DNA from: Dokdonella sp.
GTDB lineage: Bacteria; Pseudomonadota; Gammaproteobacteria; Xanthomonadales; Rhodanobacteraceae
Assembly (NCBI GenBank): GCA_019634795.1
Contig: JAHCAR010000008.1
Location: 1-64,000, forward strand
DNA length: 64,000 nucleotides
Direction: 5' to 3'
Shown in pieces: positions 1 to 64,000 of this stretch. The first letter of the stretch is position 1. Every line of letters begins with the position of its first letter. Under the pieces are notes generated by a model. It was not told the origin of the DNA. It was given only the letters and a program-made list of their open reading frames with translations, and did no database searches. Position numbers and translations under genes: made by a program.

Positions 1-14
1 TCTCCCGGGGGAGA
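1..14. repeat. short hairpin at window edge
   Basis: The first 14 bases form a TCTCCC/GGGAGA hairpin with a two-base loop. It lies just beyond the stop codon of the 4-hydroxyphenylpyruvate dioxygenase gene, so it could be the end of an intergenic repeat like the GGGAGAGG hairpins near 53.7 kb, or part of a terminator. No T-run is visible and the rest is outside the window. Confidence 0.3.
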
Positions 15-27
15 GGGGGCAAGAGCG

Positions 28-1125
28 CTACAGAACGCCGCGGCGCATCTGGTCGCGTTCGATCGACTCGAACAGGGCCTGGAAGTTGCCTTCGCCGAAA
101 CCGGGATTGCCCTTGCGCTGGATGATCTCGAAGAAGATCGGGCCGATGCAGTTCTGGGTGAAGATCTGCAGCAGAAGCTTCTTCTTGGTCTCGGCATCGG
201 CGTCGATCAGGATGCGGTTCTTCGCCATGCGCGCGACGTCCTCGCCATGGTTCGGAATGCGCTCGTCGATCACTTCGTAATAGGCGTCCGGCGTATCGAG
301 GAACTCGACGCCCTGCGCGCGCATCGCCTCGATGGTCGAATAGATATCGTCGGTGAAGCAGGCGATGTGCTGGATGCCCTCGCCGTGGTACTCGTTGAGG
401 TACTCGTTGATCTGCGATTTCTCGTCCGAGGATTCGTTGAGCGGAATGCGGACCATGCCATCGGGAGCGGTCATCGCCTTCGAGACGAGTCCGGTCTTGG
501 CGCCCTTGATGTCGAAGTAGCGGATCTCGCGGAAGTTGAACAGGCGCTCGTAGTAGTCCGACCACTTCTGCATGTTGCCGAAATACAGGTTGTGGGTGAG
601 GTGGTCGATGAAGGTCAGGCCGAACCCGCTGGGATTCTGATCGGCGCCCGCGATCGGCTCATAGTCCGCGGCGTAGACGTCACCCGCATCGCCGTAGCGA
701 TCGACCAGATAGAGCATGCAGTCGCCGATGCCCTTGACCACCGGCGCATCGACGGCCTTGCTGTCGGCCTTTTCGGTGATCGCTTCGCCGCCATTGGCGA
801 TGACCTTGCTGCAGACCTCGTCGGCGGGCTTGCTGAAGCGGATCGCGAAACCGCAGGCGCACGGTCCGTGGGCCCTGGCGAAATCCGCGGCAAAGGAATC
901 CGGATCCTCGTTGACCAGGAAGTTGACCGTACCCTGCCGGTAGACCGTGATCGGACGGCGCTTGTGCCTGAGCACGGCGGTGAAGCCCATCCTGCGGAAA
1001 TACTCATGCAGCTTCATCGGTTCGGGCGAGGCGAACTCGACGAATTCGAAGCCGTCGATTCCCATCGGATTCTCGAACGTCGTAACCTGCATGCCGGTGT
1101 TTGCGGTTTGAAGCTGGGCGTTCAT
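28..1125 (-). CDS. hpd: 4-hydroxyphenylpyruvate dioxygenase
   Basis: 365 aa. Converts 4-hydroxyphenylpyruvate to homogentisate in tyrosine degradation, a cytosolic non-heme Fe(II) reaction. Two vicinal-oxygen-chelate halves are visible. The iron ligands expected of the family are present in the C-terminal half: His in FIDHLTHN, His in GIQHIACF, and Glu in GPIFFEIIQR near the C-terminus, which also carries the usual NPGFGEGNF segment. The start at 1125 was chosen because GAGGA precedes it at good spacing; an upstream in-frame ATG at 1209 would overlap the divergent regulator's start region. It is transcribed divergently from a MarR regulator, with a dyad operator candidate between them. Homogentisate dioxygenase is not in the window. 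Length is normal for the family (about 360 aa). Confidence 0.96.
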   Translation of the reverse strand: MNAQLQTANTGMQVTTFENPMGIDGFEFVEFASPEPMKLHEYFRRMGFTAVLRHKRRPITVYRQGTVNFLVNEDPDSFAADFARAHGPCACGFAIRFSKPADEVCSKVIANGGEAITEKADSKAVDAPVVKGIGDCMLYLVDRYGDAGDVYAADYEPIAGADQNPSGFGLTFIDHLTHNLYFGNMQKWSDYYERLFNFREIRYFDIKGAKTGLVSKAMTAPDGMVRIPLNESSDEKSQINEYLNEYHGEGIQHIACFTDDIYSTIEAMRAQGVEFLDTPDAYYEVIDERIPNHGEDVARMAKNRILIDADAETKKKLLLQIFTQNCIGPIFFEIIQRKGNPGFGEGNFQALFESIERDQMRRGVL

Positions 1126-1174
1126 GGCGGAATCCTCGTTGTTCGAGCGGCTGCTTGATGAACCTGTCATAATA

Positions 1175-1188
1175 GTTACATCTGAAAC
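1175..1188. promoter_or_regulatory. candidate MarR operator between hpd and marR
   Basis: The 85-bp gap between the two divergent starts contains GTTACATCTGAAAC, a dyad of the form GTTnCAnnTGnAAC with both half-sites intact. MarR-family regulators commonly bind such short AT-leaning dyads between themselves and a divergent target. Binding by the adjacent gene product is inferred. Confidence 0.55.
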
Positions 1189-1210
1189 CATTCGCAAGAG
1201 GCGATGCACA

Positions 1211-1666
1211 ATGCCTGGCCACGCGCTGCTCGAACTCGAGACATTCCTGCCCTACCGATTGTCGGTGCTGTCGAACACGCTGAGCCAGGCCATTGCGAAG
1301 GTCTACGAGAAGCGTTTCGACCTCTCGGTGACTGAGTGGCGGGCCATGGCCGTGCTGGGCTATTGCGCGAATCTCTCGGCCCGCGAAGTCGCCGAACGCA
1401 CGGCGATGGACAAGGTCGCGGTCAGCCGCGCGGTCGCCCGGCTGCTGGCCAAGGGCCATATCGAGCGCGGCACGGCCCGCCACGACAAGCGCCAGTCGGT
1501 GCTGCGGCTGTCCGAGGAAGGCTGGAAGATCTACGACCAGGTCGCACCACTGGCGCTCGAGCACGAGCAGCGCCTGCTCGCCCACCTGAACGCGGAGGAA
1601 CGCCAATGGCTCGCGCGTATTCTCGACACGTTGTGGCAGGCGGAGCTGGTCGAGTCGAAGCGCTGA
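1211..1666 (+). CDS. MarR-family transcriptional regulator
   Basis: 151 aa, normal for MarR. The centre shows a winged helix-turn-helix: the stretch around LSAREVAERTAMDKVAVSRAV (helix-turn-helix) followed by the wing segment RHDKRQSVLRLSEEGW. The flanking helices would form the dimerisation domain. An in-frame ATG at 1124 gives a longer product, but 1211 is preferred: AGAGG precedes it, the N-terminus is then typical of the family, and it leaves room for the divergent promoter. It probably regulates the divergent hpd gene in response to a tyrosine catabolite; this follows from context and the dyad at 1175-1188, not from any sequence-specific signature of the ligand. Confidence 0.9.
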   Translation: MPGHALLELETFLPYRLSVLSNTLSQAIAKVYEKRFDLSVTEWRAMAVLGYCANLSAREVAERTAMDKVAVSRAVARLLAKGHIERGTARHDKRQSVLRLSEEGWKIYDQVAPLALEHEQRLLAHLNAEERQWLARILDTLWQAELVESKR

Positions 1667-2305
1667 AGCAACAACGAAGCGGCAACGCGTGATCCGCCAT
1701 CGCCACTGCAGCATGAACAGCCATTCGTTCGCGCTTCTTGTAGGAGCGGTAACGCGGGATGTGTCATCGAAACCCACGCCGCCTCTCGCGCTCTTCGTAG
1801 GAGCGCCTTCAGGCGCGATGCTTTTTGGCACGTCGCGGAAGGAGCATCGCGGCTGAAGCCGCTCCTACAGCGAAGCAGCAAAGCGGGTCGCGTCATCGAA
1901 GCCAACAACGAAGCAACAACGCGTCGAGAGCGATCGAAATCCACGCCGCCTCTCGCGCTCTTCGTAGGAGGGCCTTCAGGCGCGATGCTTTTTGGCGCGT
2001 TGCGGAAGGGCATCGCGGCTGAAGCCGCTCCTACAGTGAAGCAGCAAAGCGGGTCGCGTCATCGAAGCCAACAACGAAGCAACAACGCGTCGAGAGCAAT
2101 CGAAACCCACGCCGCCTCTCGCGCTCTTCGTAGGAGCGCCTTCAGGCGCGATGCTTTTTTGGCGCGTTGCGGAAGGGGCATCGCGGCTGAAGCCTCTTCC
2201 TGCAACGAAGCAGCAAAGCGTGATCGACCATCGAAGCCCGCGCCTGCCGACGCGGGCTCATGCCAGAAAGCGCATCGATGCCCGATGCGCCCTGGAAGAT
2301 GGCCC
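1667..2305. repeat. tandem REP-like palindromic repeat block
   Basis: This 639-bp gap has no credible gene. From 1797 a unit of about 166-167 bp recurs at 1964 and 2130; the third copy is partial and fades near 2235. A partial relative lies at 1738-1796. Each unit opens with a GTAGGAG...CTTCAGGCGCGATGC arm, followed after about 20 bases by a GCATCGCGGCTGAAGCCGC arm, so each could fold into a cruciform. The rest of the unit (AAGCAGCAAAGCGGGTCGCG and following) is nearly identical between copies. The arms match the isolated element at 10506-10579. It separates the convergent ends of the MarR and POT transporter genes. Confidence 0.85.
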
Positions 2306-3820
2306 CTACTTCACGCCATGCATCAGCTTGTTGATCAGCGGCGCGATCAGGAACAGGAAGATGCCTGCGCCGAGCAGCAGCCAAAAGCTGAAGGTGAATC
2401 CGCTCAGGGCCGAGGCCACGGTCATGCCGGTCTCGCCGCTGACCTCGCCGGCGAAGATGCCGGACAGGTTGTTGCCGATCGCGGTGCTGAGGAACCAGCC
2501 GCCCATGGCCAGTCCGACGAAGCGGATCGGCGCCAGCTTGGTCACCATCGACAGCCCGATCGGCGACAGGCAGAGCTCGCCGGCTGTCTGCAGCACGTAG
2601 ACGAGGACCAGCGGCCAGAACGGGATCAGGCCATCGGGACCGACCAGGTTGGTCAGTGCATACATCAGGACGAGGAAGGCCACCGCATTGCCGAGCAGGC
2701 CCAGACCGAACTTGCGCGGGATCGAAGGCTCCATCTTCTTGCGTCCGAGATAGCCCCAGATCATCGCGGCGATCGGGGCGAGCAGGACGATCGCGACCGG
2801 GTTGACCGACTGGAACCAGCCGACCGGGAACTCCCAGCCGCCGAACATCTTGCGGTCGACGATACCCTCGGCAAGGAAGTTGAACGAACTGCCGGCCTGT
2901 TCGAAGAACATCCAGAACAGCACGTTGAACAGGAAGATGATGAGCATCGCGATGACCCGGTGGGTCTGCACCTTGCCCTCGCGAATCGCCTCGACCAGCA
3001 GCATGATGGCAAGGCCGATGAACAGCGTGGCCAGCAGCCAGGCAAGGATTTCCGCACCGACCCTGTCGATCAGCAGGTAGACGATCGGCACGGCGATGGC
3101 CGCACCGACGATCACGCCGAGCATGCTCTTGGTGCCGTTGCGCTCGGCCGGCGGTTCGCCGATGCCCTTGAGCTGGGCGCGACCGAACCAGAACCAGAGG
3201 AAACTGATGATCATGCCCGCGCCGGTGGCGGCGAAGACGACCTTGTAGTTCTGCTGCATCGGCGTGTCGGTGATCACGCTGGCCAGCCAGCCGGTCACCA
3301 GCGGCGCGACCAGGGCGCCGGCATTGATGCCCATGTAGAAGATCGTGAAGCCGCGGTCGCGACGATCGTCGTCGACGCCGTAAAGCTGGCCGACCATGGT
3401 TGAGATGTTCGGCTTGAACAGACCATTGCCGACGATGACCAGGGACAGTCCGAACACGAACAGATCCTGGTTCGGCAACATGATCGTGAACAGGCCGGCG
3501 GCCATGATCAGGGCGCCGAGCAGGATCGAGCGCTGGTAGCCGATGATGCGGTCGGCGACATAGCCGCCGAACAGTGCCGTGGCATAGACCAGGGCGAGGA
3601 ATGCGCCGTAAGTGCGGCTCGCATAACCCTGTCCGGAGGCGTCGCCGTCGAAGAACTGGGCGACGATGTAGAGGGTCAGCGCCCAGCGCATGCCGTAGAA
3701 CGCGAAGCGTTCCCAGAACTCGGTCATGAACAGCATCCACAGCGGCCGCGGATGGCCCAGCGCGTCCTTGAATTCGTATGGCGGTGGAGCCGGTGTCGCG
3801 GAATCTGTGGCGCCGGTCAT
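2306..3820 (-). CDS. POT-family proton-dependent oligopeptide transporter
   Basis: 504 aa, typical of bacterial peptide:H+ symporters (PTR2/POT, major facilitator superfamily), in the inner membrane. The diagnostic motif EFWERFAFYGMR (ExxERF) is at the start of the first transmembrane helix. About 14 hydrophobic helices follow, including the GLFKPNIST segment typical of helix 4 and GELCLSPIGLSM near helix 10. The start at 3820 has GGGAGAA upstream; a longer reading frame to 3928 has no ribosome site. It follows the tryptophan dioxygenase gene on the same strand after 123 bp, so co-transcription is possible. The exact peptide or amino-acid substrate cannot be deduced. Confidence 0.93.
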   Translation of the reverse strand: MTGATDSATPAPPPYEFKDALGHPRPLWMLFMTEFWERFAFYGMRWALTLYIVAQFFDGDASGQGYASRTYGAFLALVYATALFGGYVADRIIGYQRSILLGALIMAAGLFTIMLPNQDLFVFGLSLVIVGNGLFKPNISTMVGQLYGVDDDRRDRGFTIFYMGINAGALVAPLVTGWLASVITDTPMQQNYKVVFAATGAGMIISFLWFWFGRAQLKGIGEPPAERNGTKSMLGVIVGAAIAVPIVYLLIDRVGAEILAWLLATLFIGLAIMLLVEAIREGKVQTHRVIAMLIIFLFNVLFWMFFEQAGSSFNFLAEGIVDRKMFGGWEFPVGWFQSVNPVAIVLLAPIAAMIWGYLGRKKMEPSIPRKFGLGLLGNAVAFLVLMYALTNLVGPDGLIPFWPLVLVYVLQTAGELCLSPIGLSMVTKLAPIRFVGLAMGGWFLSTAIGNNLSGIFAGEVSGETGMTVASALSGFTFSFWLLLGAGIFLFLIAPLINKLMHGVK

Positions 3821-3943
3821 GCAGTTCTCCCTCGATGAACAGTGGTTAACCGGGCGAGGATCACCGACAGCGCCGCCCGCGTCAATTGCGCGTCGCTGAA
3901 CGCAGCGCGCGATGCTGCGTCGCAGCAACCGACCGCAAGGCGC

Positions 3944-4789
3944 TCAACTTCCGATCACGGTGCGCACGTCGAGCAGTTCCGGGAAGAAGGTCAACTCGAG
4001 GGCTTTTTTCAGGAATGCCACGCCCGACGAGCCGCCAGTGCCGCGCTTGTGGCCGATGATGCGCTCGACCGTCTTCATGTGGCGGAAGCGCCAGAGCTGG
4101 AACGATTCCTCGACGTCGACGAGTTGTTCGCAGAAGTGGTACTCCGACCAGAATTCGTCGGCGTTTTCGTAGATGCGCTTGAACACCGGCACGAGGTCGG
4201 CGCGGTAGCGATGCGGCTGCGACCAGTCGCGCTCGACGCAATCGGCCGGAACGGCATGACCGGAACGATGCAGGTAGCGCAGGAATTCGTCGTACAGGCT
4301 AGGCGACTCGAGCGCCCTGCGCAGTTCGGCCTGGCGCGGTGGATCGTGCTCGAACACGGCGAGCATGTCGGCGTTCTTGTTGCCGAGCAGGAATTCGATC
4401 ATGCGGTACTGGTGCGACTGGAATCCCGAGGCCGGTCCGAGCACGTGGCGGAACTCCTGGTATTCGGTCGGCGTCAGCGTTTCCAGCACCGCCCACTGCT
4501 CGAACAGCTGGCGCTGGATCTGCTTGACCCGGGCCAGGATCTTCAGGCACGAATCGGTCTGGTCGATCGCGAGCAGGCCGATCGCCGCCTGCAGTTCGTG
4601 AATGACCAGTTTCATCCAGAGTTCGCTGACATGATGCTGGACGATGAACAGCAGTTCATCGTGATGCGGCGGGTCGCTGATCGGCCGCTGCGCCGAGAGC
4701 AGGGTCTCCAGTTGCAGGTAGCCACCGTAGGTCAGGCGATCGCGCAGGTCGACTTCGATGCCTTGTTCGAGTTCGCGCCGGTTTTCCAT
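3944..4789 (-). CDS. kynA: tryptophan 2,3-dioxygenase
   Basis: 281 aa. A cytosolic heme enzyme that oxidises L-tryptophan to N-formylkynurenine, the first step of the kynurenine route. The N-terminal [15 protein letters not shown], the helix [17 protein letters not shown] (distal histidine region), the substrate-binding loop [13 protein letters not shown] and the C-terminal [23 protein letters not shown] (proximal heme histidine region) are all present, so the protein looks complete. The chosen ATG at 4789 gives MENRREL; a 47-residue upstream extension is rich in Arg and Ala and is not expected. The Shine-Dalgarno sequence is weak. No kynureninase or formamidase gene is adjacent. The gene is divergent from the E1 alpha gene. 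Confidence 0.96.
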
Positions 4790-5136
4790 GGTTCGTGCGG
4801 TTTCCGCGAGAAACAGAGCGGGCCAAGCTACCCGAGCCGACGATGCATCGCCAGTCCCGCCCATTCGCCCGCGCAGGGTCGGCGCATTGCTGCGGCGGGC
4901 CTTGCGCGTCGACGCAGCGCTTGCTATCAAGTAGGGACTCGTCGTGGCGCAGGGCCACGCATCGGCACAGTCTCGAGCCGTCCGGCACTGGATCCGGATT
5001 CCGCACGATACGTTCGCGCCGTTCCCGCAGATCCGTCGGCTGTCCGGACGGTGCGCCGCGACGACACGTCACAGCTCCGGCCGATACTTGGCCAATACGC
5101 GCCGTCATTGCGAGGCGCGGTCCAGTGGAGAAACCC
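4790..5136. other. divergent intergenic region kynA/pdhA
   Basis: This 347-bp gap separates the divergent starts of the tryptophan dioxygenase and E1 alpha genes. Open frames run into it from both sides but have no ribosome sites and atypical composition. A sigma70-like promoter pair toward the E1 alpha gene is the only structured signal noticed. Confidence 0.5.
4902..4930 (+). promoter_or_regulatory. candidate sigma70 promoter for the 2-oxoacid dehydrogenase operon
   Basis: TTGCGC (4902-4907) and TATCAA (4925-4930) are separated by exactly 17 bases and point toward the E1 alpha gene, which would leave a leader of about 200 bases. The match to consensus is moderate, so this is only a candidate. 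Confidence 0.3.
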
Positions 5137-6213
5137 GTGCCCATTGCCGCCACCTTCGAAATCGAATACCTGCAGTACCTCGACGCCGAGGGCAAGCTGG
5201 TTCGCGATGACCTGCCCGCATTCGCCCGCGACACCAAGCAACTGGTCAAGCTGTACCAGGAAATGCTCATGGTGCGCGTGTTCGACGCCAAGGCGATCGC
5301 CCTGCAGCGCACCGGCAAGCTCGGCACCTACGCGCCCTGCCTCGGTCACGAGGCGACCTATCTCGCGATCGGCAGCACCATGCAGGAGGATGACTGCTTC
5401 GCGCCGAGCTATCGCGAATACGGCGTGCAGTTCCATCGCGGCGTCAAGCCCCGCGAGCTGCTGATGTACTGGGGTGGCGACGAACGCGGCAGCAATTTTT
5501 CCGGCCCGGCCCATGATTTCGCCTGGTGCGTGCCGATCGGCACCCAGTGCCTGCACGCGGCCGGTTCGGCGCTCGCCTTCAAGATCCGCAAGGAGCCGCG
5601 TGTCGCGGTCTGCACGATCGGCGACGGCGGTTCGTCGAAAGCCGACTTCAACAGCGCACTGAACGTCGCCGGCGCGATGACGCTGCCGCTGGTCGCCGTG
5701 ATCGTCAACAACGGCTGGGCGATCTCGGTGCCGCGCGACGCGCAGACCGGAGCCAAGACCCTGGCCCAGAAGGGTATCGCGGCCGGCCTCGAATGCCTGC
5801 AGGTCGACGGCAACGACCTGATCGCGATGCGCGCGGCCATGGACCACGCGCTCAAGCGCGCCCGCCACGGCCACGGCGGCATGGTCATCGAGGCGGTCAC
5901 CTACCGCCTGTCCGACCACACCACCGCCGATGATGCGCGCCGCTACCGCTCCGAGCAGGAGGTCAAGGACGCCTGGGCGCGCGAGCCGCTGCGCCGCATG
6001 AAAGCCTATCTGATGTCGCTCAACGCCTGGACCGAGGACGAGGAGACGGCGTGGAAGGCGCAGTGCACGAAATACGTCGATGCCGAGGTCAACGCCTATC
6101 TCGAGACGAAGGCGCAACCGGTCGAAGCGATGTTCGACTACACCTATGCCGAACTGCCGGCCGACCTGCTTGCCCAGCGCGAAGAGGCGATCGCCTGGGA
6201 GAAGCGCAAGTGA
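5137..6213 (+). CDS. pdhA: 2-oxoacid (pyruvate) dehydrogenase E1 component, alpha subunit
   Basis: 358 aa. With the beta subunit it forms the thiamine-diphosphate E1 enzyme that decarboxylates a 2-oxoacid and transfers the acyl group to lipoyl-E2. The thiamine motif runs from GDGGSSKADF to VIVNNGWAIS (GDG...NN). The HDFAWCVPIGTQ and YRLSDHTTADDARRYR segments, the latter in the phosphorylation-loop region, are typical of E1 alpha. The start is uncertain: GTG at 5137 (preceded by GGAGAA) gives VPIAATFEIEYLQYLD, and GTG at 5125 (preceded by GAGG) is an alternative. The family includes pyruvate and branched-chain oxo-acid enzymes; pyruvate is favoured by similarity to the Xanthomonas type, but this cannot be proved here. 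Confidence 0.88.
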   Translation: MPIAATFEIEYLQYLDAEGKLVRDDLPAFARDTKQLVKLYQEMLMVRVFDAKAIALQRTGKLGTYAPCLGHEATYLAIGSTMQEDDCFAPSYREYGVQFHRGVKPRELLMYWGGDERGSNFSGPAHDFAWCVPIGTQCLHAAGSALAFKIRKEPRVAVCTIGDGGSSKADFNSALNVAGAMTLPLVAVIVNNGWAISVPRDAQTGAKTLAQKGIAAGLECLQVDGNDLIAMRAAMDHALKRARHGHGGMVIEAVTYRLSDHTTADDARRYRSEQEVKDAWAREPLRRMKAYLMSLNAWTEDEETAWKAQCTKYVDAEVNAYLETKAQPVEAMFDYTYAELPADLLAQREEAIAWEKRK

Positions 6214-6289
6214 GCCGTACGGTCATGATCCGCAGCGTGCGGCGCTCGCCGCGACACGTCCATTTGGGCTAGGCAGAAGGAATTTAACC

Positions 6290-7270
6290 ATGGCTCAAAT
6301 CACCCTGATCGAAGCAGTCACGCAGGCCCTGGCCTGGGAAATGAAACACGATCCGAGCGTCGTCGTGCTCGGCGAGGATGTCGGCGTCAACGGTGGCGTG
6401 TTCCGCGCCACGCTCGGCCTGCTCGACAAGTTCGGCGCCGACCGCGTGATCGATACGCCGCTCGACGAAACCACGATCGGCGGCATCACGGTCGGCCTCG
6501 CCGCACAGGGCATGAAGCCCGTGGCCGAGGCGCAGTTCGAGGGCTTCATCTACGGCATGCTCGAACAGATCATTTGCCACGCCGCGCGCCTGCGCAATCG
6601 CACCCGCGGGCGCATGAGCGTGCCGGCCGTATGGCGCGCGCCCTGGGGCGGCGGCATCCGCGCGCCCGAGCACCATTCCGAGGCGAACGAAGCGCTGTTC
6701 ACCAATGTGCCGGGCCTGCGCGTGGTCCTGCCTTCGTCGCCCGGTCGCGCCTACGGCCTGCTGCTTGCTTCGATCCGCGATCCCGATCCGGTCATCTTTT
6801 TCGAGCCGAAACGCATCTACCGCCAGTACAAGGAAGAAGTGCCCGACGACGGCGAGGCGCTGCCGCTCGACGTCTGCTTCGTGCTGCGCGATGGCAGCGA
6901 CGTGACCCTGGTGACCTGGGGCGCACAGGTCAAGGAAACCCTCGAAGCCGCCGATGCGCTGGCCGAGGAAGGCATCAGCGCCGAGGTCATCGACGTCGCC
7001 ACGCTGAAGCCGCTCGATTTCGACACGATCCACGAGTCGGTGTGCAAGACCGGACGCTGCGTGATCGTCCACGAGGCGCCGCGCACGGCTGGCTTCGGCG
7101 CGGAAATCTCGGCACGTCTGGCCGAGCACGCGCTGTACGACCTGGTCGCACCCGTCGAGCGGGTGACCGGTTACGACACCCATATTCCATTGTTCCGGCT
7201 TGAAATGAAGTATCTTCCGTCGGTAGAAAGAATCGTTGCTGCAGCTCAGCGGACCATGGAGGTCTCATGA
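6290..7270 (+). CDS. pdhB: 2-oxoacid (pyruvate) dehydrogenase E1 component, beta subunit
   Basis: 326 aa, normal length. It begins MAQITLIEAVTQALAWEM after a clear AGAAGGAA ribosome site. The VVVLGEDVGVNGGVFRAT segment, PLDETTIGGITVGLA and the AQFEGFIYGMLEQI region identify the pyrimidine-binding half of a two-subunit thiamine-diphosphate dehydrogenase. The C-terminal transketolase-like domain has VVHEAPRTAGFGAEI. It lies 76 bp after the alpha subunit gene, and its stop codon overlaps the start of the next gene (ATGA), which indicates translational coupling. In the complex, alpha and beta subunits form a heterotetramer bound to the E2 core in the cytosol. Confidence 0.95.
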   Translation: MAQITLIEAVTQALAWEMKHDPSVVVLGEDVGVNGGVFRATLGLLDKFGADRVIDTPLDETTIGGITVGLAAQGMKPVAEAQFEGFIYGMLEQIICHAARLRNRTRGRMSVPAVWRAPWGGGIRAPEHHSEANEALFTNVPGLRVVLPSSPGRAYGLLLASIRDPDPVIFFEPKRIYRQYKEEVPDDGEALPLDVCFVLRDGSDVTLVTWGAQVKETLEAADALAEEGISAEVIDVATLKPLDFDTIHESVCKTGRCVIVHEAPRTAGFGAEISARLAEHALYDLVAPVERVTGYDTHIPLFRLEMKYLPSVERIVAAAQRTMEVS

Positions 7271-7803
7271 ACATGCGTATCAGGCAGTTCCTTTCTGTTG
7301 CGGCTCTCGCCCTGGCCCTCTGCACACCGGCGTTGGTCTCGGCGCAACCAGCGCATCCACCCACCTTCTCGACGACGTCGGGCTCGCCGCCGGCCGACCA
7401 GGAATTTTCGGCGGTCCTGCGCGTCTTCGTCGGCCCCTCGGTGGTGGGTCTCGAAAACAGCCCGGAATGGCCCGCAGCGCGCATCGACGGCAATGTCGTC
7501 TCGATCCTGTTCAACATGGGCTGCTTCTTTATCTGTCCGAACGAGGATCCGCTCTACAGGAGCTTTCCGTTGACAATGCCCGCGCTACCGGCCGGCCCGT
7601 ATGTCGTCCGGTTCGTCGGCGACTTCACCCCGACCGGGCCGGTCTACGCCGAATTCAACATCGTCGTCGGCAACGGCAACGGCTCGGCGCCGGCCAGCCT
7701 GCCGCTTGGTGGCGCCTGGAATGCGGTTCTGGGCGGCCTGCTCTTGCTGGTCGCGTTCCTGCGCGCACGGCAATACCGCCTGTTCCAAAGGAGTCGGGTC
7801 TGA
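7267..7803 (+). CDS. secreted, C-terminally anchored protein of unknown function inside the dehydrogenase operon
   Basis: 178 aa. No family recognised. The N-terminus is a clear Sec signal peptide (RIRQFLSVAALALALCTPAL, cleavage likely after VSA). A mature part of about 115 residues contains two cysteines in MGCFFICPNEDP and Gly/Pro/Ser-rich stretches resembling a beta-sandwich. After GSAPASLPLGG comes a hydrophobic helix (AVLGGLLLLVAFLRA) followed by an Arg-rich tail. This layout resembles the short C-terminal anchor and sorting tags of the IPTL/PEP-CTERM kind, but no exact tag is seen. Its ATG overlaps the beta subunit stop, and it ends two bases before the E2 start, so it is translated within the operon. 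An extracytoplasmic product here is unexpected. Confidence 0.8.
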   Translation: MNMRIRQFLSVAALALALCTPALVSAQPAHPPTFSTTSGSPPADQEFSAVLRVFVGPSVVGLENSPEWPAARIDGNVVSILFNMGCFFICPNEDPLYRSFPLTMPALPAGPYVVRFVGDFTPTGPVYAEFNIVVGNGNGSAPASLPLGGAWNAVLGGLLLLVAFLRARQYRLFQRSRV

Positions 7804-7805
7804 CG

Positions 7806-9179
7806 ATGGCAACCAAAACCTTCCACCTGCCCGACCTCGGCGAAGGCCTGCCCGACGCGACCATCGTCGAGTGGTTCGTCAAGCCCGGCGACGTGGCCAC
7901 GCTCGACGAGCCGCTGGTCTCGATGGAAACCGCGAAGGCCGTCGTCGAGGTGCCATCGCCGTTTTCGGGCAAGGTCGTCAAGCAGCACGGCAAGGCCGGC
8001 GACGTGATCGAAACCGGCGCGGCGCTGATCGACATCGAACTCGATCCGAAACTGCCGCAGCGCGCCGACGCCGAATCGACCGGCCACCATCACGGCCCGC
8101 CGAAAGCGGCCAAGGCCAAGGCGGAACCGGAGCCGTCCGCGGCCAAAGCGGATTCATCCGGGGCAGCCAGCGCCGAAGGCGAGCGCGCCGACTCGGGCAC
8201 CGTGGTCGGGGCCATGGAAGCGGGCGACCGCGTGCATGCCGAACAGGCCTCGAGCGTGGGCGGCGTCAAGGCCGTGCCGGCAGTGCGCGCGCTGGCCAAG
8301 AAGCTCGGCGTCGACCTCGGCCGGGTCAAGCCGAGCGGCGCCGACGGCGTCGTCACGCTGAAGGATGTGAAGGCGGCCGCGGAATCGGGAACCGCCCGGA
8401 TCGGAACTTCACCCGCGCCTGCGCGACCCTCGCCTGGGCAATCCGCGCCGCAAGCCGCGCCCGCGCGCTCCGCAGGCGAACGCACGGCACTGTCCGCCTC
8501 AGGCAAGCCGATGCGCACAACGCCACCGACACAGACAGCGAGCGGACAACCGGAACAACTCAAGGGCGTGCGCCGCAACATGGCCCGGGTCATGGCCGCC
8601 GCGCATGCGCAGGTCGTGCCGACCACGCTCTGTGACGACGCCGACATCCACGCCTGGACGCCGGGCAACGACATCACCGTGCGCCTGATCCGCGCCCTCG
8701 TGCGCGCCTGCCAGGCCGTGCCGGCGCTGAATGCCTGGTTCGACGGCGAGAACCTGACCCGCACCCTGCATCCGCAGGTCGATATCGGCATCGCCGTCGA
8801 CACCGACGACGGCCTGTTCGTGCCGGCCCTGCGCAATGCCGACGTGCTCGACGCCAACGGCATCCGCCAGGCGATCAACCGCCTGCGCGACCAGGTCAGC
8901 AACCGCAGCATCCCGGCCGAAGAGCTCAAGGGCTATACGATTTCGCTGTCGAACTTCGGCATCTTCGCCGGGCGCTATGCGACACCGGTCGTGGTGCCGC
9001 CGACCGTGGCCATCGTCGCCGCCGGCAAGGGCCGCCACCAGATGACGCCGGTCATGGGCGGCTTCGAGTCGCACAGGGTCATTCCGCTGTCGCTGACCTT
9101 CGACCACCGCGCCGCGACCGGCGGCGAAGCGGCCCGTTTCCTGCGCGCCATGCTCGACGACCTGGCGCTGCCGAACTAG
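7806..9179 (+). CDS. pdhC: dihydrolipoamide acyltransferase (E2) of the 2-oxoacid dehydrogenase complex
   Basis: 457 aa, the core of the complex; it transfers the acyl group from E1 to coenzyme A. One lipoyl domain occupies residues 1-80 with the lipoylated lysine at about position 44 (METAKAVVEV). A Pro/Ala/Ser-rich linker follows, then a peripheral-subunit-binding domain at about 156-191 (AVPAVRALAKKLGVDLGRVK). A second linker leads to the catalytic domain from about 245. The active-site segment is DHRAATGGEAARF: the catalytic His is present, but the usual Asp of DHRxxDG is Thr. The fold and context leave little doubt of E2 identity; acetyl versus branched-chain specificity is open. No E3 gene follows in this operon. 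Confidence 0.93.
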   Translation: MATKTFHLPDLGEGLPDATIVEWFVKPGDVATLDEPLVSMETAKAVVEVPSPFSGKVVKQHGKAGDVIETGAALIDIELDPKLPQRADAESTGHHHGPPKAAKAKAEPEPSAAKADSSGAASAEGERADSGTVVGAMEAGDRVHAEQASSVGGVKAVPAVRALAKKLGVDLGRVKPSGADGVVTLKDVKAAAESGTARIGTSPAPARPSPGQSAPQAAPARSAGERTALSASGKPMRTTPPTQTASGQPEQLKGVRRNMARVMAAAHAQVVPTTLCDDADIHAWTPGNDITVRLIRALVRACQAVPALNAWFDGENLTRTLHPQVDIGIAVDTDDGLFVPALRNADVLDANGIRQAINRLRDQVSNRSIPAEELKGYTISLSNFGIFAGRYATPVVVPPTVAIVAAGKGRHQMTPVMGGFESHRVIPLSLTFDHRAATGGEAARFLRAMLDDLALPN

Positions 9180-9261
9180 CTTCGCGCTGCATCGCGCCGG
9201 TATGGCCGCGGCATTTGGCGGCCTGCGGGTGGGTCCGCGCGAATCGAAGCAAAGTCACTGG

Positions 9262-9281
9262 ATCCCTGCCTGCGCAGGGAT
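9262..9281. repeat. short intergenic palindrome
   Basis: ATCCCTGCCTGCGCAGGGAT has 8-bp perfect arms around four bases. It sits between the convergent ends of the E2 and ribB genes. It belongs to the widespread CTGGATCCC...GGGATGACGA type of proteobacterial intergenic repeat. It could help end transcription from either side, but no T-run follows. Confidence 0.6.
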
Positions 9282-9334
9282 GACGAGTCGAGGAGCCGTC
9301 GCTCGCTGGATCAGGTCCGCGGGCGAACGCTTGG

Positions 9335-10459
9335 TCAGGGATTTTTTCGGGAGTTCTGACGGCTCGTGCCGGCATCTTCGTAGCCGACGATCTCGAGGTC
9401 GAAGCCAGCCAGGCCGACCAGCTTGCGCGGGGTGCCGAGCACGCGCAGGTGGCGCACGCCGAGGTCGGCGAGGATCTGCGCGCCAATGCCGTTGCGGCGC
9501 CACTCGCGGGCCGGGTCGCCATCGCGGTTCGGCAGCGTTCCGGCCAGGCAGTCGAGCAGGGCTTCGGTCTCGCCCGCTTCGCTGAGCACGACGACCACGC
9601 CGCGATCCTCGTCGGCCACGCGCCGCAGGGCCGCGGTCACGGTCAGGCCGAGATCGTCACGGCGCAGGTGCAGCACGTCGGAGAGCGTGTTGCGCACATG
9701 CACGCGGGTCAGCACGGGCTCGCCATCGCCGACGTTGCCGCGAACCAGGGCGAAATGCAGCGCCTTCTGCAGCAGGTCGCGCCAGACCACGAGGCGGAAG
9801 GCGCCGAACTCGGTGTCGACTTCGACATCGCGCACGCGTTCGATCGTGTTTTCGGTCTGCAGGCGATGGCGGATCAGGTCGGCAATCGTGCCGATACGCA
9901 GTCCGTGCTTGCGCGCGAACGCCTCGAGAGCCGGTCGCCGCGCCATGCTGCCGTCCTCGTCCATGATCTCGACGATCACGCCGGCCGGCTCGAGGCCGGC
10001 CATGGTGGCGAGATCGCAGGCCGCCTCGGTGTGGCCGGCGCGCACGAGCACGCCGCCGGTCTGCGCGGCCAGCGGGAAGATGTGGCCGGGCTGGGCCAGG
10101 TGCTCGGGGCGCGCGTCCCTGGCCACGGCAGTGCGGATGGTGTGCGCGCGGTCGTAGGCGGAAATGCCCGTGGTCACGCCCTCGGCCGCCTCGATCGACA
10201 CCGTGAAGTTGGTGTGGTGCGACGAGGTGTTGTTGTGCACCATCGGCTTCAGGCCGAGCTGCCGGCAACGTGCCGCGGTCAGGGTCAGGCAGACCAGTCC
10301 GCGCGCCTCGCGGACCATGAAGTTGATGTCCTCGGGACGCACCTTTTCGGCCGCCATGACGAGGTCGCCCTCGTTTTCGCGGTCCTCGTCGTCAAGGATC
10401 ACGACCATGCGTCCGGCGCGGATGTCGTCGAGGATGTCGGGAATCGAATCGAAGCTCAT
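9335..10459 (-). CDS. ribB: 3,4-dihydroxy-2-butanone 4-phosphate synthase with degenerate GTP cyclohydrolase II-like domain
   Basis: 374 aa. The N-terminal half (about 1-200) is DHBP synthase, which makes the four-carbon riboflavin precursor from ribulose 5-phosphate: the acidic metal loop [30 protein letters not shown] and [14 protein letters not shown] are present. The C-terminal half has the GTP cyclohydrolase II fold by position, but the zinc cysteines are missing: the expected RVHSEC...RCDCG reads RVHVRN...RRDDLG. The C-terminal domain is therefore probably not a GTP cyclohydrolase, as in RibBX-type proteins, and a separate ribA is expected elsewhere. The start at 10459 gives [10 protein letters not shown]. 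It is the last gene of the glyA-nrdR-ribD-ribE series, separated from ribE by a palindromic repeat. Confidence 0.92.
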
Positions 10460-10505
10460 GGCGGGTGTCTGTTGAAGGAAGAGGTGGTCCAATCGTGCAC
10501 CCACC

Positions 10506-10579
10506 GTAGGAGCGGCTTCAGCCGCGATGCTCTTTGGCTGGCATCCAAGCAAACGCATCGCGGCTGAAGCCGCTCCTAC
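10506..10579. repeat. isolated REP-like inverted repeat
   Basis: Two 25-base arms (10506-10530 and 10555-10579) are perfect reverse complements, starting GTAGGAGCGGCTTCAGCCGC. A 24-base spacer separates them. The element fills most of the gap between ribB and ribE and matches the arms of the tandem block at 1797-2235. It may form a stable mRNA hairpin and lower expression of ribB relative to ribE. Confidence 0.85.
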
Positions 10580-11190
10580 AGGGGTTGTGTCTGGGCATCG
10601 CGGAATTCGATCAGGCGTTCGGCGTAGCGTGCCATGCGGTCGACTTCGATGTTGACCGCATCGCCGACGCGGCGCTGGGAAAAGGTGGTCGCTTCCTGGG
10701 TATGCGGAATCAGGTTGACGCCGAAGCGCAGGCCCTCGACTTCGTTGACGGTCAGGCTGACGCCATCGATGCAGATCGAACCCTTGCCCGCGATGTAGCG
10801 CGCGAGCGTCGCCGGGACCTCGAAGGTCCAGCGCTGCGAACGCGCATCGGCCTGGATGTCGACGACCCGACCGAGGCCGTCGACATGGCCCGAGACGAGG
10901 TGGCCGCCGAGGCGGTCGCTCAGGCGCAGCGCCTTCTCGAGATTGACCGCCGCGCCAGGCTGGAGCGCGCCGAGCGTGGTCAGCTTGAGGGTCTCCAGCG
11001 AGACATCCGCGGAAAACCGGTCGGCGGTGATGTCGAGTGCGGTCAGGCAGACGCCGGCGACGGCAATGCTGTCGCCAGTGCTAACGTCATCGAGTCCGAG
11101 CGATCCAGCCTCGAAGACCATGCGCCGGTCGCCGCTGCGGACTTCGCTGGAGGCAAGATGGCCGATGGCCTGGATGATTCCGGTGAACAC
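10576..11190 (-). CDS. ribE: riboflavin synthase, alpha chain
   Basis: 204 aa. It dismutates two molecules of 6,7-dimethyl-8-ribityllumazine to riboflavin. Two tandem lumazine-binding beta-barrels are visible: MFTGIIQAIGHL at the start and GHLVSGHVDGLG opening the second repeat at about residue 95. The C-terminal amphipathic helix (VEVDRMARYAERL-like) used for trimer formation is present. The start codon is GTG, directly after the ribD stop, with GAGGAG inside the ribD end serving as ribosome site, so the two are translationally coupled. Length and motif content are normal. Confidence 0.96.
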   Translation of the reverse strand: MFTGIIQAIGHLASSEVRSGDRRMVFEAGSLGLDDVSTGDSIAVAGVCLTALDITADRFSADVSLETLKLTTLGALQPGAAVNLEKALRLSDRLGGHLVSGHVDGLGRVVDIQADARSQRWTFEVPATLARYIAGKGSICIDGVSLTVNEVEGLRFGVNLIPHTQEATTFSQRRVGDAVNIEVDRMARYAERLIEFRDAQTQPL

Positions 11191-12312
11191 TCAATTCTCC
11201 TCGGGACGCAGCAGCCAGCGGCTGTCCGGCCCCAGCACGCGCTGGTCGACGGTCTTCAGATTCCAGCGGCCCGCCATGTCGCTCAGCAACGGCAGCGCCA
11301 GCAACGGGTTGGCGCGATCGCCCAGCAGTACCGGCGCGATGTACAACAACAATTCGTCGACCAGGCCTTCGGCCAGCAATGCACCGCAGAGGGTCGGTCC
11401 GGCCTCGACCTGGACCTCGTTGACCTCGCGTCGCGCCAGCTCGCCAAGCACCGCCTTCAGATCGAGACGATCGTCAACCATTTCAACGCCCACGCGCTCG
11501 GCTGACCCGAAATCAAGGTCGACCGGCGCGCAATCGCGCGCATGCAGGAGCAGGGTCGGTGCGGATCCGTCCAGCACGTGGGCGCTGGCCGGCAGGCGCA
11601 GACGGCTGTCGAGAACCACGCGCAGCGGTGCGACCGGCCGGCGGTCCGCAGCCTCGTCTTCGGCGGAAACGGACAGGCGCACGGTCAGCCGCGGGTTGTC
11701 CGCGCGCACCGTGCCGAGCCCGGTCAGGATCACCGAACTGCGTGCACGCCAGCGCTGCACGTCGGCACGCGCCGCCTCGCCGGTGATCCATTTCGATTCG
11801 CCATTGGCCAGCGCGGTGCGCCCGTCCAGACTCATCGCGAGCTTGAGCCGGACCCAGGGCCGGCCGCGCCCGATGCGCGAGAAGAAACCGCGATTGAGCT
11901 CGGCGGCGAGCGGCTTCATCAAGCCGGTTTCGACCGCGATACCTGCCGCGCGCAGCCGTTCGATGCCGCGCCCGTCGACCTCGGTGAACGGATCCTCATG
12001 GGCGACCACGACGCGACCGATGCCGGCGGCGATGAGGGCATCCGCACAGGGCGGCGTGCGGCCGTGGTGGGCGCAGGGCTCGAGCGTCACATAGGCCGTC
12101 GCGCCGCGCGCCCTCGCCTCTGCTTCGGCCAGCGCGAACACTTCGGCATGCGGGCCGCCGGCGCGCATATGCCAGCCGCGACCGATGACGTCCTCGCCCT
12201 GCGCGATGACGCAACCGACACGCGGATTCGGCTGGGTCGTGAACAGGCCGCGTTCGGCGAGTCGCAGTGCGGCGGCCATGTGCGCGTGGTCGATCGCGCT
12301 GAAGTCGCTCAT
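11191..12312 (-). CDS. ribD: bifunctional diaminohydroxyphosphoribosylaminopyrimidine deaminase / uracil reductase
   Basis: 373 aa. It carries out two successive riboflavin steps, deamination of the pyrimidine and NADPH reduction of the ribosyl side chain. The N-terminal cytidine-deaminase-like domain has HAEVFALAEA and the zinc motif PCAHHGRTPPC. The C-terminal reductase domain (from about 150) begins RPWVRLKLAMSLDGRTA and has the TGLGTVRADNP loop. It abuts ribE and follows nrdR by 23 bp. Complete, with no odd substitutions noticed. Confidence 0.96.
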   Translation of the reverse strand: MSDFSAIDHAHMAAALRLAERGLFTTQPNPRVGCVIAQGEDVIGRGWHMRAGGPHAEVFALAEAEARARGATAYVTLEPCAHHGRTPPCADALIAAGIGRVVVAHEDPFTEVDGRGIERLRAAGIAVETGLMKPLAAELNRGFFSRIGRGRPWVRLKLAMSLDGRTALANGESKWITGEAARADVQRWRARSSVILTGLGTVRADNPRLTVRLSVSAEDEAADRRPVAPLRVVLDSRLRLPASAHVLDGSAPTLLLHARDCAPVDLDFGSAERVGVEMVDDRLDLKAVLGELARREVNEVQVEAGPTLCGALLAEGLVDELLLYIAPVLLGDRANPLLALPLLSDMAGRWNLKTVDQRVLGPDSRWLLRPEEN

Positions 12313-12335
12313 CGGATCACGGACACGTGCGGATT

Positions 12336-12854
12336 TCAGCCTTTGCCCTTGCGCGCCATCGAGCCGCCGAGCAGGGGCAACTGCATGCCTTCGAGGGCCG
12401 GCAGGTCGCGCTCGAGCTTTTCGATCTCCTCGCGGAAGGCCTGCACGTCCTCGAAGCTGCGATAGACGGAGGCGAAACGCACATAGGCCACCTGGTCGAG
12501 CTTCTTCAGCTCGCGCATGACGAACTCGCCGACCCGCAGCGAAGCCACCTCGCGCTCGCCGCTGCGGCGCAGGTCGTCGATGACGACGCGCACGGCGGCA
12601 TCGACCTCGTCGCTCGACACCGGCCGCTTCTGCAGCGCGCGATTGAAGCTGGTGCGCAGCTTGCGCTCGTCGAAGGCCTCGCGCCGGCCGTCCGACTTGA
12701 CCACCGCCGGCAGCTTCAGTTCAGCCGTCTCGAAGGTATTGAAACGCTCGCCGCAATGCTCGCACTCGCGCCGCCGCCGGATCGTCGCGCCATCATCGGA
12801 GACGCGCGAATCGATCACCCGGGTGTCTTCGTGCTGGCAGAACGGGCAGTGCAT
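12336..12854 (-). CDS. nrdR: transcriptional repressor of ribonucleotide reductase genes
   Basis: 172 aa. It represses ribonucleotide reductase operons in response to dATP/ATP. An N-terminal zinc ribbon ([17 protein letters not shown] ... CEHCGERF) is followed by an ATP-cone domain starting about residue 49 ([20 protein letters not shown]). Canonical NrdR is about 150-170 aa, so the length is normal. It lies between glyA and ribD, the usual gammaproteobacterial location. The 136-bp gap to the upstream glyA gene holds an inverted array of heptamers. Confidence 0.96.
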
Positions 12855-12864
12855 TTATGGGGCC

Positions 12865-12984
12865 GGGAATGGGGAATGGGGAATGGGGAATGGGTTGCAC
12901 GCAGGCCAGGCGAGGCCGGCCGCTAACGGCATGGATACCGGGAAGCGGCTTTTACCGATTCCCGATTCCCTATTCCCCATTCCC
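12865..12984. repeat. inverted array of GGGAATN heptamers
   Basis: Four tandem GGGAATG heptamers occupy 12865-12892. Four NATTCCC heptamers occupy 12957-12984 in inverted orientation. A 64-base GC-rich spacer with its own small dyads lies between. Transcribed RNA would fold into a long hairpin between the glyA and nrdR cistrons. The heptads differ only in the last base. Confidence 0.85.
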
Positions 12985-12990
12985 GCCCTA

Positions 12991-14244
12991 TCAGCCATAC
13001 ACCGGATACGCCTTGCACTGTGCGGTGACCTTGTCGCGCACGGCGCTGATGACGGTGTCGTCGTTGGGGGCGTCGAGAACGTCGGCGATCCAGCCGGCGA
13101 GGTCGGCACAGTCCTTTTCGCCGTAGCCGCGGGTGGTCACGGCCGGTGTGCCGATGCGCAGGCCCGAGGTCACGAAGGGTGAGCGCGGGTCGTTCGGCAC
13201 GGCGTTCTTGTTGACCGTGATATGGGCCTTGCCGAGCGCGGCTTCGGCATCCTTGCCGCTGGATTCGCGGCCGATCAGGTCGATCAGCATCAGGTGGTTC
13301 TCGGTGCCGCCCGAAACGATCTTGTAGCCTCGCGCCATCAGGGTCTTGGCCATGGCCTTGGCATTGGCCACGACCTGGGCCTGGTAGGCCTTGAATTCGG
13401 GCTGCAGGGCTTCGAGGAAGGCGACCGCCTTGGCCGCGATCACGTGCATCAGCGGGCCACCCTGGATGCCTGGAAAGACGATCGACTGCAGTTTTTTCTC
13501 GAGTTCCTCGCCGAGGCCTTTGGCGATGATGAAACCACCGCGCGGGCCGCGCAGGGTCTTGTGCGTGGTCGAGGCGACCACGTGCGCATGCGGCACTGGA
13601 GTCGGGTAGACACCGGCCGCGATCAGGCCGGCGACGTGGGCCATGTCGACGAAGAAGATCGCGCCGACCTTGTCGGCGATCGCGCGCATGCGCGCCCAGT
13701 CGACCACCTGCGAATAGGCGCTGAATCCGCCGACCAGCATCTTCGGCTTGTGCTCGACGGCGAGGCGCTCGACCTCGTCGTAGTCGATCAGGCCCTGTTC
13801 GTCGACACCGTACTGGACGGCGTTGAACAGCTTGCCCGAGATGTTCGGCTTGGCGCCGTGGGTCAGGTGGCCGCCGTGGGCCAGGCTCATGCCGAGGATC
13901 GTGTCGCCCGGCTTGAGCAGGGCCAGGTAAACGGCCTGGTTGGCCTGCGAGCCCGAATGCGGCTGTACGTTGGCGTAATCGGCGCCGAACAGCTGCTTGA
14001 GGCGGTCGATGGCGAGGCGCTCGGCGATGTCGACGTATTCGCAACCGCCGTAATAGCGCTTGCCAGGGTAGCCTTCGGCGTATTTGTTGGTCATCACCGA
14101 ACCCTGCGCTTCGAGCACGCGCGGGCTGGCGTAGTTCTCCGAAGCGATCAGTTCGACATGATCTTCCTGGCGGGTGGCTTCGGCCTGGATCGCTGCGGCC
14201 AGTTCAGGATCGAAACCCTCGATACGCAAACCCTTGGAAAACAT
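12991..14244 (-). CDS. glyA: serine hydroxymethyltransferase
   Basis: 417 aa, the usual bacterial length. It interconverts serine and glycine with tetrahydrofolate in the cytosol, using pyridoxal phosphate. The N-terminal [21 protein letters not shown], the [15 protein letters not shown] loop, [10 protein letters not shown], and the Schiff-base lysine segment [13 protein letters not shown] are intact. The start was set at 14244 (MFSKGL) because AAGGGT precedes it; a frame seven codons longer has a poorer ribosome site. It heads the glyA-nrdR-ribD-ribE-ribB series on the minus strand and lies 83 bp downstream of rimI. Confidence 0.97.
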
Positions 14245-14327
14245 CGACAAACCCTTGGCGGCCATGGCGGGATGCGCATGTTACCGCGTTGCAGCACGGT
14301 TGTCGGAATCGGCGCCCCGGAACCTCG

Positions 14328-14834
14328 CTAGCGGCCCAGGGACGGCGGCCAGGTCTCATGTCCCGGCGCGAGGAGCTCCATGGCCATGACGATCGCATCC
14401 TCGCGGCCGCGCGGCCCCGGGTAGTAGTTCGGCCGCTTGCCGATCTCGTTGAAGCCGGCGCTGTCATAGAGGGCGATCGCGGCGGTGTTCGAGGGGCGGA
14501 CTTCGAGAAACACGCGCTCGGCGCGGTGCCAGCGGGCCAGATCGAGCATTCTCGACAGCACGCGGCGGCCGTGGCCTCGGCCCTGCTCGGCCGGGGCCAC
14601 GCAGAGGTTGAGGATATGTGCCTCGCCGCCGGCCACCGAGAGCACGCCGTAACCGATGATTTCCGCGGAACGTTCGAGAACCCAGCACTCGTAGCCCGCG
14701 GCCAGACAGTCGCGAAAGATGCCGAAGGTCCACGGGAACGGATACGCCGCCAGCTCGATCCGCGAGATCGCTTCGAGGTCTTCGCGTCGCATGGCGCGAA
14801 AACTCGAGATCGGTTCCTGCAGATTGGCAACCAC
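14328..14834 (-). CDS. rimI: [ribosomal protein bS18]-alanine N-acetyltransferase
   Basis: 168 aa, GNAT fold. It acetylates the N-terminal alanine of ribosomal protein S18. Typical RimI features are the start FRAMRREDLEAISRIELAAYPFPWTF, the acetyl-CoA loop VAPAEQGRGHGRRVL, and FLEVRPSNTAAIALYDSAGF plus the NYYPGPRGREDAIVM C-terminus. The start codon is GTG. It follows the HolD-like gene by 12 bases; in Escherichia coli holD and rimI are also adjacent, which supports both assignments. Confidence 0.93.
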   Translation of the reverse strand: MVANLQEPISSFRAMRREDLEAISRIELAAYPFPWTFGIFRDCLAAGYECWVLERSAEIIGYGVLSVAGGEAHILNLCVAPAEQGRGHGRRVLSRMLDLARWHRAERVFLEVRPSNTAAIALYDSAGFNEIGKRPNYYPGPRGREDAIVMAMELLAPGHETWPPSLGR

Positions 14835-14846
14835 GGCCGCGTGCGC

Positions 14847-15326
14847 TCAGTCCGATCGGGCAGCGCGTGCAAACTGCCGGGCGAGGCGCTTGATCTCGCC
14901 CCACAGAGCCTGCTTGGCGGCCGCGTCGCCCGCGAGCGTCGTCGCCGCTGCAGCGACCACCCAGGCGATTTCATTCTGGCGCTGGGCCGGCAGGGCCGCG
15001 CCAAGCTCGCGGGCCAGGCGCTCGCCGAGCACGATCAGGCCGCGCGCGCCGGCGATCGCCCCGACATCGGCATGGCTGGTCTGCACGGCCAGCCCGGTCA
15101 GCCGGCAGGCACGCTGGAGATCCGCCAGAAAACGTGGAGGCGCATCCTCGTGGCCGAGGATCAGGATGTCGGAGGCGGCGACCGGATCATGTCCCGTCGC
15201 GGTCTCTGGCAATGTCGGGGCAGGCGCAGTTGGATCACTGGCCGCTTGCCCGCCCGCAATCGCACGCGGCAGATAGACCTCGACGCCGATCTCGGCAAGC
15301 AGGCGCAGACCGTACTCATCGAGCAT
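14847..15326 (-). CDS. probable DNA polymerase III psi subunit (HolD-like)
   Basis: 159 aa, weakly conserved. The psi subunit links the clamp loader to chi and SSB. The beginning (DEYGLRLLAEIGVEVYLPRA) resembles the N-terminus of psi, the middle has SDILILGHEDAPP, and the end (AKQALWGEIKRLARQF) resembles the ALWQQI helix of the E. coli protein. The gene directly precedes rimI, as in E. coli, which is the strongest argument. A low-complexity Ala/Pro/Thr insert lies at about 28-50. Its start overlaps the end of the preceding lipoprotein gene by 11 bases. The assignment is an inference from short matches and synteny. Confidence 0.68.
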   Translation of the reverse strand: MLDEYGLRLLAEIGVEVYLPRAIAGGQAASDPTAPAPTLPETATGHDPVAASDILILGHEDAPPRFLADLQRACRLTGLAVQTSHADVGAIAGARGLIVLGERLARELGAALPAQRQNEIAWVVAAAATTLAGDAAAKQALWGEIKRLARQFARAARSD

Positions 15327-15945
15327 GCTCGAGTTCCTGGCTCTTGATCAGGTCGGCGTGGAACTCGACGAAGATCTGGTCGACCGCCGTGAACATCGCC
15401 TCAGTGGCCGAGATCAGGCGCTTGTCCGCAGTCGGCACGTCGGCGTGGTAGATCTCGTTGGTCAGCGGCGTGCCGTCGGGCCGGTCGGCACGCAGCCTCA
15501 GGACGACACTGGCGATATGTCCGCCCTCGGGTGTCGGTACGCGCTCGAAGCGCAGGATTTCCCCGCTGATACGTACCGCACCCTGGCTCGCGGCCAGCGC
15601 CTGGATCACCAGCGGCGCCATGTTGGCCTCGCGCAGTTCGATCTGCAGGCGGCGCTGCAACAGCCGTGTCGGCGGATCGGTCCAGAGCTGGTAGTGGAAC
15701 TGGCGCAACTCCTCGGCAGCGGGATCGAGTGCGTAGATCAGGGCGCGATCGGCATACAGGCCGTTGGCCTCGAACAGGCCGACCACGATCGGATCGACGA
15801 ACACGGGCTTCTCGCTGCGCGGAAGCTGCTGCGGCTTGCTCATGCGGAAGTAGGTGTGATCGGGCACGCCCGGCACGTTGCCGCAGCCGGCCAGCAACAG
15901 CGCGGCGAGCAGCATCAGCAGGGCCATCGGTCCGGCAGGTCTCAT
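15316..15945 (-). CDS. ABC-type transport auxiliary lipoprotein (PqiC-like)
   Basis: 209 aa. The signal peptide ends in the lipobox LLAGC (Cys about residue 21), so the protein is lipid-anchored, probably at the outer membrane. The rest fits the ABC-transport auxiliary family (PqiC/DUF330): EKPVFVDPIVVGLFEANGLY, then FHYQLWTDPPTRLLQRRL. Such lipoproteins partner MCE-domain proteins of lipid transporters. It overlaps the MCE gene by four bases (ATGA), so the two are coupled. It would form the outer part of the MlaEFD-type system encoded upstream. Confidence 0.88.
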   Translation of the reverse strand: MRPAGPMALLMLLAALLLAGCGNVPGVPDHTYFRMSKPQQLPRSEKPVFVDPIVVGLFEANGLYADRALIYALDPAAEELRQFHYQLWTDPPTRLLQRRLQIELREANMAPLVIQALAASQGAVRISGEILRFERVPTPEGGHIASVVLRLRADRPDGTPLTNEIYHADVPTADKRLISATEAMFTAVDQIFVEFHADLIKSQELEHAR

Positions 15946-16868
15946 GGCGCGTCTTCCTCCAGCTTGTCCGGTTCCGGCGAGCGGATCAGTTGTCCGGGAT
16001 TGCGCCGGATCTCGCGACTGAATTCATCGAGGTTGCGCGTCGCCGACTCGAGATGATGGGTGATCACGTCCATGCGGCTGGACAGGCTGGCCATGACCGT
16101 GGCGAGGTCGGTGACCGCGCCGCGAATGTCGCCGCGATTTTCGCGCGCCATGTCGGCCAGTTCGCCGACCGTCTCGTCGAGGGTCTTGCGCGTTTCGCGC
16201 AGCTCCTTGCTGAGCCCCTCGACATTGCCGAGGATGCCGGCCACGGCTGCGCGGTTCTGCGGCTTGAGCAGGTCGTCGAGCGCATCGGAAGCGCCATTGA
16301 GCTTGCCGAGCAGGCTCTGCGCCTGGCCGAGAATTTCCGGCGCGCTGCTGTCGAGCGTGCCGGTGATCGAATCGACACGCTGCGAAAGCAGAGTGACCAG
16401 CGGCGTGATCTTGTCGCGGGTCAGGGTCGAAACCTGCCCGGCCAGCTCACCGACCGCGGCGAACACATCGGCCGTTTCCGCGCCCTTGATCTCGGCACCG
16501 GGCGCGAGCATGGTCCGGCTGCTGCCCTCCTTGATGCCGACCGACATGTCGGCGAGCAGTCCGCTCGACTGCAGGCTGGCGACGCTGTCGTCGGGGATGG
16601 TCCAGTCGCGGCGCACCGAAAGCGTGACCTGGTAGCGCGTGCCGCTGGCACCGCGCTGAGGCTCCACCTCGCTGACTTCGCCGATGCGGTAGCCCTCGTA
16701 GAACACCGGCGCGCCGTAGCGCAGTCCGGTGACATTGCGATAGTGCACGATGTAGTCGGTCGAGACACCGCTGCGACCGGTGATCAGGGCCAGGCCGACC
16801 AGCAGCAGGACCAGCGCCACGGCGACGACGGCTCCAACCAGGACATAGTTGACAGTGTCGCGTTTCAC
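15942..16868 (-). CDS. mlaD: MlaD/PqiB-like MCE-domain substrate-binding protein
   Basis: 308 aa. One N-terminal transmembrane anchor (YVLVGAVVAVALVLLLVGLA) is followed by one MCE domain (about 35-120: YRNVTGLRYGAPVFYEGYRIGEV, then LLADMSVGIKEG). A long helical C-terminal part (about 150-295) has heptad-like Leu/Val spacing. Canonical MlaD is about 180 aa, so the helical extension resembles PqiB-type proteins. MCE rings bind phospholipid between the inner membrane transporter and the periplasm. The start codon is GTG. The upstream ATPase gene is separated by a 289-bp gap that holds a foldback element, the only large gap within this transporter operon. Confidence 0.92.
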   Translation of the reverse strand: MKRDTVNYVLVGAVVAVALVLLLVGLALITGRSGVSTDYIVHYRNVTGLRYGAPVFYEGYRIGEVSEVEPQRGASGTRYQVTLSVRRDWTIPDDSVASLQSSGLLADMSVGIKEGSSRTMLAPGAEIKGAETADVFAAVGELAGQVSTLTRDKITPLVTLLSQRVDSITGTLDSSAPEILGQAQSLLGKLNGASDALDDLLKPQNRAAVAGILGNVEGLSKELRETRKTLDETVGELADMARENRGDIRGAVTDLATVMASLSSRMDVITHHLESATRNLDEFSREIRRNPGQLIRSPEPDKLEEDAP

Positions 16869-16901
16869 GGTGCGCTTCCCCTCGACAGTCGGAACATTCT
16901 A

Positions 16902-17120
16902 GGGAGGGTCTGACCAAGTAGCAAAGCCGTCATGGCGTTCAGAAGGTTCTCCACGTGTGCTGCGTGGCGAAGTGAAGGCTGGTTGCCTTGACGAGGCGCG
17001 CGGTGCATGTGGGGAGCCTTCTGGACGCCACCTATTCAACAACCCATCAATCAGTCAGGCGATACCTGCCTGCGCGCAGGCAGGTATCGTGACGGCTTTG
17101 CTACCTGGTCAGACCCTCCC
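16902..17120. mobile_element. 219-bp nested foldback (MITE-like) element
   Basis: The ends are inverted repeats of 31 bases (16902-16932 and 17090-17120) with one mismatch, starting GGGAGGGTCTGACCA. Immediately inside are a second pair of 22 bases (16933-16954 and 17009-17030) with three mismatches. Next to the right arm is a perfect 28-base palindrome (17061-17088, GATACCTGCC...). No open frame with a transposase was found and no convincing target duplication is visible. It lies between the MlaF-like and MlaD-like genes of one operon. Confidence 0.8.
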
Positions 17121-17156
17121 TGGCGTCTGTTGGAAATTCGATGCGTTCGTGGCGTT

Positions 17157-17957
17157 TCATTCGGTCTCTCCGACCAGGCGCTGCAGGTATTCGTCGGCGT
17201 CGACATGGACCTCGCGCGGGCGCCGGTTGAGCAGGTCCTGGATGCGCTCGTTGTCGGCCGCGCGTACTTCAGCCGTGGTCCCTGTCATCAGCACGTTGCC
17301 CTGGTCGAGCACGGTGATCGTGTCGGCGATCTTGAACGCGCTGTCGAGCTCGTGGGTGACGACGACGATGGTCATGCGCAACGCGTCGCGCAGGCGCAGG
17401 ATCAGTTCATCGAGCTCGGCCGAGACGACCGGATCGAGGCCGGCCGAGGGTTCGTCGAAGAACAGCAGGCGCGGGTCCATGACCACCGCACGCGCCAGCG
17501 CGGCGCGCTTGATCATGCCACCCGAAAGCTGGCTCGGCATCAGGTCCTGGAAGCCGCCGAGATTGACCACCTCGAGCTTGATCCGGCTCATGATGCGGAT
17601 GGTCTGCTCGTCGAGATTGGTGTGCTCGCGCAGCGGCAGGGCGACGTTGTCGCCGACCGTCATCGAGGTCAGCAGCGCGCCGCCCTGGAACGAGACGCCG
17701 ATGCGCTTGCGCACCTCGAGTTTCTCGCGATCGCTCGCGGTCGCCAGATCGGTGCCGAACAGCCGCACCGAACCCGAAACCGGCCGGTTGAGGCCCAGCA
17801 TGTGCCGCAGCAAGGTGCTCTTGCCCGAACCCGAGCCGCCCATGATCACGCGGATCTCGCCCGGATGGACGGTGAAGTCGACGCCATTGAGGATGCGCCG
17901 CTTGCCGTACCAGGCTTCGAGCTTTTCGACTTCGATCAGTGGCGCCGGCGTGTTCAT
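17157..17957 (-). CDS. mlaF: MlaF-like lipid ABC transporter ATPase
   Basis: 266 aa. A complete ABC ATPase: Walker A GGSGSGKST (about residues 40-48), Q-loop SFQGGAL, signature LSGGM, Walker B LLFFDEPSAGLDP and the switch histidine in VVTHEL. The C-terminal extension, which ends LQRLVGETE, is usual for Mla/Mkl ATPases. The ATG at 17957 overlaps the MlaE-like stop (ATGA). The same frame stays open upstream, but that part is antisense-like composition inside mlaE and is not coding. It powers phospholipid movement between the membranes with the MlaE-like permease. Confidence 0.95.
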   Translation of the reverse strand: MNTPAPLIEVEKLEAWYGKRRILNGVDFTVHPGEIRVIMGGSGSGKSTLLRHMLGLNRPVSGSVRLFGTDLATASDREKLEVRKRIGVSFQGGALLTSMTVGDNVALPLREHTNLDEQTIRIMSRIKLEVVNLGGFQDLMPSQLSGGMIKRAALARAVVMDPRLLFFDEPSAGLDPVVSAELDELILRLRDALRMTIVVVTHELDSAFKIADTITVLDQGNVLMTGTTAEVRAADNERIQDLLNRRPREVHVDADEYLQRLVGETE

Positions 17958-18751
17958 CTGTTCAGGAAGTAGGAAAAGATCATGTCGGCGACGATGATCC
18001 AGCAGATAGAGAGGACCACCGCGCGTGTCGTCGCGCGGCCGACGCCCTCGGCGCCACCGACCACGGAAAAGCCCGTGCTGACCCCGATCAGGGTGATCAG
18101 CAGGGCGAACACCGCGCTCTTGGCGATGCCCTGGCCGATATCGCCCGGGTCCAGCAGCGACATCGTCTGCAGCATGTAGGCGCTCGGCGTGATGTCGAGC
18201 GCCGGCGCGCTGTACAGGGCCGCGCCGTAGATCGCCACGGCATCGGCGAACACGGTCAGCAGCGGCAGCATGATCAGCATTGCGATCAGGGCCGGCGCGA
18301 CCAGGTAGCGGACCGGATCGATGCCGATCACGGCCAGCGCATCGACCTCCTGGGAAACCGTCATCGAACCGATCCGAGCGGCCAGCGCCGAGCCGGATCG
18401 TCCGGCGACGAGGATCGCCGTGATCAGGGCGCCGAATTCGCGCGTTACCGACTTGGCCACGGCGATGACGACCTGCGACTGCGCGCCGAACTCGCCGAGC
18501 GCGGAAACGAACTGGATGCCGAGCATGATGCCGACCGTGAAGGCGAGCAGGCAGACGATCGGCAGGGCGTCGACGCCGATCTGACGCATCTGCTCGAGCA
18601 CCGCGCGCAGGCGCAGCGGCTGGCCGATGCGCCAGCCGAATGCCGACAGGTACAGCGATTCGTACAGCAGCATGGCCGCATAGCCCATGCCGCCGAGGGC
18701 CTCCGCGGTGGCCCTTCCGAGCTTGCCGAGCGGTCGGGTCAGGGCTTCCAA
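17954..18751 (-). CDS. mlaE: MlaE-like lipid ABC transporter permease
   Basis: 265 aa, inner membrane, five or six hydrophobic segments. The family signatures FTVGIMLGIQFVSAL, VTREFGALITAILVAGRSGSALAARIGSM and EVDALAVIGIDPVRYLVAP are intact. The start codon appears to be TTG at 18751, lying within the last codons of the STAS gene (13-base overlap). It therefore depends on translation of the STAS gene. The C-terminus is coupled to the ATPase gene by ATGA. Confidence 0.94.
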   Translation of the reverse strand: MEALTRPLGKLGRATAEALGGMGYAAMLLYESLYLSAFGWRIGQPLRLRAVLEQMRQIGVDALPIVCLLAFTVGIMLGIQFVSALGEFGAQSQVVIAVAKSVTREFGALITAILVAGRSGSALAARIGSMTVSQEVDALAVIGIDPVRYLVAPALIAMLIMLPLLTVFADAVAIYGAALYSAPALDITPSAYMLQTMSLLDPGDIGQGIAKSAVFALLITLIGVSTGFSVVGGAEGVGRATTRAVVLSICWIIVADMIFSYFLNR

Positions 18752-19092
18752 GCCGCTGTACCGCTGAGGTCGGGAATCGCTTCGATGTCTGCGACGATCG
18801 GAAAGACGCGGTCGAGCCTGGCCAGTTCGAGCACGGCACGCACCGAATCGCTGACCGCGACCAGGGCGAAACCGCTGCCCTTCGAGCGCGCGTTCTGGAA
18901 GCCCTCGACGAGAGCGGCGATGCCGGACGAATCGATGTAGCTGACCTCGCTGAGGACGACGCCGACGCGCTGGCTCGTGGACAGTGCCTCGAGCACGGCC
19001 TGGCGGACCTGTTGCGACCAGGACAGGTCGACTTCACCGCGCAGCCGGATCAGCGTGCAGCCGTCGGCGGTTTCCTGTTCGATACCGTTCAT
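18739..19092 (-). CDS. STAS-domain protein (anti-sigma-factor-antagonist / MlaB type)
   Basis: 117 aa, a single STAS domain starting with MNGIEQETADGCTLIRLRGEVDLSW. The loop SEVSYIDSSGIAALVEGF holds the DSSG motif in which SpoIIAA/RsbV proteins are phosphorylated (Ser55 or Ser56). It sits between a PP2C phosphatase/HATPase kinase gene upstream (4-base overlap) and the MlaE-like gene downstream (13-base overlap). Family knowledge offers two roles: an RsbV-type switch protein, or an MlaB-type subunit bound to the MlaF ATPase. The location allows both at once. An upstream in-frame extension to 19236 lies inside the phosphatase gene and is not needed. Confidence 0.9.
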   Translation of the reverse strand: MNGIEQETADGCTLIRLRGEVDLSWSQQVRQAVLEALSTSQRVGVVLSEVSYIDSSGIAALVEGFQNARSKGSGFALVAVSDSVRAVLELARLDRVFPIVADIEAIPDLSGTAAWKP

Positions 19093-20795
19093 TCGTGATC
19101 TTCCCCGTTCCTTCGCGTGAGGCTGATGCGCTTGTGCATGACCAGCCGGTTGCCCTTGCCGTCGGGCCGTGCCTGCAATTTCCAATCGTCCATTACCGAA
19201 TCGATCAGCGCCACCCCGAGCCCTCCACTGCGACATTCGCCGAGCGGCTTCGGCCGCACCCGCGCCGGATCGACCGGCGGCGCCGTGTCGAACAGGCGGA
19301 ATTCGAGGATGCCGCCATCGCTGGTCAGGTGCAGATCGATGTCGCCCGAATCTTTCGGCCCGTAGGCATGGCGGATGATGTTGCAGCAGGCCTCGTCGAT
19401 GGCGAGCACGAGTTTATCGCGAATGCCGGTTTCGACGCCCGCGTCGTCGAGCGTGGTGCGCAACAGCGAACGGATCTCGCGCATCTGCTCGGGCCTGGCC
19501 GGAAAGCGGCGCTTGAGCAGGACCTCGGGACCGTGCGGATGCATGCGCTCGATCAGCAGCAGGGTAGTGTCGTCGACCAGGCGCAGGTGCTTGAGTTCCG
19601 AGAACATGCCGCGCAGGCGCGGTTCGGCGGATGCGCCGGCATGTCGCTCGATCAGCGCGCGCACACCCTCCGAGCCGATGGTCTGGCGTTGCGCGTCGCG
19701 CACATCGGTGACGCCGTCGGAGAAGCAGTACAGCGAGGCCTCGTCGAGATCGATCTCGTGGCCGTCGAAGGTCATGCCCGGAAGGATGCCGAGTGGCGCG
19801 CCGCCCGACAGGAACTCGGTGAACTCGCCGCGCCGATACAGCAGGGCCGGCGGAAATCCGGCCGCGGCGATATGCACATGCCTGGCCAGGCGATCGCAAT
19901 GGCCGACCAGGGCGCAGACGAAGCGCCCATCGAGGCTGGTCTGGCAGAGCTCCTCGTTGACGCGCTCGAGCCACGATTCGGGCGGCGTGCCCTCCTTGCC
20001 GATCCAGCGCAGCAGCGAGGCGACGCGAACCATCAGCAGGGCCGCATCGAGGCCCTTGCCCGAGACATCGCCGATGAAGAAGCCGATGCGCCCGTCGGGC
20101 AGATCGAAGTAGTCGTAGAAATCGCCGGAAATCTCGTGTGCCGGCAGGTTCACCCCGAGCAGCGGGAAACCGTTGCGACGGCGCTTCGGCAGCAGCGATT
20201 TCTGCATGCGCCGGGCGAGGTCGAATTCGCGCTTCATGCGCGCCTGCTGGACCAGTTCATTGGCCATGCGCGCATTGTTGATGGCCAGCGAGGTCGGCGC
20301 CGCGATCAGGCGCAGGATCTCGGCATCGTCGGCGGTGAACGCACCACCGCTGCGCTTGTTGACCACTTCGAGCGCGCCGATCGGTCCCTTGGCCGTGGCC
20401 AGCGGCGCGCACAGCAGGCTGCGCGTGACGAAGCCGGTATCGCTGTCGGTGGAATGGTCGACGCGTGAATCGTTCAGCGCGTCGGCCACGACCTGGCTGG
20501 CATTTTCGGCCACCGCGCGGCCGACCACGCCCTGTCCGGTCGGGATGCGCAGGCCGGCAATGTCGATCGGACCGACGCAGACCCGGCATTCGAGCGTGCT
20601 GCCGCTCTCGTCGAGCAGGAACAGCGAGGCCGCTTCGGCGCCCATGAAGTCGGCAATCCGGTTGACCGCTTCGCTGAGGGTCTGGCGCAGGTCCAGCGAG
20701 ACCGCCAGGGTTTCCGACAGATCGGCGAGGAAGGCCAGCGCACGCGCCTGATCGGCCCGGGCCGAGTCATGCTGCATGGCCGGCACGCTGCTCAT
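19089..20795 (-). CDS. GAF-PP2C(SpoIIE)-HATPase partner-switching regulator (RsbU/RsbW fusion)
   Basis: 568 aa, cytosolic. A GAF sensor occupies about residues 20-175, followed by a short coiled coil. A SpoIIE-type PP2C phosphatase at about 205-415 shows GDFYDYF, GDVSGKGLDA, FSDGVTD and DDTTLL metal-binding segments. A C-terminal SpoIIAB/RsbW-like HATPase domain at about 430-560 has the N-box DEACCNIIRHAYG and the GGLGVALI G-box. One protein thus carries both opposing activities toward a STAS partner: phosphatase and serine kinase. The start at 20795 overlaps the pssA stop (ATGA), and its end overlaps the STAS gene. No sigma factor is encoded nearby. Confidence 0.92.
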   Translation of the reverse strand: MSSVPAMQHDSARADQARALAFLADLSETLAVSLDLRQTLSEAVNRIADFMGAEAASLFLLDESGSTLECRVCVGPIDIAGLRIPTGQGVVGRAVAENASQVVADALNDSRVDHSTDSDTGFVTRSLLCAPLATAKGPIGALEVVNKRSGGAFTADDAEILRLIAAPTSLAINNARMANELVQQARMKREFDLARRMQKSLLPKRRRNGFPLLGVNLPAHEISGDFYDYFDLPDGRIGFFIGDVSGKGLDAALLMVRVASLLRWIGKEGTPPESWLERVNEELCQTSLDGRFVCALVGHCDRLARHVHIAAAGFPPALLYRRGEFTEFLSGGAPLGILPGMTFDGHEIDLDEASLYCFSDGVTDVRDAQRQTIGSEGVRALIERHAGASAEPRLRGMFSELKHLRLVDDTTLLLIERMHPHGPEVLLKRRFPARPEQMREIRSLLRTTLDDAGVETGIRDKLVLAIDEACCNIIRHAYGPKDSGDIDLHLTSDGGILEFRLFDTAPPVDPARVRPKPLGECRSGGLGVALIDSVMDDWKLQARPDGKGNRLVMHKRISLTRRNGEDHE

Positions 20796-21583
20796 TCCTC
20801 GCTGCGCTCGCTGCTGCGCAGGGCGCGCTGTTCGCGCCAGCGGCGCAGGCCCCAAAGGGTCATGACCGGTCCCGACAGCACGTAGAGCGCGGCGATGCCG
20901 AACAGGACCCGGGCCGGATCGACGGCCAGGGCGACGAAGATCAGCAGCGCGGCCGGAATCCAGATGAACGGCACGCGATCCGAGGTCGGCCAGGACTTGA
21001 AGCTGAAATAGCGCACGTTGCTGACCATCAAGAGGCCGGCGACCACGGCGATGACCGGGGTGATGAACTGCACCTCGAGCCCGCTCATGTCGAACTTCTC
21101 GATGGTCCACACGAAGGACATGCACAGGCCCGCTGCGGCCGGGCTGGCCAGCCCCTGGAAATAGCGCTTGTCGGCCACTCCGACTTGGGTGTTGAAGCGG
21201 GCCAGGCGCATCGCCGCGCAGGCGGCATAGATGAAGGCCGCGGCCCAGCCGATCTTGCCCCACAGCGAGCCGTATTCGGTCAGCGATGACAGCGACCAGG
21301 TGTACATGACCAGGGCCGGGGCGAGGCCGAAGCTGACCAGATCGGAAAGCGAATCGTACTGCACGCCGAAATCGCTCTGGGTGCCGGTCAGGCGGGCCAC
21401 GCGCCCGTCCAGGCCATCCAGCACGCCAGCCACGAAAACGGCCAGCGCGGCCTCGGAATAGCGCCCGCCGATTGCCGCGACGATGGCATAGAACCCGGCG
21501 AACATGGCCCCCGTCGTGAACAGGTTGGGCAACAGATAAATGCCGCGGGGCCGCTTGCGCGGACTGGAGGGTAGTTCTTCCAT
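20792..21583 (-). CDS. pssA: CDP-diacylglycerol--serine O-phosphatidyltransferase
   Basis: 263 aa, membrane enzyme that makes phosphatidylserine, the precursor of phosphatidylethanolamine. The CDP-alcohol phosphotransferase motif is present as DGLDGRVARLTGTQSDFGVQYDSLSD (divided here over about residues 55-80), with all Asp positions intact. About seven hydrophobic segments follow. The N-terminus begins with a Pro/Arg-rich stretch and YLLPNLFTTGAMFAGF. It is the first gene of the series running to rimI, coupled to the phosphatase/kinase gene by ATGA. Confidence 0.94.
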   Translation of the reverse strand: MEELPSSPRKRPRGIYLLPNLFTTGAMFAGFYAIVAAIGGRYSEAALAVFVAGVLDGLDGRVARLTGTQSDFGVQYDSLSDLVSFGLAPALVMYTWSLSSLTEYGSLWGKIGWAAAFIYAACAAMRLARFNTQVGVADKRYFQGLASPAAAGLCMSFVWTIEKFDMSGLEVQFITPVIAVVAGLLMVSNVRYFSFKSWPTSDRVPFIWIPAALLIFVALAVDPARVLFGIAALYVLSGPVMTLWGLRRWREQRALRSSERSEE

Positions 21584-21629
21584 GCGGACTGCCGTTCCGG
21601 AAAGTGTGTCGAGTTTAGCTTATCGTTGC

Positions 21630-21658
21630 GATTTATCGGCGAAGTGCTTGTAAGACAA
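21630..21658 (-). promoter_or_regulatory. candidate sigma70 promoter for pssA operon
   Basis: On the minus strand TTGTCT (21658-21653) and TAAATC (21635-21630) are separated by 17 bases, about 45 bases ahead of the pssA start at 21583. This is the AT-richest part of the divergent gap between pssA and the DUF4124 gene. The match is moderate. Confidence 0.38.
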
Positions 21659-21728
21659 CGAAACTAGTGCTATCCAGTGCCCTGATTCCAAGGGCCAACT
21701 GTCGGCTCGCACCGACGCGGAGACCATC

Positions 21729-22130
21729 ATGAAGCCCAGCTTGCTCGTTATTGCCCTGCTCTGCCTCGGCGCCGCCCCTGCCGGCGCCCAGCAGGTTTAC
21801 TCCTGGACCGATGCCAACGGTACCAAGCATTTCTCGGATACGCCGCCGCCGCCGAACACGCCGACCGCCAAGAAGCTCGTGGTGCGCAATGGCGTGACCA
21901 GCGAGGAAGCCGAAGCGCCGGCCGACGCCACCCCCAAGGAAGGTCCGACGATGGCCGCCGCAGCGGGCTACACGCCCGAGGACATCACCCGCAACTGCGC
22001 GGCCGCGCGCAAGAATCTCGAGGCCTACCAGGCGGCCAAGCCCGGTGAAGACGCGGATCCCGAAACGCAGATCCTCTACCAGGAAAACATCAACAAGGCG
22101 ATGTCGCAGATCAAGCTGTTCTGCGGCTGA
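21729..22130 (+). CDS. DUF4124-domain secreted protein
   Basis: 133 aa. A signal peptide (KPSLLVIALLCLGAAPAGA) precedes the DUF4124 core QQVYSWTDANGTKHFSDTPP, a short motif common in gammaproteobacterial periplasmic proteins of unknown function. The C-terminal half is helical with two cysteines (DITRNCAAAR and the final KLFCG) that could form a disulfide. Divergent from pssA and upstream of proS. No function can be given. Confidence 0.85.
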   Translation: MKPSLLVIALLCLGAAPAGAQQVYSWTDANGTKHFSDTPPPPNTPTAKKLVVRNGVTSEEAEAPADATPKEGPTMAAAAGYTPEDITRNCAAARKNLEAYQAAKPGEDADPETQILYQENINKAMSQIKLFCG

Positions 22131-22283
22131 ACACCGGGCCGTGCCGGGGCGCCGCGCGACCGATCGCTGCGCCCGATTCCGGTACCCCTCACTGCTTCCT
22201 CCTGACACCGGGGCCTCGTGCAGGCCGGTGAAATCGCGCGCGCTTCTGTAGAATCGCCGGTCCACCGCGACCGAGCCGAAGCC

Positions 22284-23981
22284 ATGCGCCTGTCCCGATT
22301 CCACCTCGCCACCGTCAAGGAAGTCCCCGCCGACGCCGAAATCATCAGCCACAAGCTGATGCTGCGTGCCGGCATGATCCGCAAGCTCGCTGCCGGCATC
22401 TACACCTGGTCGCCGCTCGGCCTGCGCGTGCTGCGCCGGGTCGAGACGATCGTGCGCGAGGAAATGAACCGGGCCGGCGCGGTGGAGCTGCTGATGCCCT
22501 CGATCCAGCCGCAGGAGCTCTGGGAGGAGACCGGGCGCTGGCAGAAATTCGGCGGCCAGTTGCTCAAGATCAAGGATCGCAAGGAAGCGGGCTATTGTTA
22601 TGGCCCGACCCACGAGGAAGTGGTCACCGACTTCGCCCGCCACGAGCTGAAGTCCTACAAGCAGTTGCCGATCAACTTCTACCAGATCCAGACCAAGTTC
22701 CGCGACGAGATCCGGCCGCGCTTCGGCATCATGCGCGCGCGCGAATTCCTCATGAAGGACGCCTACTCGTTCCACGTCGACGCGGAAAGCCTGGCGGCCG
22801 AATACCGCAACATGTACGACACCTACACGCGCATCTTCACGCGCCTCGGCCTGCGCTTCCGCGCCGTCGACGCCGACACCGGCGCGATCGGCGGCAGCGC
22901 CTCGCACGAATTCCACGTGCTGGCCGATTCCGGCGAGGACGCGATCGTGTTCTCGTCCGGCTCGGACTACGCCGCCAACGTCGAGAAGGCCGAGGCACTC
23001 GCACCGACCGGCACGCGGCCCGCCGCGACCGCCACGCTCGAGACGGTCGACACGCCGACGCAGAAGACCATCGAGGAAGTCTCGGCCCACCTCGGTGTCG
23101 CCGCGGAGCGCTGCATCAAGACGATCCTCGTGCGCGGCAGCGACGGTCTCGTTGCGCTGTGCGTGCGCGGCGACCACGAAGTCAACGAAGTCAAGGCGGC
23201 CCGTCTCGCCGAAATGCCCGGCGAATCCGTGCTCGCCGAAGAGGCCGAGATCGAACGCGCGATCGGCTGCAAGCCCGGCTTCATCGGCCCGGTCGGCCTG
23301 CCCGCGGACATGCCCGTCATCGTCGATCGCGACGCCGCCCTGCTCGCCGACTTCGTCTGCGGTGCCAATGCCGACGGCAAGCACCTGCGTGGCGTCAACT
23401 GGGAGCGCGATGCGCGGATCACGCGCGTCGTCGACCTGCGCAAGGTCGTCGAGGGCGACACCGCGCCGGACGGCAACGGTACGCTTTCATTCGCGCGCGG
23501 CATCGAAGTCGGCCACGTGTTCCAGCTCGGCAGCAAGTACGCCGAAGCGCTCGGCGCGACCGTGCTCGACGACCAGGGCAAGGCCACCGTCATGTCGATG
23601 GGTTGCTACGGCATCGGTGTCAGCCGCATCGTCGCCGCCGCAATCGAGCAGAACAACGACGAGGCCGGCATCCTCTGGCCCGAGGCGATGGCGCCCTGGC
23701 AGGTCGTGATCTGCCCGATCAACATGGCCCAGAGCGCGGCCGTGCGCGAGGAAGCCGAGCGCCTCTACGAGGAACTCGGCGCGCGCGGCATCGAGGTCGC
23801 TCTCGACGACCGTGGTCTGCGTCCGGGCCCGATGTTCGCCGACGCCGAGCTGATCGGCATTCCGCACCGGATCGTCATCGGCGATCGCGGGCTCGCTGCA
23901 GGCACCTATGAATACCGGCGCCGCGGCGAGGCGGAGAATCGCTCGCTCTCGCGCGATGAACTGCTCGCCCTGTTCGACTGA
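22284..23981 (+). CDS. proS: prolyl-tRNA synthetase
   Basis: 565 aa, cytosolic class II synthetase of the bacterial (ProS type 1) architecture. It starts [20 protein letters not shown]. Motif 1 lies around [16 protein letters not shown], motif 2 at [21 protein letters not shown], and motif 3 at [14 protein letters not shown]. The editing (INS) domain is inserted at about 235-380 ([18 protein letters not shown]). The anticodon-binding domain is C-terminal (VVICPINM to [17 protein letters not shown]). The ATG at 22284 was preferred over a frame 22 codons longer, since the family starts at this point. Confidence 0.97.
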
Positions 23982-24044
23982 ATCCGGTTTCCATGATGCA
24001 GCGTGGCGACGGTCGCGCTGCGTCGCGCATGCACGGGGAACCGC

Positions 24045-24818
24045 GTGAATCCTGGTGACCAGGGGCCGCCACGACCGGGCTCGCATGCGCGCCGCCTGCT
24101 CAGGCGCGAGTTGCGTTCGATCCTGGCGCCGGCACTCGCGATCGTGCTCGTCATCATCGTGCTGGCCGTCGTCGGCCACGAAGCCGAGCTGCATCTGCAG
24201 GCGATCGAGGACTGGATCGCGGCGCTCGGCCCCTGGGGCCGGCTGGCCTTCGTCGGCGTGCTCGTGCTCGGCACCTCGGCCCTGCTTCCCGAATCGGTGT
24301 TCGGCCTCGCCGCCGGCGCCCTGTTCGGGCTGGCCTGGGGATTCGGCCTGACCTTGCTCGGCAACATCCTCGCCGCGGCGCTGCAGTACGGCCTGGCCCG
24401 CTGGCTGCTGCACGACCCGATCCAGCGCTCGTTGCAGAAGCGTCCGCTGCTGCGTGCCCTGCAGGGCGCAGTCCTTCGTGAAGGCATCCGCTTGCAGGTG
24501 CTGCTGCGCCTGACCCCGCTCAATCCGGCCCTGATCAGCTACCTGCTCGGCGGTGCCGGAGTGCGCTTCGGCGGTTTCCTGCTGGCCAGTCTCGTCCTCG
24601 GCCTGCATTCGATCATCGAGGTCTATCTCGGGCATGCCGGCAAGCAGCTGGTGGAAAAAGGTCTATCCGGGACCGCGGACCCATGGCAGCACAACCTTCC
24701 GATGCTTGCCGGCGGGGCGATCGGCATGCTCGCCATCGTCCTCGTGTCGAAGGCCGCGCACCGCGCCGTGCTGCGCTCGCTCGATGAATCACGAACCGCC
24801 ACGAACGAGGGGCGCTGA
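24045..24818 (+). CDS. VTT-domain (TVP38/DedA-like) membrane protein
   Basis: 257 aa, inner membrane. After an Arg-rich cytosolic N-terminus and a first helix (ILAPALAIVLVIIVLAVVG) the VTT/SNARE-associated core follows: LVLGTSALLPESVFGLAAGALFG and LRLTPLNPALISYLLGGAGVRFGGFLLAS, the re-entrant pattern with conserved Arg and Pro. Recent work links the wider family to lipid scrambling or flipping. The start is GTG at 24045 with GGGGAA ahead; GTG at 24003 is an alternative. It ends 12 bases before a cardiolipin synthase gene, consistent with a role in membrane lipids. Confidence 0.85.
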   Translation: MNPGDQGPPRPGSHARRLLRRELRSILAPALAIVLVIIVLAVVGHEAELHLQAIEDWIAALGPWGRLAFVGVLVLGTSALLPESVFGLAAGALFGLAWGFGLTLLGNILAAALQYGLARWLLHDPIQRSLQKRPLLRALQGAVLREGIRLQVLLRLTPLNPALISYLLGGAGVRFGGFLLASLVLGLHSIIEVYLGHAGKQLVEKGLSGTADPWQHNLPMLAGGAIGMLAIVLVSKAAHRAVLRSLDESRTATNEGR

Positions 24819-24830
24819 GCGCACGCCGAG

Positions 24831-26270
24831 ATGATCTCGATCCTGATCCTGGCCGGCCACTGGCTGATCATCGTGCTGCTGTCGCTGCGCGTGGTCACTC
24901 GGCGCTGGCCAGTCGGCGTCTCGAGCGCGTGGCTGGTCGTGATCATCAGCGTTCCGTTCGTCGGCGCCGGGCTCTACCTGCTGTTCGGGGAGAAGCGCCT
25001 GGGCCGGCGCCGCTGGGGGCGCATGCGCAGCGTCGCCCGTGCGTTCATGGCCTGGCAGTCCGAATGGGCAAGCGCAACCGCCGGCGCGACCGTCGACACC
25101 GGATTCGATCCGGCCGCGGCGCCAGTCGCAGGCCTGGCCGAGGCGCTGTTCGGCTTTCCGGTCCGATGCGCCGACAGCATTCAACTCTTCGACGCATCGG
25201 ACCGCCTGTTCGACGCCTTGCTGGCCGACATCGACGCGGCGACGTCGCGCTGCAATCTGTCGTTCTACATCTGGGAGGAACAGGGTCGGGCACGCGAGGT
25301 CATCGGTGCATTGCTGCGGGCCACCACGCGCGGCGTGCGCTGCCGGATCCTGTGCGATGCCGTGGGCAGCAAGTCGTTCCTGGCCGGCGCCGAGGCGCAG
25401 CGAATGCGCGAGGCCGGCATCGAGATCCGCGCGGCCCTGCCAACCGGGCTGTTTTCGACGCTTTCTTCCAGGGTCGATCTGCGCAACCACCGCAAGATCG
25501 CCACGATCGACAGCCGCATCGCCTATTCGGGCAGCTACAACCTGGTCGATCCGAGATATTTCAGGCAGGCCGCCGCCGTCGGCGACTGGGTCGACGCCAT
25601 GGTTCGCGTCAGCGGTGCGGCCAGCGCCGCACTCGACGGCGTGTTCGAGAGCGACTGGGCGATCGAAAGCGGAGCGGCGTTCGTGGCGCCGGCTCGCAGC
25701 AGCGGTGCGGCCGACGCACGCGGACCGGCGATCCAGGTCGCCGCATCCGGCCCCGGGCTCAAACCCGAGGCGATCCGCCAACTGCTGCTGACGGCTATCT
25801 ACGGTGCGCGCGAGGAGATCATCATCACGACCCCGTACTTCGTCCCGGACGATTCGATCCTGCTCGCCCTGCGCTCGGCCGCCGAACGCGGGATTTCGGT
25901 CACCATCGTGGTGCCCGCCCGCAATGATTCCATGCTCGTGCGCTTCGCCAGCGCCGCCTGCTACGACGACCTGCTCCAGGCCGGCGCGCGAATTGCCGAG
26001 TATGCCGGAGGCCTGCTGCACACCAAGAGCATCACCATCGATCGGCGGACCAGCATCTTCGGATCGGTCAACGTCGACATGCGCAGCCTGTGGCTCAATT
26101 TCGAGATATCGCTGCTCGTCTACGACGGCGATTTCAGCGCAGGCCTGCGCAGGCTCCAGCTCGACTATCTCGAGCGGTCCGCGAGCATCGACCTCGAATC
26201 GTGGCGGGCGCGACCACGTGCGCGCAAGTTCCTCGAAGATCTGTGTCGCCTGATCGGACCCTTGCTCTGA
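24831..26270 (+). CDS. cls: cardiolipin synthase (phospholipase D family)
   Basis: 479 aa. It condenses two phosphatidylglycerols to cardiolipin at the inner membrane. Two N-terminal hydrophobic helices (ISILILAGHWLIIVLLSL and a second ending GAGLYLLFGE) are followed by two PLD domains. The first HKD motif is LRNHRKIATID with GSYNLVD after it (about 220-240). The second is HTKSITID with GSVNVDMRS (about 397-415). Length is typical of ClsA. It is directly downstream of the VTT protein and convergent with the lipoamide dehydrogenase-like gene. Confidence 0.93.
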   Translation: MISILILAGHWLIIVLLSLRVVTRRWPVGVSSAWLVVIISVPFVGAGLYLLFGEKRLGRRRWGRMRSVARAFMAWQSEWASATAGATVDTGFDPAAAPVAGLAEALFGFPVRCADSIQLFDASDRLFDALLADIDAATSRCNLSFYIWEEQGRAREVIGALLRATTRGVRCRILCDAVGSKSFLAGAEAQRMREAGIEIRAALPTGLFSTLSSRVDLRNHRKIATIDSRIAYSGSYNLVDPRYFRQAAAVGDWVDAMVRVSGAASAALDGVFESDWAIESGAAFVAPARSSGAADARGPAIQVAASGPGLKPEAIRQLLLTAIYGAREEIIITTPYFVPDDSILLALRSAAERGISVTIVVPARNDSMLVRFASAACYDDLLQAGARIAEYAGGLLHTKSITIDRRTSIFGSVNVDMRSLWLNFEISLLVYDGDFSAGLRRLQLDYLERSASIDLESWRARPRARKFLEDLCRLIGPLL

Positions 26271-26303
26271 GTGCCGCGGGAACGGCAGGCTCGAGCGGCC
26301 GAT

Positions 26304-27776
26304 TCAGCCGCCGGGGCCGCAGTCGATGCAACGCAGCGGCGGTTTCGGCCCCATGCCGAGCGCACGGTTGAGTTCGCGCAGGCCGGTACGCAGGCCTTCC
26401 TCGATGACCGGATGGTAGAACGGCAGTTCGAGGATGTCGCTTACGGTCATGCGCATCTGGATGACCCAGGCGAGCAGATGGGCGAGGTGCTCGTGCTCGG
26501 GGCCGATCATCTCCGCGCCGAGCAGCAGGCCGGTGCCGGCCTCGCCGTACAGGCGCATCAGGCCCTTGTTGACCAGCATCACGCGCGAGCGTCCCTGGTC
26601 CTCGAACGAGACCTCGCCAATCGCGAAGTCGACGCCCTCGCTGACCAGGTGTGCATGCCGCTTGCCGACGAAGGCGATCTGCGGATCGCTGAAGACGACG
26701 CCCATCGGAGTCCGCCGCACGTGCTTGAAAACCGCCGGGTAGCGCGCCGCATTGTGGCCAGCCAGATGGCCCTCGTCGGCGGCTTCGTGCAGAACCGGCC
26801 GATCGGCAGCGGAATCGCCGGCGACGAAGATGTGGCTGGCGCCGCATTGCATGGTCAGCGGATCGAACAACGGAATGCCGCGCGCATCGAGGGTCAGGCC
26901 GGTATTCTCGAGACCGAGCCGGTCGAGATTGGAGATGCGCCCGGTCGCCGCGAGCAGCCAGTCGTAGCGCTCGCTGCGAGCACCGCCAGCGTCGTCGATG
27001 AAGTCGATCACGACGGACTCGCCGTCGCGGCGCACGCGGACGTCGCGCGCATCGAGGCTGACCGGCAACTCGGCAGCGATCGTGCGCACCGCATAGGCGC
27101 GCACCTCGGGATCGGATATCGAGGCGAGCTGGGCACCGCGACCGAACAGACGGACGCGCACGCCGAGCCGGCGCAGGGCCTGGCCGAGCTCGAGGCCGAT
27201 CACGCCGGCACCGAATACCGCCACCGATTCCGGCAGGTCCTGCCACTCGAACACATCGTCGTTGACGATCACGCGATCGCCGGCAGCCTTCAGCATGGCG
27301 GGAATGCGCGGACGCGATCCCGTTGCAAGGACGATCCGGTCGGCGCGCAGATGCCGGACCTCGGCAGTCTTCGTTGCATCGGCGCCGTCTGCGCGGTCCA
27401 GGCGCAGGCTGTGCGCGTCCTCGAAACGCGCGTGCGCGCGGATGATGTGGCTCGGCTCGAACCCCTGCATCGAATCGATGACGAAACCGACGAAGCGATC
27501 GCGCTCGCTCCTGACCCTGCGCATCACGGCCACGCCGTCGACCCGGCCGGCCTCCGCGGCAATGCCGAACTCGGGCAGCCTTTCGAGCCGATGGCGGGCC
27601 TCGGCCGGCGCGATCAGCAGTTTCGACGGCATGCAGCCGACGCGCGCGCAGGTCGTGCCGAATGGACCGCTCTCGATCAGCGCGATGTTGTCCGTGTAAC
27701 GGCGCACTTCACGGTAAGCCGACAGCCCGGCAGTACCGGCACCGATGATCGCGACGTCCACATGGCTGGGCTTCAC
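26304..27776 (-). CDS. dihydrolipoamide dehydrogenase-like FAD/NAD(P)-disulfide oxidoreductase
   Basis: 490 aa. The FAD-binding GxGxxG (VAIIGAGTAGLSAYRE) is at the start, and the redox disulfide is TTCARVGCMPSKLL, so the CxxxxC pair is intact. A second nucleotide-binding fold (VAVFGAGVIGLELGQALRRLG) and the ATGRISNLDRLGLENTG segment follow. The C-terminal dimer interface has the catalytic-type His-Glu pair in FYHPVIEEGLRTGLRE. Downstream of this is an unusual tail ending CIDCGPGG, with a CxxC. The GTG at 27776 is preceded by GAGGTG; an ATG at 27809 is possible. It could be the E3 subunit for the E1/E2 genes 17 kb away, or a lipoamide-independent relative. Confidence 0.86.
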   Translation of the reverse strand: MKPSHVDVAIIGAGTAGLSAYREVRRYTDNIALIESGPFGTTCARVGCMPSKLLIAPAEARHRLERLPEFGIAAEAGRVDGVAVMRRVRSERDRFVGFVIDSMQGFEPSHIIRAHARFEDAHSLRLDRADGADATKTAEVRHLRADRIVLATGSRPRIPAMLKAAGDRVIVNDDVFEWQDLPESVAVFGAGVIGLELGQALRRLGVRVRLFGRGAQLASISDPEVRAYAVRTIAAELPVSLDARDVRVRRDGESVVIDFIDDAGGARSERYDWLLAATGRISNLDRLGLENTGLTLDARGIPLFDPLTMQCGASHIFVAGDSAADRPVLHEAADEGHLAGHNAARYPAVFKHVRRTPMGVVFSDPQIAFVGKRHAHLVSEGVDFAIGEVSFEDQGRSRVMLVNKGLMRLYGEAGTGLLLGAEMIGPEHEHLAHLLAWVIQMRMTVSDILELPFYHPVIEEGLRTGLRELNRALGMGPKPPLRCIDCGPGG

Positions 27777-27841
27777 TGCTGGGCACCTCGGCTGTCGGCT
27801 CGGCCCCACTATAGCGCCTCGATCCGGCAGACGACGCCGGC

Positions 27842-30666
<2,825 letters not shown>

Positions 30667-30670
<4 letters not shown>

Positions 30671-31242
30671 GCTTCAAGGCGCTCCTTGAGCCAGGCCTTG
30701 GAAAAGCGCAGCTCACGATCGACCGTGGGTACGGAAACACCGATCGCCTCGGCGATTTCCTCGCGCTTGAGACCGAGCAGGTAGTGGAATTCGATGATCT
30801 CGTGCTTGCGCGGATCGAGCTCGCGCAGTTCAAGCAGGGCATCGTGCAAGGCACTGGCCTCGCCGCTGTCGGAGACGACATGGCCGGCCCCGGAAAGGGT
30901 CACGTGGAGCAGGCCGCCGCCGCGCTTGGCACTGCCCGCGGCACGTGCCGAGTCGATCAGGATGTTGCGCAGGGCGGCACTGACGACGCCGAAGAAATGC
31001 CGGCGATCGCGCCAGTCGACGTTCGCCTCAAGCAGGCGGATGAACATCTCGTGGGCCAGTTCGGTCGCCTGCATCGGGCCGCCGGCGCCGTTCGCGCGCA
31101 CGTGCTTGCCGGCCATGGCGCGGATCTGCGCATAGACCAGCTCGGTCAGGTTCTCGGTCGCCTTCGCGTCGCCGCGACTCCAGCCCTGCAGCAGCTGGGT
31201 GACATCGCGGCGCGTGGTTTCGGCGCTGTTTTCGTGGTTCAT
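30667..31242 (-). CDS. ECF-family RNA polymerase sigma factor (kinase-linked)
   Basis: 191 aa. Region 2 lies around MQATELAHEMFIRLLEANVDWRDRRHFFGVVSAALRNILID, with the ELAHE/WRDRRHFF pattern of the TIGR02999-like subgroup. Region 4 is the C-terminal helix-turn-helix around IIEFHYLLGLKREEIAEAIGVSVPTVDREL. No anti-sigma gene is adjacent; the coupled gene is a transmembrane Ser/Thr kinase. Family precedent (Vibrio EcfP/PknT) suggests activation by phosphorylation of the sigma factor rather than release from an anti-sigma factor. The ATG at 31242 was chosen because upstream frame extensions overlap the ppa promoter region. Confidence 0.91.
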
Positions 31243-31569
31243 GCATGGTCCGTCTTGACGGCAACGGCACGCAGCGGGCCGTAGCCAGCCGACAGCCCGA
31301 GCCAGTGCGAAGGCTGCGGCGCTCCGGCGGCGCGGCCACCGCGGCGCGCAGCGCCGGATCATACGACTTTTTGCGGAACCGTCCTGCCCGGCGCCGGTAC
31401 TCCGGCAGGCCTGCGCGATGACGTCTGCGCGGCACTTTCCTGAACGCTTGCTGCCCAGGGAATGCGGGGCCGAGCGCCCGATGCTGCACTGCACCACCCG
31501 GTACCGTATGATGACGGCCCCATTTCCGATGGCCGCCGTTCTTCGCGCGGTCGTATTCCAGGAGTCACC
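31243..31569. other. divergent intergenic region ECF sigma/ppa
   Basis: This 327-bp gap shows no further gene. A TATGAT hexamer at 31507-31512 is a likely -10 element for ppa, though no good -35 is seen 17 bases before it. The sigma-factor side has no recognisable promoter, which would be expected if it uses an autoregulated ECF promoter. Confidence 0.4.
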
Positions 31570-32106
31570 ATGGCTTTGCAGCTCGTTTCCACCGGCAAGG
31601 ACGTGCCGAACGAAATCAACGTGATCATCGAGATTCCGAAGGACGCGGAACCGGTCAAGTACGAGGTCGACAAGGCCACCGGCGCGATCTTCGTCGACCG
31701 CGTGCTGTCGACGCCGATGCGCTATCCGTGCAACTACGGCTATGTGCCGCAAACCCTCGGCGGCGACGGCGACCCGCTCGACGTGCTCGTGATCCTGCCG
31801 CTGCCGCTGGTCCCCGGATCGGCGATCCGCTGCCGCCCGGTCGGCGTGCTGCGCATGACCGATGAAGCCGGCGCCGATGAGAAGCTCGTCGCCGTGCCGG
31901 TGCCCAAGGTGTTCGAGGGCTACGCCCACATCAACGACATCGAGCAGGTCTCACGGCACTGGCTCGACCGCATCGGCCACTTCTTCGAGCACTACAAGGA
32001 TCTCGAAAAGGGCAAATGGGTCAAGCTCGAAGGCTGGGGCAATGCCGACGATGCCAAGTCCGAAATCCTCGCCGGCGTCGAACGCCATCGCAAGAGCGCA
32101 TCCTGA
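31570..32106 (+). CDS. ppa: inorganic pyrophosphatase
   Basis: 178 aa, family I soluble pyrophosphatase; cytosolic, Mg-dependent. The sequence shows EINVIIEIPKDAEPVKYEVDK, then YPCNYGYVPQTLGGDGDPLDVLVI with the clustered metal-binding aspartates, and a C-terminal VFEGYAHINDIEQVS helix. AGGAG precedes the ATG. Length is usual (175-180 aa). Confidence 0.97.
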   Translation: MALQLVSTGKDVPNEINVIIEIPKDAEPVKYEVDKATGAIFVDRVLSTPMRYPCNYGYVPQTLGGDGDPLDVLVILPLPLVPGSAIRCRPVGVLRMTDEAGADEKLVAVPVPKVFEGYAHINDIEQVSRHWLDRIGHFFEHYKDLEKGKWVKLEGWGNADDAKSEILAGVERHRKSAS

Positions 32107-32118
32107 GCGCTCGCCTGC

Positions 32119-32394
32119 TCAAGCCAGCAGGTCGGCATACTCCGGGTGCTTCCTGAAGAACGCTTCCGCATAGCTGCAAGCCGGCACGACCTTCCAGCCC
32201 GCCTCACGCGCCGTCGCGAGGGCAAACCGGGTCAATTCGCCGGCGATGCCGCGGCCACCGAGACTGGCCGGCACGCCGGTATGCCTGATCGTCATGGTGT
32301 TGCCGGATAAACGGTACTCGAGCACGCAGGCCTGCCCTTCGACCATCGCGATGAAGCGCTGCGCGGATGGCTCATGTTTGATCTCCAGACTCAT
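32119..32394 (-). CDS. small GNAT-like N-acetyltransferase (YjdJ/NATD1 type)
   Basis: 91 aa, a minimal acetyltransferase of the COG2388 kind: LEYRLSGNTMTIRHTGVPASLGGRGIAGELTRFALATAREAG contains the short acetyl-CoA loop (GGRGIA), and CSYAEAFFRKHPEYADLL is the conserved C-terminus. GAGGGAAA precedes the ATG at 32394. The substrate of this family is generally unknown. It is convergent with ppa, 12 bases apart. Confidence 0.88.
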   Translation of the reverse strand: MSLEIKHEPSAQRFIAMVEGQACVLEYRLSGNTMTIRHTGVPASLGGRGIAGELTRFALATAREAGWKVVPACSYAEAFFRKHPEYADLLA

Positions 32395-32680
32395 CGGACG
32401 TTTCCCTCGGGCACCGCGCTGCGCGGTATGCCGAGCGTTTCCGAGCAAAGGGCTGGAGTCAAGCGGAAGTTGATCCGCCGCACGCATTCGGGGCGTCTGC
32501 GGCGCAGTCCGGTCTGCATGGCTCGAGTTGGCCAGCCACCACGACGCCAAGGGCTGCCATGGAATCGCCGAGGCACCGACGGGCCGCACCGTCCTTGCTG
32601 ACGCGCTCGGTCCGACCTTGCCTTGAAGCAACAATCACGGAATCGACCTCGCCGGCGGCGCAACCCCTGCCCGACCCGGC

Positions 32681-33697
32681 TCAGCCGCGCTTGAGCAGTT
32701 CGCGCAGTTCGATCAGCGCCGCGTTCGCGCGCGAGATGTAATTGGCCAGGACCAGCGAATGATTGCCGAAGAACCCGAACGGCGAGCCGTTGAGGACGAT
32801 CGGGCTGCCGAGCGGCTTCTGCGCCTCCTCGATTTCGCGGATCACCTGCTCGAGGCTGACCATCGCGTTCTTGTCGCGTAGCACCGGCCCGAAATCGACG
32901 CGGATCGCCTCGAGCTGCTCGCGCAGGGCCCAGGTGTAGCCGCGCGCAGCGTAGAAGTTGTCGTCGATTTCCAACCACGGAGTCTTGACCATGCGCGAAC
33001 CGGCCGCGGGCTTGGACTGTTGCGCATTCGGGTCATTGGCCAGGTCCGTATCGATCCGGTTCTGGCCGACGCTGGCCGAGAGCTGCTGGGAGTACGAGCC
33101 GAGCCGGGTCGAGACCACGCCGAGGTAGTCGGCGAGATTGTCGGCCCGCGCGAAAAACTGGGCGTCCTCGTGGTTGTCGTCGGCCAGGCGGTTGGCGTAG
33201 TTCTCCACATACTCCATGCCTTTCCGGTACTGGCTTTCGGAACTCGGAAACAGCCAACGGTCGTTCGGCGAGCTGAACAGCGGCTCGGCCTCCTTGAGGT
33301 CCGGATCCTCGGTCGATTGCGTCTGCGAACGACTGAATTCGTTGCGCATCGCTCGCGCCAGGTCACGCGATGCGGTCACCACGCCGAATTCCCAGTTCGG
33401 GATGTTGTCCATCAGCACGCCGGGCGGCAGCTTGTCGTTGCTGAGGTAGCCGCCTCGCTTGTCGAGCAGGACCGCCGTCGTGTCGATGAGCGCCGAGGTC
33501 GTCGCCGAGCCGACCACGACTGGCTGCTGCTTGGCCGTAGCCCTGGCCTGGGTCGCCTTGACCGGGTCGAAATGGTCCGGTTCGGTATCCCACCACCACA
33601 TCATCGCCAGCACGTACAGCGCATAGACAAGAATCAGCACCAGCACGCCACGAAAAATCCATGAGGGGCGTCGGCCAGCTCGGTCCGGGGTATCCAT
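32681..33697 (-). CDS. DUF2333 family membrane-anchored protein
   Basis: 338 aa. One N-terminal transmembrane helix (IFRGVLVLILVYALYVLAMM) then WWWDTEPDHFD, typical of DUF2333. The soluble part includes GGYLSNDKLPPGVLMDNIPNWEFGVV and the C-terminal GSPFGFFGNHSLVLANYISRANAALIELRELL. Likely periplasmic and helical. The ribosome site GGAGAG supports the ATG at 33697. It lies downstream of the TonB receptor's terminator, so it is transcribed separately. Function unknown. Confidence 0.86.
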   Translation of the reverse strand: MDTPDRAGRRPSWIFRGVLVLILVYALYVLAMMWWWDTEPDHFDPVKATQARATAKQQPVVVGSATTSALIDTTAVLLDKRGGYLSNDKLPPGVLMDNIPNWEFGVVTASRDLARAMRNEFSRSQTQSTEDPDLKEAEPLFSSPNDRWLFPSSESQYRKGMEYVENYANRLADDNHEDAQFFARADNLADYLGVVSTRLGSYSQQLSASVGQNRIDTDLANDPNAQQSKPAAGSRMVKTPWLEIDDNFYAARGYTWALREQLEAIRVDFGPVLRDKNAMVSLEQVIREIEEAQKPLGSPIVLNGSPFGFFGNHSLVLANYISRANAALIELRELLKRG

Positions 33698-33886
33698 GGG
33701 GCTCTCCTGCGTTGACGGCTTCGATGCGGGTCCGTCGGCTGCACGCGCTGGCGCTCGCGACGATCCGAATCGACGGCGTTCATCATCGCATGAACCGCCT
33801 GAATCGCCGATACAGGCGGGTCGTCCGGGTGCGGTGGAGCCCCCATTCCCAGTTGACCGTGGAGGCCCGCGGACCGAACGACGCAC

Positions 33887-33922
33887 AAAAAAAACCCTGC
33901 CGCCAGAAAGGGCCGGCAGGGT
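33887..33922 (-). terminator. Rho-independent terminator of the TonB receptor gene
   Basis: Nine-base arms ACCCTGCCG (33894-33902) and CGGCAGGGT (33914-33922) with an 11-base loop are followed, in minus-strand reading, by a run of eight T (33894-33887). It begins 19 bases after the receptor stop codon. Confidence 0.88.
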
Positions 33923-33940
33923 GTCGTGGAGAGGCGGAAC

Positions 33941-36655
33941 TCAGAACTTGTAGGTCACGCCGAGCAGGTATTGGCGGCCGTATTTTTCGGTGCGCTGGGT
34001 CAGGAAGCTGTCCGGGAAGATCTGCCGATACGGCTCATTGGTCAGGTTGTTGATCTGGAACAGGATGGTCGCGCCATGCAAGGCCGAATCGTCACTGAAG
34101 GTATACCCGGTCTGGAAATCGATGACGGTATCGCCATCGATCAGCACGGGCGTCCGGTCGGCGCCGAAACCCTGGATTTCGCCGATGAAGTTCGAGCGCG
34201 AGCGCTGGCTGATGCGTGCCTGGAATCCGTAGTTCTCATAATAGAACGAGATGTTCCGGATCACCCGTGACAGGCCGGGCACCGAGATGTTGGGACCGTC
34301 CTCGGAGAACTTGATCGCGCTGCGCGTATTCGAGTAGTTGGCGACCAACCCGAACCCTTCCAGCCTTGGCGTGAACATGTCGAACGGGACCGACAAGGCC
34401 AGCTCGATGCCACTGATCATGCCGCCATTCGCATTGACCGGACGCGTGTAGTAGCCCACAGGCTCGGGCGTTCCGTCGAATCCTTCCGGGATCGGCAACC
34501 CGGAGGCATCGAAGGTGCCCTGCTCGGTATTCACGTAGGTCTTCAGGTCCTTGTAGAAATACGCCGCACTGAGATAGCCGCGCTTGGCGAAGTAATGCTC
34601 GAAGGACAGATCCACGGCGTTCGCCAGCCAGGGCTTGAGTTCCGGGTTGCCACCGTCGCGCGTCCACAAGCCAGCATTCTGTCCCGACAGGATCAGGCTG
34701 GTATTGTTGTTGGCGCGCAGCTGGTCGAGACGCGGTCGGGCCGCCTGGCGCCCGATGCTGAATCGCAGCGTGTTGTCCGCAGGCAGCTCGAATGCGAGGT
34801 TCAGGCTGGGCAGGTAGTCCGTGTAGGTGTCCCCGCCGGTGAACGGAATTGCGTTGGCGGCATCGCCTTGCAGGACCTCGAATCCGTTCGACTTCTGATC
34901 CACCGAAACTGCCTGCACGCCGATATTGCCGCGCACCGGTACCGAGCCCCACTGGGTGCTGATATTGAATTGTACGTAGCCGGTGGTGACTTTCTCGTTG
35001 ATCTTCCACTGCTTGTTGACGATGTCGGAATTGATGTTGTCGCGGAAGTTGTAGAACTGGTCGAGCACCGGGTTGATCTGGTAGCTCAGGCTGCCCGGAA
35101 CGCCGGCAAAGCCGAGATCCACCGGCGCGAGCAGGAAATTGCCCGGCACGGTCGTTTCGTCGTTGATCAGGTCGAGGAAGGCTTCCGGCACGCTGCGCTG
35201 CTTTTCGCGATCCGCGTAGTTGACGCCGAATTCGAGGCTCGAGAACGGTCCACCGTTGAAGGCGCGTTCGGCGCTGGCGCGGAACGAATTCAGCTCATCC
35301 TTGATCTGCGGCTTCTTGATATAGCCGTCCTGTCCCCAGCCTCCGGGATCGGTCAGCACGATGACGTTCGGATCGGTGTAGTCGAGGCCGTAGCTCAAGG
35401 TCGGAAAGCCGGTCGGGTCGAGACGGAAGTCGACGCTGTCGGTCACGCCCGCACGGGTACCGGCATACATCTCGAGGATGCTCTCGTCACGGTCGGCTTT
35501 CGAGTGGCTGATGTCGATATCGGCCGTCCAGTCGTAGGACAGGGTGAAATGATTGTTCCAGCCGATCGCGAACAGCTTGTCGTTGCCTTCGTTGAGATCG
35601 TTGCGCAATACCGGGCGGACATTGGTGAACGTGCCGGAAGTGACCACGCCGTTCTCGACGCCGGGATTCTGCAGCGAGGCGCCCGACCAGCCGAGCGGGG
35701 TTTCCATGAAACGCGTGGTCTCGGCTTTGTCGAATTTCGAGTAGTAGACATCGAGCATGGTCGAATAGCGCTCGCTGGCGTTGAATTCGAGCACGCCCAT
35801 CAGGCCCTGGCGGACATTGTCGGTCGACGATCCCTGAATCTTGGCGCCGCCGATTACATAGTTGCCACTGCCGCCATTGATGTCGGTCGGATAACCCCAT
35901 GCCTCCCAGCGATCTGCCTGCCCCGGCGAATCGAGACGCGCATAACCAAGTGCAATGCCGAGCTTGTCGTCCATGAACTGGTCGACATAGAAGGCGCTGA
36001 CGCGGCTGCCGATGTCGTCGGAATCGCTGTTGACCTTGCCGAGCGAATTCTTTTCGCCGCGCGCGTTGAGCGAGACGACGCGCTCCTGAAAGGTCAGCGG
36101 GCGAATCGTGCGCAGATCGATCGTGCCGGAGAGACCCTGGCCGACCAGCGACGCGTCCGGAGTCTTGTAGACGACGACCTGGTTGATCAGCTCCGACGGA
36201 AACTGGTCGAATTCGACCGTGCGGTTGTCGCCGACGCTGACCTGTTCGCGACCGTTCATCAGGGTCGTGCCGAAGTCGCCCGACAAGCCGCGAATGCTGA
36301 CCGTCGAGGCGCGCCCCGCGACGCGCTGCGCCGCAAGTCCGGACAATCGCGCGAGCGAGTCGGCGATCGACACATCCGGCAGCTTGCCGAGGTCTTCGGC
36401 GGAGATGACTTCGACGATCGAGTCGGAATCGCGCTTGACCTCGATCGCGCTTTCGATACCGGCGCGGATACCGGAAACACGCACGGTTTCGAGCGTGTTC
36501 GAATTTTCATCAGCGGCCTTGTTCGCCGCCTTGTCGGAGTCCGCGGCGGATGGATCCGGCGTGTCGCTGGCGTCCTGGGCCCGGGCCGAAACCGACATGG
36601 CCATGATCGCCGAGACCAGGGCCACGCTCAGCATGTTGCGCTTCAGATACAGCAT
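33941..36655 (-). CDS. TonB-dependent outer-membrane receptor (Xanthomonas/Caulobacter type), probably for alpha-glucans
   Basis: 904 aa. A signal peptide (MLSVALVSAIMAMSVSARA) is followed by a short Asp/Ala-rich segment and the plug: ETVRVSGIRAGIESAIEVK, ISAEDLGKLPDVSIADSLARL, RVAGRASTVSIRGLSGDFGT. This signature matches the large Xanthomonas-Caulobacter receptor subgroup (TIGR01782-like). The remainder is a 22-strand barrel ending in GVTYKF with the terminal aromatic residue. The ATG at 36655 has GGGGGAT before it. It is divergent from a secreted amylase, and a LacI-like operator lies in their common promoter region, pointing to import of maltodextrins. The ligand is inferred from context only. 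Confidence 0.94.
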   Translation of the reverse strand: MLYLKRNMLSVALVSAIMAMSVSARAQDASDTPDPSAADSDKAANKAADENSNTLETVRVSGIRAGIESAIEVKRDSDSIVEVISAEDLGKLPDVSIADSLARLSGLAAQRVAGRASTVSIRGLSGDFGTTLMNGREQVSVGDNRTVEFDQFPSELINQVVVYKTPDASLVGQGLSGTIDLRTIRPLTFQERVVSLNARGEKNSLGKVNSDSDDIGSRVSAFYVDQFMDDKLGIALGYARLDSPGQADRWEAWGYPTDINGGSGNYVIGGAKIQGSSTDNVRQGLMGVLEFNASERYSTMLDVYYSKFDKAETTRFMETPLGWSGASLQNPGVENGVVTSGTFTNVRPVLRNDLNEGNDKLFAIGWNNHFTLSYDWTADIDISHSKADRDESILEMYAGTRAGVTDSVDFRLDPTGFPTLSYGLDYTDPNVIVLTDPGGWGQDGYIKKPQIKDELNSFRASAERAFNGGPFSSLEFGVNYADREKQRSVPEAFLDLINDETTVPGNFLLAPVDLGFAGVPGSLSYQINPVLDQFYNFRDNINSDIVNKQWKINEKVTTGYVQFNISTQWGSVPVRGNIGVQAVSVDQKSNGFEVLQGDAANAIPFTGGDTYTDYLPSLNLAFELPADNTLRFSIGRQAARPRLDQLRANNNTSLILSGQNAGLWTRDGGNPELKPWLANAVDLSFEHYFAKRGYLSAAYFYKDLKTYVNTEQGTFDASGLPIPEGFDGTPEPVGYYTRPVNANGGMISGIELALSVPFDMFTPRLEGFGLVANYSNTRSAIKFSEDGPNISVPGLSRVIRNISFYYENYGFQARISQRSRSNFIGEIQGFGADRTPVLIDGDTVIDFQTGYTFSDDSALHGATILFQINNLTNEPYRQIFPDSFLTQRTEKYGRQYLLGVTYKF

Positions 36656-36796
36656 TTCTATCCCCCAAGACTGCAAATCCCGAAATCTGGCCGGACGGGT
36701 CGACGATGCCCACCATCCGGTCGCTCGCGCTGTCGAAATGTGCTTCCCCTCAGCGCCGGATGATGGTATCCCCAGTGTTTCCGGCGTGGCCGTTCT

Positions 36797-36811
36797 TGCA
36801 TACGTATTCAT
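36797..36811. promoter_or_regulatory. LacI-like operator between TonB receptor and amylase genes
   Basis: TGCATACGTATTCAT lies in the middle of the 290-bp divergent gap, about 140 bp from the receptor start and 135 bp from the amylase start. Its dyad is TGnATACGTATnCA with a central CG, as in LacI-family operators. The same 15 bases occur in reverse orientation at 59659-59673, between two other alpha-glucan genes. No LacI gene is in the window. Confidence 0.65.
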
Positions 36812-36945
36812 CGCCAATTGCCGCATGGAGGTCACGAAAGGACGTGGGATAGTGGCCGTGCGCGAAAGCGGGAGAGCGCTCGCCGAGTCTCGCGGGACTC
36901 CGTTTCCGCAGATGCCGCGAGTCGTGTCCAGAGCGGGGAAAAACC

Positions 36946-39615
36946 ATGAGGAGCGCGCCCATTTTTGCCGATCAGACGTCGCGATCCTTGCTCGTACTGT
37001 TGATCGCAATGGCTGCCACGGCGCCTTGCGGCGTTCGAGCCTCCGAGGCCACGCCCCCGCCGCGCTGCGCGGCGGGGCCGCTGCAGGTGCCCTCGCCCGA
37101 CTGGCGCGACCAGATCATGTACCTGGCCATGATCGATCGCTTCGACGACGGCGATCCGTCGAACAATGACCAGGGTGCCAATGAATACGATCCCGCCGAT
37201 GGCCGTCGCTACAGCGGCGGCGATCTGGCCGGCCTGCTCCGGCGTGTCGATTATTTGCGCGCGCTCGGCATCACCGCGCTCTGGGTGACCCCGCCGGTGG
37301 CCAACCAATGGTGGGACGCACGCCATCGGTACGGCGGCTATCATGGCTACTGGGCCGAGGATTTCATGCGCATCGACGCCCATTTCGGCGACCTGGCGGA
37401 CTACCGCGCACTGGCGCGCTGCCTGCACGCGAACGACATGCGCCTGGTCCAGGACATCGTGGTCAACCACGTCGGCAACTTCTTCCGCTACGACGGAGCG
37501 ATCGATGCCGACGACCCTTCGCGCAACTTCCACATCAACGAAAACGCCCGGCCGCACAGCGCACCGACCCGCTATCCGTTTTCACTGAACGATGCGCGCA
37601 GGCGCAGGGACCGCAAGGCCGCGATCTATCACTGGACCCCCGACATCGTCGACTTCGGCGATACGCAACAATTACAGACTTGGCAGCTGGCCGGCCTGGA
37701 CGATCTGAATACGGACAATCCGCTCGTGCGCCGAGCCCTGCGCCAGAGCTACGGCTATTGGATTCGCGAGGCCGGGGTCGATGCCTACCGCATCGACACG
37801 GCGTTCTACGTGCCCCCGGAATACTTCGAGGATTTCCTCTACGCCGACGATCGGCGCGCGCCGGGTATCCTGAACGTCGCCCGCCAGAACGGGCGCAAGG
37901 ACTTCCTCGCGTTCGGCGAGGGCTTCGCGATGGACACGCCGTTCCACGATGAGTCGGCCCGGCGCATCGACCGTTACCTGCGCGACGCGAAGGGCAAGCC
38001 GCGGCTACCCGGCATGCTGAATTTTCCACTCTACGGCAGCACGCTCGATGTATTCGCACGCGGGCGACCGACCTCGGTGCTCGCGCACCGTATCCGCAGC
38101 ATGTTGCGCATCCACGCCGATCCTTTCCGCATGCCGAGCTTCGTCGACAACCACGATGTCGATCGCTTTCTCGCGGTCGGCGACGAGGCCGGCCTGAAGC
38201 AGGCACTGTTCCTGATCATGACCCTGCCGGGCATCCCGGTGATCTACTACGGCACCGAACAGGGTTTCACGATGCAGCGCGCGGCGATGTTCGCCGGCGG
38301 ATTCGGAGCCAACGGGCGCGACCATTTCGATCGCGAGGCACCGCTATTCCGCTATCTGCAGCGCGTGATCGCCCTGCGTCGCGAGCATCCGGTGCTCGCG
38401 CACGAGCGGCCGGTCGTGCTCGCCGACAACGCCGCCGCACCCGGCGCACTCGCCTATCGCGTCGGCACGGGAGCCGACGCCCTGCTGGTCGTCATCAACA
38501 GTTCGGACCGGGAGACCCTGCTCGACGCGGTCGAGACGGGTTTCGTCGCGAACGCCGTGCTCGAGCCGGTGTTTGCGATCGGCGATCAAGGGGTCGAAGC
38601 GCGCGTCGACCAACAGGGGCGACTGACCCGCGTCCTGCCGCCGCGCAGCGGACAGGTCTGGCGCGCAACGAAGGCCTCCACCGCATCGACTTCCGAGTCG
38701 CTCGCCAAGATCGGAGCAAGCCTCGACCCGATTGCCGAGCGCACGTCGGACGATCGCCTGCGCGTCAGCGGCAGGGCCGATGGCGTGCGCTCGCTGCGCG
38801 TCGTCGTGGATGGCGACATCAAGGCGTCCGTAGTCGTTGCGGTCGGCACGGACGGCCGCTGGCAGACTGATCTCGACACCTCGAGCTTCGTTGATCCCGA
38901 GGTCCGCCACCGTGTCGTCGCCTGGTCCCAGGAACCGATAGCCGTGTCCGCCGCGCGCACGTTCAGCGTCGATCGCCAATGGCGCGAGCGCATACGCAGC
39001 GACGATCCCGAAGGCGACGACCGCGGACCGGACGGCCACTATCGCTACCCGACCGACCCACTCTGGGAAGCGCAACGTCCGCTCGACCTGTGCGGTGTCG
39101 ATGTCGAGACTTCGGGCGGCTCGCTGCGCATCACCGTGCACATGCGGAATCTCGTCGCGACCTGGAACCCACCCAATGGATTCGACCATCTGGCCCTGAC
39201 CGCCTACCTCGAACTACCCGGCCGCAGCGACGGCGCGCGTGTGATGCCGCTGCAGAACGCCGAACTGCCGGACGGCATGCGCTGGCATGCGCGCCTGCGC
39301 GTCGGCGGCTGGAGTACGGCCCTGACCGGCCATGCATCGGCAAGCGCGTCGAGTGAAGGCCCCGTCCTCACTCCGGGTGCCGCATTCGAAGTCGATCGCG
39401 CGCGCGCAACCGTCCGCATGACGATCCCGGCGCGCGCACTCGGCGACCCGGCCACGCTCGAAGGGGCGCGTCTCTACGTCACGACCTGGGACTACGACGG
39501 CGGCTACCGCGAGCTCGCAGACGAAGCGGGCGCCAATCAATTCGGCGGCGGCAAGCACGACGGTCCGCGCATCATGGACGCCAGTGCGATCATCACGATT
39601 CCGGCTTCGCACTGA
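36946..39615 (+). CDS. secreted GH13 alpha-amylase with C-terminal glucodextranase-like domain
   Basis: 889 aa, secreted (signal peptide about 1-32). The catalytic barrel covers about 50-480: WRDQIMYLAMIDRFDDGD, DIVVNHVGNFF, nucleophile Asp284 in GVDAYRIDTAF, acid/base Glu325 in LAFGEGFAMD, and Asp404 in FVDNHDVDRF. A beta-rich C-terminal domain follows, then a module from about 690 (DLCGVDVETSGGSLRITVHM to KHDGPRIMDASAIITIP) resembling glucodextranase C-terminal domains. It would cut starch outside the cell or in the periplasm for uptake by the divergent receptor. GGGGAA precedes the ATG. Its 3' end overlaps the convergent membrane protein gene by 23 bases. Confidence 0.94.
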   Translation: MRSAPIFADQTSRSLLVLLIAMAATAPCGVRASEATPPPRCAAGPLQVPSPDWRDQIMYLAMIDRFDDGDPSNNDQGANEYDPADGRRYSGGDLAGLLRRVDYLRALGITALWVTPPVANQWWDARHRYGGYHGYWAEDFMRIDAHFGDLADYRALARCLHANDMRLVQDIVVNHVGNFFRYDGAIDADDPSRNFHINENARPHSAPTRYPFSLNDARRRRDRKAAIYHWTPDIVDFGDTQQLQTWQLAGLDDLNTDNPLVRRALRQSYGYWIREAGVDAYRIDTAFYVPPEYFEDFLYADDRRAPGILNVARQNGRKDFLAFGEGFAMDTPFHDESARRIDRYLRDAKGKPRLPGMLNFPLYGSTLDVFARGRPTSVLAHRIRSMLRIHADPFRMPSFVDNHDVDRFLAVGDEAGLKQALFLIMTLPGIPVIYYGTEQGFTMQRAAMFAGGFGANGRDHFDREAPLFRYLQRVIALRREHPVLAHERPVVLADNAAAPGALAYRVGTGADALLVVINSSDRETLLDAVETGFVANAVLEPVFAIGDQGVEARVDQQGRLTRVLPPRSGQVWRATKASTASTSESLAKIGASLDPIAERTSDDRLRVSGRADGVRSLRVVVDGDIKASVVVAVGTDGRWQTDLDTSSFVDPEVRHRVVAWSQEPIAVSAARTFSVDRQWRERIRSDDPEGDDRGPDGHYRYPTDPLWEAQRPLDLCGVDVETSGGSLRITVHMRNLVATWNPPNGFDHLALTAYLELPGRSDGARVMPLQNAELPDGMRWHARLRVGGWSTALTGHASASASSEGPVLTPGAAFEVDRARATVRMTIPARALGDPATLEGARLYVTTWDYDGGYRELADEAGANQFGGGKHDGPRIMDASAIITIPASH

Positions 39616-41005
39616 GCTCGGGCGGACCACTCGCGGGCGGCGGTGCCGGCGCCGGCAGATCGAGTTGGTATTGCGGCGCAAACCAGAACGGAATGCGGTA
39701 GCGCTCGACCCTGGCCGCCTTCGCCTTCGGCGATGTCAACGTGCGCGCGATCGCGAGTTCGTGCCGCCCCGGGGCAAGACCATCGAGCGGCACATAGCCT
39801 TGCAAGCCACGCATGCCGAGATCGCGGCGCTCGCTGGCCACGAATGTGGCCGTGTCCACGGCGCGATCATCGAGCATGACAGTCCACATCGAGGCCAGGC
39901 AGTGCAGTCCGTCCCTGGACGCATCGGCACACTGTTCGCGCGCGATATCGTTGTCGTAGCGCGGCACATGCGGAATGAACAGGCGCAGGTACGAGTCGGA
40001 AACGATGTCGGCCGGGATCATCGGCTCGCGCAGCAGGCCGTCTTCGCTGCTGCGCAGGTTTTCGTAGTGTGCCGAGCGCAGGCCCGATTCCACGGCGGTG
40101 TCGTCGAGCAGGGCGTAGCTGTCGAGCGGCGCGAACTGCCGGGCCAATTGCAGCTGGTAGGTTCCGATCAGGACGGTCGAAACGATCACGAGCATGAAGG
40201 CGATCGAGAACACGCGCCGCGGGAAGTTCGACTCGAGTGACAGCTGCACGGGCAGCATCAGACGCTGCGGCACGATCAGCGATTGCACGACCAGCAGCGG
40301 ACGCACCGCCGCGACCAGCCACTGCGGCGGTGGCACGTCGGCGCGACGCAGCAGGGCGCTGCCGCGATCCAGCAGTATGATCAGCAGAGGAATGCCGATG
40401 AGCACCAGCGAACAGGCCTCGACTATGCGGTCGACACCCGATTCGGGCAATCCGAACAGCGCACCGGCCAGCATCCCGAACAGGATGACGCCCATCAGCA
40501 CGAGGCCGACCCAGAAGATCGACAGCGCGATCAGGCTGATCATCGCGAACACGACCGAGGCGAAGCGATCCGCTGCGTCGATCGAGGTTTCGAGGTCGAC
40601 GATGCGTTCGCGGAAATAGTTGCGCACGATCGGTCCGTGGTTGCGCAATGACGCCCAGCGGATGCCTTCCGGGAAGGCGGCCTTCAGACCGATCAGGCCG
40701 ACCCAGTAGGCACGCACGGCGAGGTGCAGCAGGAATGCCGCGGCCAGCGTGTAGCTGAGTCCGATCGCGAGCGGGAACACCATCGAGACGAGAGCCAGGC
40801 GCTCTCCTTCCAGGTGCACGGCCATCCTCGACCAGTGATCGAGAAACCAGTTCGGCAGCGCGAGCAGGGCCAACAGGCTGATACCCGAAATCAGCAGTTC
40901 GAGTTCGTCGGTGCGTTCGCGCAGGCTTTCGAAGGCGATGCGCCGCGACGGCGGCGCGCTCGAGCGCGCGGGATCCTGGTGTTCCTCGTTGTTTTCGTTG
41001 TCCAT
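39593..41005 (-). CDS. polytopic membrane protein of unknown function
   Basis: 470 aa. Not recognised. At least six hydrophobic segments: LELLISGISLLALLALPNWF, LVSMVFPLAIGLSYTLAAAF, a pair around ASVVFAMISLIALSIFWVGLVLMG..., VEACSLVLIGIPLLIILL and FSIAFMLVIVSTVLIGTYQ. A soluble C-terminal domain of about 170 residues follows with two cysteines (REQCADASRDGLHCLASM), presumably periplasmic, and a Pro-rich end. The N-terminus is Asn/Glu-rich. No ribosome site is convincing for the ATG at 41005. Convergent with the amylase and upstream of no obvious partner. Confidence 0.75.
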   Translation of the reverse strand: MDNENNEEHQDPARSSAPPSRRIAFESLRERTDELELLISGISLLALLALPNWFLDHWSRMAVHLEGERLALVSMVFPLAIGLSYTLAAAFLLHLAVRAYWVGLIGLKAAFPEGIRWASLRNHGPIVRNYFRERIVDLETSIDAADRFASVVFAMISLIALSIFWVGLVLMGVILFGMLAGALFGLPESGVDRIVEACSLVLIGIPLLIILLDRGSALLRRADVPPPQWLVAAVRPLLVVQSLIVPQRLMLPVQLSLESNFPRRVFSIAFMLVIVSTVLIGTYQLQLARQFAPLDSYALLDDTAVESGLRSAHYENLRSSEDGLLREPMIPADIVSDSYLRLFIPHVPRYDNDIAREQCADASRDGLHCLASMWTVMLDDRAVDTATFVASERRDLGMRGLQGYVPLDGLAPGRHELAIARTLTSPKAKAARVERYRIPFWFAPQYQLDLPAPAPPPASGPPELSAKPES

Positions 41006-41159
41006 ATCGTCGAGCGGCCGGCCGGGCGAGTCTCGAAGTCTAACGCCGCAATCCGCTGCGTCGAAGGCTCGCGGGAGTGCGACGGACGGCAATTCGCTCG
41101 AGGGAGCAGCTTCGGCTCCTGCCGGGGCCGCACGAACCGGTTCGAAGAGCTGTATCGAT

Positions 41160-41888
41160 TCAGTCCTTCGCGCGCTCCGAAGCGGCCGCTCGACGGCAGA
41201 TGAAGAACCCGTTCCAGGTCAGGCGTCCGCTGGCCGGATCAGCAGACAGTCTTTCGGGCGCCTCGATGTCGCTGGAATGAAAGAGTTCGCCGCCGTCATA
41301 GAAAACCAGCCGGTTCCATTTCGGCTCGACCACACCGACCTTTTCGAACCAGGCGTTCGAGGTCACCGGGTACGCAGGCGCGATGCCGTACTTGCGCGTG
41401 AAGTCGGCCGGCGCAAGCTGGCCGGACTCGTGGATCAGCACGGCCGTTTCCTTCTCACCGCGGCGCGGCGCGAAAAAGGCCGTGCCACCGAGTGCGTTGT
41501 CCTTGAACAGGTAAGCCACCGATGCGGCAATGACCCTGTCGGGATCGACTTCGAGGCGATCACGATGGCAGATCCACTGGCGCGGTTCGAGTTGGTCGAC
41601 GGCCCGTGTCGCCATCGCCAGACGGCTGTACATGCGGACCGTGCGACGCGCGCCGAGGCGGTTGCGGATGTGCTCGGCGAAATAGGCGTCGAGCCGCGCC
41701 GACAGCGCATCCGGCATGCGCAGCTCGAGCCCCGGATAGGCATTGAACGGCGCCGACTCGAAGGCGGCCCGATGCTCGATGGCCAGCGCGACCCAGCGCT
41801 CGGGATCGCTCAGTGCATCGTCGATCACGAAGACGCGCGTCCCCGGCGTGAACGCGATGGATTGAATCGTCGGTCGGGGATTGAACAT
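41160..41888 (-). CDS. DUF6445-like protein, possibly a non-heme Fe(II)/2-oxoglutarate-type oxygenase
   Basis: 242 aa. It begins MFNPRPTIQSIAFTPGTRVFVIDDALSDPERWV and ends near RLTWNGFFICRR. The HRDRLEVDP segment, YLFKDNALGGTAFFAPRRG and NRLVFYDGGELFHSSDIE resemble the histidine-bearing strands of prolyl-hydroxylase-like double-stranded beta-helix proteins annotated as DUF6445. Genes of this kind are often found near TonB receptors and flavin halogenases, as here. Start is uncertain (41888 or an ATG at 41918); neither has a strong ribosome site. Enzymatic activity is inferred, not shown. Confidence 0.68.
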   Translation of the reverse strand: MFNPRPTIQSIAFTPGTRVFVIDDALSDPERWVALAIEHRAAFESAPFNAYPGLELRMPDALSARLDAYFAEHIRNRLGARRTVRMYSRLAMATRAVDQLEPRQWICHRDRLEVDPDRVIAASVAYLFKDNALGGTAFFAPRRGEKETAVLIHESGQLAPADFTRKYGIAPAYPVTSNAWFEKVGVVEPKWNRLVFYDGGELFHSSDIEAPERLSADPASGRLTWNGFFICRRAAASERAKD

Positions 41889-42063
41889 CGCCACGGCTCT
41901 CGCTGATCGATCCAGCATGCCTGCCTGGTGCAGCAATTGCCATGCACCGGCCGGATCGATCCGGCCGGTGCTGGCGAAGCCTGGGTCACGCTGCGGGAAG
42001 CTGGTCGGGTGGCGCACATCGATGGCATGCTTCGAGCTCTCCTGATCCGAAGGACCCCGCCCG

Positions 42064-42447
42064 ATGCTGAGTCTTTTCAGGCCCCCGGTCACGGCCGAGC
42101 AACACCTTCGAAACGGCCGCGCACGCTTGCTGATGGGCCTGCTCGGATTGTGCCTGTTTGGCCTGCCGATGGCCTACGTCAATCCGTACGCGCCAGGCTC
42201 TCACGGCTGGCCGATGGCTTTCGCGGCAGCTGGCGTCTTCCTGTGCCCGATGTTCGCGGTCATCATCGCCGCCGAATCGATCCTGGCGCGCTGGAGCCAG
42301 CGCACCCTGAAGGATGGTTCAACAAGGACCTTGGCATTCTCTCCGGCCCGTCACTTTCTCCGTGGGCTTGCCAGCTACCTGATCAGTGCAGCGGGTCTGC
42401 TTGTGCTGGCCGTTGGCCTCGACTCGATCTGGAAGCACCTTCGCTGA
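42064..42447 (+). CDS. small membrane protein of unknown function
   Basis: 127 aa. Three hydrophobic segments are visible: ARLLMGLLGLCLFGLPMAYV, GWPMAFAAAGVFLCPMFAVII and LASYLISAAGLLVLAVGL. No family recognised. It is divergent from the DUF6445-like gene. Its AAGGAC upstream gives a moderate ribosome site. Confidence 0.6.
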   Translation: MLSLFRPPVTAEQHLRNGRARLLMGLLGLCLFGLPMAYVNPYAPGSHGWPMAFAAAGVFLCPMFAVIIAAESILARWSQRTLKDGSTRTLAFSPARHFLRGLASYLISAAGLLVLAVGLDSIWKHLR

Positions 42448-42668
42448 GCCCGCGCTGTCGGCGGCCAACTGCCGCCCGGGCTCTGCCGACCTCGATCTGC
42501 TGGTGCCGGCCATCGCGGCGTCGAGACGCCCGCGAGCGGGCGACGCGACCCAGTGCGGACATCCGCCAGACCCACGACGGCCATCGAGGCAGGGTGACTT
42601 TGGCCATGCGCGGTGGGCCTGCCGATGGGTCAGACTCCGCGCGCCCCGCCACCCCAAGGAAATGCCGA

Positions 42669-43262
42669 ATGACATTTGCACGCCCAGGCCGCCTATTGCT
42701 GCTGGTTATCGGCAGCGCCCTGCTGCCGCTCGCAGCGCTTGCCGCATCGACCGCGCCCGAACAGGCCCCCGCGATTCCGGCCGAAGTCTACGCGCCGATG
42801 GCGATGGAAGCAGGCACCTGGGACGCCGAGATCACCTTCTACGAGAAGGACAAGCCGTCCGGCACGGCCAGGGGCGTGCAGGTCAATACCCTGTTGCTCA
42901 ATGGCCACTGGATCACCAACGACTTCACGATACCCGCCAACGACAAGTTCCCGGCCTATCAGGGCCATGGCGTCTGGGGCTACGACCCGGTCGCAAAGAC
43001 CTATGTCGATACCTGGGTCGACACCAATGACGGTGCCGTGCGTACCGACTATGGTTACTGGCAACCGAACGAAAAGATCATGACCTGGTCGTCCAAGCAG
43101 AACGACGGCAAGGGTCATTTCGTCGACTACCGCATGGTCGAGGAATTCAAGGGTGACACGCGCATCTTCACCTTCACCCAGCTCGGTATCGTCACCCCGA
43201 ATCCGCATCCGCTGGTGCGCATCGTGTTTACCCGGCGCGTCGAGGAAAAGGCGGCAGGCTGA
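42669..43262 (+). CDS. secreted DUF1579-like protein
   Basis: 197 aa. Signal peptide (GRLLLLVIGSALLPLAALAA) then a lipocalin-like beta-barrel: MAMEAGTWDAEITFYEKDKPSG, NTLLLNGHWITNDF, GHGVWGYDPVAKTYVDTWVDTND. This layout (a shared WDAEI start, repeated GxWxYDP strands) fits DUF1579. Function unknown; such proteins may bind small hydrophobic ligands. AAGGA precedes the ATG. Confidence 0.78.
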   Translation: MTFARPGRLLLLVIGSALLPLAALAASTAPEQAPAIPAEVYAPMAMEAGTWDAEITFYEKDKPSGTARGVQVNTLLLNGHWITNDFTIPANDKFPAYQGHGVWGYDPVAKTYVDTWVDTNDGAVRTDYGYWQPNEKIMTWSSKQNDGKGHFVDYRMVEEFKGDTRIFTFTQLGIVTPNPHPLVRIVFTRRVEEKAAG

Positions 43263-43292
43263 GGTCCACGCGCGACCCTTGGACCGGGTCGC

Positions 43293-43796
43293 TCAATCCG
43301 CGGGCAGCGTGTACTCGAGGTCGTAGCTGTGCTTGCCGGCTACCATCGTGATGCGCAGCTGGCCTTCGATGCCAGTGAGCTGCCCTGTTCCCGAGTCGGG
43401 CACGACGCGGATGCTCCAGTCGCGCGGCACGCCGTCGACCATGACCGCGCTGTGCAGCAGGACGAAGCCGCCCTCGCGGCCGTCGAGGGTTCCACTGACT
43501 TTCTCGAGGGCGACATAGGCGCCCGATTTCGAGCCATCTCCCGATGCCAGCATTTCGCCCCGACCCGTTCCCTCGATGGCGCCGTGGTAGCGCTTGTCGA
43601 GCGCAATGCGGGCGAAGCCGGCCGCCTCGGCATCCGGATTGTCGGGCTTCTGCGGGGTGATCTTGACGTCGAAATCGCCGTGGGCTTGCATGATCGTTGA
43701 CTCCTGGGAGGCGGAATGGGATGCGCTCGATGCGGTCACGCAGACGATAGCGCAGAGCAGCGTGGCGAGCGGCAACCGGGGAAACTTCATGTTCAT
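43293..43796 (-). CDS. secreted DUF3224-like protein
   Basis: 167 aa. A signal peptide (KFPRLPLATLLCAIVCVTASSA) precedes a beta-barrel domain: QAHGDFDVKITPQKPDNPDAE, KRYHGAIEGTGRGEMLASG, YVALEKVSGTLDGREGGFVLLHSA and TGIEGQLRITMVAGKHSYDL. These match DUF3224, an allene-oxide-cyclase-like barrel, usually cytosolic; the added signal peptide here is unusual. Convergent with the DUF1579 gene. Confidence 0.82.
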   Translation of the reverse strand: MNMKFPRLPLATLLCAIVCVTASSASHSASQESTIMQAHGDFDVKITPQKPDNPDAEAAGFARIALDKRYHGAIEGTGRGEMLASGDGSKSGAYVALEKVSGTLDGREGGFVLLHSAVMVDGVPRDWSIRVVPDSGTGQLTGIEGQLRITMVAGKHSYDLEYTLPAD

Positions 43797-43965
43797 TTCC
43801 GGACTGGGGTGAGGTGCCCATGAAACACCGGATCGCCGACCGTTGATTGGAAAAACGCGACAATCCCCGGAAATGAGCGGGGCACCTCGAGGATGCCGAT
43901 TCAGGGCTGCCGCTTGCGGGCAGGACACGACAGGAGCCCGGTCGCGCGGGGAGCGATAGCGGTGG

Positions 43966-43997
43966 TTTCCTACAACCGCTGTAGGAAATTTCCTACA
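43966..43997. promoter_or_regulatory. triple TTTCCTACA / TGTAGGAAA palindromic cluster
   Basis: TTTCCTACA (43966-43974), TGTAGGAAA (43980-43988) and TTTCCTACA (43989-43997) are exact copies. The last two form a perfect 18-base palindrome, and the first two a hairpin with a five-base loop. It lies in the 352-bp gap between the DUF3224 gene and a small downstream frame, where nothing else was recognised. Likely an operator; the regulator is unknown. Confidence 0.6.
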
Positions 43998-44058
43998 TGC
44001 CAACGCGGCAAAACCCCGACGACGGCTCGGTCACGTTTGTTCACACTGTCGATCCGGC

Positions 44059-44328
44059 ATGTTCGCCCCGATACGGGGCGCTCCTGCCCTTGCCGAACCG
44101 GACGCTGCGGCAGTCGGGCCCAGCAACCGCACCATCACGAGAACGCTCATGCGACAGGAAGCACGCGATACCCTGACGGCGATCAGGACCCTCAGCCGGC
44201 TGGAGGCATGGATCCGTTGCGCCAGGGCCGAACTGGCCAGCACCCCCGGTGACGAACTCCTTGCCGAGTTCATCCGCGTCAATGAACGCCTGCTCGCCGA
44301 AGAGCGGCGCAAACTGATGGCTGCCTGA
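44059..44328 (+). CDS. small hypothetical protein
   Basis: 89 aa from the first ATG, or 59 aa from ATG 44149. The C-terminal part (RQEARDTLTAIRTLSRLEAWIRCARAELAS and following) is a plausible charged amphipathic helical protein, while the first 30 residues look random. The later start is better by composition. Its ribosome site is weak. No family recognised; it may not be a gene. Confidence 0.4.
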   Translation: MFAPIRGAPALAEPDAAAVGPSNRTITRTLMRQEARDTLTAIRTLSRLEAWIRCARAELASTPGDELLAEFIRVNERLLAEERRKLMAA

Positions 44329-44653
44329 GTCGGACCGGATCGGCTCGACCTGGCGCCGGTCGCCTCGACCGATGCAGGCGCGGATCGCGAGATCGCCGCT
44401 TGCCGCAGGAGTCACGACCCTTCCAGCCTGCGCCATGATGATCGACCGCGCCGACCGTGCCGGGGACCTACCTCGGTCGACCTTGGCCAAGCACCTATCC
44501 GGGCAAGGAACCTGCGTGTTGACGGCCGCCCGGGCCCCGGATGAAAGGAGATCGTCAGCAGTGCTTGTCAGCCGCCGTAGTCCGATGCCGACGCCTACGG
44601 TAATGGGCCAGCGGCACCTCGCGCGAGACCAGAATTCGCCGATCGCCGAAAAC
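44329..44653. other. intergenic region without recognised content
   Basis: 325 bases between the small hypothetical frame and the convergent CSLREAI gene. Short antisense frames cross it, but none has a ribosome site or recognisable product. No repeat or terminator noticed. Confidence 0.4.
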
Positions 44654-46369
44654 CTAGTCGAAGCCGTCGGCGAACAGCGCGTCGTTCGGTCCACCGCCGA
44701 GCTCGACCGCACCGACATCACAGTTGCCGTCGGCGATCAGCAGGTCACGCTGGTCGGGCACGATGCAACTGCTGTTCGAGCCTGCGTTGATCATCGCGCT
44801 ACCTGCGAGCGGAAGCCGCGTCTGCGTCGGCCCGCCGTTGTCGGCGAGCGGCCCGAGCATGACCGAGGCGGCCGGCACGTTGACCTGGTTCGCGATCGGC
44901 AGGAACGAGGACGTCAGGCGGCAGGTGTCGCCACCGGACTCGATATTGTTCGCCGTCACGTCAGGGTCGAGCGGGGTGCTCGTGTAGCTGCAGGTGCCGA
45001 TCAGCAAGGTGTTGCTGAGGCTCCAGGTCGGCGTGCTCGAGACGACGCCGTAGCGGATCAGGGTGCCGAGTGAGCCTGCAGGTGGCGAGGCCGGTTCGAC
45101 CAGGGTCGTGCCACGCAGACGCAGGTCGCCTCTGGTGATCGACAACGCACCGCCGACCCGCGCGACGTTGGCGTCGAAAGTCGAGCGCTCGATCAGCAGC
45201 GCTGCGGTCACGGGTGGATCGAATCGGATCGCACCGCCGCCGACCGTGTCATTGGCCGTCATCGTGTTCGTGAGCAGGTTGTCGCAAAACGTGCTGCGCT
45301 CGATCGTCAGGTCGGCGATCGCGCGAATCGCGCCGCCCTGAAGGATCGCGTGGTTGTCGCAAAACGTCGAGTCCTCGACGCGATCGACGACCACGTTGAG
45401 CGCGCCGCCGATCGCGGCCGTGTTGCCGAGGAAGTCGCTTCGTTCGATGCGGGTGATTTTCCCGCCCTCGATGGCGCCCCCGGTAACGGCCGCCGCATTG
45501 TCCTGGAAACTCGAATCGGCGACCCGAATCCTGATGATGCCGCCATTGTTGGTACCGACGGTCAGCGCGCCACCACTTTCGGTCTGCGCGACGTTGGACG
45601 AGAACAGCGTGTCCTCGATCGCGCCGTTGACGTCCGATTGCACGTTGCTCGCTTCGATCAGCATCGCGCCGCCATTGCCCTCCGCGCGATTGTTCTCGAA
45701 GACGCAGTTCTGGATTCCGAAATAGAACGCATTGCCGCCTGATGCGAACATGTACAGCGCGCCACCGGCCGCATTCGTGCCGACCGGATCGACCACCTCG
45801 TTGTCGGTGAAAACGGTATCCGTCAGCAAGAGGCGTGGCAATGCGAACCCGCCCGTCGTGCCCTCGTGATAGAGCGCACCACCCTTCGCGCTGGCCGAGT
45901 TCGATGCGAGCACCATGCCGTCGAGCTTGAGGGTCGGATTGAACGCCGCCTGGATCGCGCCACCGCGGTCGACGCCGCGTCCGCCCTCGATGCGGAAGTC
46001 GCGCAACGTGACGATGTTCGGGCTGCGCACATCGAACACGCGGTCGGCGACGAGCTGGACGACCGTGGTCGCCGCGCTGCCCGCGCCGACGATCTCGAGG
46101 TCATCGGCGATATCGAGGTCACCGCTCGCATTCGCGTCGTCGCCCGCTCCGGCCAGTGATAGCTCGATCAGTCCGGTCGGCAGCAGGATGCGGTCGGCGC
46201 CGCCGAGCGCATTGGCGAGCTGGATGGCCTCGCGCAGCGAACAGCCATTGGTACCGCACCCATCCGGCGTCGGGTCGCCGAGCAGGGTCACGCTGATGTC
46301 GAGGGCCCCAGCGAAAGGCGCAAGACTCGAAAGGACCAGTCCGAGCATCGCCGCGAACAGGCGACGCAT
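44654..46369 (-). CDS. secreted CSLREAI-domain beta-helix protein
   Basis: 571 aa. Signal peptide (RRLFAAMLGLVLSSLAPFAG). The CSLREAI motif is at about 42-50 (GCSLREAIQLANAL). It is followed by a right-handed parallel beta-helix with recurring segments such as GGALYMFA, NNRAEGNGGAMLIEAS, QTESGGALTVGTNNGG and HAILQGGAIRA, as in choice-of-anchor/polymorphic outer-membrane-like repeats. The extreme C-terminus is GGGPNDALFADGFD, a short tail of the F-x-DGF(D/E) kind shared by many secreted proteins of this order. Probably exported and surface-located. It stands alone, convergent with the preceding small genes. Confidence 0.86.
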   Translation of the reverse strand: MRRLFAAMLGLVLSSLAPFAGALDISVTLLGDPTPDGCGTNGCSLREAIQLANALGGADRILLPTGLIELSLAGAGDDANASGDLDIADDLEIVGAGSAATTVVQLVADRVFDVRSPNIVTLRDFRIEGGRGVDRGGAIQAAFNPTLKLDGMVLASNSASAKGGALYHEGTTGGFALPRLLLTDTVFTDNEVVDPVGTNAAGGALYMFASGGNAFYFGIQNCVFENNRAEGNGGAMLIEASNVQSDVNGAIEDTLFSSNVAQTESGGALTVGTNNGGIIRIRVADSSFQDNAAAVTGGAIEGGKITRIERSDFLGNTAAIGGALNVVVDRVEDSTFCDNHAILQGGAIRAIADLTIERSTFCDNLLTNTMTANDTVGGGAIRFDPPVTAALLIERSTFDANVARVGGALSITRGDLRLRGTTLVEPASPPAGSLGTLIRYGVVSSTPTWSLSNTLLIGTCSYTSTPLDPDVTANNIESGGDTCRLTSSFLPIANQVNVPAASVMLGPLADNGGPTQTRLPLAGSAMINAGSNSSCIVPDQRDLLIADGNCDVGAVELGGGPNDALFADGFD

Positions 46370-46786
46370 CGACGGACCGCGCCCTGTGCCAGCGCGATCA
46401 TGCCGCCTATGTGTCCGCTGAAAGTGTCCGGCTGCACGCCGGGCCAGTCGCGCATTGCCGACGATGTCCATCACGTCTACCCGCCCGGGCCGCCACGATC
46501 GCAGCCCCCTGGTGACCAGTCAGCGAGGGTAATCCGCCTTCTGCCGAGGTTCAACGACGAGCGCCGGACCGCAACGAGCGGGATTGCCGCATGGCTGGTC
46601 GATCTGCACGAAATGCAGCCGCACGGAGGGCGAGGATCCGCAGTGACACCAGTTTTCGGAAGCGGCGGGGCAGACCCGCGGAGAGGCGCGAGACCCAGGC
46701 AGAAAATACGAACGCCCCCGCCGAGGGAGGTGCGGCGGGGGCGCAAGGTCGAGCCTGTGATCAATCCGCTCGACAGGGACCTGGGC
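46370..46786. other. intergenic region CSLREAI gene/fasciclin gene
   Basis: 417 bases upstream of the CSLREAI gene and downstream of the fasciclin gene, both on the minus strand. Apart from the terminator at 46704-46743 no feature was recognised. A frame crossing it on the plus strand has no ribosome site. Confidence 0.4.
46704..46743 (-). terminator. Rho-independent terminator of the fasciclin gene
   Basis: Arms CGCCCCCGCCG (46713-46723) and CGGCGGGGGCG (46733-46743) are perfect 11-base complements around a nine-base loop. In minus-strand reading they are followed by TTCGTATTTT. It lies 44 bases after the fasciclin stop codon. Confidence 0.8.
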
Positions 46787-47284
46787 TTACTCCTTCGGAA
46801 GCAGCACGGTGTCGATGACGTGGATCACGCCATTGGACGCTTCGATATCGGCCGTGGTCACGGTGGCGTTGTCGACCATGACCTTGCCGTCGACGACCTT
46901 GATCGCGACCGACTGGCCGTTGACCGTCTTGGCGCTGTCGAGCTTGACCACGTCGGCCGCCTTCACGTTACCGGGAACGACGTGATAGGTCAGGATCGCA
47001 GTCAGCTTGGGCTTGTCCTTGAGCAGGCCCTCGACCGTGCCGGCCGGCAGCTTGGCGAAAGCCGCATCGGTCGGAGCGAACACGGTGAACGGACCGGGGC
47101 CCTTGAGCGTGTCGACCAGGCCGGCCGCTTCGAGGGCGGTGGCGAGGGTCTTGAACGAGCCGGCGGCGACGGCGGTGTCGACGATATCCTTCTTGCTGCT
47201 GTCCATCTTGTTCATATCTCCGGCGAACGCGGTCATGGGCGCAGCGACGACCGCCGCGGCGAAGATCAGGGAAGTGAGGTTCAT
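46787..47284 (-). CDS. secreted fasciclin-domain protein
   Basis: 165 aa. A signal peptide ([20 protein letters not shown]) precedes one complete FAS1 domain: [41 protein letters not shown] (H1-like box), [10 protein letters not shown] and the final [15 protein letters not shown]1 proteins mediate adhesion or bind lipids and porphyrin-like ligands. A good ribosome site (AGGAG) precedes the ATG. Divergent from the B12-type MerR regulator; the gap between them holds repeated TTGTCCA sites, so regulation by that protein is likely. Confidence 0.94.
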
Positions 47285-47334
47285 GGTCGTACTCCTGTGG
47301 GGGTGGGGAGGTGGGCAACGCGCTTGGTCTAAGG

Positions 47335-47443
47335 CTTGTCCATGTATTGGAGAGCTTTCATGGAGGTTGTACAGTACATGTCCAGGTATTTGCTGTCAAC
47401 AGCGATCAATTAGTTGGACAAAATGCGTTAATATCTGGACAAG
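47335..47443. promoter_or_regulatory. operator array of TTGTCCA-type half-sites
   Basis: Five related 13-mers lie in the divergent gap. Three read on the plus strand: CTTGTCCATGTAT (47335), GTTGTACAGTACA (47366) and CATGTCCAGGTAT (47377). Two are inverted: TTTGTCCAACTAA (47422-47410) and CTTGTCCAGATAT (47443-47431). Spacings of 11 (47366 to 47377) and 21 (47410 to 47431) are one and two helical turns. CarH/LitR-type MerR proteins bind tandem ACA-containing repeats about 11 bp apart, so autoregulation and light- or B12-dependent control of both genes is inferred. Confidence 0.72.
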
Positions 47444-47469
47444 AAGTCGTTATCTGCCTACCATGACCC

Positions 47470-48432
47470 ATGCCTGATTCCGCCCCCGCCCTGCACTCGG
47501 TCCGCGTCGCATCGCGTCGCACGGGCCTCAGTCCGGATCTGCTGCGCGCCTGGGAAAAGCGCTACCACGCGGTAGCGCCGACGCGCACGGCCGGCGGCCA
47601 GCGCAATTACAGTGATGCCGATATCGAACGCCTGAAGCTGCTTGCCCAGGCCGTGGCGGCCGGACGCCAGATCGGCCAGGTCGCCGGACTTTCGGAAACC
47701 GAATTGCGCGCGCTGGCGGCCGCCGATGCGCCGCACCTCGCCCCGCCTGATCCGGCCGATGCGAATGAAGCGGTCGCGACCGCCTTTCTTTCCGGCGCCC
47801 TGGCCGCCGCGGAAGAATTCGATGCCTCGACCCTCGAAGCGATCTTGCGCACTGCGGCGCTGCGCCTGCCATCGGACCAGGTCCTCGATCGCGTGTTCGG
47901 CCCACTGCTGCTGGCGATCGGCACGCGCTGGCACGAAGGCACGTTCCCGCCGGCCAACGGGCACCTGGCCACCACCGTCATCCGTCGCGTGCTCAACTGG
48001 ATGACCGATTTCCCGCTCGTTCCCGACAACGCACCGCGTATCGTGGTCGGCACACCGGCCTTCCAGATGCACGATCTCGGCGCGATGCTGGCGGCCACCG
48101 CGGCGGCCAGCAACGGCTGGCGCGTGACCTTCCTCGGCGCGAGCCTGCCGGCGCCCGAACTGATCCGCGCCGCCCGCATGGCCAACGCCGACGCGGTGGC
48201 GCTCTCGATCGTGCACCCGACCGACGATCTCCGCGTCGCCAGTGAACTGCGCGCACTGCGGGCCGGATTGCCCGGGCATGTTGCCCTCGTCGTCGGCGGT
48301 GCCGGCGCCCGCAGCTATGCCGGGGTACTCGACGAGATCGGAGCGCAGCGCCTGCCTTCGATCGCCGCGTTGCGCAGCTGGTTGCGCCAGCGCCTCGAAA
48401 AGCCAGTGGACACCTCACCCGACGTGCCGTAA
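47470..48432 (+). CDS. MerR-family regulator with cobalamin-binding domain (LitR/CarH-like)
   Basis: 320 aa. The MerR helix-turn-helix is at about 8-75 (VRVASRRTGLSPDLLRAWEKRY, GGQRNYSDADIERLKLL). A helical bundle at about 95-180 has LLAIGTRWHEGTFPPANGH, the position of the W...EH cap over adenosylcobalamin; Trp154, His155 and His165 are present but the Glu before the last His is Gly164. The cobalamin-binding Rossmann domain (about 190-310) has FQMHDLGAMLAAT with the likely axial His201, then GWRVTFLGASLPAPEL. Family members are light-sensitive repressors that use B12. The ATG at 47470 has no clear ribosome site. Confidence 0.88.
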   Translation: MPDSAPALHSVRVASRRTGLSPDLLRAWEKRYHAVAPTRTAGGQRNYSDADIERLKLLAQAVAAGRQIGQVAGLSETELRALAAADAPHLAPPDPADANEAVATAFLSGALAAAEEFDASTLEAILRTAALRLPSDQVLDRVFGPLLLAIGTRWHEGTFPPANGHLATTVIRRVLNWMTDFPLVPDNAPRIVVGTPAFQMHDLGAMLAATAAASNGWRVTFLGASLPAPELIRAARMANADAVALSIVHPTDDLRVASELRALRAGLPGHVALVVGGAGARSYAGVLDEIGAQRLPSIAALRSWLRQRLEKPVDTSPDVP

Positions 48433-48482
48433 TGGGCTTGACCAGGCCCATGCGGGCCGCCGCATGTCCGCCAGCGCTTGCC

Positions 48483-48890
48483 TCACGCGACGGCGGCCGA
48501 TTTCTCCAGCGTGTCCCTGGCCACTGCGAGCCCCTGCTCGATCATGCCGGCCACGGCGCCGGCCATTTCGTCGGGCAGCAGGTCGGCGATCCAGACGAAC
48601 CGGCATGCATTCGGCCCGGCACCGAAGATCTGCGCCGAGGCGCTGTAGTGGCGCAGGGGCGAATCGACGATGGCCCAGGCCAGGCGGCGCTCCTCGTCGT
48701 CGATATCGAGAATCAGCTCGCGTCTGACCTGGCCGTTGCCGAAGGTCACAACCCTCGCGCCCGGTTCGAGCCGGGTATCGACGACGAAGCCCGGCACGAG
48801 CCGACGATGCAATGCGCCGACGTCACGCACGGCATCCCAGACCTGCGCGGCCGGCGCCCGGATCAACACCTCCCTGCGAATGGAAGCCAC
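48483..48890 (-). CDS. SRPBCC (START-like) family protein
   Basis: 135 aa. A ligand-binding fold of the polyketide-cyclase/Bet v1 type: IRREVLIRAPAAQVWDAVRDVGALHRRL at the start, GARVVTFGNGQVRRELI and the long C-terminal helix DEMAGAVAGMIEQGLAVARDTLE. The GTG at 48890 is preferred, two bases after the VOC gene stop with GAGG upstream; an ATG at 48914 would overlap the VOC gene. Downstream of AraC and VOC genes. Ligand unknown. Confidence 0.85.
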   Translation of the reverse strand: MASIRREVLIRAPAAQVWDAVRDVGALHRRLVPGFVVDTRLEPGARVVTFGNGQVRRELILDIDDEERRLAWAIVDSPLRHYSASAQIFGAGPNACRFVWIADLLPDEMAGAVAGMIEQGLAVARDTLEKSAAVA

Positions 48891-48892
48891 GC

Positions 48893-49264
48893 TCAGGCCA
48901 CCTCGGCCATGCAAACCGCTTCGACGTTGTTGCCGTCGGGATCGATCAGGAAGGCTGCGTAGTAGGTCGGGCCGTAATCGGCACGCAAACCAGGCGCGCC
49001 GTTGTCGCGACCCCCGGCGGCAAGTCCCGCCGCATGGAAAGCATCGACCGCGCCACGATCGTTCGCGCGAAAGCCAACGTGGACCGCAGCGCCCGGGCCG
49101 CCAGTGCCGGCGTAGAGCCAGAGCGCGGGCGCCCCCTTGGGCCCGAGGCCGGCACTCGATCGATCGCGCGAGTCGAGCACATGCCCGAGTGGCGACAGCG
49201 CAGCCTCGTAGAAACGCACGCTGGCGTCGAGGTCGGCTGTCTTGAATCCGATATGGTCGTACAT
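48893..49264 (-). CDS. VOC-family (glyoxalase-like) protein
   Basis: 123 aa, one vicinal-oxygen-chelate module pair: MYDHIGFKTADLDASVRFYEAALSPLG, then VHVGFRANDRGAVDAFHAAGLAAGG and YYAAFLIDPDGNNVEAVC. The metal-site positions His (DHIGFK) and Glu (NNVEAV) are present, the central His is at VHVGF. AGGAG precedes the ATG. Directly between an AraC regulator and an SRPBCC gene. Substrate unknown. Confidence 0.9.
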   Translation of the reverse strand: MYDHIGFKTADLDASVRFYEAALSPLGHVLDSRDRSSAGLGPKGAPALWLYAGTGGPGAAVHVGFRANDRGAVDAFHAAGLAAGGRDNGAPGLRADYGPTYYAAFLIDPDGNNVEAVCMAEVA

Positions 49265-49321
49265 GGAGTTCTCCTGCTCTTGCGGGTTGCGAGGCAGGCG
49301 ATGCTGGGGGCTGGAGGGCAA

Positions 49322-50149
49322 TCAGACTTGGAGAAAATTGCGCTGCCCACGCGCGGCCTGTCGAAACTGCCTTGGCGACACGCCGGCAGCCCGATGAAAC
49401 GTGCGCACGAAGTTCGACAGGTCGCCGAAACCCGAGTCGAAGGCGATCTCGGTGATCGGCCGGTCACCCTCGGCGAGTTGCCGTGCCGCACGGCGCAGGC
49501 GCGAGCGCACGAGGTACTGGTGCGGGGTCACGCCGAGGACCTTGTTGAATACGCGCAGGAAGTGGAACGGACTCAATCCCGCAGCGTTGGCAAGCTCGTC
49601 GAGGCGCAGGCTCTCGCCCGAGTTCTCGTCGATCCGGAGGGCCGACTCGACCGCCCGCCGGTGGTCGCGCGCGCTCTCATGCACGGGTGCGCGGCGTTGG
49701 CCGGTCATCGTGTCGACGAAGCGGGCTGCAAGCAGCAGGCCGATCTCGTCGATACCGAGATCGCTGCGCCCGTCGCAGGCTGCCTGGGCAAGTTCGCCGA
49801 GAACGAGTAGACCCGGCAGCGGCGCGACACTGCCGATGCGCCAGGCCGGCGATGACGGCGCGAACGGCTCGACGGCCTCGGGCGAAAACTGGAACGACAG
49901 GCATTCGTCGCCGCCGTCGTGATGATCGTGCGTGCAGCAGTATTCGTCGCCGGCGTGGCCGATCATCAGCGAACCGGCGACCAGCTCCGATTTCCGGCTG
50001 CCGATGCGACAACCGAAACTGCCACGGCGGACGTAGGAAATCGAATGCCGCGCATGCTGCTCGGTGAATGGCCGGTCGTGCGACGACGCCGTGCAACGAT
50101 AGTCGATGACGGTGATCGATTCGTGATGCAGGGTCGTGACGGCAGGCAT
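49322..50149 (-). CDS. AraC-family transcriptional regulator
   Basis: 275 aa. The C-terminal about 100 residues are a double helix-turn-helix: [32 protein letters not shown] and [32 protein letters not shown]. The N-terminal sensing part has a cupin-like start with several His and Cys ([18 protein letters not shown]), which could bind a metal. Followed after 57 bp on the same strand by the VOC and SRPBCC genes, which it probably regulates. Confidence 0.91.
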
Positions 50150-50274
50150 GGCGCATGATAGCCCGCCTGCGCGGTAGCGAGACGTCGAGTCGCCCTGCGC
50201 CCACACTGAGCCTGCGAACGGGGCTTCGCACAACTCGTCAACGCTGCGGACCACGACCAGAAACTTCCGGCGCC

Positions 50275-51225
50275 TCAGTGCGCGGCGTTCGGCGCGAGCA
50301 GGAACTGCATCGGAATCGCCAGCCGCTCGGCCCATGAAGTCTCGGTGTGCTCGGCGCCGGGAAAGACCCGGCTCATGAAGTCGGCAGCGCCATAGCCCTT
50401 GGCGCGAATCAGGCCATCGACGATGACCTGGCGGTCGGCATAGCTCTCATCGAGCGTGCGCGTGCCGTGGTCAAAGTAGATGCGATGGGATCCCGCGTTG
50501 GGGAAGGACTTTCCGACATATGCAAAGAAGGCCGCCGGAACCGGATTCTCCGGGCTGTCGCCGATGCGGCCGGGCCAGTGCGTCGACAGGCAGGCGGCGG
50601 CGCCGAACACCTTCGGGTATTCGGCCAGGGCGTACATCGAGATCAGCCCGCCGAGGCTCGATCCCATCAGCATCGTGTCCTCGCGGCGCGCGCTGACCTT
50701 GAAGTGGCTGTCGATATAGGGCTTCAGTTCGGTCACCAGGAAACGCAGGTAGCGATCGGAATAGACGGGGCCGGAAAACAGCTTCTGGCCTTCGCCGTAG
50801 GTCGTGGCCAGCAGTTCGTCGCGATCCTTCGTTGCGAGTTCCTGCAGCGGCTTCTGCGGGAAGTATTCGGCGGCGCGCGCGGCACCGCCATTCCAGATCG
50901 CGACGATGATGAACGGCCGGGTCTTGCCATGCGCGATCAGCTCGCCGGCCACTTCGTCGGCGCGCCACTCCTGGTGGTTCCAGGTCGTCGTCGCGTCGAA
51001 CAGCATCTGGCCGTCATGCATGTAGAGCACGGCATACGGAGCGGCCTTCGGATAGCCGTCGGGCAGCCAGACATCCACATTGCGCGGAGGTATCTGGCGG
51101 GAGGGGAAATCAGCCATGCGCTCGATGCGGCCCGAGGCGACCTTGGGCAGGTCGGCGCCGTGCGCGGCAGTGCCGAAAGCCAGCAGAACGGTGAAGCCGA
51201 ATGCGCATGGCTTGTGATGTTGCAT
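50275..51225 (-). CDS. secreted alpha/beta-hydrolase (esterase-D-like)
   Basis: 316 aa. Signal peptide (about 1-24, ending GTAAHGA). The esterase-type fold shows [20 protein letters not shown], nucleophile Ser in [18 protein letters not shown], and His in [13 protein letters not shown] near the end. The family (COG2819) includes enterobactin esterase-like and carbohydrate-ester hydrolases. GAGGAAGC precedes the ATG. Monocistronic by position; the substrate is not evident. Confidence 0.88.
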
Positions 51226-51299
51226 GGTCGTTGCTTCCTCTGGTCTCATCGTCGATTGCAAGATCGGCATTCGCGGCGGGTGGTTCTCTAGCCAATGTC

Positions 51300-51505
51300 A
51301 TGCACGGTGAAGATTTCAAATCGTTGGGGTTCGCTGGCGCTCACCTCAACCTACGACGCTGCGAGCGATTTCCGCGCGTCATTCCCGCCTGGGTAGGTTG
51401 GCGGTGAGCGCATGCGAACCCCAACGTCTTCGCTCTCTCGCCAACGCCATGCGCGGTGAAGATCGCAAACCGTTGGGGTTCGCTGGCGCTCACCGCCAAC
51501 CTACG
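51300..51505. repeat. GTAGGTTGG-type REP-like repeats, three copies
   Basis: Three related 34-35-base sequences are present: 51322-51355 (CGTTGGGGTTCGCTGGCGCT...), an inverted copy at 51393-51426 and a direct copy at 51471-51505. The two direct copies are also preceded by matching CATGC(A/G)CGGTGAAGAT segments at 51300 and 51449. They fill the 317-bp gap between the esterase start and the GH97 gene end. A widespread intergenic element type; no gene seen. Confidence 0.8.
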
Positions 51506-51542
51506 AGATGGTGGGGGCGGCACTCTTGCGACGGTCGGTGTT

Positions 51543-53582
51543 TCATCGTTTACCTTTGGGCGTGAAACGGATCGCCTGGCCGCCGCCGGCGGCGAGGCGC
51601 AGGCTCAGCGTGTCGGCGCTCGTCACTTCGCGCTTTTCGGTGGCGAACGCAAACGGATTCGACTGCCAGTTCGCTCCTTCGCCATCGCGGTAGATCTCGG
51701 CGGTGTAGTGCCGGCCGGGATCGAGGAATGCAAGCGGCACCGCCAGCACGCGGCCGTTCTCGTCGGTGATGCTGCCGAGGAACCAGTCCTCGCCGTGGCG
51801 ATCCTTGCGCGCGATCGTCACGTAGTCGCCGACTTCGCCGTTGAGCACACGGGTCTCCGACCAGTCGACGGCGACATCCTTGATGAATTGGAAGGCGTCG
51901 GCGTGCTTTGCATAGTTCTCTGGCAGGTCGGCGGCCATCTGGATCGGACTGTAAAGGACCACGTAAAGCGCAAGCTGCTTGGCCAGCGTGGTCTGCACGG
52001 CCTGGCCGCGACCTTCGAGGCTCAGGATGCCCGGGGTGAAATCCATCGGCCCGGCCAGCATGCGCGTGAAAACGAGGTTGACCTCGTGTTCGGGCGGATT
52101 CGGCGGGTTGCCCCAGGCCGCGTACTCCATCCCGCGCGCACCTTCGCGCGAGACCCAGTTCGGATACGTGCGGCGCAGGCCGGTGTCCTTGATCGGCTCG
52201 TGCGGATTGATCGCGATATGGCGTTTCGCCGCTTCCTCGACCACGTGCAGGTGATGGCGCGCCATCCACTGGCCGTCGTGCCATTCGCGACGGACCACGC
52301 CATCGCCGTCGTTGCGCTCGATCTGGCCGGCGTCGGCGACATAGCCGGACTTGACCACGTCAATGCCGAGCCGGGCGTAGAGATCGAGCGCGGCATCGAG
52401 CTGCTTCTCGTAGTGACTGACCGCGCCGCCGGTCTCGTGATGGCCGATCAGGTGCACGCCTTTGCTCTTCGCGTAGGCGGCGAGGCCTTCGAGATCGAAG
52501 TCGGCGGTCGGCGTGGTGAAATCGAAATCGTTGCCGTTGCCGAACCACTGGCCATCCCAGCCCTTGTTCCAGCCCTCGACGAGCACGCCGCGGAAGCCGT
52601 TTTTCGCGGCGAAATCGATATAGCGTTTCGTGTTCGCCGTGGTCGCGCCGTGGGTCGCTCCGGTCGACCAGGTCGAGTTGTTCAGATGCATCTCCCACCA
52701 GACGCCGACGTACTTGGCCGGCTTGAACCAGCTGACATCGCCGAGCCTGTTGGGCTCGTTGAGGTTCAGTTCGAGATGCGATTCATAGAGGCCGGCGGCG
52801 CTGTCGGCAATGACCAGGGTCCGCCATGGTGTCGCGAAGGGAGCCTGCCGACGCACCTTCCAACCTTCCGAGGCCGGCGCCAGTTGCGCCCTGAAACGCT
52901 GCCCCTCGACCCGGCGCAGCCACATCCCGGCGTAGTCGACCAGGGCCGCTTCGTGGAAGGCGATGTGCAGGCCGTCCTCGCTGCGGATCGTCATCGGCGT
53001 GTGCGCCTGGCCGACCTGGTCGAGCGGTGTCCGGTTGTAGAGATACTCGTAGCGGTTCCATTCCCCGCCCGGAACCCACCAGGCGGTCGCCTTCGGCACG
53101 ACGGCGAACTCGGTCAGCTCGTCGTCGATGACGACGTCCTTCAACCGCGGCTGGTCCGGGAACACATAGCGGAAGCCGACGCCGTCGTCATAGACGCGAA
53201 AGACCAGGTCGAGGCTGCGCTCGAGCTTGACCTGCTCGGTGAAGCGCGCGCTCAGTTCGCTGTAGTGATTGCGCACGGTGCGCGTCTCGCCCCAGGGCTG
53301 CTCCCAGGTTTCGTCGACGCTGCGCGTGGACTGCGTGGCGAGGGCGAAATTGCGCTCGAGCTTTTCCGTGTTGCGCAGCAGGAAGCCGAGCCGGGATGGC
53401 GCGATCACGGGAACGCCGAGGCGGCTGATCGAATAGGCGATGCGGCCCTCGTCGAGGCTCAGTTCGACATGCAGCACCTTGCCGGGCGAGTCGACCATGG
53501 CGACGACCTGGGGCGGTTCGGCGTGTGCTGGTGATGCGGCAATCAGCCACGACAGGCACAGGCCAGCGATCAGTTTCTGCAC
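51543..53582 (-). CDS. glycoside hydrolase family 97 alpha-glucosidase
   Basis: 679 aa, usual GH97 length. A signal peptide (KLIAGLCLSWLIAASPAHA) follows a GTG start that has GGAGAG before it. The N-terminal beta-super-sandwich (about 25-290) is followed by the barrel: KYVGVWWEMHLNNSTW, GFRGVLVEGWNKGWDG, DVVKSGYVADAG. Glutamates in INPHEPIKDTG and in EGARGMEYAAWG lie at positions typical of the inverting, SusB-like group. Probably periplasmic, releasing glucose from maltodextrins. Last gene of the symporter-pullulanase-halogenase series, separated from the halogenase by 287 bp of repeats. Confidence 0.94.
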   Translation of the reverse strand: MQKLIAGLCLSWLIAASPAHAEPPQVVAMVDSPGKVLHVELSLDEGRIAYSISRLGVPVIAPSRLGFLLRNTEKLERNFALATQSTRSVDETWEQPWGETRTVRNHYSELSARFTEQVKLERSLDLVFRVYDDGVGFRYVFPDQPRLKDVVIDDELTEFAVVPKATAWWVPGGEWNRYEYLYNRTPLDQVGQAHTPMTIRSEDGLHIAFHEAALVDYAGMWLRRVEGQRFRAQLAPASEGWKVRRQAPFATPWRTLVIADSAAGLYESHLELNLNEPNRLGDVSWFKPAKYVGVWWEMHLNNSTWSTGATHGATTANTKRYIDFAAKNGFRGVLVEGWNKGWDGQWFGNGNDFDFTTPTADFDLEGLAAYAKSKGVHLIGHHETGGAVSHYEKQLDAALDLYARLGIDVVKSGYVADAGQIERNDGDGVVRREWHDGQWMARHHLHVVEEAAKRHIAINPHEPIKDTGLRRTYPNWVSREGARGMEYAAWGNPPNPPEHEVNLVFTRMLAGPMDFTPGILSLEGRGQAVQTTLAKQLALYVVLYSPIQMAADLPENYAKHADAFQFIKDVAVDWSETRVLNGEVGDYVTIARKDRHGEDWFLGSITDENGRVLAVPLAFLDPGRHYTAEIYRDGEGANWQSNPFAFATEKREVTSADTLSLRLAAGGGQAIRFTPKGKR

Positions 53583-53695
53583 GGCTCTCTCCTGCTCTCG
53601 AACCTTCAATGTCTCGCCCACAGCACACCTTGCCCGGGCCATTTCGCTGCTGCGCATTTCGCTCCGCCCGACCACCCTCACCAGCCTGTCGGCAG

Positions 53696-53822
53696 CCTCT
53701 CCCGCCAGCGGGAGAGGCATTCCACTCTGCGACTTCTCCGCTCGTACATCCGTCGCCGACGGACGAGCCTTTCCACACGACGATTTCATCACCGCCCCTT
53801 CTCCCGCTGGCGGGAGAAGGGG
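53696..53822. repeat. pair of GGGAGAGG / GGGAGAAGG hairpins
   Basis: Two strong hairpins lie between the GH97 and halogenase genes: 53696-53717 (10-base perfect stem starting CCTCTCCCGC) and 53795-53822 (13-base perfect stem starting CCCCTTCTCCCGC). They are in a longer imperfect inverted arrangement, flanked by CACCCTCA and GATGAGGG. Typical REP-like intergenic repeats; they may attenuate or stabilise the operon mRNA. The 287-bp gap contains no gene. Confidence 0.75.
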
Positions 53823-53869
53823 CTCGGAGGGCGGATGAGGGTAGTCTTTTGATCTTGTGCGAATCGGAC

Positions 53870-55408
53870 TCATGTCGGCGCCCGGCAATGTCTGGCAATG
53901 AACTCCGCATGGCTCGGCATCGCCGCGGCGGCGCGCTCGAGCACGGCGCGGGTGCCTTCGACCATCTGCACGATCTCGGCCTCGGTCAGCATGTCGACCA
54001 TCGGGTGGTAGCGCTCGGGGACGATGCCCTGGCCGACCATGACCTGCAGCCAGCCGACTTCGGTGAACAGTTCCTCGTGCTCGCGGAACAGGCGCGCGCT
54101 GCTGCGGAACAGGTCGATCTTGTGCCTCAGCGTGTCGGGGATCGCCATCTCGCGGCAGCGCTGCCAGAACGGTTCGGCGCGGGCATTGGCCAGGTAGTGC
54201 AGGATCAGGAAATCACGGCTGCGCTCGAAGTCGAATTGGGTCTGGCGGTTGAACTCGTCGATCGTCTCGCGCTCGAAGTGGCGGTCAGGAAACAGCGAGA
54301 CGAGCTTGGAGATGCTCGACTGGATGAAATGGATACTGGTCGATTCGAGCGGTTCCATGAAGCCGCTGGACAGGCCAATCGCCACGCAGTTGCGATTCCA
54401 GAAGCGCCGGCGCATGCCGGTCGTGAAGCGCAGCGGGCGCGGCTCAGCGAGTTTCTCTCCGTCGAGATTGGCGAGCAGGATCGCCGCGGCTTCGTCATCG
54501 CTGATGAAGTCGCTGCAGTAGACATGGCCGTTGCCGATCCGGTGCTGCAGCGGGATGCGCCACTGCCAGCCGGCCTTGCGGGCGGTGGCGCGCGTGTACG
54601 GGGTCGGCTCGGGCACGCTCGAGCAGGGCACGGCCATGGCCCGGTTGCACGGCAGCCAGTGGCTCCAGTCCTCGTAACCGGTCTTCAAGGCCTGCTCGAT
54701 CAACAGGCCGCGGAAGCCCGAGCAGTCGATGAACAGCTCGCCCTCGATGCGCTCGCCGCTGTCGAGCACGACCGCTTCGATGAAGCCGTCCTCGCCGCGC
54801 AGGACCGTGTCGACGATCTTGCCCTCGGTACGCACGACGCCGAGCTTCTCGGCGTAGCCGCGCAGGTAGCGCGCGTACAGGCCGGCATCGAAATGGAAGG
54901 CGTGGAAGACGTTGGTCAGCGGCGAGTTCGGCTGGCCGGTGCCGCGCATGAAGCGGCCGAGCCGCGCGGCGACCTGGTTGAAGGTGTAGCTGCCAAGGTC
55001 GGCGACCTTGCCGAGTCGGTGCAGCTTTAGCCAGTACTGGTAGAACTGGACGAGGCCGAGGTCGCGCCCACCGACGACGCCGAAGGCATGCATGTAGCGC
55101 GAGCCGGGCCGGGTCCAGTCGACGAACTCGATGCCGAGCTTGAAGGTGCCGCGCGTCTCGCGGACGAACTCGTCCTCGTCGATACCGAGGGTGGCGTTGA
55201 ACAGGCGAATCTGCGGGATCGTCGCTTCGCCGACGCCGACGATGCCGATCTCGTCGGACTCGACCAGGCGGATCGAGACACTGCGCCCGATCAGCTTGGC
55301 CAGCGTCGCGGCGGTCATCCAGCCAGCCGTGCCGCCGCCGACGATGACGATCTTCTGGATGCGGGAGTCTTCCACGGGTGCGCTGCTCCTCGAACCGGTC
55401 GCGTTCAT
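53870..55408 (-). CDS. flavin-dependent tryptophan halogenase family protein
   Basis: 512 aa. FAD-binding [18 protein letters not shown] at about 20-37, then [13 protein letters not shown]. The catalytic-type Lys is in [12 protein letters not shown] (about residue 90), the WxWxIP halogenase motif is [11 protein letters not shown], and the catalytic-type Glu lies in [13 protein letters not shown]. So the halogenase active-site elements are intact. Members near TonB receptors are common in Xanthomonas/Caulobacter-type bacteria, but their substrate is unknown. The ATG overlaps the pullulanase stop (ATGA). No separate flavin reductase gene is nearby. Confidence 0.92.
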
Positions 55409-58146
55409 TCGATCACAAAGACCACGGCGCTGCGCGCCGGCACATGGAAGCGTCCGTGCTTCGCGTCGAAGACGGCCTGCTCGCGCACCCGCGCATCGGC
55501 GGCAGCGGCGCGACGCTGCACGGGATGCAGTTGCCACGCCTTGTCGCGCTCGGCATCGACAACGTAGTCGGCTGGCCGGGGATCGACATTGATGAAGAAC
55601 ATGAGCTCGGCGTAGCGCGCGTCGGACAGCTCGCGGCCATCGAGATGAGCGACGACCAGGGTGGCGATCTGGTCGGGGCCGGTGTTGAGGAAGCGCAGGC
55701 GCTTGCGCACTTCGTCGGCGCTGCGCAGGCGAAACAGCGACGAACTCTCCCGCAGGCGCAGGAGGTCGAAGAAGACATCGCGCGTCCACTGGATGAGCTT
55801 GGCAGAAGGCTTGAGCGCGGGATCGGCGAGCAGCGGGCGCAGCAGCGGCCAGTCGGCGCCATTGTCGGCGGCTGGCGGCAGGCCGCTGCCGAATCCATTG
55901 TCGCGGAAGCTCCAGTCGATACGGTTGAACCAGTCGCCCGAATCGTAGCTGTTGCGATCCAGCGACTTGCTGCGCAGGCCCTCGATGCCGGCGTGGAAAT
56001 AGGCGATGCCCTGGCTGAACATCGGGATCGCCGCTGCGAGGATCTGCACACGCGCGCGCTCCGCGGCCGGAGTCGACGGCGGTAGCTTGAGGACGTTGAT
56101 GTCGAACAGCGTCGGGTTGTCGTGGTTCTCGACGTAGTTGACCACCTCGCCCGGTTCGCTCGCGTAGCCGGCCGGCTGGCCGGCGTAGTCGATGCCCGCC
56201 AGTGGCAGGATGGCTCCGCCGGCCGTCTGCATCGTGTAGTCCGCGAGCGTGCCGGCCAGTCCGACCCGGACCAGATCGGCCGCACGCAGCAGGTCGGCCC
56301 GCGTCGCGCGTCCCTCGGCCATTGCATTGGGCGCGTAGTCGAGGCCGTTGACGTAACCCTGGCGCGCCAGCAGGTCGACGCCCGAGTCGCAGCAGCCACC
56401 GCCACGCACGGCATCGCGGGCCCGATCGGAGAACGTGGCGATGCCGCTTCCGGCGAGGGAACGCTGCGAGGCCTGCACGAAGCGCGCGCCGTCGGCCACC
56501 TCGCCGAAATTCCAGCCCTCGCCGAGCAAGACGACGTGCCGCCCACGCGCCTCGTCGGCGGCGGCCTGCACGGCCTCCATGGCGGCGCGCGGCTGGTGGC
56601 CCATCAGGTCGAAGCGGAACGAATCGATGTGGTACTCGCGCGCCCAGGTCGCCACCGAGTCGCGCATCAGCCTGGCCATCATGCGCTGCTCGATGGCGGT
56701 GTTCGCGCAGCAGGTCGAGCGCTCGATCGCGCCGTTCGCATCGAGCCGGTGGTAGTAGTCGGGCACGATGCGGTCGAGCACCGATCCGGCCACCTGGCCG
56801 GCCGCACTGGTGTGGTTGTAGACCACGTCCATGCCGACGCGCAGGCCGATCCGGTGCAGGGCCATGACCATGCGCCGGAACTCGCGGATGCGCACGCGCG
56901 GGTCGGCCGCATCGCTGGCGTAGCTGCCTTCCGGTGCCGTGTAGTGCAGCGGCTCGTAACCCCAGTTGTAGCAGTCGCGCTCGCGCGTCGCCGCGATCAG
57001 GGCCTGCTGTTGCTCGCCGGCCGGCGGCCCCTTCGGCCACGGCGTCAGGCAGCCGGTCTCGGGAATCGTCGCGATGTCGAACACCGGCAGCAGGTGCAGG
57101 TCGGTCATGCCGGCCGCGGCCAGCGCGCGCAGGTGGCGCATGCCGTCGCTGGCGGTATCGGTGAAAGCGAGGTACTTGCCGCGATGGCCGGCAGGAACGC
57201 TGGCGTCGTTGACCGAGAAATCGCGCAGGTGCAGTTCGTAGATGCGCATGTCGGTCGCCGCCGCGATGGGCGCCGGGCTGCGATCGGCGGCCCAGCCTTC
57301 GGGTTCCGTATCGGCCGCGTCGAGCGCGCCGATCCAGCTGTGCCGCGAGTCGGCATCGAGGCTCTGGCTGTACGGATCGGTGACCCGATTGCGCACGATG
57401 CCGTGGCCACGCACGAACACATCGACCAGCAAGGTATAGGTCTGGTTGGCATGACTGCCTTGAAGGCCGATCGACCAGGCGCCGCTGTCGCCATCGCGCT
57501 GCATCGGCAGGACCTGCGCCGCGTTGGCGTCGTCTTTCGCGAACAGGCACAGCACGACACGTCGTGCGGTCGGTGCCCAGACCGCGATCCGCGTCTGCGC
57601 TGGCGTGATCGCGACGCCCAGCGCCTGCCGTTCGGCGGCATCGGCATACAGCGCGTCGAGCGCGGCGGCCGGCTGCACATGGGTCGCATCGATGACGCGC
57701 TCGCGGGCGTCGACTTCGGCCAGTACCAGCTGTCCGCGCAGTCGCTCGCCCAGCCCGGCCCGATCACGCTTGCGCAAACCAAGTTCGACGCCCGTGCCGA
57801 GGTAGTGGAAGCGCGCCGCTTGATCCTCCGGCAGCGCCTCGGTGGCGAGCTCGAGCCGCAAGGTCATGTCGGCGCCGGTCACACGCTGCCCTGCCACGGT
57901 CTCGATCCGGCCACGCTCCGATGCATAGAGCCGGTAGCGTCCATCGGCCGGCTTGCCGGGCCAGCGCAGGCGGCCGCCATCGAGCCAGACCGCGCGCGCA
58001 TCGAGCGGTGCGCCGGCGCTGGCGGGATCGAGCGTCGTTGCAAATTCCGGTCGGCTGCAATCGGCGTCGCTCGGCGCTGCGGCCAGGGTCGCTTCCATCC
58101 ACAGCAGGCCGGCGAGCGCGATCCGCCATGGCCAGGACCTGCGCAT
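55405..58146 (-). CDS. secreted pullulanase-type alpha-1,6-glucosidase (GH13)
   Basis: 913 aa. Signal peptide ([20 protein letters not shown]). N-terminal beta-domains (about 30-290) precede the barrel, which has [11 protein letters not shown] and the pullulanase motif [17 protein letters not shown]. Catalytic residues: Asp in [11 protein letters not shown], Glu in [10 protein letters not shown] and Asp in [12 protein letters not shown]. Two cysteine pairs ([15 protein letters not shown]) are unusual. It cuts alpha-1,6 branches of pullulan or amylopectin. The start overlaps the symporter stop by one base (TGATG). The periplasmic location fits a role with the GH97 enzyme. Confidence 0.93.
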
Positions 58147-59561
58147 CAGGAGGTCCCGGCGACCACGACGGGCCTCGCCACAGTGCGGTCGACCGCAAGC
58201 ATCACGAGCAGGGTCGAGGCCAGCGTGATCGCCATCAGGTGGATGTAGTGCAGCGGCGACCAGACGAAGGTGAAAACCGCATACAGGGCCGCACCGAAGG
58301 CAATGCCGATCTTGACCGCATGGGCGCTGCCGTGGCGCATGAACACGGCGGCCAGGAAGGCCGCCAGCACCGGCATCGAATAGAGCCCGTTGAGGCGCTG
58401 CAGGGTGTCGACGATGCTTTGCGCGTGCTGGAACAGCGGCACCATGGCCACGCCGATCACGGCGAACAGGGTGGCCACGCGCTGGCCGATCTTCTTCACG
58501 TCGGCATCGGCATTGACCAGCGGCACGTGCAGGTCGCAGGTGTAGAGCGCGGCCGCCGAGTTGAGGCAGGAATTGAAGCTCGACAGCACGGCGCCGACGA
58601 TCATCGCGGCGAACGCACCGGACAGCCACGGCGGCAGCACGTCGCCGACCAGGCGGCCATAGGCGACATCGCCGATGTCGCCGTAGAGCTTGTAGGCGAT
58701 CACGCCGGGGAAAACGACGATCAGCGGAATCACGAGCTTGAACGCGGCCGCCGCATAGATGCCCTTCTGCGCCTCGCGCACCGATTTCGCGGCCATGGCG
58801 CGCTGGGCGATCACCATGTTGGTGCCCCAGTAGAAGATGTGGATGAACAGCATGCCGGTGAGCAGGGTGTGCCAGGGAATATCCGACTCGTCGCTGCCGA
58901 TCAGCGACCAGCGTTCGGCCGGCACGCCGGACAGGTCCCAGTGCACGGCAGCCAGGGCGAACACGGTCACGGCCAGGCCCATGACGAGCAGGCCGACCCC
59001 GTTGAAGGTGTCGGAGACCGCAATCGCGCGCAGTCCGCCGAAGGCCGCATAGAGCAGGCCGCCGAGTGCGAAGGCGGCGGCGATGACGACGACCGGGGCG
59101 TCGAGGGCGAACATCGACTTCATGAACACCGCACCGGTGTAGAGCACGACCGGCAGCAGGATGAACATGTAGCCGACCAGGAACAGCACCGAAACGAGAC
59201 GGCGCAGGCCAGGGTCACCGAGCCGGCGTTCGAGCAGTTCGGTGGTCGTCGTGCAGTTGTACTTGTAGTACATCGGCACCAGCACGTGGGCGAGCACGAG
59301 CAGGCCGGCCGCGGCGCCGAACTCCCACCAGGCGACCAGCATCATCTGGGCCCCGTTCATGCCGACGATCTGCTCGGCACTGATGTTCGTCAGCAGCAGC
59401 GAGCCGGCGACGTAGGGCCAGGCCAGGCCGCCGCCGGCGAGGAAGTAGTCCTTCGATGCGTCGGCGCTGTGGCGCGCGCGGCCGCAGACCCACCAGGTCA
59501 GCAGCGCGACCAGCGCGGTCAGGGCGACGAACACCGAAACCTGGATCAGACCTGCGTTCAA
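58146..59561 (-). CDS. sodium:solute symporter (SSS family), probable sugar transporter
   Basis: 471 aa, inner membrane, about 13 transmembrane helices. Family signatures: DYFLAGGGLAWPYVAGSLLLTNISAEQIVGMNG, GGLRAIAVSDTFNGVGLLV, and GAVLSSFNSCLNSAAALYTCDL. Many SSS proteins exceed 500 aa, so this is at the short end. The start is TTG with GGGGGTG ahead; no better ATG is seen. First gene of the symporter-pullulanase-halogenase-GH97 operon. It would import glucose or a maltodextrin released in the periplasm. Confidence 0.91.
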   Translation of the reverse strand: MNAGLIQVSVFVALTALVALLTWWVCGRARHSADASKDYFLAGGGLAWPYVAGSLLLTNISAEQIVGMNGAQMMLVAWWEFGAAAGLLVLAHVLVPMYYKYNCTTTTELLERRLGDPGLRRLVSVLFLVGYMFILLPVVLYTGAVFMKSMFALDAPVVVIAAAFALGGLLYAAFGGLRAIAVSDTFNGVGLLVMGLAVTVFALAAVHWDLSGVPAERWSLIGSDESDIPWHTLLTGMLFIHIFYWGTNMVIAQRAMAAKSVREAQKGIYAAAAFKLVIPLIVVFPGVIAYKLYGDIGDVAYGRLVGDVLPPWLSGAFAAMIVGAVLSSFNSCLNSAAALYTCDLHVPLVNADADVKKIGQRVATLFAVIGVAMVPLFQHAQSIVDTLQRLNGLYSMPVLAAFLAAVFMRHGSAHAVKIGIAFGAALYAVFTFVWSPLHYIHLMAITLASTLLVMLAVDRTVARPVVVAGTS

Positions 59562-59658
59562 CGATCACCCCCGCCAAGTAGCCATGGCGCCGCCAACGGC
59601 AACGCACTCGAGTGGCAACGCTAATCCGATTCGCCGGTCTGCGAGCGCCGCGCGATGC

Positions 59659-59673
59659 ATGAATACGTATGCA
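59659..59673. promoter_or_regulatory. LacI-like operator between symporter and GH13 glucosidase genes
   Basis: ATGAATACGTATGCA is the exact reverse complement of the 15 bases at 36797-36811. It lies about 98 bp from the symporter start and 104 bp from the glucosidase start, in the middle of a 215-bp divergent gap. One LacI-family regulator probably controls both loci. Confidence 0.65.
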
Positions 59674-59776
59674 CAAACTACCGGCATGCGCGCAGGCCGG
59701 CGTTAAGCTGCAGACTGCAGACTTGGCACCATCGATGCCCCGCGCAATTTCTGCGCCGGAGGCCCGGGACGAATGA

Positions 59777-61393
59777 ATGAGCAGACAACCGTGGTGGCGC
59801 GGAGCCGTCATCTACCAGATCTACCCGCGCAGTTTCCAGGACACCAATGGCGACGGCGTCGGCGACCTGCCCGGCATCATCGAACGCCTCGACTACGTGG
59901 CCAGCCTCGGTGTCGATGCGATCTGGGTGTCGCCGTTCTTCAAGTCGCCGATGGCCGACTTCGGCTACGACATCGCCGACTATCGTGACGTCGACCCGCT
60001 GTTCGGCACGCTCGCCGATTTCGACCGCCTCGTCGCGAAAGCGCACGAACTCGGCCTCAAGGTCGTCATCGACCAGGTCCTCAGCCACACCTCGATCGAC
60101 CACGCCTGGTTCCGCGAGAGCCGCGAGAACCGGACCAATGCCAAGGCCGACTGGTACGTCTGGGCCGACGCGCGCGAGGACGGCACGCCGCCGAACAACT
60201 GGCTGTCGATCTTCGGCGGGGTGGCCTGGAAATGGGAGCCGCGCCGGCGCCAGTATTTCCTGCACAACTTCCTCGCCTCGCAACCCGACCTCAATTTCCA
60301 CAACCCCGAGGTGCGCCAGGCCGCGCTCGACAACGTCCGCTTCTGGCTCGATCGCGGCGTCGACGGCCTGCGCCTCGACGCGATCAACTTCTGCTTCCAC
60401 GACCCGCAATTGCGCGACAACCCGCCGAAGCCCGAAGCCATGCGCATCGGCCGCGGCTTCAGCCCGGACAATCCCTACGCCTACCAGTACCACTACTACA
60501 ACAACACCCAGCCCGAAAACCTCGGCTTCATCCGCGAGCTGCGCGCCGTGCTCGACCGCTACCCCGACGTCGCCGCGCTCGGCGAGATCTCCTCGGAGGA
60601 TTCGCTGGCGACGATGGCCGAGTACACCGGGCCCGACCGCCTGCACATGGGCTACAGCTTCGAGTTGCTGACCGACGAGTTCTCGACCCGGCATGTCCGC
60701 GACACCGTGCAGAGCCTCGAGGCGAAGATGACCGAGGGCTGGCCGTGCTGGTCGATCTCCAACCACGACGTGCAGCGCGTGGCCAGCCGCTGGGGCGTCG
60801 CCGATGCGCCCTCGCACCTGGCCAGCCTGCTCAGTGCGATGGTCTGTTCGCTGCGCGGCTCGGTCTGCGTGTTCCAGGGCGAGGAACTCGGCCTGACCGA
60901 GGTCGACCTGCCCTTCGAACTGCTGCAGGATCCCTACGGCATCGCGTTCTGGCCGAACTACAAGGGCCGCGACGGCTGCCGCACGCCGATGCCGTGGACC
61001 AAGGCCGAAAACGGCGGCTTCTCGTGCGCGCGCCCGTGGTTGCCGGTGCCCGAATCGCATCGCCGCAACAGCGTCGAGGCGCAGGACGCCGATCCCGACT
61101 CGCCGCTGCAGCGCTTCCGCAGCTTCATGCATTGGCGCAAGCGGCAGCCGGCGCTGATCCACGGCGAGGTCCGCATGCTGACCGCGCCCGAACCGGTGCT
61201 CGCACTCGAACGTCGTCTCGATGGCGTCGTCCTGCGCGCCTGGTTCAATACCGGCAGCGAAGCCTGCGTGTTCTCGATCGATCCGCTCGCCGGCTTGCGC
61301 GCGCTGGAAGGCCACGGTCTGCTCGCCGGCGAACTCGGCGAATCGCGCGTGCAGCTGCCGGCCTTCGGCGTGCTGTTCGCGAGCACGGGCTGA
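59777..61393 (+). CDS. GH13 oligo-alpha-glucosidase
   Basis: 538 aa, no signal peptide, so cytosolic. The barrel starts WWRGAVIYQIYPRSFQDTNGDGVGDL. Catalytic residues: Asp in GVDGLRLDAINF, Glu in AALGEISSED and Asp in SISNHDVQRVASRW. The substrate loop KSPMADFGYDIADY and GCRTPMPW are typical of the alpha-glucosidase/oligo-1,6-glucosidase subgroup (GH13_23-like). It would cleave imported maltodextrins to glucose for the zwf pathway. Divergent from the symporter gene; an ATG at 59773 is out of frame. GGGA lies seven bases ahead. Confidence 0.93.
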   Translation: MSRQPWWRGAVIYQIYPRSFQDTNGDGVGDLPGIIERLDYVASLGVDAIWVSPFFKSPMADFGYDIADYRDVDPLFGTLADFDRLVAKAHELGLKVVIDQVLSHTSIDHAWFRESRENRTNAKADWYVWADAREDGTPPNNWLSIFGGVAWKWEPRRRQYFLHNFLASQPDLNFHNPEVRQAALDNVRFWLDRGVDGLRLDAINFCFHDPQLRDNPPKPEAMRIGRGFSPDNPYAYQYHYYNNTQPENLGFIRELRAVLDRYPDVAALGEISSEDSLATMAEYTGPDRLHMGYSFELLTDEFSTRHVRDTVQSLEAKMTEGWPCWSISNHDVQRVASRWGVADAPSHLASLLSAMVCSLRGSVCVFQGEELGLTEVDLPFELLQDPYGIAFWPNYKGRDGCRTPMPWTKAENGGFSCARPWLPVPESHRRNSVEAQDADPDSPLQRFRSFMHWRKRQPALIHGEVRMLTAPEPVLALERRLDGVVLRAWFNTGSEACVFSIDPLAGLRALEGHGLLAGELGESRVQLPAFGVLFASTG

Positions 61394-61424
61394 ACGCCTC
61401 TCGCAACCCTCGGCCGCGATGATT

Positions 61425-61452
61425 GTCCGAAAGGACAGGCCGAGCTTGTCCT
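61425..61452. other. alternating small hairpins upstream of zwf
   Basis: GTCC-GAAA-GGAC (61425-61436) forms a tetraloop hairpin. Overlapping it, AGGACA (61432-61437) can instead pair with TGTCCT (61447-61452). Either could end the glucosidase transcript or act in the zwf leader; no T-run is seen. No HexR-type TGTAAT...ATTACA operator was found. Confidence 0.35.
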
Positions 61453-61567
61453 GCGAGACAGCGCGCAATCGATTACCCTCTGTTGCGCTGCGGCATTTGC
61501 AAGCGGACGAGCCGGCGTCCGGACGTCCAAACCCGGCGTGTCATCCAATCAACGAACGGGCTATTCC

Positions 61568-63031
61568 ATGACCGGCAATCCTGCCAATCTGCTGACCATC
61601 TTCGGCGCCACCGGCGACTTGGCCCAGCGCATGCTGTTGCCCTCGCTGTACGGCCTGCAACGCGACGGCCTGCTGCCGAAGGATCTGCGCATCCTCGGTA
61701 CCGCACGCAGCGAGCTCGACGCGCAGGGCTTCCGCGACAGCGTGGCTGCGACCATCGAGAACCGCGTCGCCGCCAGCGAGCGCGACGAAGCGAGCCTGCG
61801 TGCCCTGCTCGAACGCCTCGACTATTGCGCCGCCGGGGTGGACGACGAGGCCTCGATGAATACCCTGGCCGACACCATCGCTGCGGCACGCAACGGCGAC
61901 GTCGTCTACCACCTGAGTACGGCACCGCGCTTCTACGCGCCGATCTGCGAGGCGCTCGGCCAGCGCGGACTCGGCGGCGCCGGCACCCGCGTCCTGCTCG
62001 AGAAACCGATCGGCCACGATCTCGCCTCGGCGATCGCGATCAACGACGGCGTGACCCGCGTGTTCGACGAGGACCGCGTGTTCCGCGTCGATCACTACCT
62101 CGGCAAGGAAGGCGTGCAGAACCTGATCTCGCTGCGCTTCGGCAATGCCCTGTTCGAACCGCTGTGGAACGCGCGGCACATCGAGCAGGTGCAGATCACG
62201 GTCGCCGAAACGGTCGGCGTCGAAGGCCGCGGCGGCTATTACGACAGCTCTGGCGCGATGCGCGACATGCTGCAGAACCACCTGTTGCAGCTGCTCTGCC
62301 TGACCGCGATGGAGCCGCCGTCGCACTTCGATCCGAGCGCGGTGCGCAACGAGAAGCTCAAGGTGCTGCGTTCGCTGCGCCTGATCGGACGCAACGAGGT
62401 CGCCAGCGAAAGCGTGGCCGGGCAATACACGGCCGGCGCCGTCGACGGCGTCGCCGTACCGGGCTACCTGACCGACCTCGGCCATGCCAGCCACACCGAA
62501 ACCTTCGTCGCCCTGCGCGCGCACATCGACAACTGGCGCTGGTCCGGCGTGCCGTTCTACCTGCGCACCGGCAAGCGCATGCCGCGCCGCTGCACCGAGA
62601 TCTACCTGCAGTTCCGCGCCGTGCCGCATTCGATCTTCGCCACCAGCGGCGTGCGCGTCGAGCCGAACGCGATGGTCATCCTGCTGCAGCCCGAGGAGCG
62701 CATCCAGCTGACCCTGATGCACAAGACCCCGGGCCTCGATCGCAACGGCCTGCGCCTGTCCCAGGTCGCGCTCGACCTCGATGTCGACGAGCAGTTCGCC
62801 GCGCACCGGCGCCGGCTCTCCTACGAGCGCCTCTACCTCGATGCGATCGAAGGCAACGGCACGCTGTTCGTGCGCCGCGACGAGACCGAGGCGGCCTGGC
62901 AGTGGGTTGACGCAATCTTCGATGGCTGGAAAGCGTCGGGCAGCACGCCGAAACCGTATCCGGCCGGAACCTGGGGGCCGAGCAGCGCGGTCGCGATGAT
63001 CGAGCGCCACGGCCACAGCTGGCGCGAATAG
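61568..63031 (+). CDS. zwf: glucose-6-phosphate 1-dehydrogenase
   Basis: 487 aa. Oxidises glucose 6-phosphate to 6-phosphogluconolactone with NAD(P)+. N-terminal nucleotide motif LTIFGATGDLAQRMLLPSL (GATGDLA), the substrate and catalytic segment FRVDHYLGKEGVQNL, and FYLRTGKRMPRR in the C-terminal domain are present. Length is normal. The ATG at 61568 follows the family N-terminus; a ten-codon extension is less likely. First of a tight zwf-pgl-edd operon feeding the Entner-Doudoroff pathway. Confidence 0.97.
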   Translation: MTGNPANLLTIFGATGDLAQRMLLPSLYGLQRDGLLPKDLRILGTARSELDAQGFRDSVAATIENRVAASERDEASLRALLERLDYCAAGVDDEASMNTLADTIAAARNGDVVYHLSTAPRFYAPICEALGQRGLGGAGTRVLLEKPIGHDLASAIAINDGVTRVFDEDRVFRVDHYLGKEGVQNLISLRFGNALFEPLWNARHIEQVQITVAETVGVEGRGGYYDSSGAMRDMLQNHLLQLLCLTAMEPPSHFDPSAVRNEKLKVLRSLRLIGRNEVASESVAGQYTAGAVDGVAVPGYLTDLGHASHTETFVALRAHIDNWRWSGVPFYLRTGKRMPRRCTEIYLQFRAVPHSIFATSGVRVEPNAMVILLQPEERIQLTLMHKTPGLDRNGLRLSQVALDLDVDEQFAAHRRRLSYERLYLDAIEGNGTLFVRRDETEAAWQWVDAIFDGWKASGSTPKPYPAGTWGPSSAVAMIERHGHSWRE

Positions 63032-63036
63032 AACCG

Positions 63037-63741
63037 ATGCCCTGGACCGAAACCCGACATGCCGATGCCGACGCGCTGGCCGCCGCCGTGGCCGGACGCC
63101 TCTCGGCCATCGTCGATGAAGCGCTCGCCGCGCGCGACGCGGCCACCCTGGCCCTGGCCGGCGGCCGCACGACGCCACCGATCCTGCGCCATCTGGTCGC
63201 CGCAATGCGCGACGCGTCGAAGCTGACGATCCTGCCGACCGACGAACGCTGGGTGGCGGCCGATCATGCCGACTGCAATGCCCGCCAGTTGCGCGAAGCC
63301 TTCGCCGGCGTCGACGGCGTGCGCTGGGTCACGCTCGCGCCGGATCGACCGCGCGGCAAGGCCGATGCAGGCTTCGCCAATGCCATGCTGTCGACGGTCG
63401 AGGCGGCCTTCGATGCCTGCCTGCTCGGCATGGGCGCCGACGGCCATTTCGCCTCGCTGTTTCCCGGCGCGGCCAATCTGCGTGCCGCGCTCGATCCGGC
63501 CAGCGACGCGGCCGCCGTGGCCATCGTTCCCGATCCGATGCCGGTGGCGGGTCCGCATCCGCGCATCAGCCTGAGCCTGGCCCGCCTGCTGCACAGCCGC
63601 CACATCCTGCTCGCCGTGACCGGCCACGAGAAGCACGCCGTGCTCGCCCGCGCCATGCGCGAGAACGATCTGATGCACCTGCCGGTCGCCGCCCTGCTGC
63701 ATACCGCCGGCAGCCACGTGGAAATCCACTGGAGTCCCTGA
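63037..63741 (+). CDS. pgl: 6-phosphogluconolactonase
   Basis: 234 aa, DevB/SOL type. It hydrolyses 6-phosphogluconolactone. Motifs: LALAGGRTTPPILRHL, ILPTDERWVAADHADCNARQL (the typical DERWV), LLGMGADGHFASLFPG, and LAVTGHEKHAVL. It begins five bases after zwf stops and overlaps the next gene by one base (TGATG). Confidence 0.96.
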   Translation: MPWTETRHADADALAAAVAGRLSAIVDEALAARDAATLALAGGRTTPPILRHLVAAMRDASKLTILPTDERWVAADHADCNARQLREAFAGVDGVRWVTLAPDRPRGKADAGFANAMLSTVEAAFDACLLGMGADGHFASLFPGAANLRAALDPASDAAAVAIVPDPMPVAGPHPRISLSLARLLHSRHILLAVTGHEKHAVLARAMRENDLMHLPVAALLHTAGSHVEIHWSP

Positions 63742-64000
63742 TGAGCCTGCATCCCGTCATCGAACGCGTGACCACGCGCATCGCCGAACGCAGCCGCGAC
63801 CTGCGCGACGACTACTTGTCGCGAATGGAGGCGCTGCGCACGCGCAACCCGGCGCGTGCGCGCCTGAGCTGTGGCAACCTGGCCCACGGCTTCGCCGCGG
63901 CCGGCGCCGACAAGCCGCTGCTGCGCGGCGCGCGCGGCGGCAACATCGGCATCGTCACCGCCTACAACGACATGCTCTCGGCGCACCAGCCGATGGAACA
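63741..64000 (+). CDS. edd: phosphogluconate dehydratase, N-terminal part (cut by window end)
   Basis: The first 86 codons are present: MSLHPVIERVTTRIAERS, then ARLSCGNLAHGFAA, and GNIGIVTAYNDMLSAHQP at the window edge. These match the N-terminus of Edd, the iron-sulfur dehydratase of the Entner-Doudoroff pathway; the SCGNLAHG segment and YNDMLSAHQP are diagnostic. Coupled to pgl by TGATG. The rest of the gene and probably eda lie beyond the window. Confidence 0.94.
   Translation, partial: MSLHPVIERVTTRIAERSRDLRDDYLSRMEALRTRNPARARLSCGNLAHGFAAAGADKPLLRGARGGNIGIVTAYNDMLSAHQPME

Follow-up and report, generated by a model that had tools for sequence, protein, structure and literature searches.

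Closest described systems

Partner-switching modules classically control sigma factors. The modules SpoIIE/SpoIIAB/SpoIIAA and RsbU/RsbW/RsbV comprise a PP2C phosphatase, an HATPase kinase and a STAS protein with a DSSG- or DSTG-type site. The same three parts are encoded in the window, the 64-kb stretch of Dokdonella sp. DNA analysed here. Unlike those modules, the one in the window has no sigma factor nearby, joins phosphatase and kinase in one polypeptide, and is co-inherited with an ABC ATPase.

In E. coli, the STAS protein MlaB is required for MlaF to stay with MlaED, and the C-terminal extension of MlaF reaches the MlaF-MlaB groove (PMC7367683). Substitution of Thr52 of MlaB has two different effects: T52E weakens the MlaB-MlaF pull-down (PMC7367683), and T52A binds MlaF yet is inactive, the ATPase activity being lost (PMC5016091). 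Partner binding of SpoIIAA, RsbR and RsbS is disrupted by phosphorylation (PMC7367683). Papers of 2016 and 2020 put forward the idea that MlaB is phosphorylated, with no kinase named in the accessible text of either (PMC5016091, PMC7367683), and one of the two calls the regulation of active MlaB an open question. As far as the accessible descriptions of E. coli MlaFEDB(C) go (PMC7367683, PMC5016091), the locus in the window shares with it an MlaE permease, an MlaF with the LSGGM signature and a C-terminal extension, an MCE protein and a cytoplasmic STAS protein, whose putative phospho-site takes the position of E. coli Thr52. The locus differs from E. coli in its STAS protein, which is of the RsbV/SpoIIAA type and comes together with both kinase and phosphatase, in a longer MlaD, and in an operon that has a PqiC-like lipoprotein instead of MlaC and MlaA.

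The transporter also resembles the Mla-Pqi chimeric system Mpc of Brucella, which has MlaE/MlaF-like subunits, an elongated MlaD-like MCE protein and a PqiC-like lipoprotein in an operon without MlaA and MlaC (PMC12436622). Mpc as described in the accessible part of that paper differs in having four genes, a STAS domain fused to the permease and no kinase or phosphatase, whereas the STAS protein in the window has its own gene; the fused layout of Mpc recurs in a system on another contig (C2) of the window genome. Another gammaproteobacterial kinase-STAS pair is SypE-SypA of Vibrio fischeri, in which the unphosphorylated STAS protein is the active form (PMC4517449, PMC10120452). Unlike the module in the window, it controls biofilm formation, by a mechanism given as unknown, and the word Mla has no match in the accessible main text (PMC4517449). 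The sequence-only reading had held that no system of this kind is described. Our literature search likewise found none with this wiring, but the idea of MlaB phosphorylation is already in print (PMC5016091, PMC7367683), and the transporter resembles Mpc (PMC12436622), as far as these partly accessible sources go.

Organization of the operon

Open reading frames whose Pfam matches exceed the gathering score reveal a seven-gene series on the minus strand, running from pssA to a lipoprotein gene (21583 to 15316). The first gene, pssA (20792..21583), encodes a CDP-diacylglycerol-serine O-phosphatidyltransferase of 263 residues (PF01066; NCBIfam TIGR00473, 110.7 bits against a cut-off of 107). It is followed by a 568-residue sensor-phosphatase-kinase (19089..20795) and a 117-residue STAS protein (18739..19092), our proposed MlaB equivalent. 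The transporter genes encode an MlaE-type permease of 265 residues with a TTG start (17954..18751; PF02405, 234 bits), an MlaF-type ABC ATPase of 266 residues (17157..17957; PF00005), an MlaD-type MCE protein of 308 residues with a GTG start (15942..16868; PF02470, 48.5 bits) and a PqiC-like lipoprotein of 209 residues with an ABC_trans_aux domain (15316..15945; PF03886, 33.9 bits against a cut-off of 26). The MlaE, MlaF and MlaD homologues thus stand in one gene series, each above its Pfam cut-off, and neither MlaC nor MlaA was found among the open reading frames and Pfam matches of this operon. By their coordinates, adjacent genes overlap by 4 bases (pssA and the kinase/phosphatase gene; the latter and the STAS gene), 13 bases (STAS and MlaE), 4 bases (MlaE and MlaF) and 4 bases (MlaD and the lipoprotein). 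The sequence-only reading had placed an operon at 15942..21583; all the genes that it named, their order and their overlaps of 4-13 bases were recovered, but the lipoprotein gene (15316-15945) lies outside that interval.

STAS protein and kinase/phosphatase

The STAS protein matches PF01740 and the anti-sigma factor antagonist model TIGR00377 (72 bits, cut-off 53), scores 29 bits against the mlaB_1 family model (cut-off 90), and is not an MlaB by that model. Its AlphaFold model (pLDDT 91.6) has TM1442, RsbV and SpoIIAA as nearest folds. The predicted phospho-site is D54-S55-S56-G57, the DSSG motif that had been read from the sequence as the site of SpoIIAA/RsbV. This motif is kept in 114 of 115 STAS rows (matches above 80 bits, not de-duplicated, with at least three contigs occurring twice: L104/L206, L116/L218 and L121/L222). 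The single exception is DSSA in L092 (G143, a draft genome without a kinase match), which alignment A3 omits, so that the invariance of DSSG in A3 excludes it. DSSG occurs in none of 15 related systems that have no kinase alongside and in which STAS is fused to MlaE, where kinase-less refers to the locus (about 8-16 kb around), since two of these genomes (G000, G110) hold the kinase module elsewhere and five (G039, G046, G056, G085, G097) match PP2C/HATPase more weakly. Among more distant STAS relatives the motif is less kept (14/20).

The preceding protein combines a GAF domain (PF01590/PF13185), a PP2C domain of the SpoIIE/RsbU type (PF07228, 138.7 bits) and an HATPase_c_2 domain of the RsbW type (PF13581, 91 bits), all above cut-off; the last is predicted to be a GHKL-type serine kinase. 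Among 13 aligned proteins, residues D225, D243, D360, D408 and D409, which we take to be the metal-binding aspartates of PP2C, are invariant, as are Glu468, Asn472, Asp503, Gly524 and Gly527 of the kinase domain. The protein matches B. subtilis RsbW in the PDB (E 1.1e-6), and E468 and N472 of the N-box align with RsbW. The textbook G1 box is DxGxG; the corresponding region here is DTAPPVD. The claim of a PP2C phosphatase and an RsbW-like kinase with intact N- and G-boxes thus stands for both domains and for the N-box, and is slightly generous for the G-boxes. The sensor domain varies across 50 kinase/phosphatase proteins (21 GAF-type, 29 other) with the output domains kept, and an HDOD sensor was confirmed in one of the non-GAF proteins.

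MlaF and tests of its co-variation with STAS

MlaF of the window carries the LSGGM signature and a C-terminal extension ending in EYLQRLVGETE, and P. aeruginosa MlaF aligns over residues 6-264. The signature and a C-terminal extension with the Tyr-x3-Leu pattern are kept in 108 of 109 MlaF sequences. Mean-field DCA showed modest enrichment where STAS and MlaF are expected to meet; since an arbitrary block of MlaE, taken as a control, was likewise enriched at the top 50, we treat this signal as weak, and MlaD, used as a control, gave equally high scores. Mutual information calculated for STAS against its partners yielded nothing specific, since W25, A36 and R16 of STAS recur with most partners.

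Co-inheritance and gene order in relatives

The sequence-only reading had proposed a survey of gene order, and the order proved to be conserved well beyond the bacterial order, with the genes co-inherited even where they lie apart. As raw genome counts uncorrected for relatedness, and with the limits for a strong orthologue chosen after the scores were seen to form two groups, of 151 genomes of the order 49 have a strong orthologue of the kinase/phosphatase, 51 of STAS and 52 of MlaF, all three occurring together in 48 of the 53 genomes with any, while 369 genomes of the class divide into 57 with both STAS and MlaF, 4 with STAS only, 3 with MlaF only and 305 with neither. The STAS family is present in 46 of the 272 genera of the class draw.

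All 40 loci fetched from the order have pssA directly upstream of the kinase/phosphatase gene, eight strong kinase genomes (G026, G033, G034, G073, G076, G103, G128, G138) lying outside this set. Of 59 class loci, 57 have HATPase immediately upstream of STAS, and in 51 MlaE or MlaF lies downstream of STAS. A set of 80 loci was scanned in full; the named tally covers L099-L123 and L133-L135 only. The genes are also inherited together when unlinked: four class genomes carry MlaF elsewhere, and in family f9 pssA-kinase lies 52-57 kb from STAS-MlaE-MlaF-MlaD-lipoprotein in six genomes, namely those in which a single contig spans the two sites and the distal region was fetched. In other lineages, mla operons of the order STAS-MlaF-MlaE-MlaD-MlaA-MlaC, in which no mlaB is visible, begin with the kinase-STAS pair; MlaC and MlaA are present in the operons of loci L190 and L109. 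Contigs labelled Akkermansia and Prevotella show different gene orders.

The association has exceptions. Genome G461 (99% complete) lacks an MlaF of the clade although kinase and STAS are both present; three genomes (G161, G215, G383) have MlaF without this STAS; and G148 (98% complete) has MlaF and a STAS with DSSG, with no kinase match at threshold. Kinase-STAS pairs without Mla genes occur at six loci (L180, L184, L193, L122, L191, L223), in the first four of which STAS stands beside other genes (FHA and PP2C-type neighbours). In the phylum draw, 67 genomes have a STAS match and 20 regions were fetched; a strong MlaF is present at 3 of these 20 loci and lacking at 17.

Proposed mechanism and alternative explanations

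Since the partner switch repeatedly lies beside, or is co-inherited with, a lipid pump in many bacterial groups, these data point to an undescribed control of the pump. The locus probably encodes a lipid transporter (MlaE-MlaF-MlaD with a PqiC-like lipoprotein) whose ATPase would be gated by the partner-switching module, the RsbV-type STAS protein taking MlaB's role. That STAS phosphorylation may tune a lipid transporter, as the sequence-only reading had suggested, accounts best for the comparative data. From the parts, catalytic residues, conservation, co-inheritance and gene order observed, we infer binding, phosphorylation, the direction of the switch and the signal as follows. Unphosphorylated STAS would dock on MlaF as MlaB does, holding the ATPase in its assembled, active state. 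Phosphorylation of Ser55 by the RsbW-like domain, which would bind STAS on that same helical face, would block docking and stop transport. With the GAF domain (an HDOD domain in other lineages) presumably in control, the PP2C domain of this polypeptide would remove the phosphate and turn transport on. In this order, the coupling to pssA may tie the switch to phospholipid synthesis.

The direction of this switch is where the E. coli data cut both ways. MlaB T52A retains MlaF binding and loses ATPase activity (PMC5016091); plain on/off binding does not account for this, which counts against the proposed mechanism, and activity may depend on the hydroxyl or on its modification. The sign could then be opposite, phosphorylated STAS or the phosphorylation cycle itself activating MlaF. 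We regard this as quite unlikely, because the accessible text of PMC7367683 reports that T52E lowers the MlaF pull-down and that phosphorylation disrupts partner binding in SpoIIAA, RsbR and RsbS. Still less likely is that STAS serves as a constitutive MlaB-like structural subunit, with the kinase and phosphatase acting elsewhere or being remnants. Fused STAS-MlaE relatives do, judging from the DNA, function with no kinase linked to them, but the catalytic residues of PP2C and kinase are invariant among the 13 proteins, DSSG is nearly invariant with the module and absent from the kinase-less controls, and the kinase directly precedes STAS in nearly all class loci.

Alternatively, the module may target another protein, such as a sigma or anti-sigma factor, and share the locus for joint expression or a common envelope-lipid role. 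The classical role of partner switching, the six loci with kinase-STAS and no Mla genes, and the phylum-draw loci lacking a strong MlaF all favour this explanation, which we nevertheless consider unlikely. No sigma factor lies near the locus, as the sequence-only reading had noted, and the window genome (85% complete) has no match over cut-off to the SigB/F/G model; its three weaker sigma-type hits speak on the other side. STAS is co-inherited with MlaF, stands in MlaB's place and is fused to MlaE in related systems. Its occurrence without adjacent Mla genes, tried as a disproof of the link, does not serve as one: four of the five strong class-draw cases with contig room have the MlaF clade elsewhere, the fifth being G461. 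No second mlaB that could serve the transporter was found in the genome as assembled; the only other MlaE found (on contig C2) has its own fused STAS, and the remaining STAS hits belong to long frames (579 and 587 residues). For relatives the corresponding statement, no other MlaB in the genome, fails, as each of the 16 probed with PF13466 (STAS_2) has 2-8 matches.

On balance, we lean towards a broader picture in which partner-switched lipid ABC transporters are widespread in Proteobacteria and occur in at least one other phylum. The RsbW-like enzyme would be the missing MlaB-type kinase, the ABC ATPase would replace the sigma factor, and swappable GAF or HDOD sensors would time lipid movement between membranes. 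Kinase and phosphatase are encoded here beside STAS and inherited with its ATPase, whereas the earlier E. coli proposals named no kinase. If the picture is true, a reconstituted system would allow the question of MlaB regulation to be tested directly, partner switching would acquire a transporter as a non-transcriptional output, and inter-membrane lipid traffic would come under a fast post-translational control that in this order is linked to the synthesis of phosphatidylserine.

Foldback element between MlaF and MlaD

MlaF and MlaD are separated by a gap of 288 bases. The foldback element that had been noticed in this gap is MITE-like and was located at 16901..17121. Inverted repeats of 32 nt, 97% complementary, form its termini and enclose a palindrome of 30 bp; its repeat core has no second copy within the 64-kb window.

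Organization of the operon

The operon lies on the minus strand (21583 to 15316) in the order pssA, GAF-PP2C-HATPase, STAS, MlaE, MlaF, MlaD and lipoprotein. The kinase/phosphatase (568 aa) consists of GAF, PP2C (SpoIIE) and HATPase_c_2 domains, and its nearest named relatives come from Lysobacterales bacterium 63-13 (84%) and a Dokdonella MAG (78%). The STAS protein (117 aa) is encoded between it and MlaE, while the last gene, after mlaD, encodes an ABC_trans_aux (PqiC-like) lipoprotein. From pssA through MlaF the genes overlap, pair by pair, by 4, 4, 13 and 4 bases; MlaF and MlaD are spaced by 288 bases, and MlaD overlaps the lipoprotein gene by 4 bases. The mlaF-mlaD gap contains a MITE-like element (16901-17121), which has terminal inverted repeats of 32 nt plus an internal palindrome of 30 bp and could influence mlaD expression; a relative (L039) has a shorter gap without it. 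These data bear out the sequence-only reading, which had claimed an operon from pssA to a PqiC-like lipoprotein in this order, overlaps of mostly 4-13 bases and a foldback element. Further downstream are a 159-aa frame without Pfam match and a GNAT acetyltransferase.

Conservation of the module with the transporter

The STAS protein and MlaF largely co-occur, and their gene order is conserved in both the class and the order. Among the 369 genomes of the class draw (E <=1e-15 for STAS, <=1e-72 for MlaF), STAS is found in 61 and MlaF in 60, with both in 57 and neither in 305 (phi 0.93, from raw counts that ignore relatedness). STAS stands without MlaF in G217, G363, G397 and G461, and MlaF without STAS in G161, G215 and G383. 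In the 59 class STAS loci fetched (all except those of the window and G012), a HATPase immediately precedes STAS in 57, PP2C lies upstream in 50, and MlaE or MlaF follows closely in 51. Among the other eight, the contig of L185 ends inside mlaF; in G268, G490, G332 and G192 the MlaF clade is present at another site, within an MlaF-MlaE-MlaD series, and G461, G397 and G217 show no such site, the latter two being weak STAS matches. Since pssA adjoins the module in one of the 59 loci (L179), linkage to pssA is characteristic of the order. Three loci (L188, L217, L219) have PP2C-HATPase-STAS followed by MlaF with no recognised MlaE adjoining, which makes the ATPase the most closely retained neighbour in them. 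Four loci (L180, L184, L193, L122) run nth-like gene, short gene, PP2C, HATPase, STAS, followed by convergent FHA-domain and PP2C-type genes (names by eye), with Mla not adjacent.

Strong orthologues in the 151 order genomes (E <=2e-92, <=1.5e-18 and <=1.3e-99 for kinase/phosphatase, STAS and MlaF) are present in 49, 51 and 52, respectively; 48 genomes hold all three and 53 hold any, with five mixed cases (G073, G104, G123, G143, G148), in one of which, G104, the entire series exists in a distant version (L090). Besides the window's own, there are 48 kinase loci, of which we retrieved 40. All 40 have pssA directly upstream; the kinase is followed by STAS and MlaE in 23, and MlaF comes after these in 19 of the 23. 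The remaining 17 are all from family f9, to which Marinicella belongs; around their pssA-kinase pair the retrieved sequence contains neither STAS nor Mla genes. In the six f9 genomes for which a single contig spans both sites and the distal region was retrieved (G071, G088, G050, G036, G093, G098), STAS-MlaE-MlaF-MlaD-lipoprotein lies 52-57 kb from pssA-kinase. Family f12 has MlaF apart from STAS-MlaE in four genomes, and families f4 and f5 encode the phosphatase and the kinase in two adjoining genes.

STAS in the place of MlaB

Two loci (L190, L213) read PP2C-HATPase-STAS-MlaF-MlaE-MlaD-MlaA-MlaC (MlaA and MlaC of L190 and MlaD of L213 by Pfam, other names by similarity), with no STAS-like gene among the following frames by eye. 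L105, L109 and L218 place kinase and STAS ahead of MlaE-MlaD-MlaA-MlaC, and their MlaF gene is convergent (Pfam for L109). Judged by gene order, the STAS protein is in the position where MlaB would be. The predicted DSSG phosphorylation site (D54-S55-S56-G57), as read from the window, is kept in 114 of 115 STAS rows with the module; the exception is DSSA in G143 (L092), an f9 draft without kinase match, but G148 (L091), another f9 draft lacking a kinase match, keeps DSSG. Fifteen order systems without a kinase at the locus have a STAS domain or remnant within the MlaE frame, where the site is DTAG in seven, DTSG in three, DSAG in three, degenerate in two (L240, L247) and DSSG in none.

Other candidate partners were sought in the window genome (51 contigs, 85% complete). 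No SigB/F/G-class sigma factor scored over the model cut-off in this assembly, the best of three weaker hits reaching 117.7 of 234 bits. Two MlaE genes were found; the second (contig C2, L089:7879-10871) carries an N-terminal STAS domain (DTAG), its own MlaF and its own lipoprotein, with no kinase within the fetched stretch, and shares the layout, STAS fused to MlaE, reported for the Brucella Mpc system (PMC12436622). Other STAS matches fall inside frames of 579 and 587 aa, so the window's STAS protein is the only free-standing one found, and no second free-standing mlaB appears. Because other STAS_2 proteins occur elsewhere in 16 of 16 relatives probed, sole use of this STAS protein can be claimed just for the window genome as assembled. 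A stand-alone 154-aa HATPase_c_2 (RsbW-like) protein is encoded at C18:9916-10251, and the surrounding 10.5 kb that we retrieved contains neither a PP2C nor a STAS match.

A proposed switch on the lipid transporter

A STAS-phosphorylation switch on the lipid transporter is the best available interpretation, and the observation beneath it is right. In E. coli, as reported in PMC7367683 and PMC5016091, MlaB binds MlaF through a helical face that has Thr52 near its centre, MlaF retention with MlaED needs MlaB, T52E weakens MlaF pull-down, and T52A stops ATPase activity while keeping assembly. In the proposed switch, unphosphorylated STAS would activate MlaF, the kinase domain would compete for STAS and phosphorylate Ser55, and the sensor-PP2C would reverse this; the direction of the switch is the least certain step. 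The parts are known; what would be new is the output of partner switching, and an MlaB-type protein gains its first candidate kinase. The claim that no such system had been described held: in the open-access literature (subscription papers and bioRxiv aside) we found no paper joining a partner-switching kinase/phosphatase to an Mla or MCE transporter. The Mla and transporter terms tried have no match in the texts of a STAS review (PMC8256260) and a phosphatase specificity paper (PMC11418112), nor T52 or phosphorylation in PMC10245069 and PMC7790496.

Variation beyond the class and in the sensor

In 28 named contigs (L099-L123, L133-L135; labels include Paramagnetospirillum, Rhodospirillaceae and Deltaproteobacteria), STAS was matched in 23, with HATPase and PP2C upstream in all 23 and MlaE or MlaF downstream in 22. 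A contig labelled Akkermansia (L146:6170-10578) has the same parts reordered as STAS-MlaE-MlaF-MlaD-GAF/PP2C/HATPase with gaps <20 bases, and a Prevotella contig (L178:5966-10549) carries, all on one strand, MlaE-MlaF-TPR/PP2C-HATPase-STAS, with MASSG as the STAS site. The phylum draw gave STAS matches in 67 of 398 genomes, mostly weaker and from family f217. Among 20 fetched loci, HATPase is directly upstream of STAS in 14, DSSG is present in 14, a weak MlaE match lies up to about 4 kb upstream in six, and strong MlaF is found in three; therefore it is the orthologous group, rather than STAS relatives at large, that is tightly tied to this MlaF clade. Five f217 loci (L275, L277, L278, L286, L287) show divergent MlaE, a frame of 224-230 aa where MlaF would stand (no Pfam match in L277, the one examined), MlaD, a lipoprotein-like frame, HATPase-STAS and a ubiD-like gene (by eye), possibly an ATPase-degenerate MCE transporter beside a kinase-STAS pair.

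The sensor varies as well. In the 50 class loci with PP2C before the kinase, the GAF-PP2C profile is matched from GAF on in 21 and from PP2C on only in 29, and in L190 the sensor in place of GAF is HDOD (162 bits).
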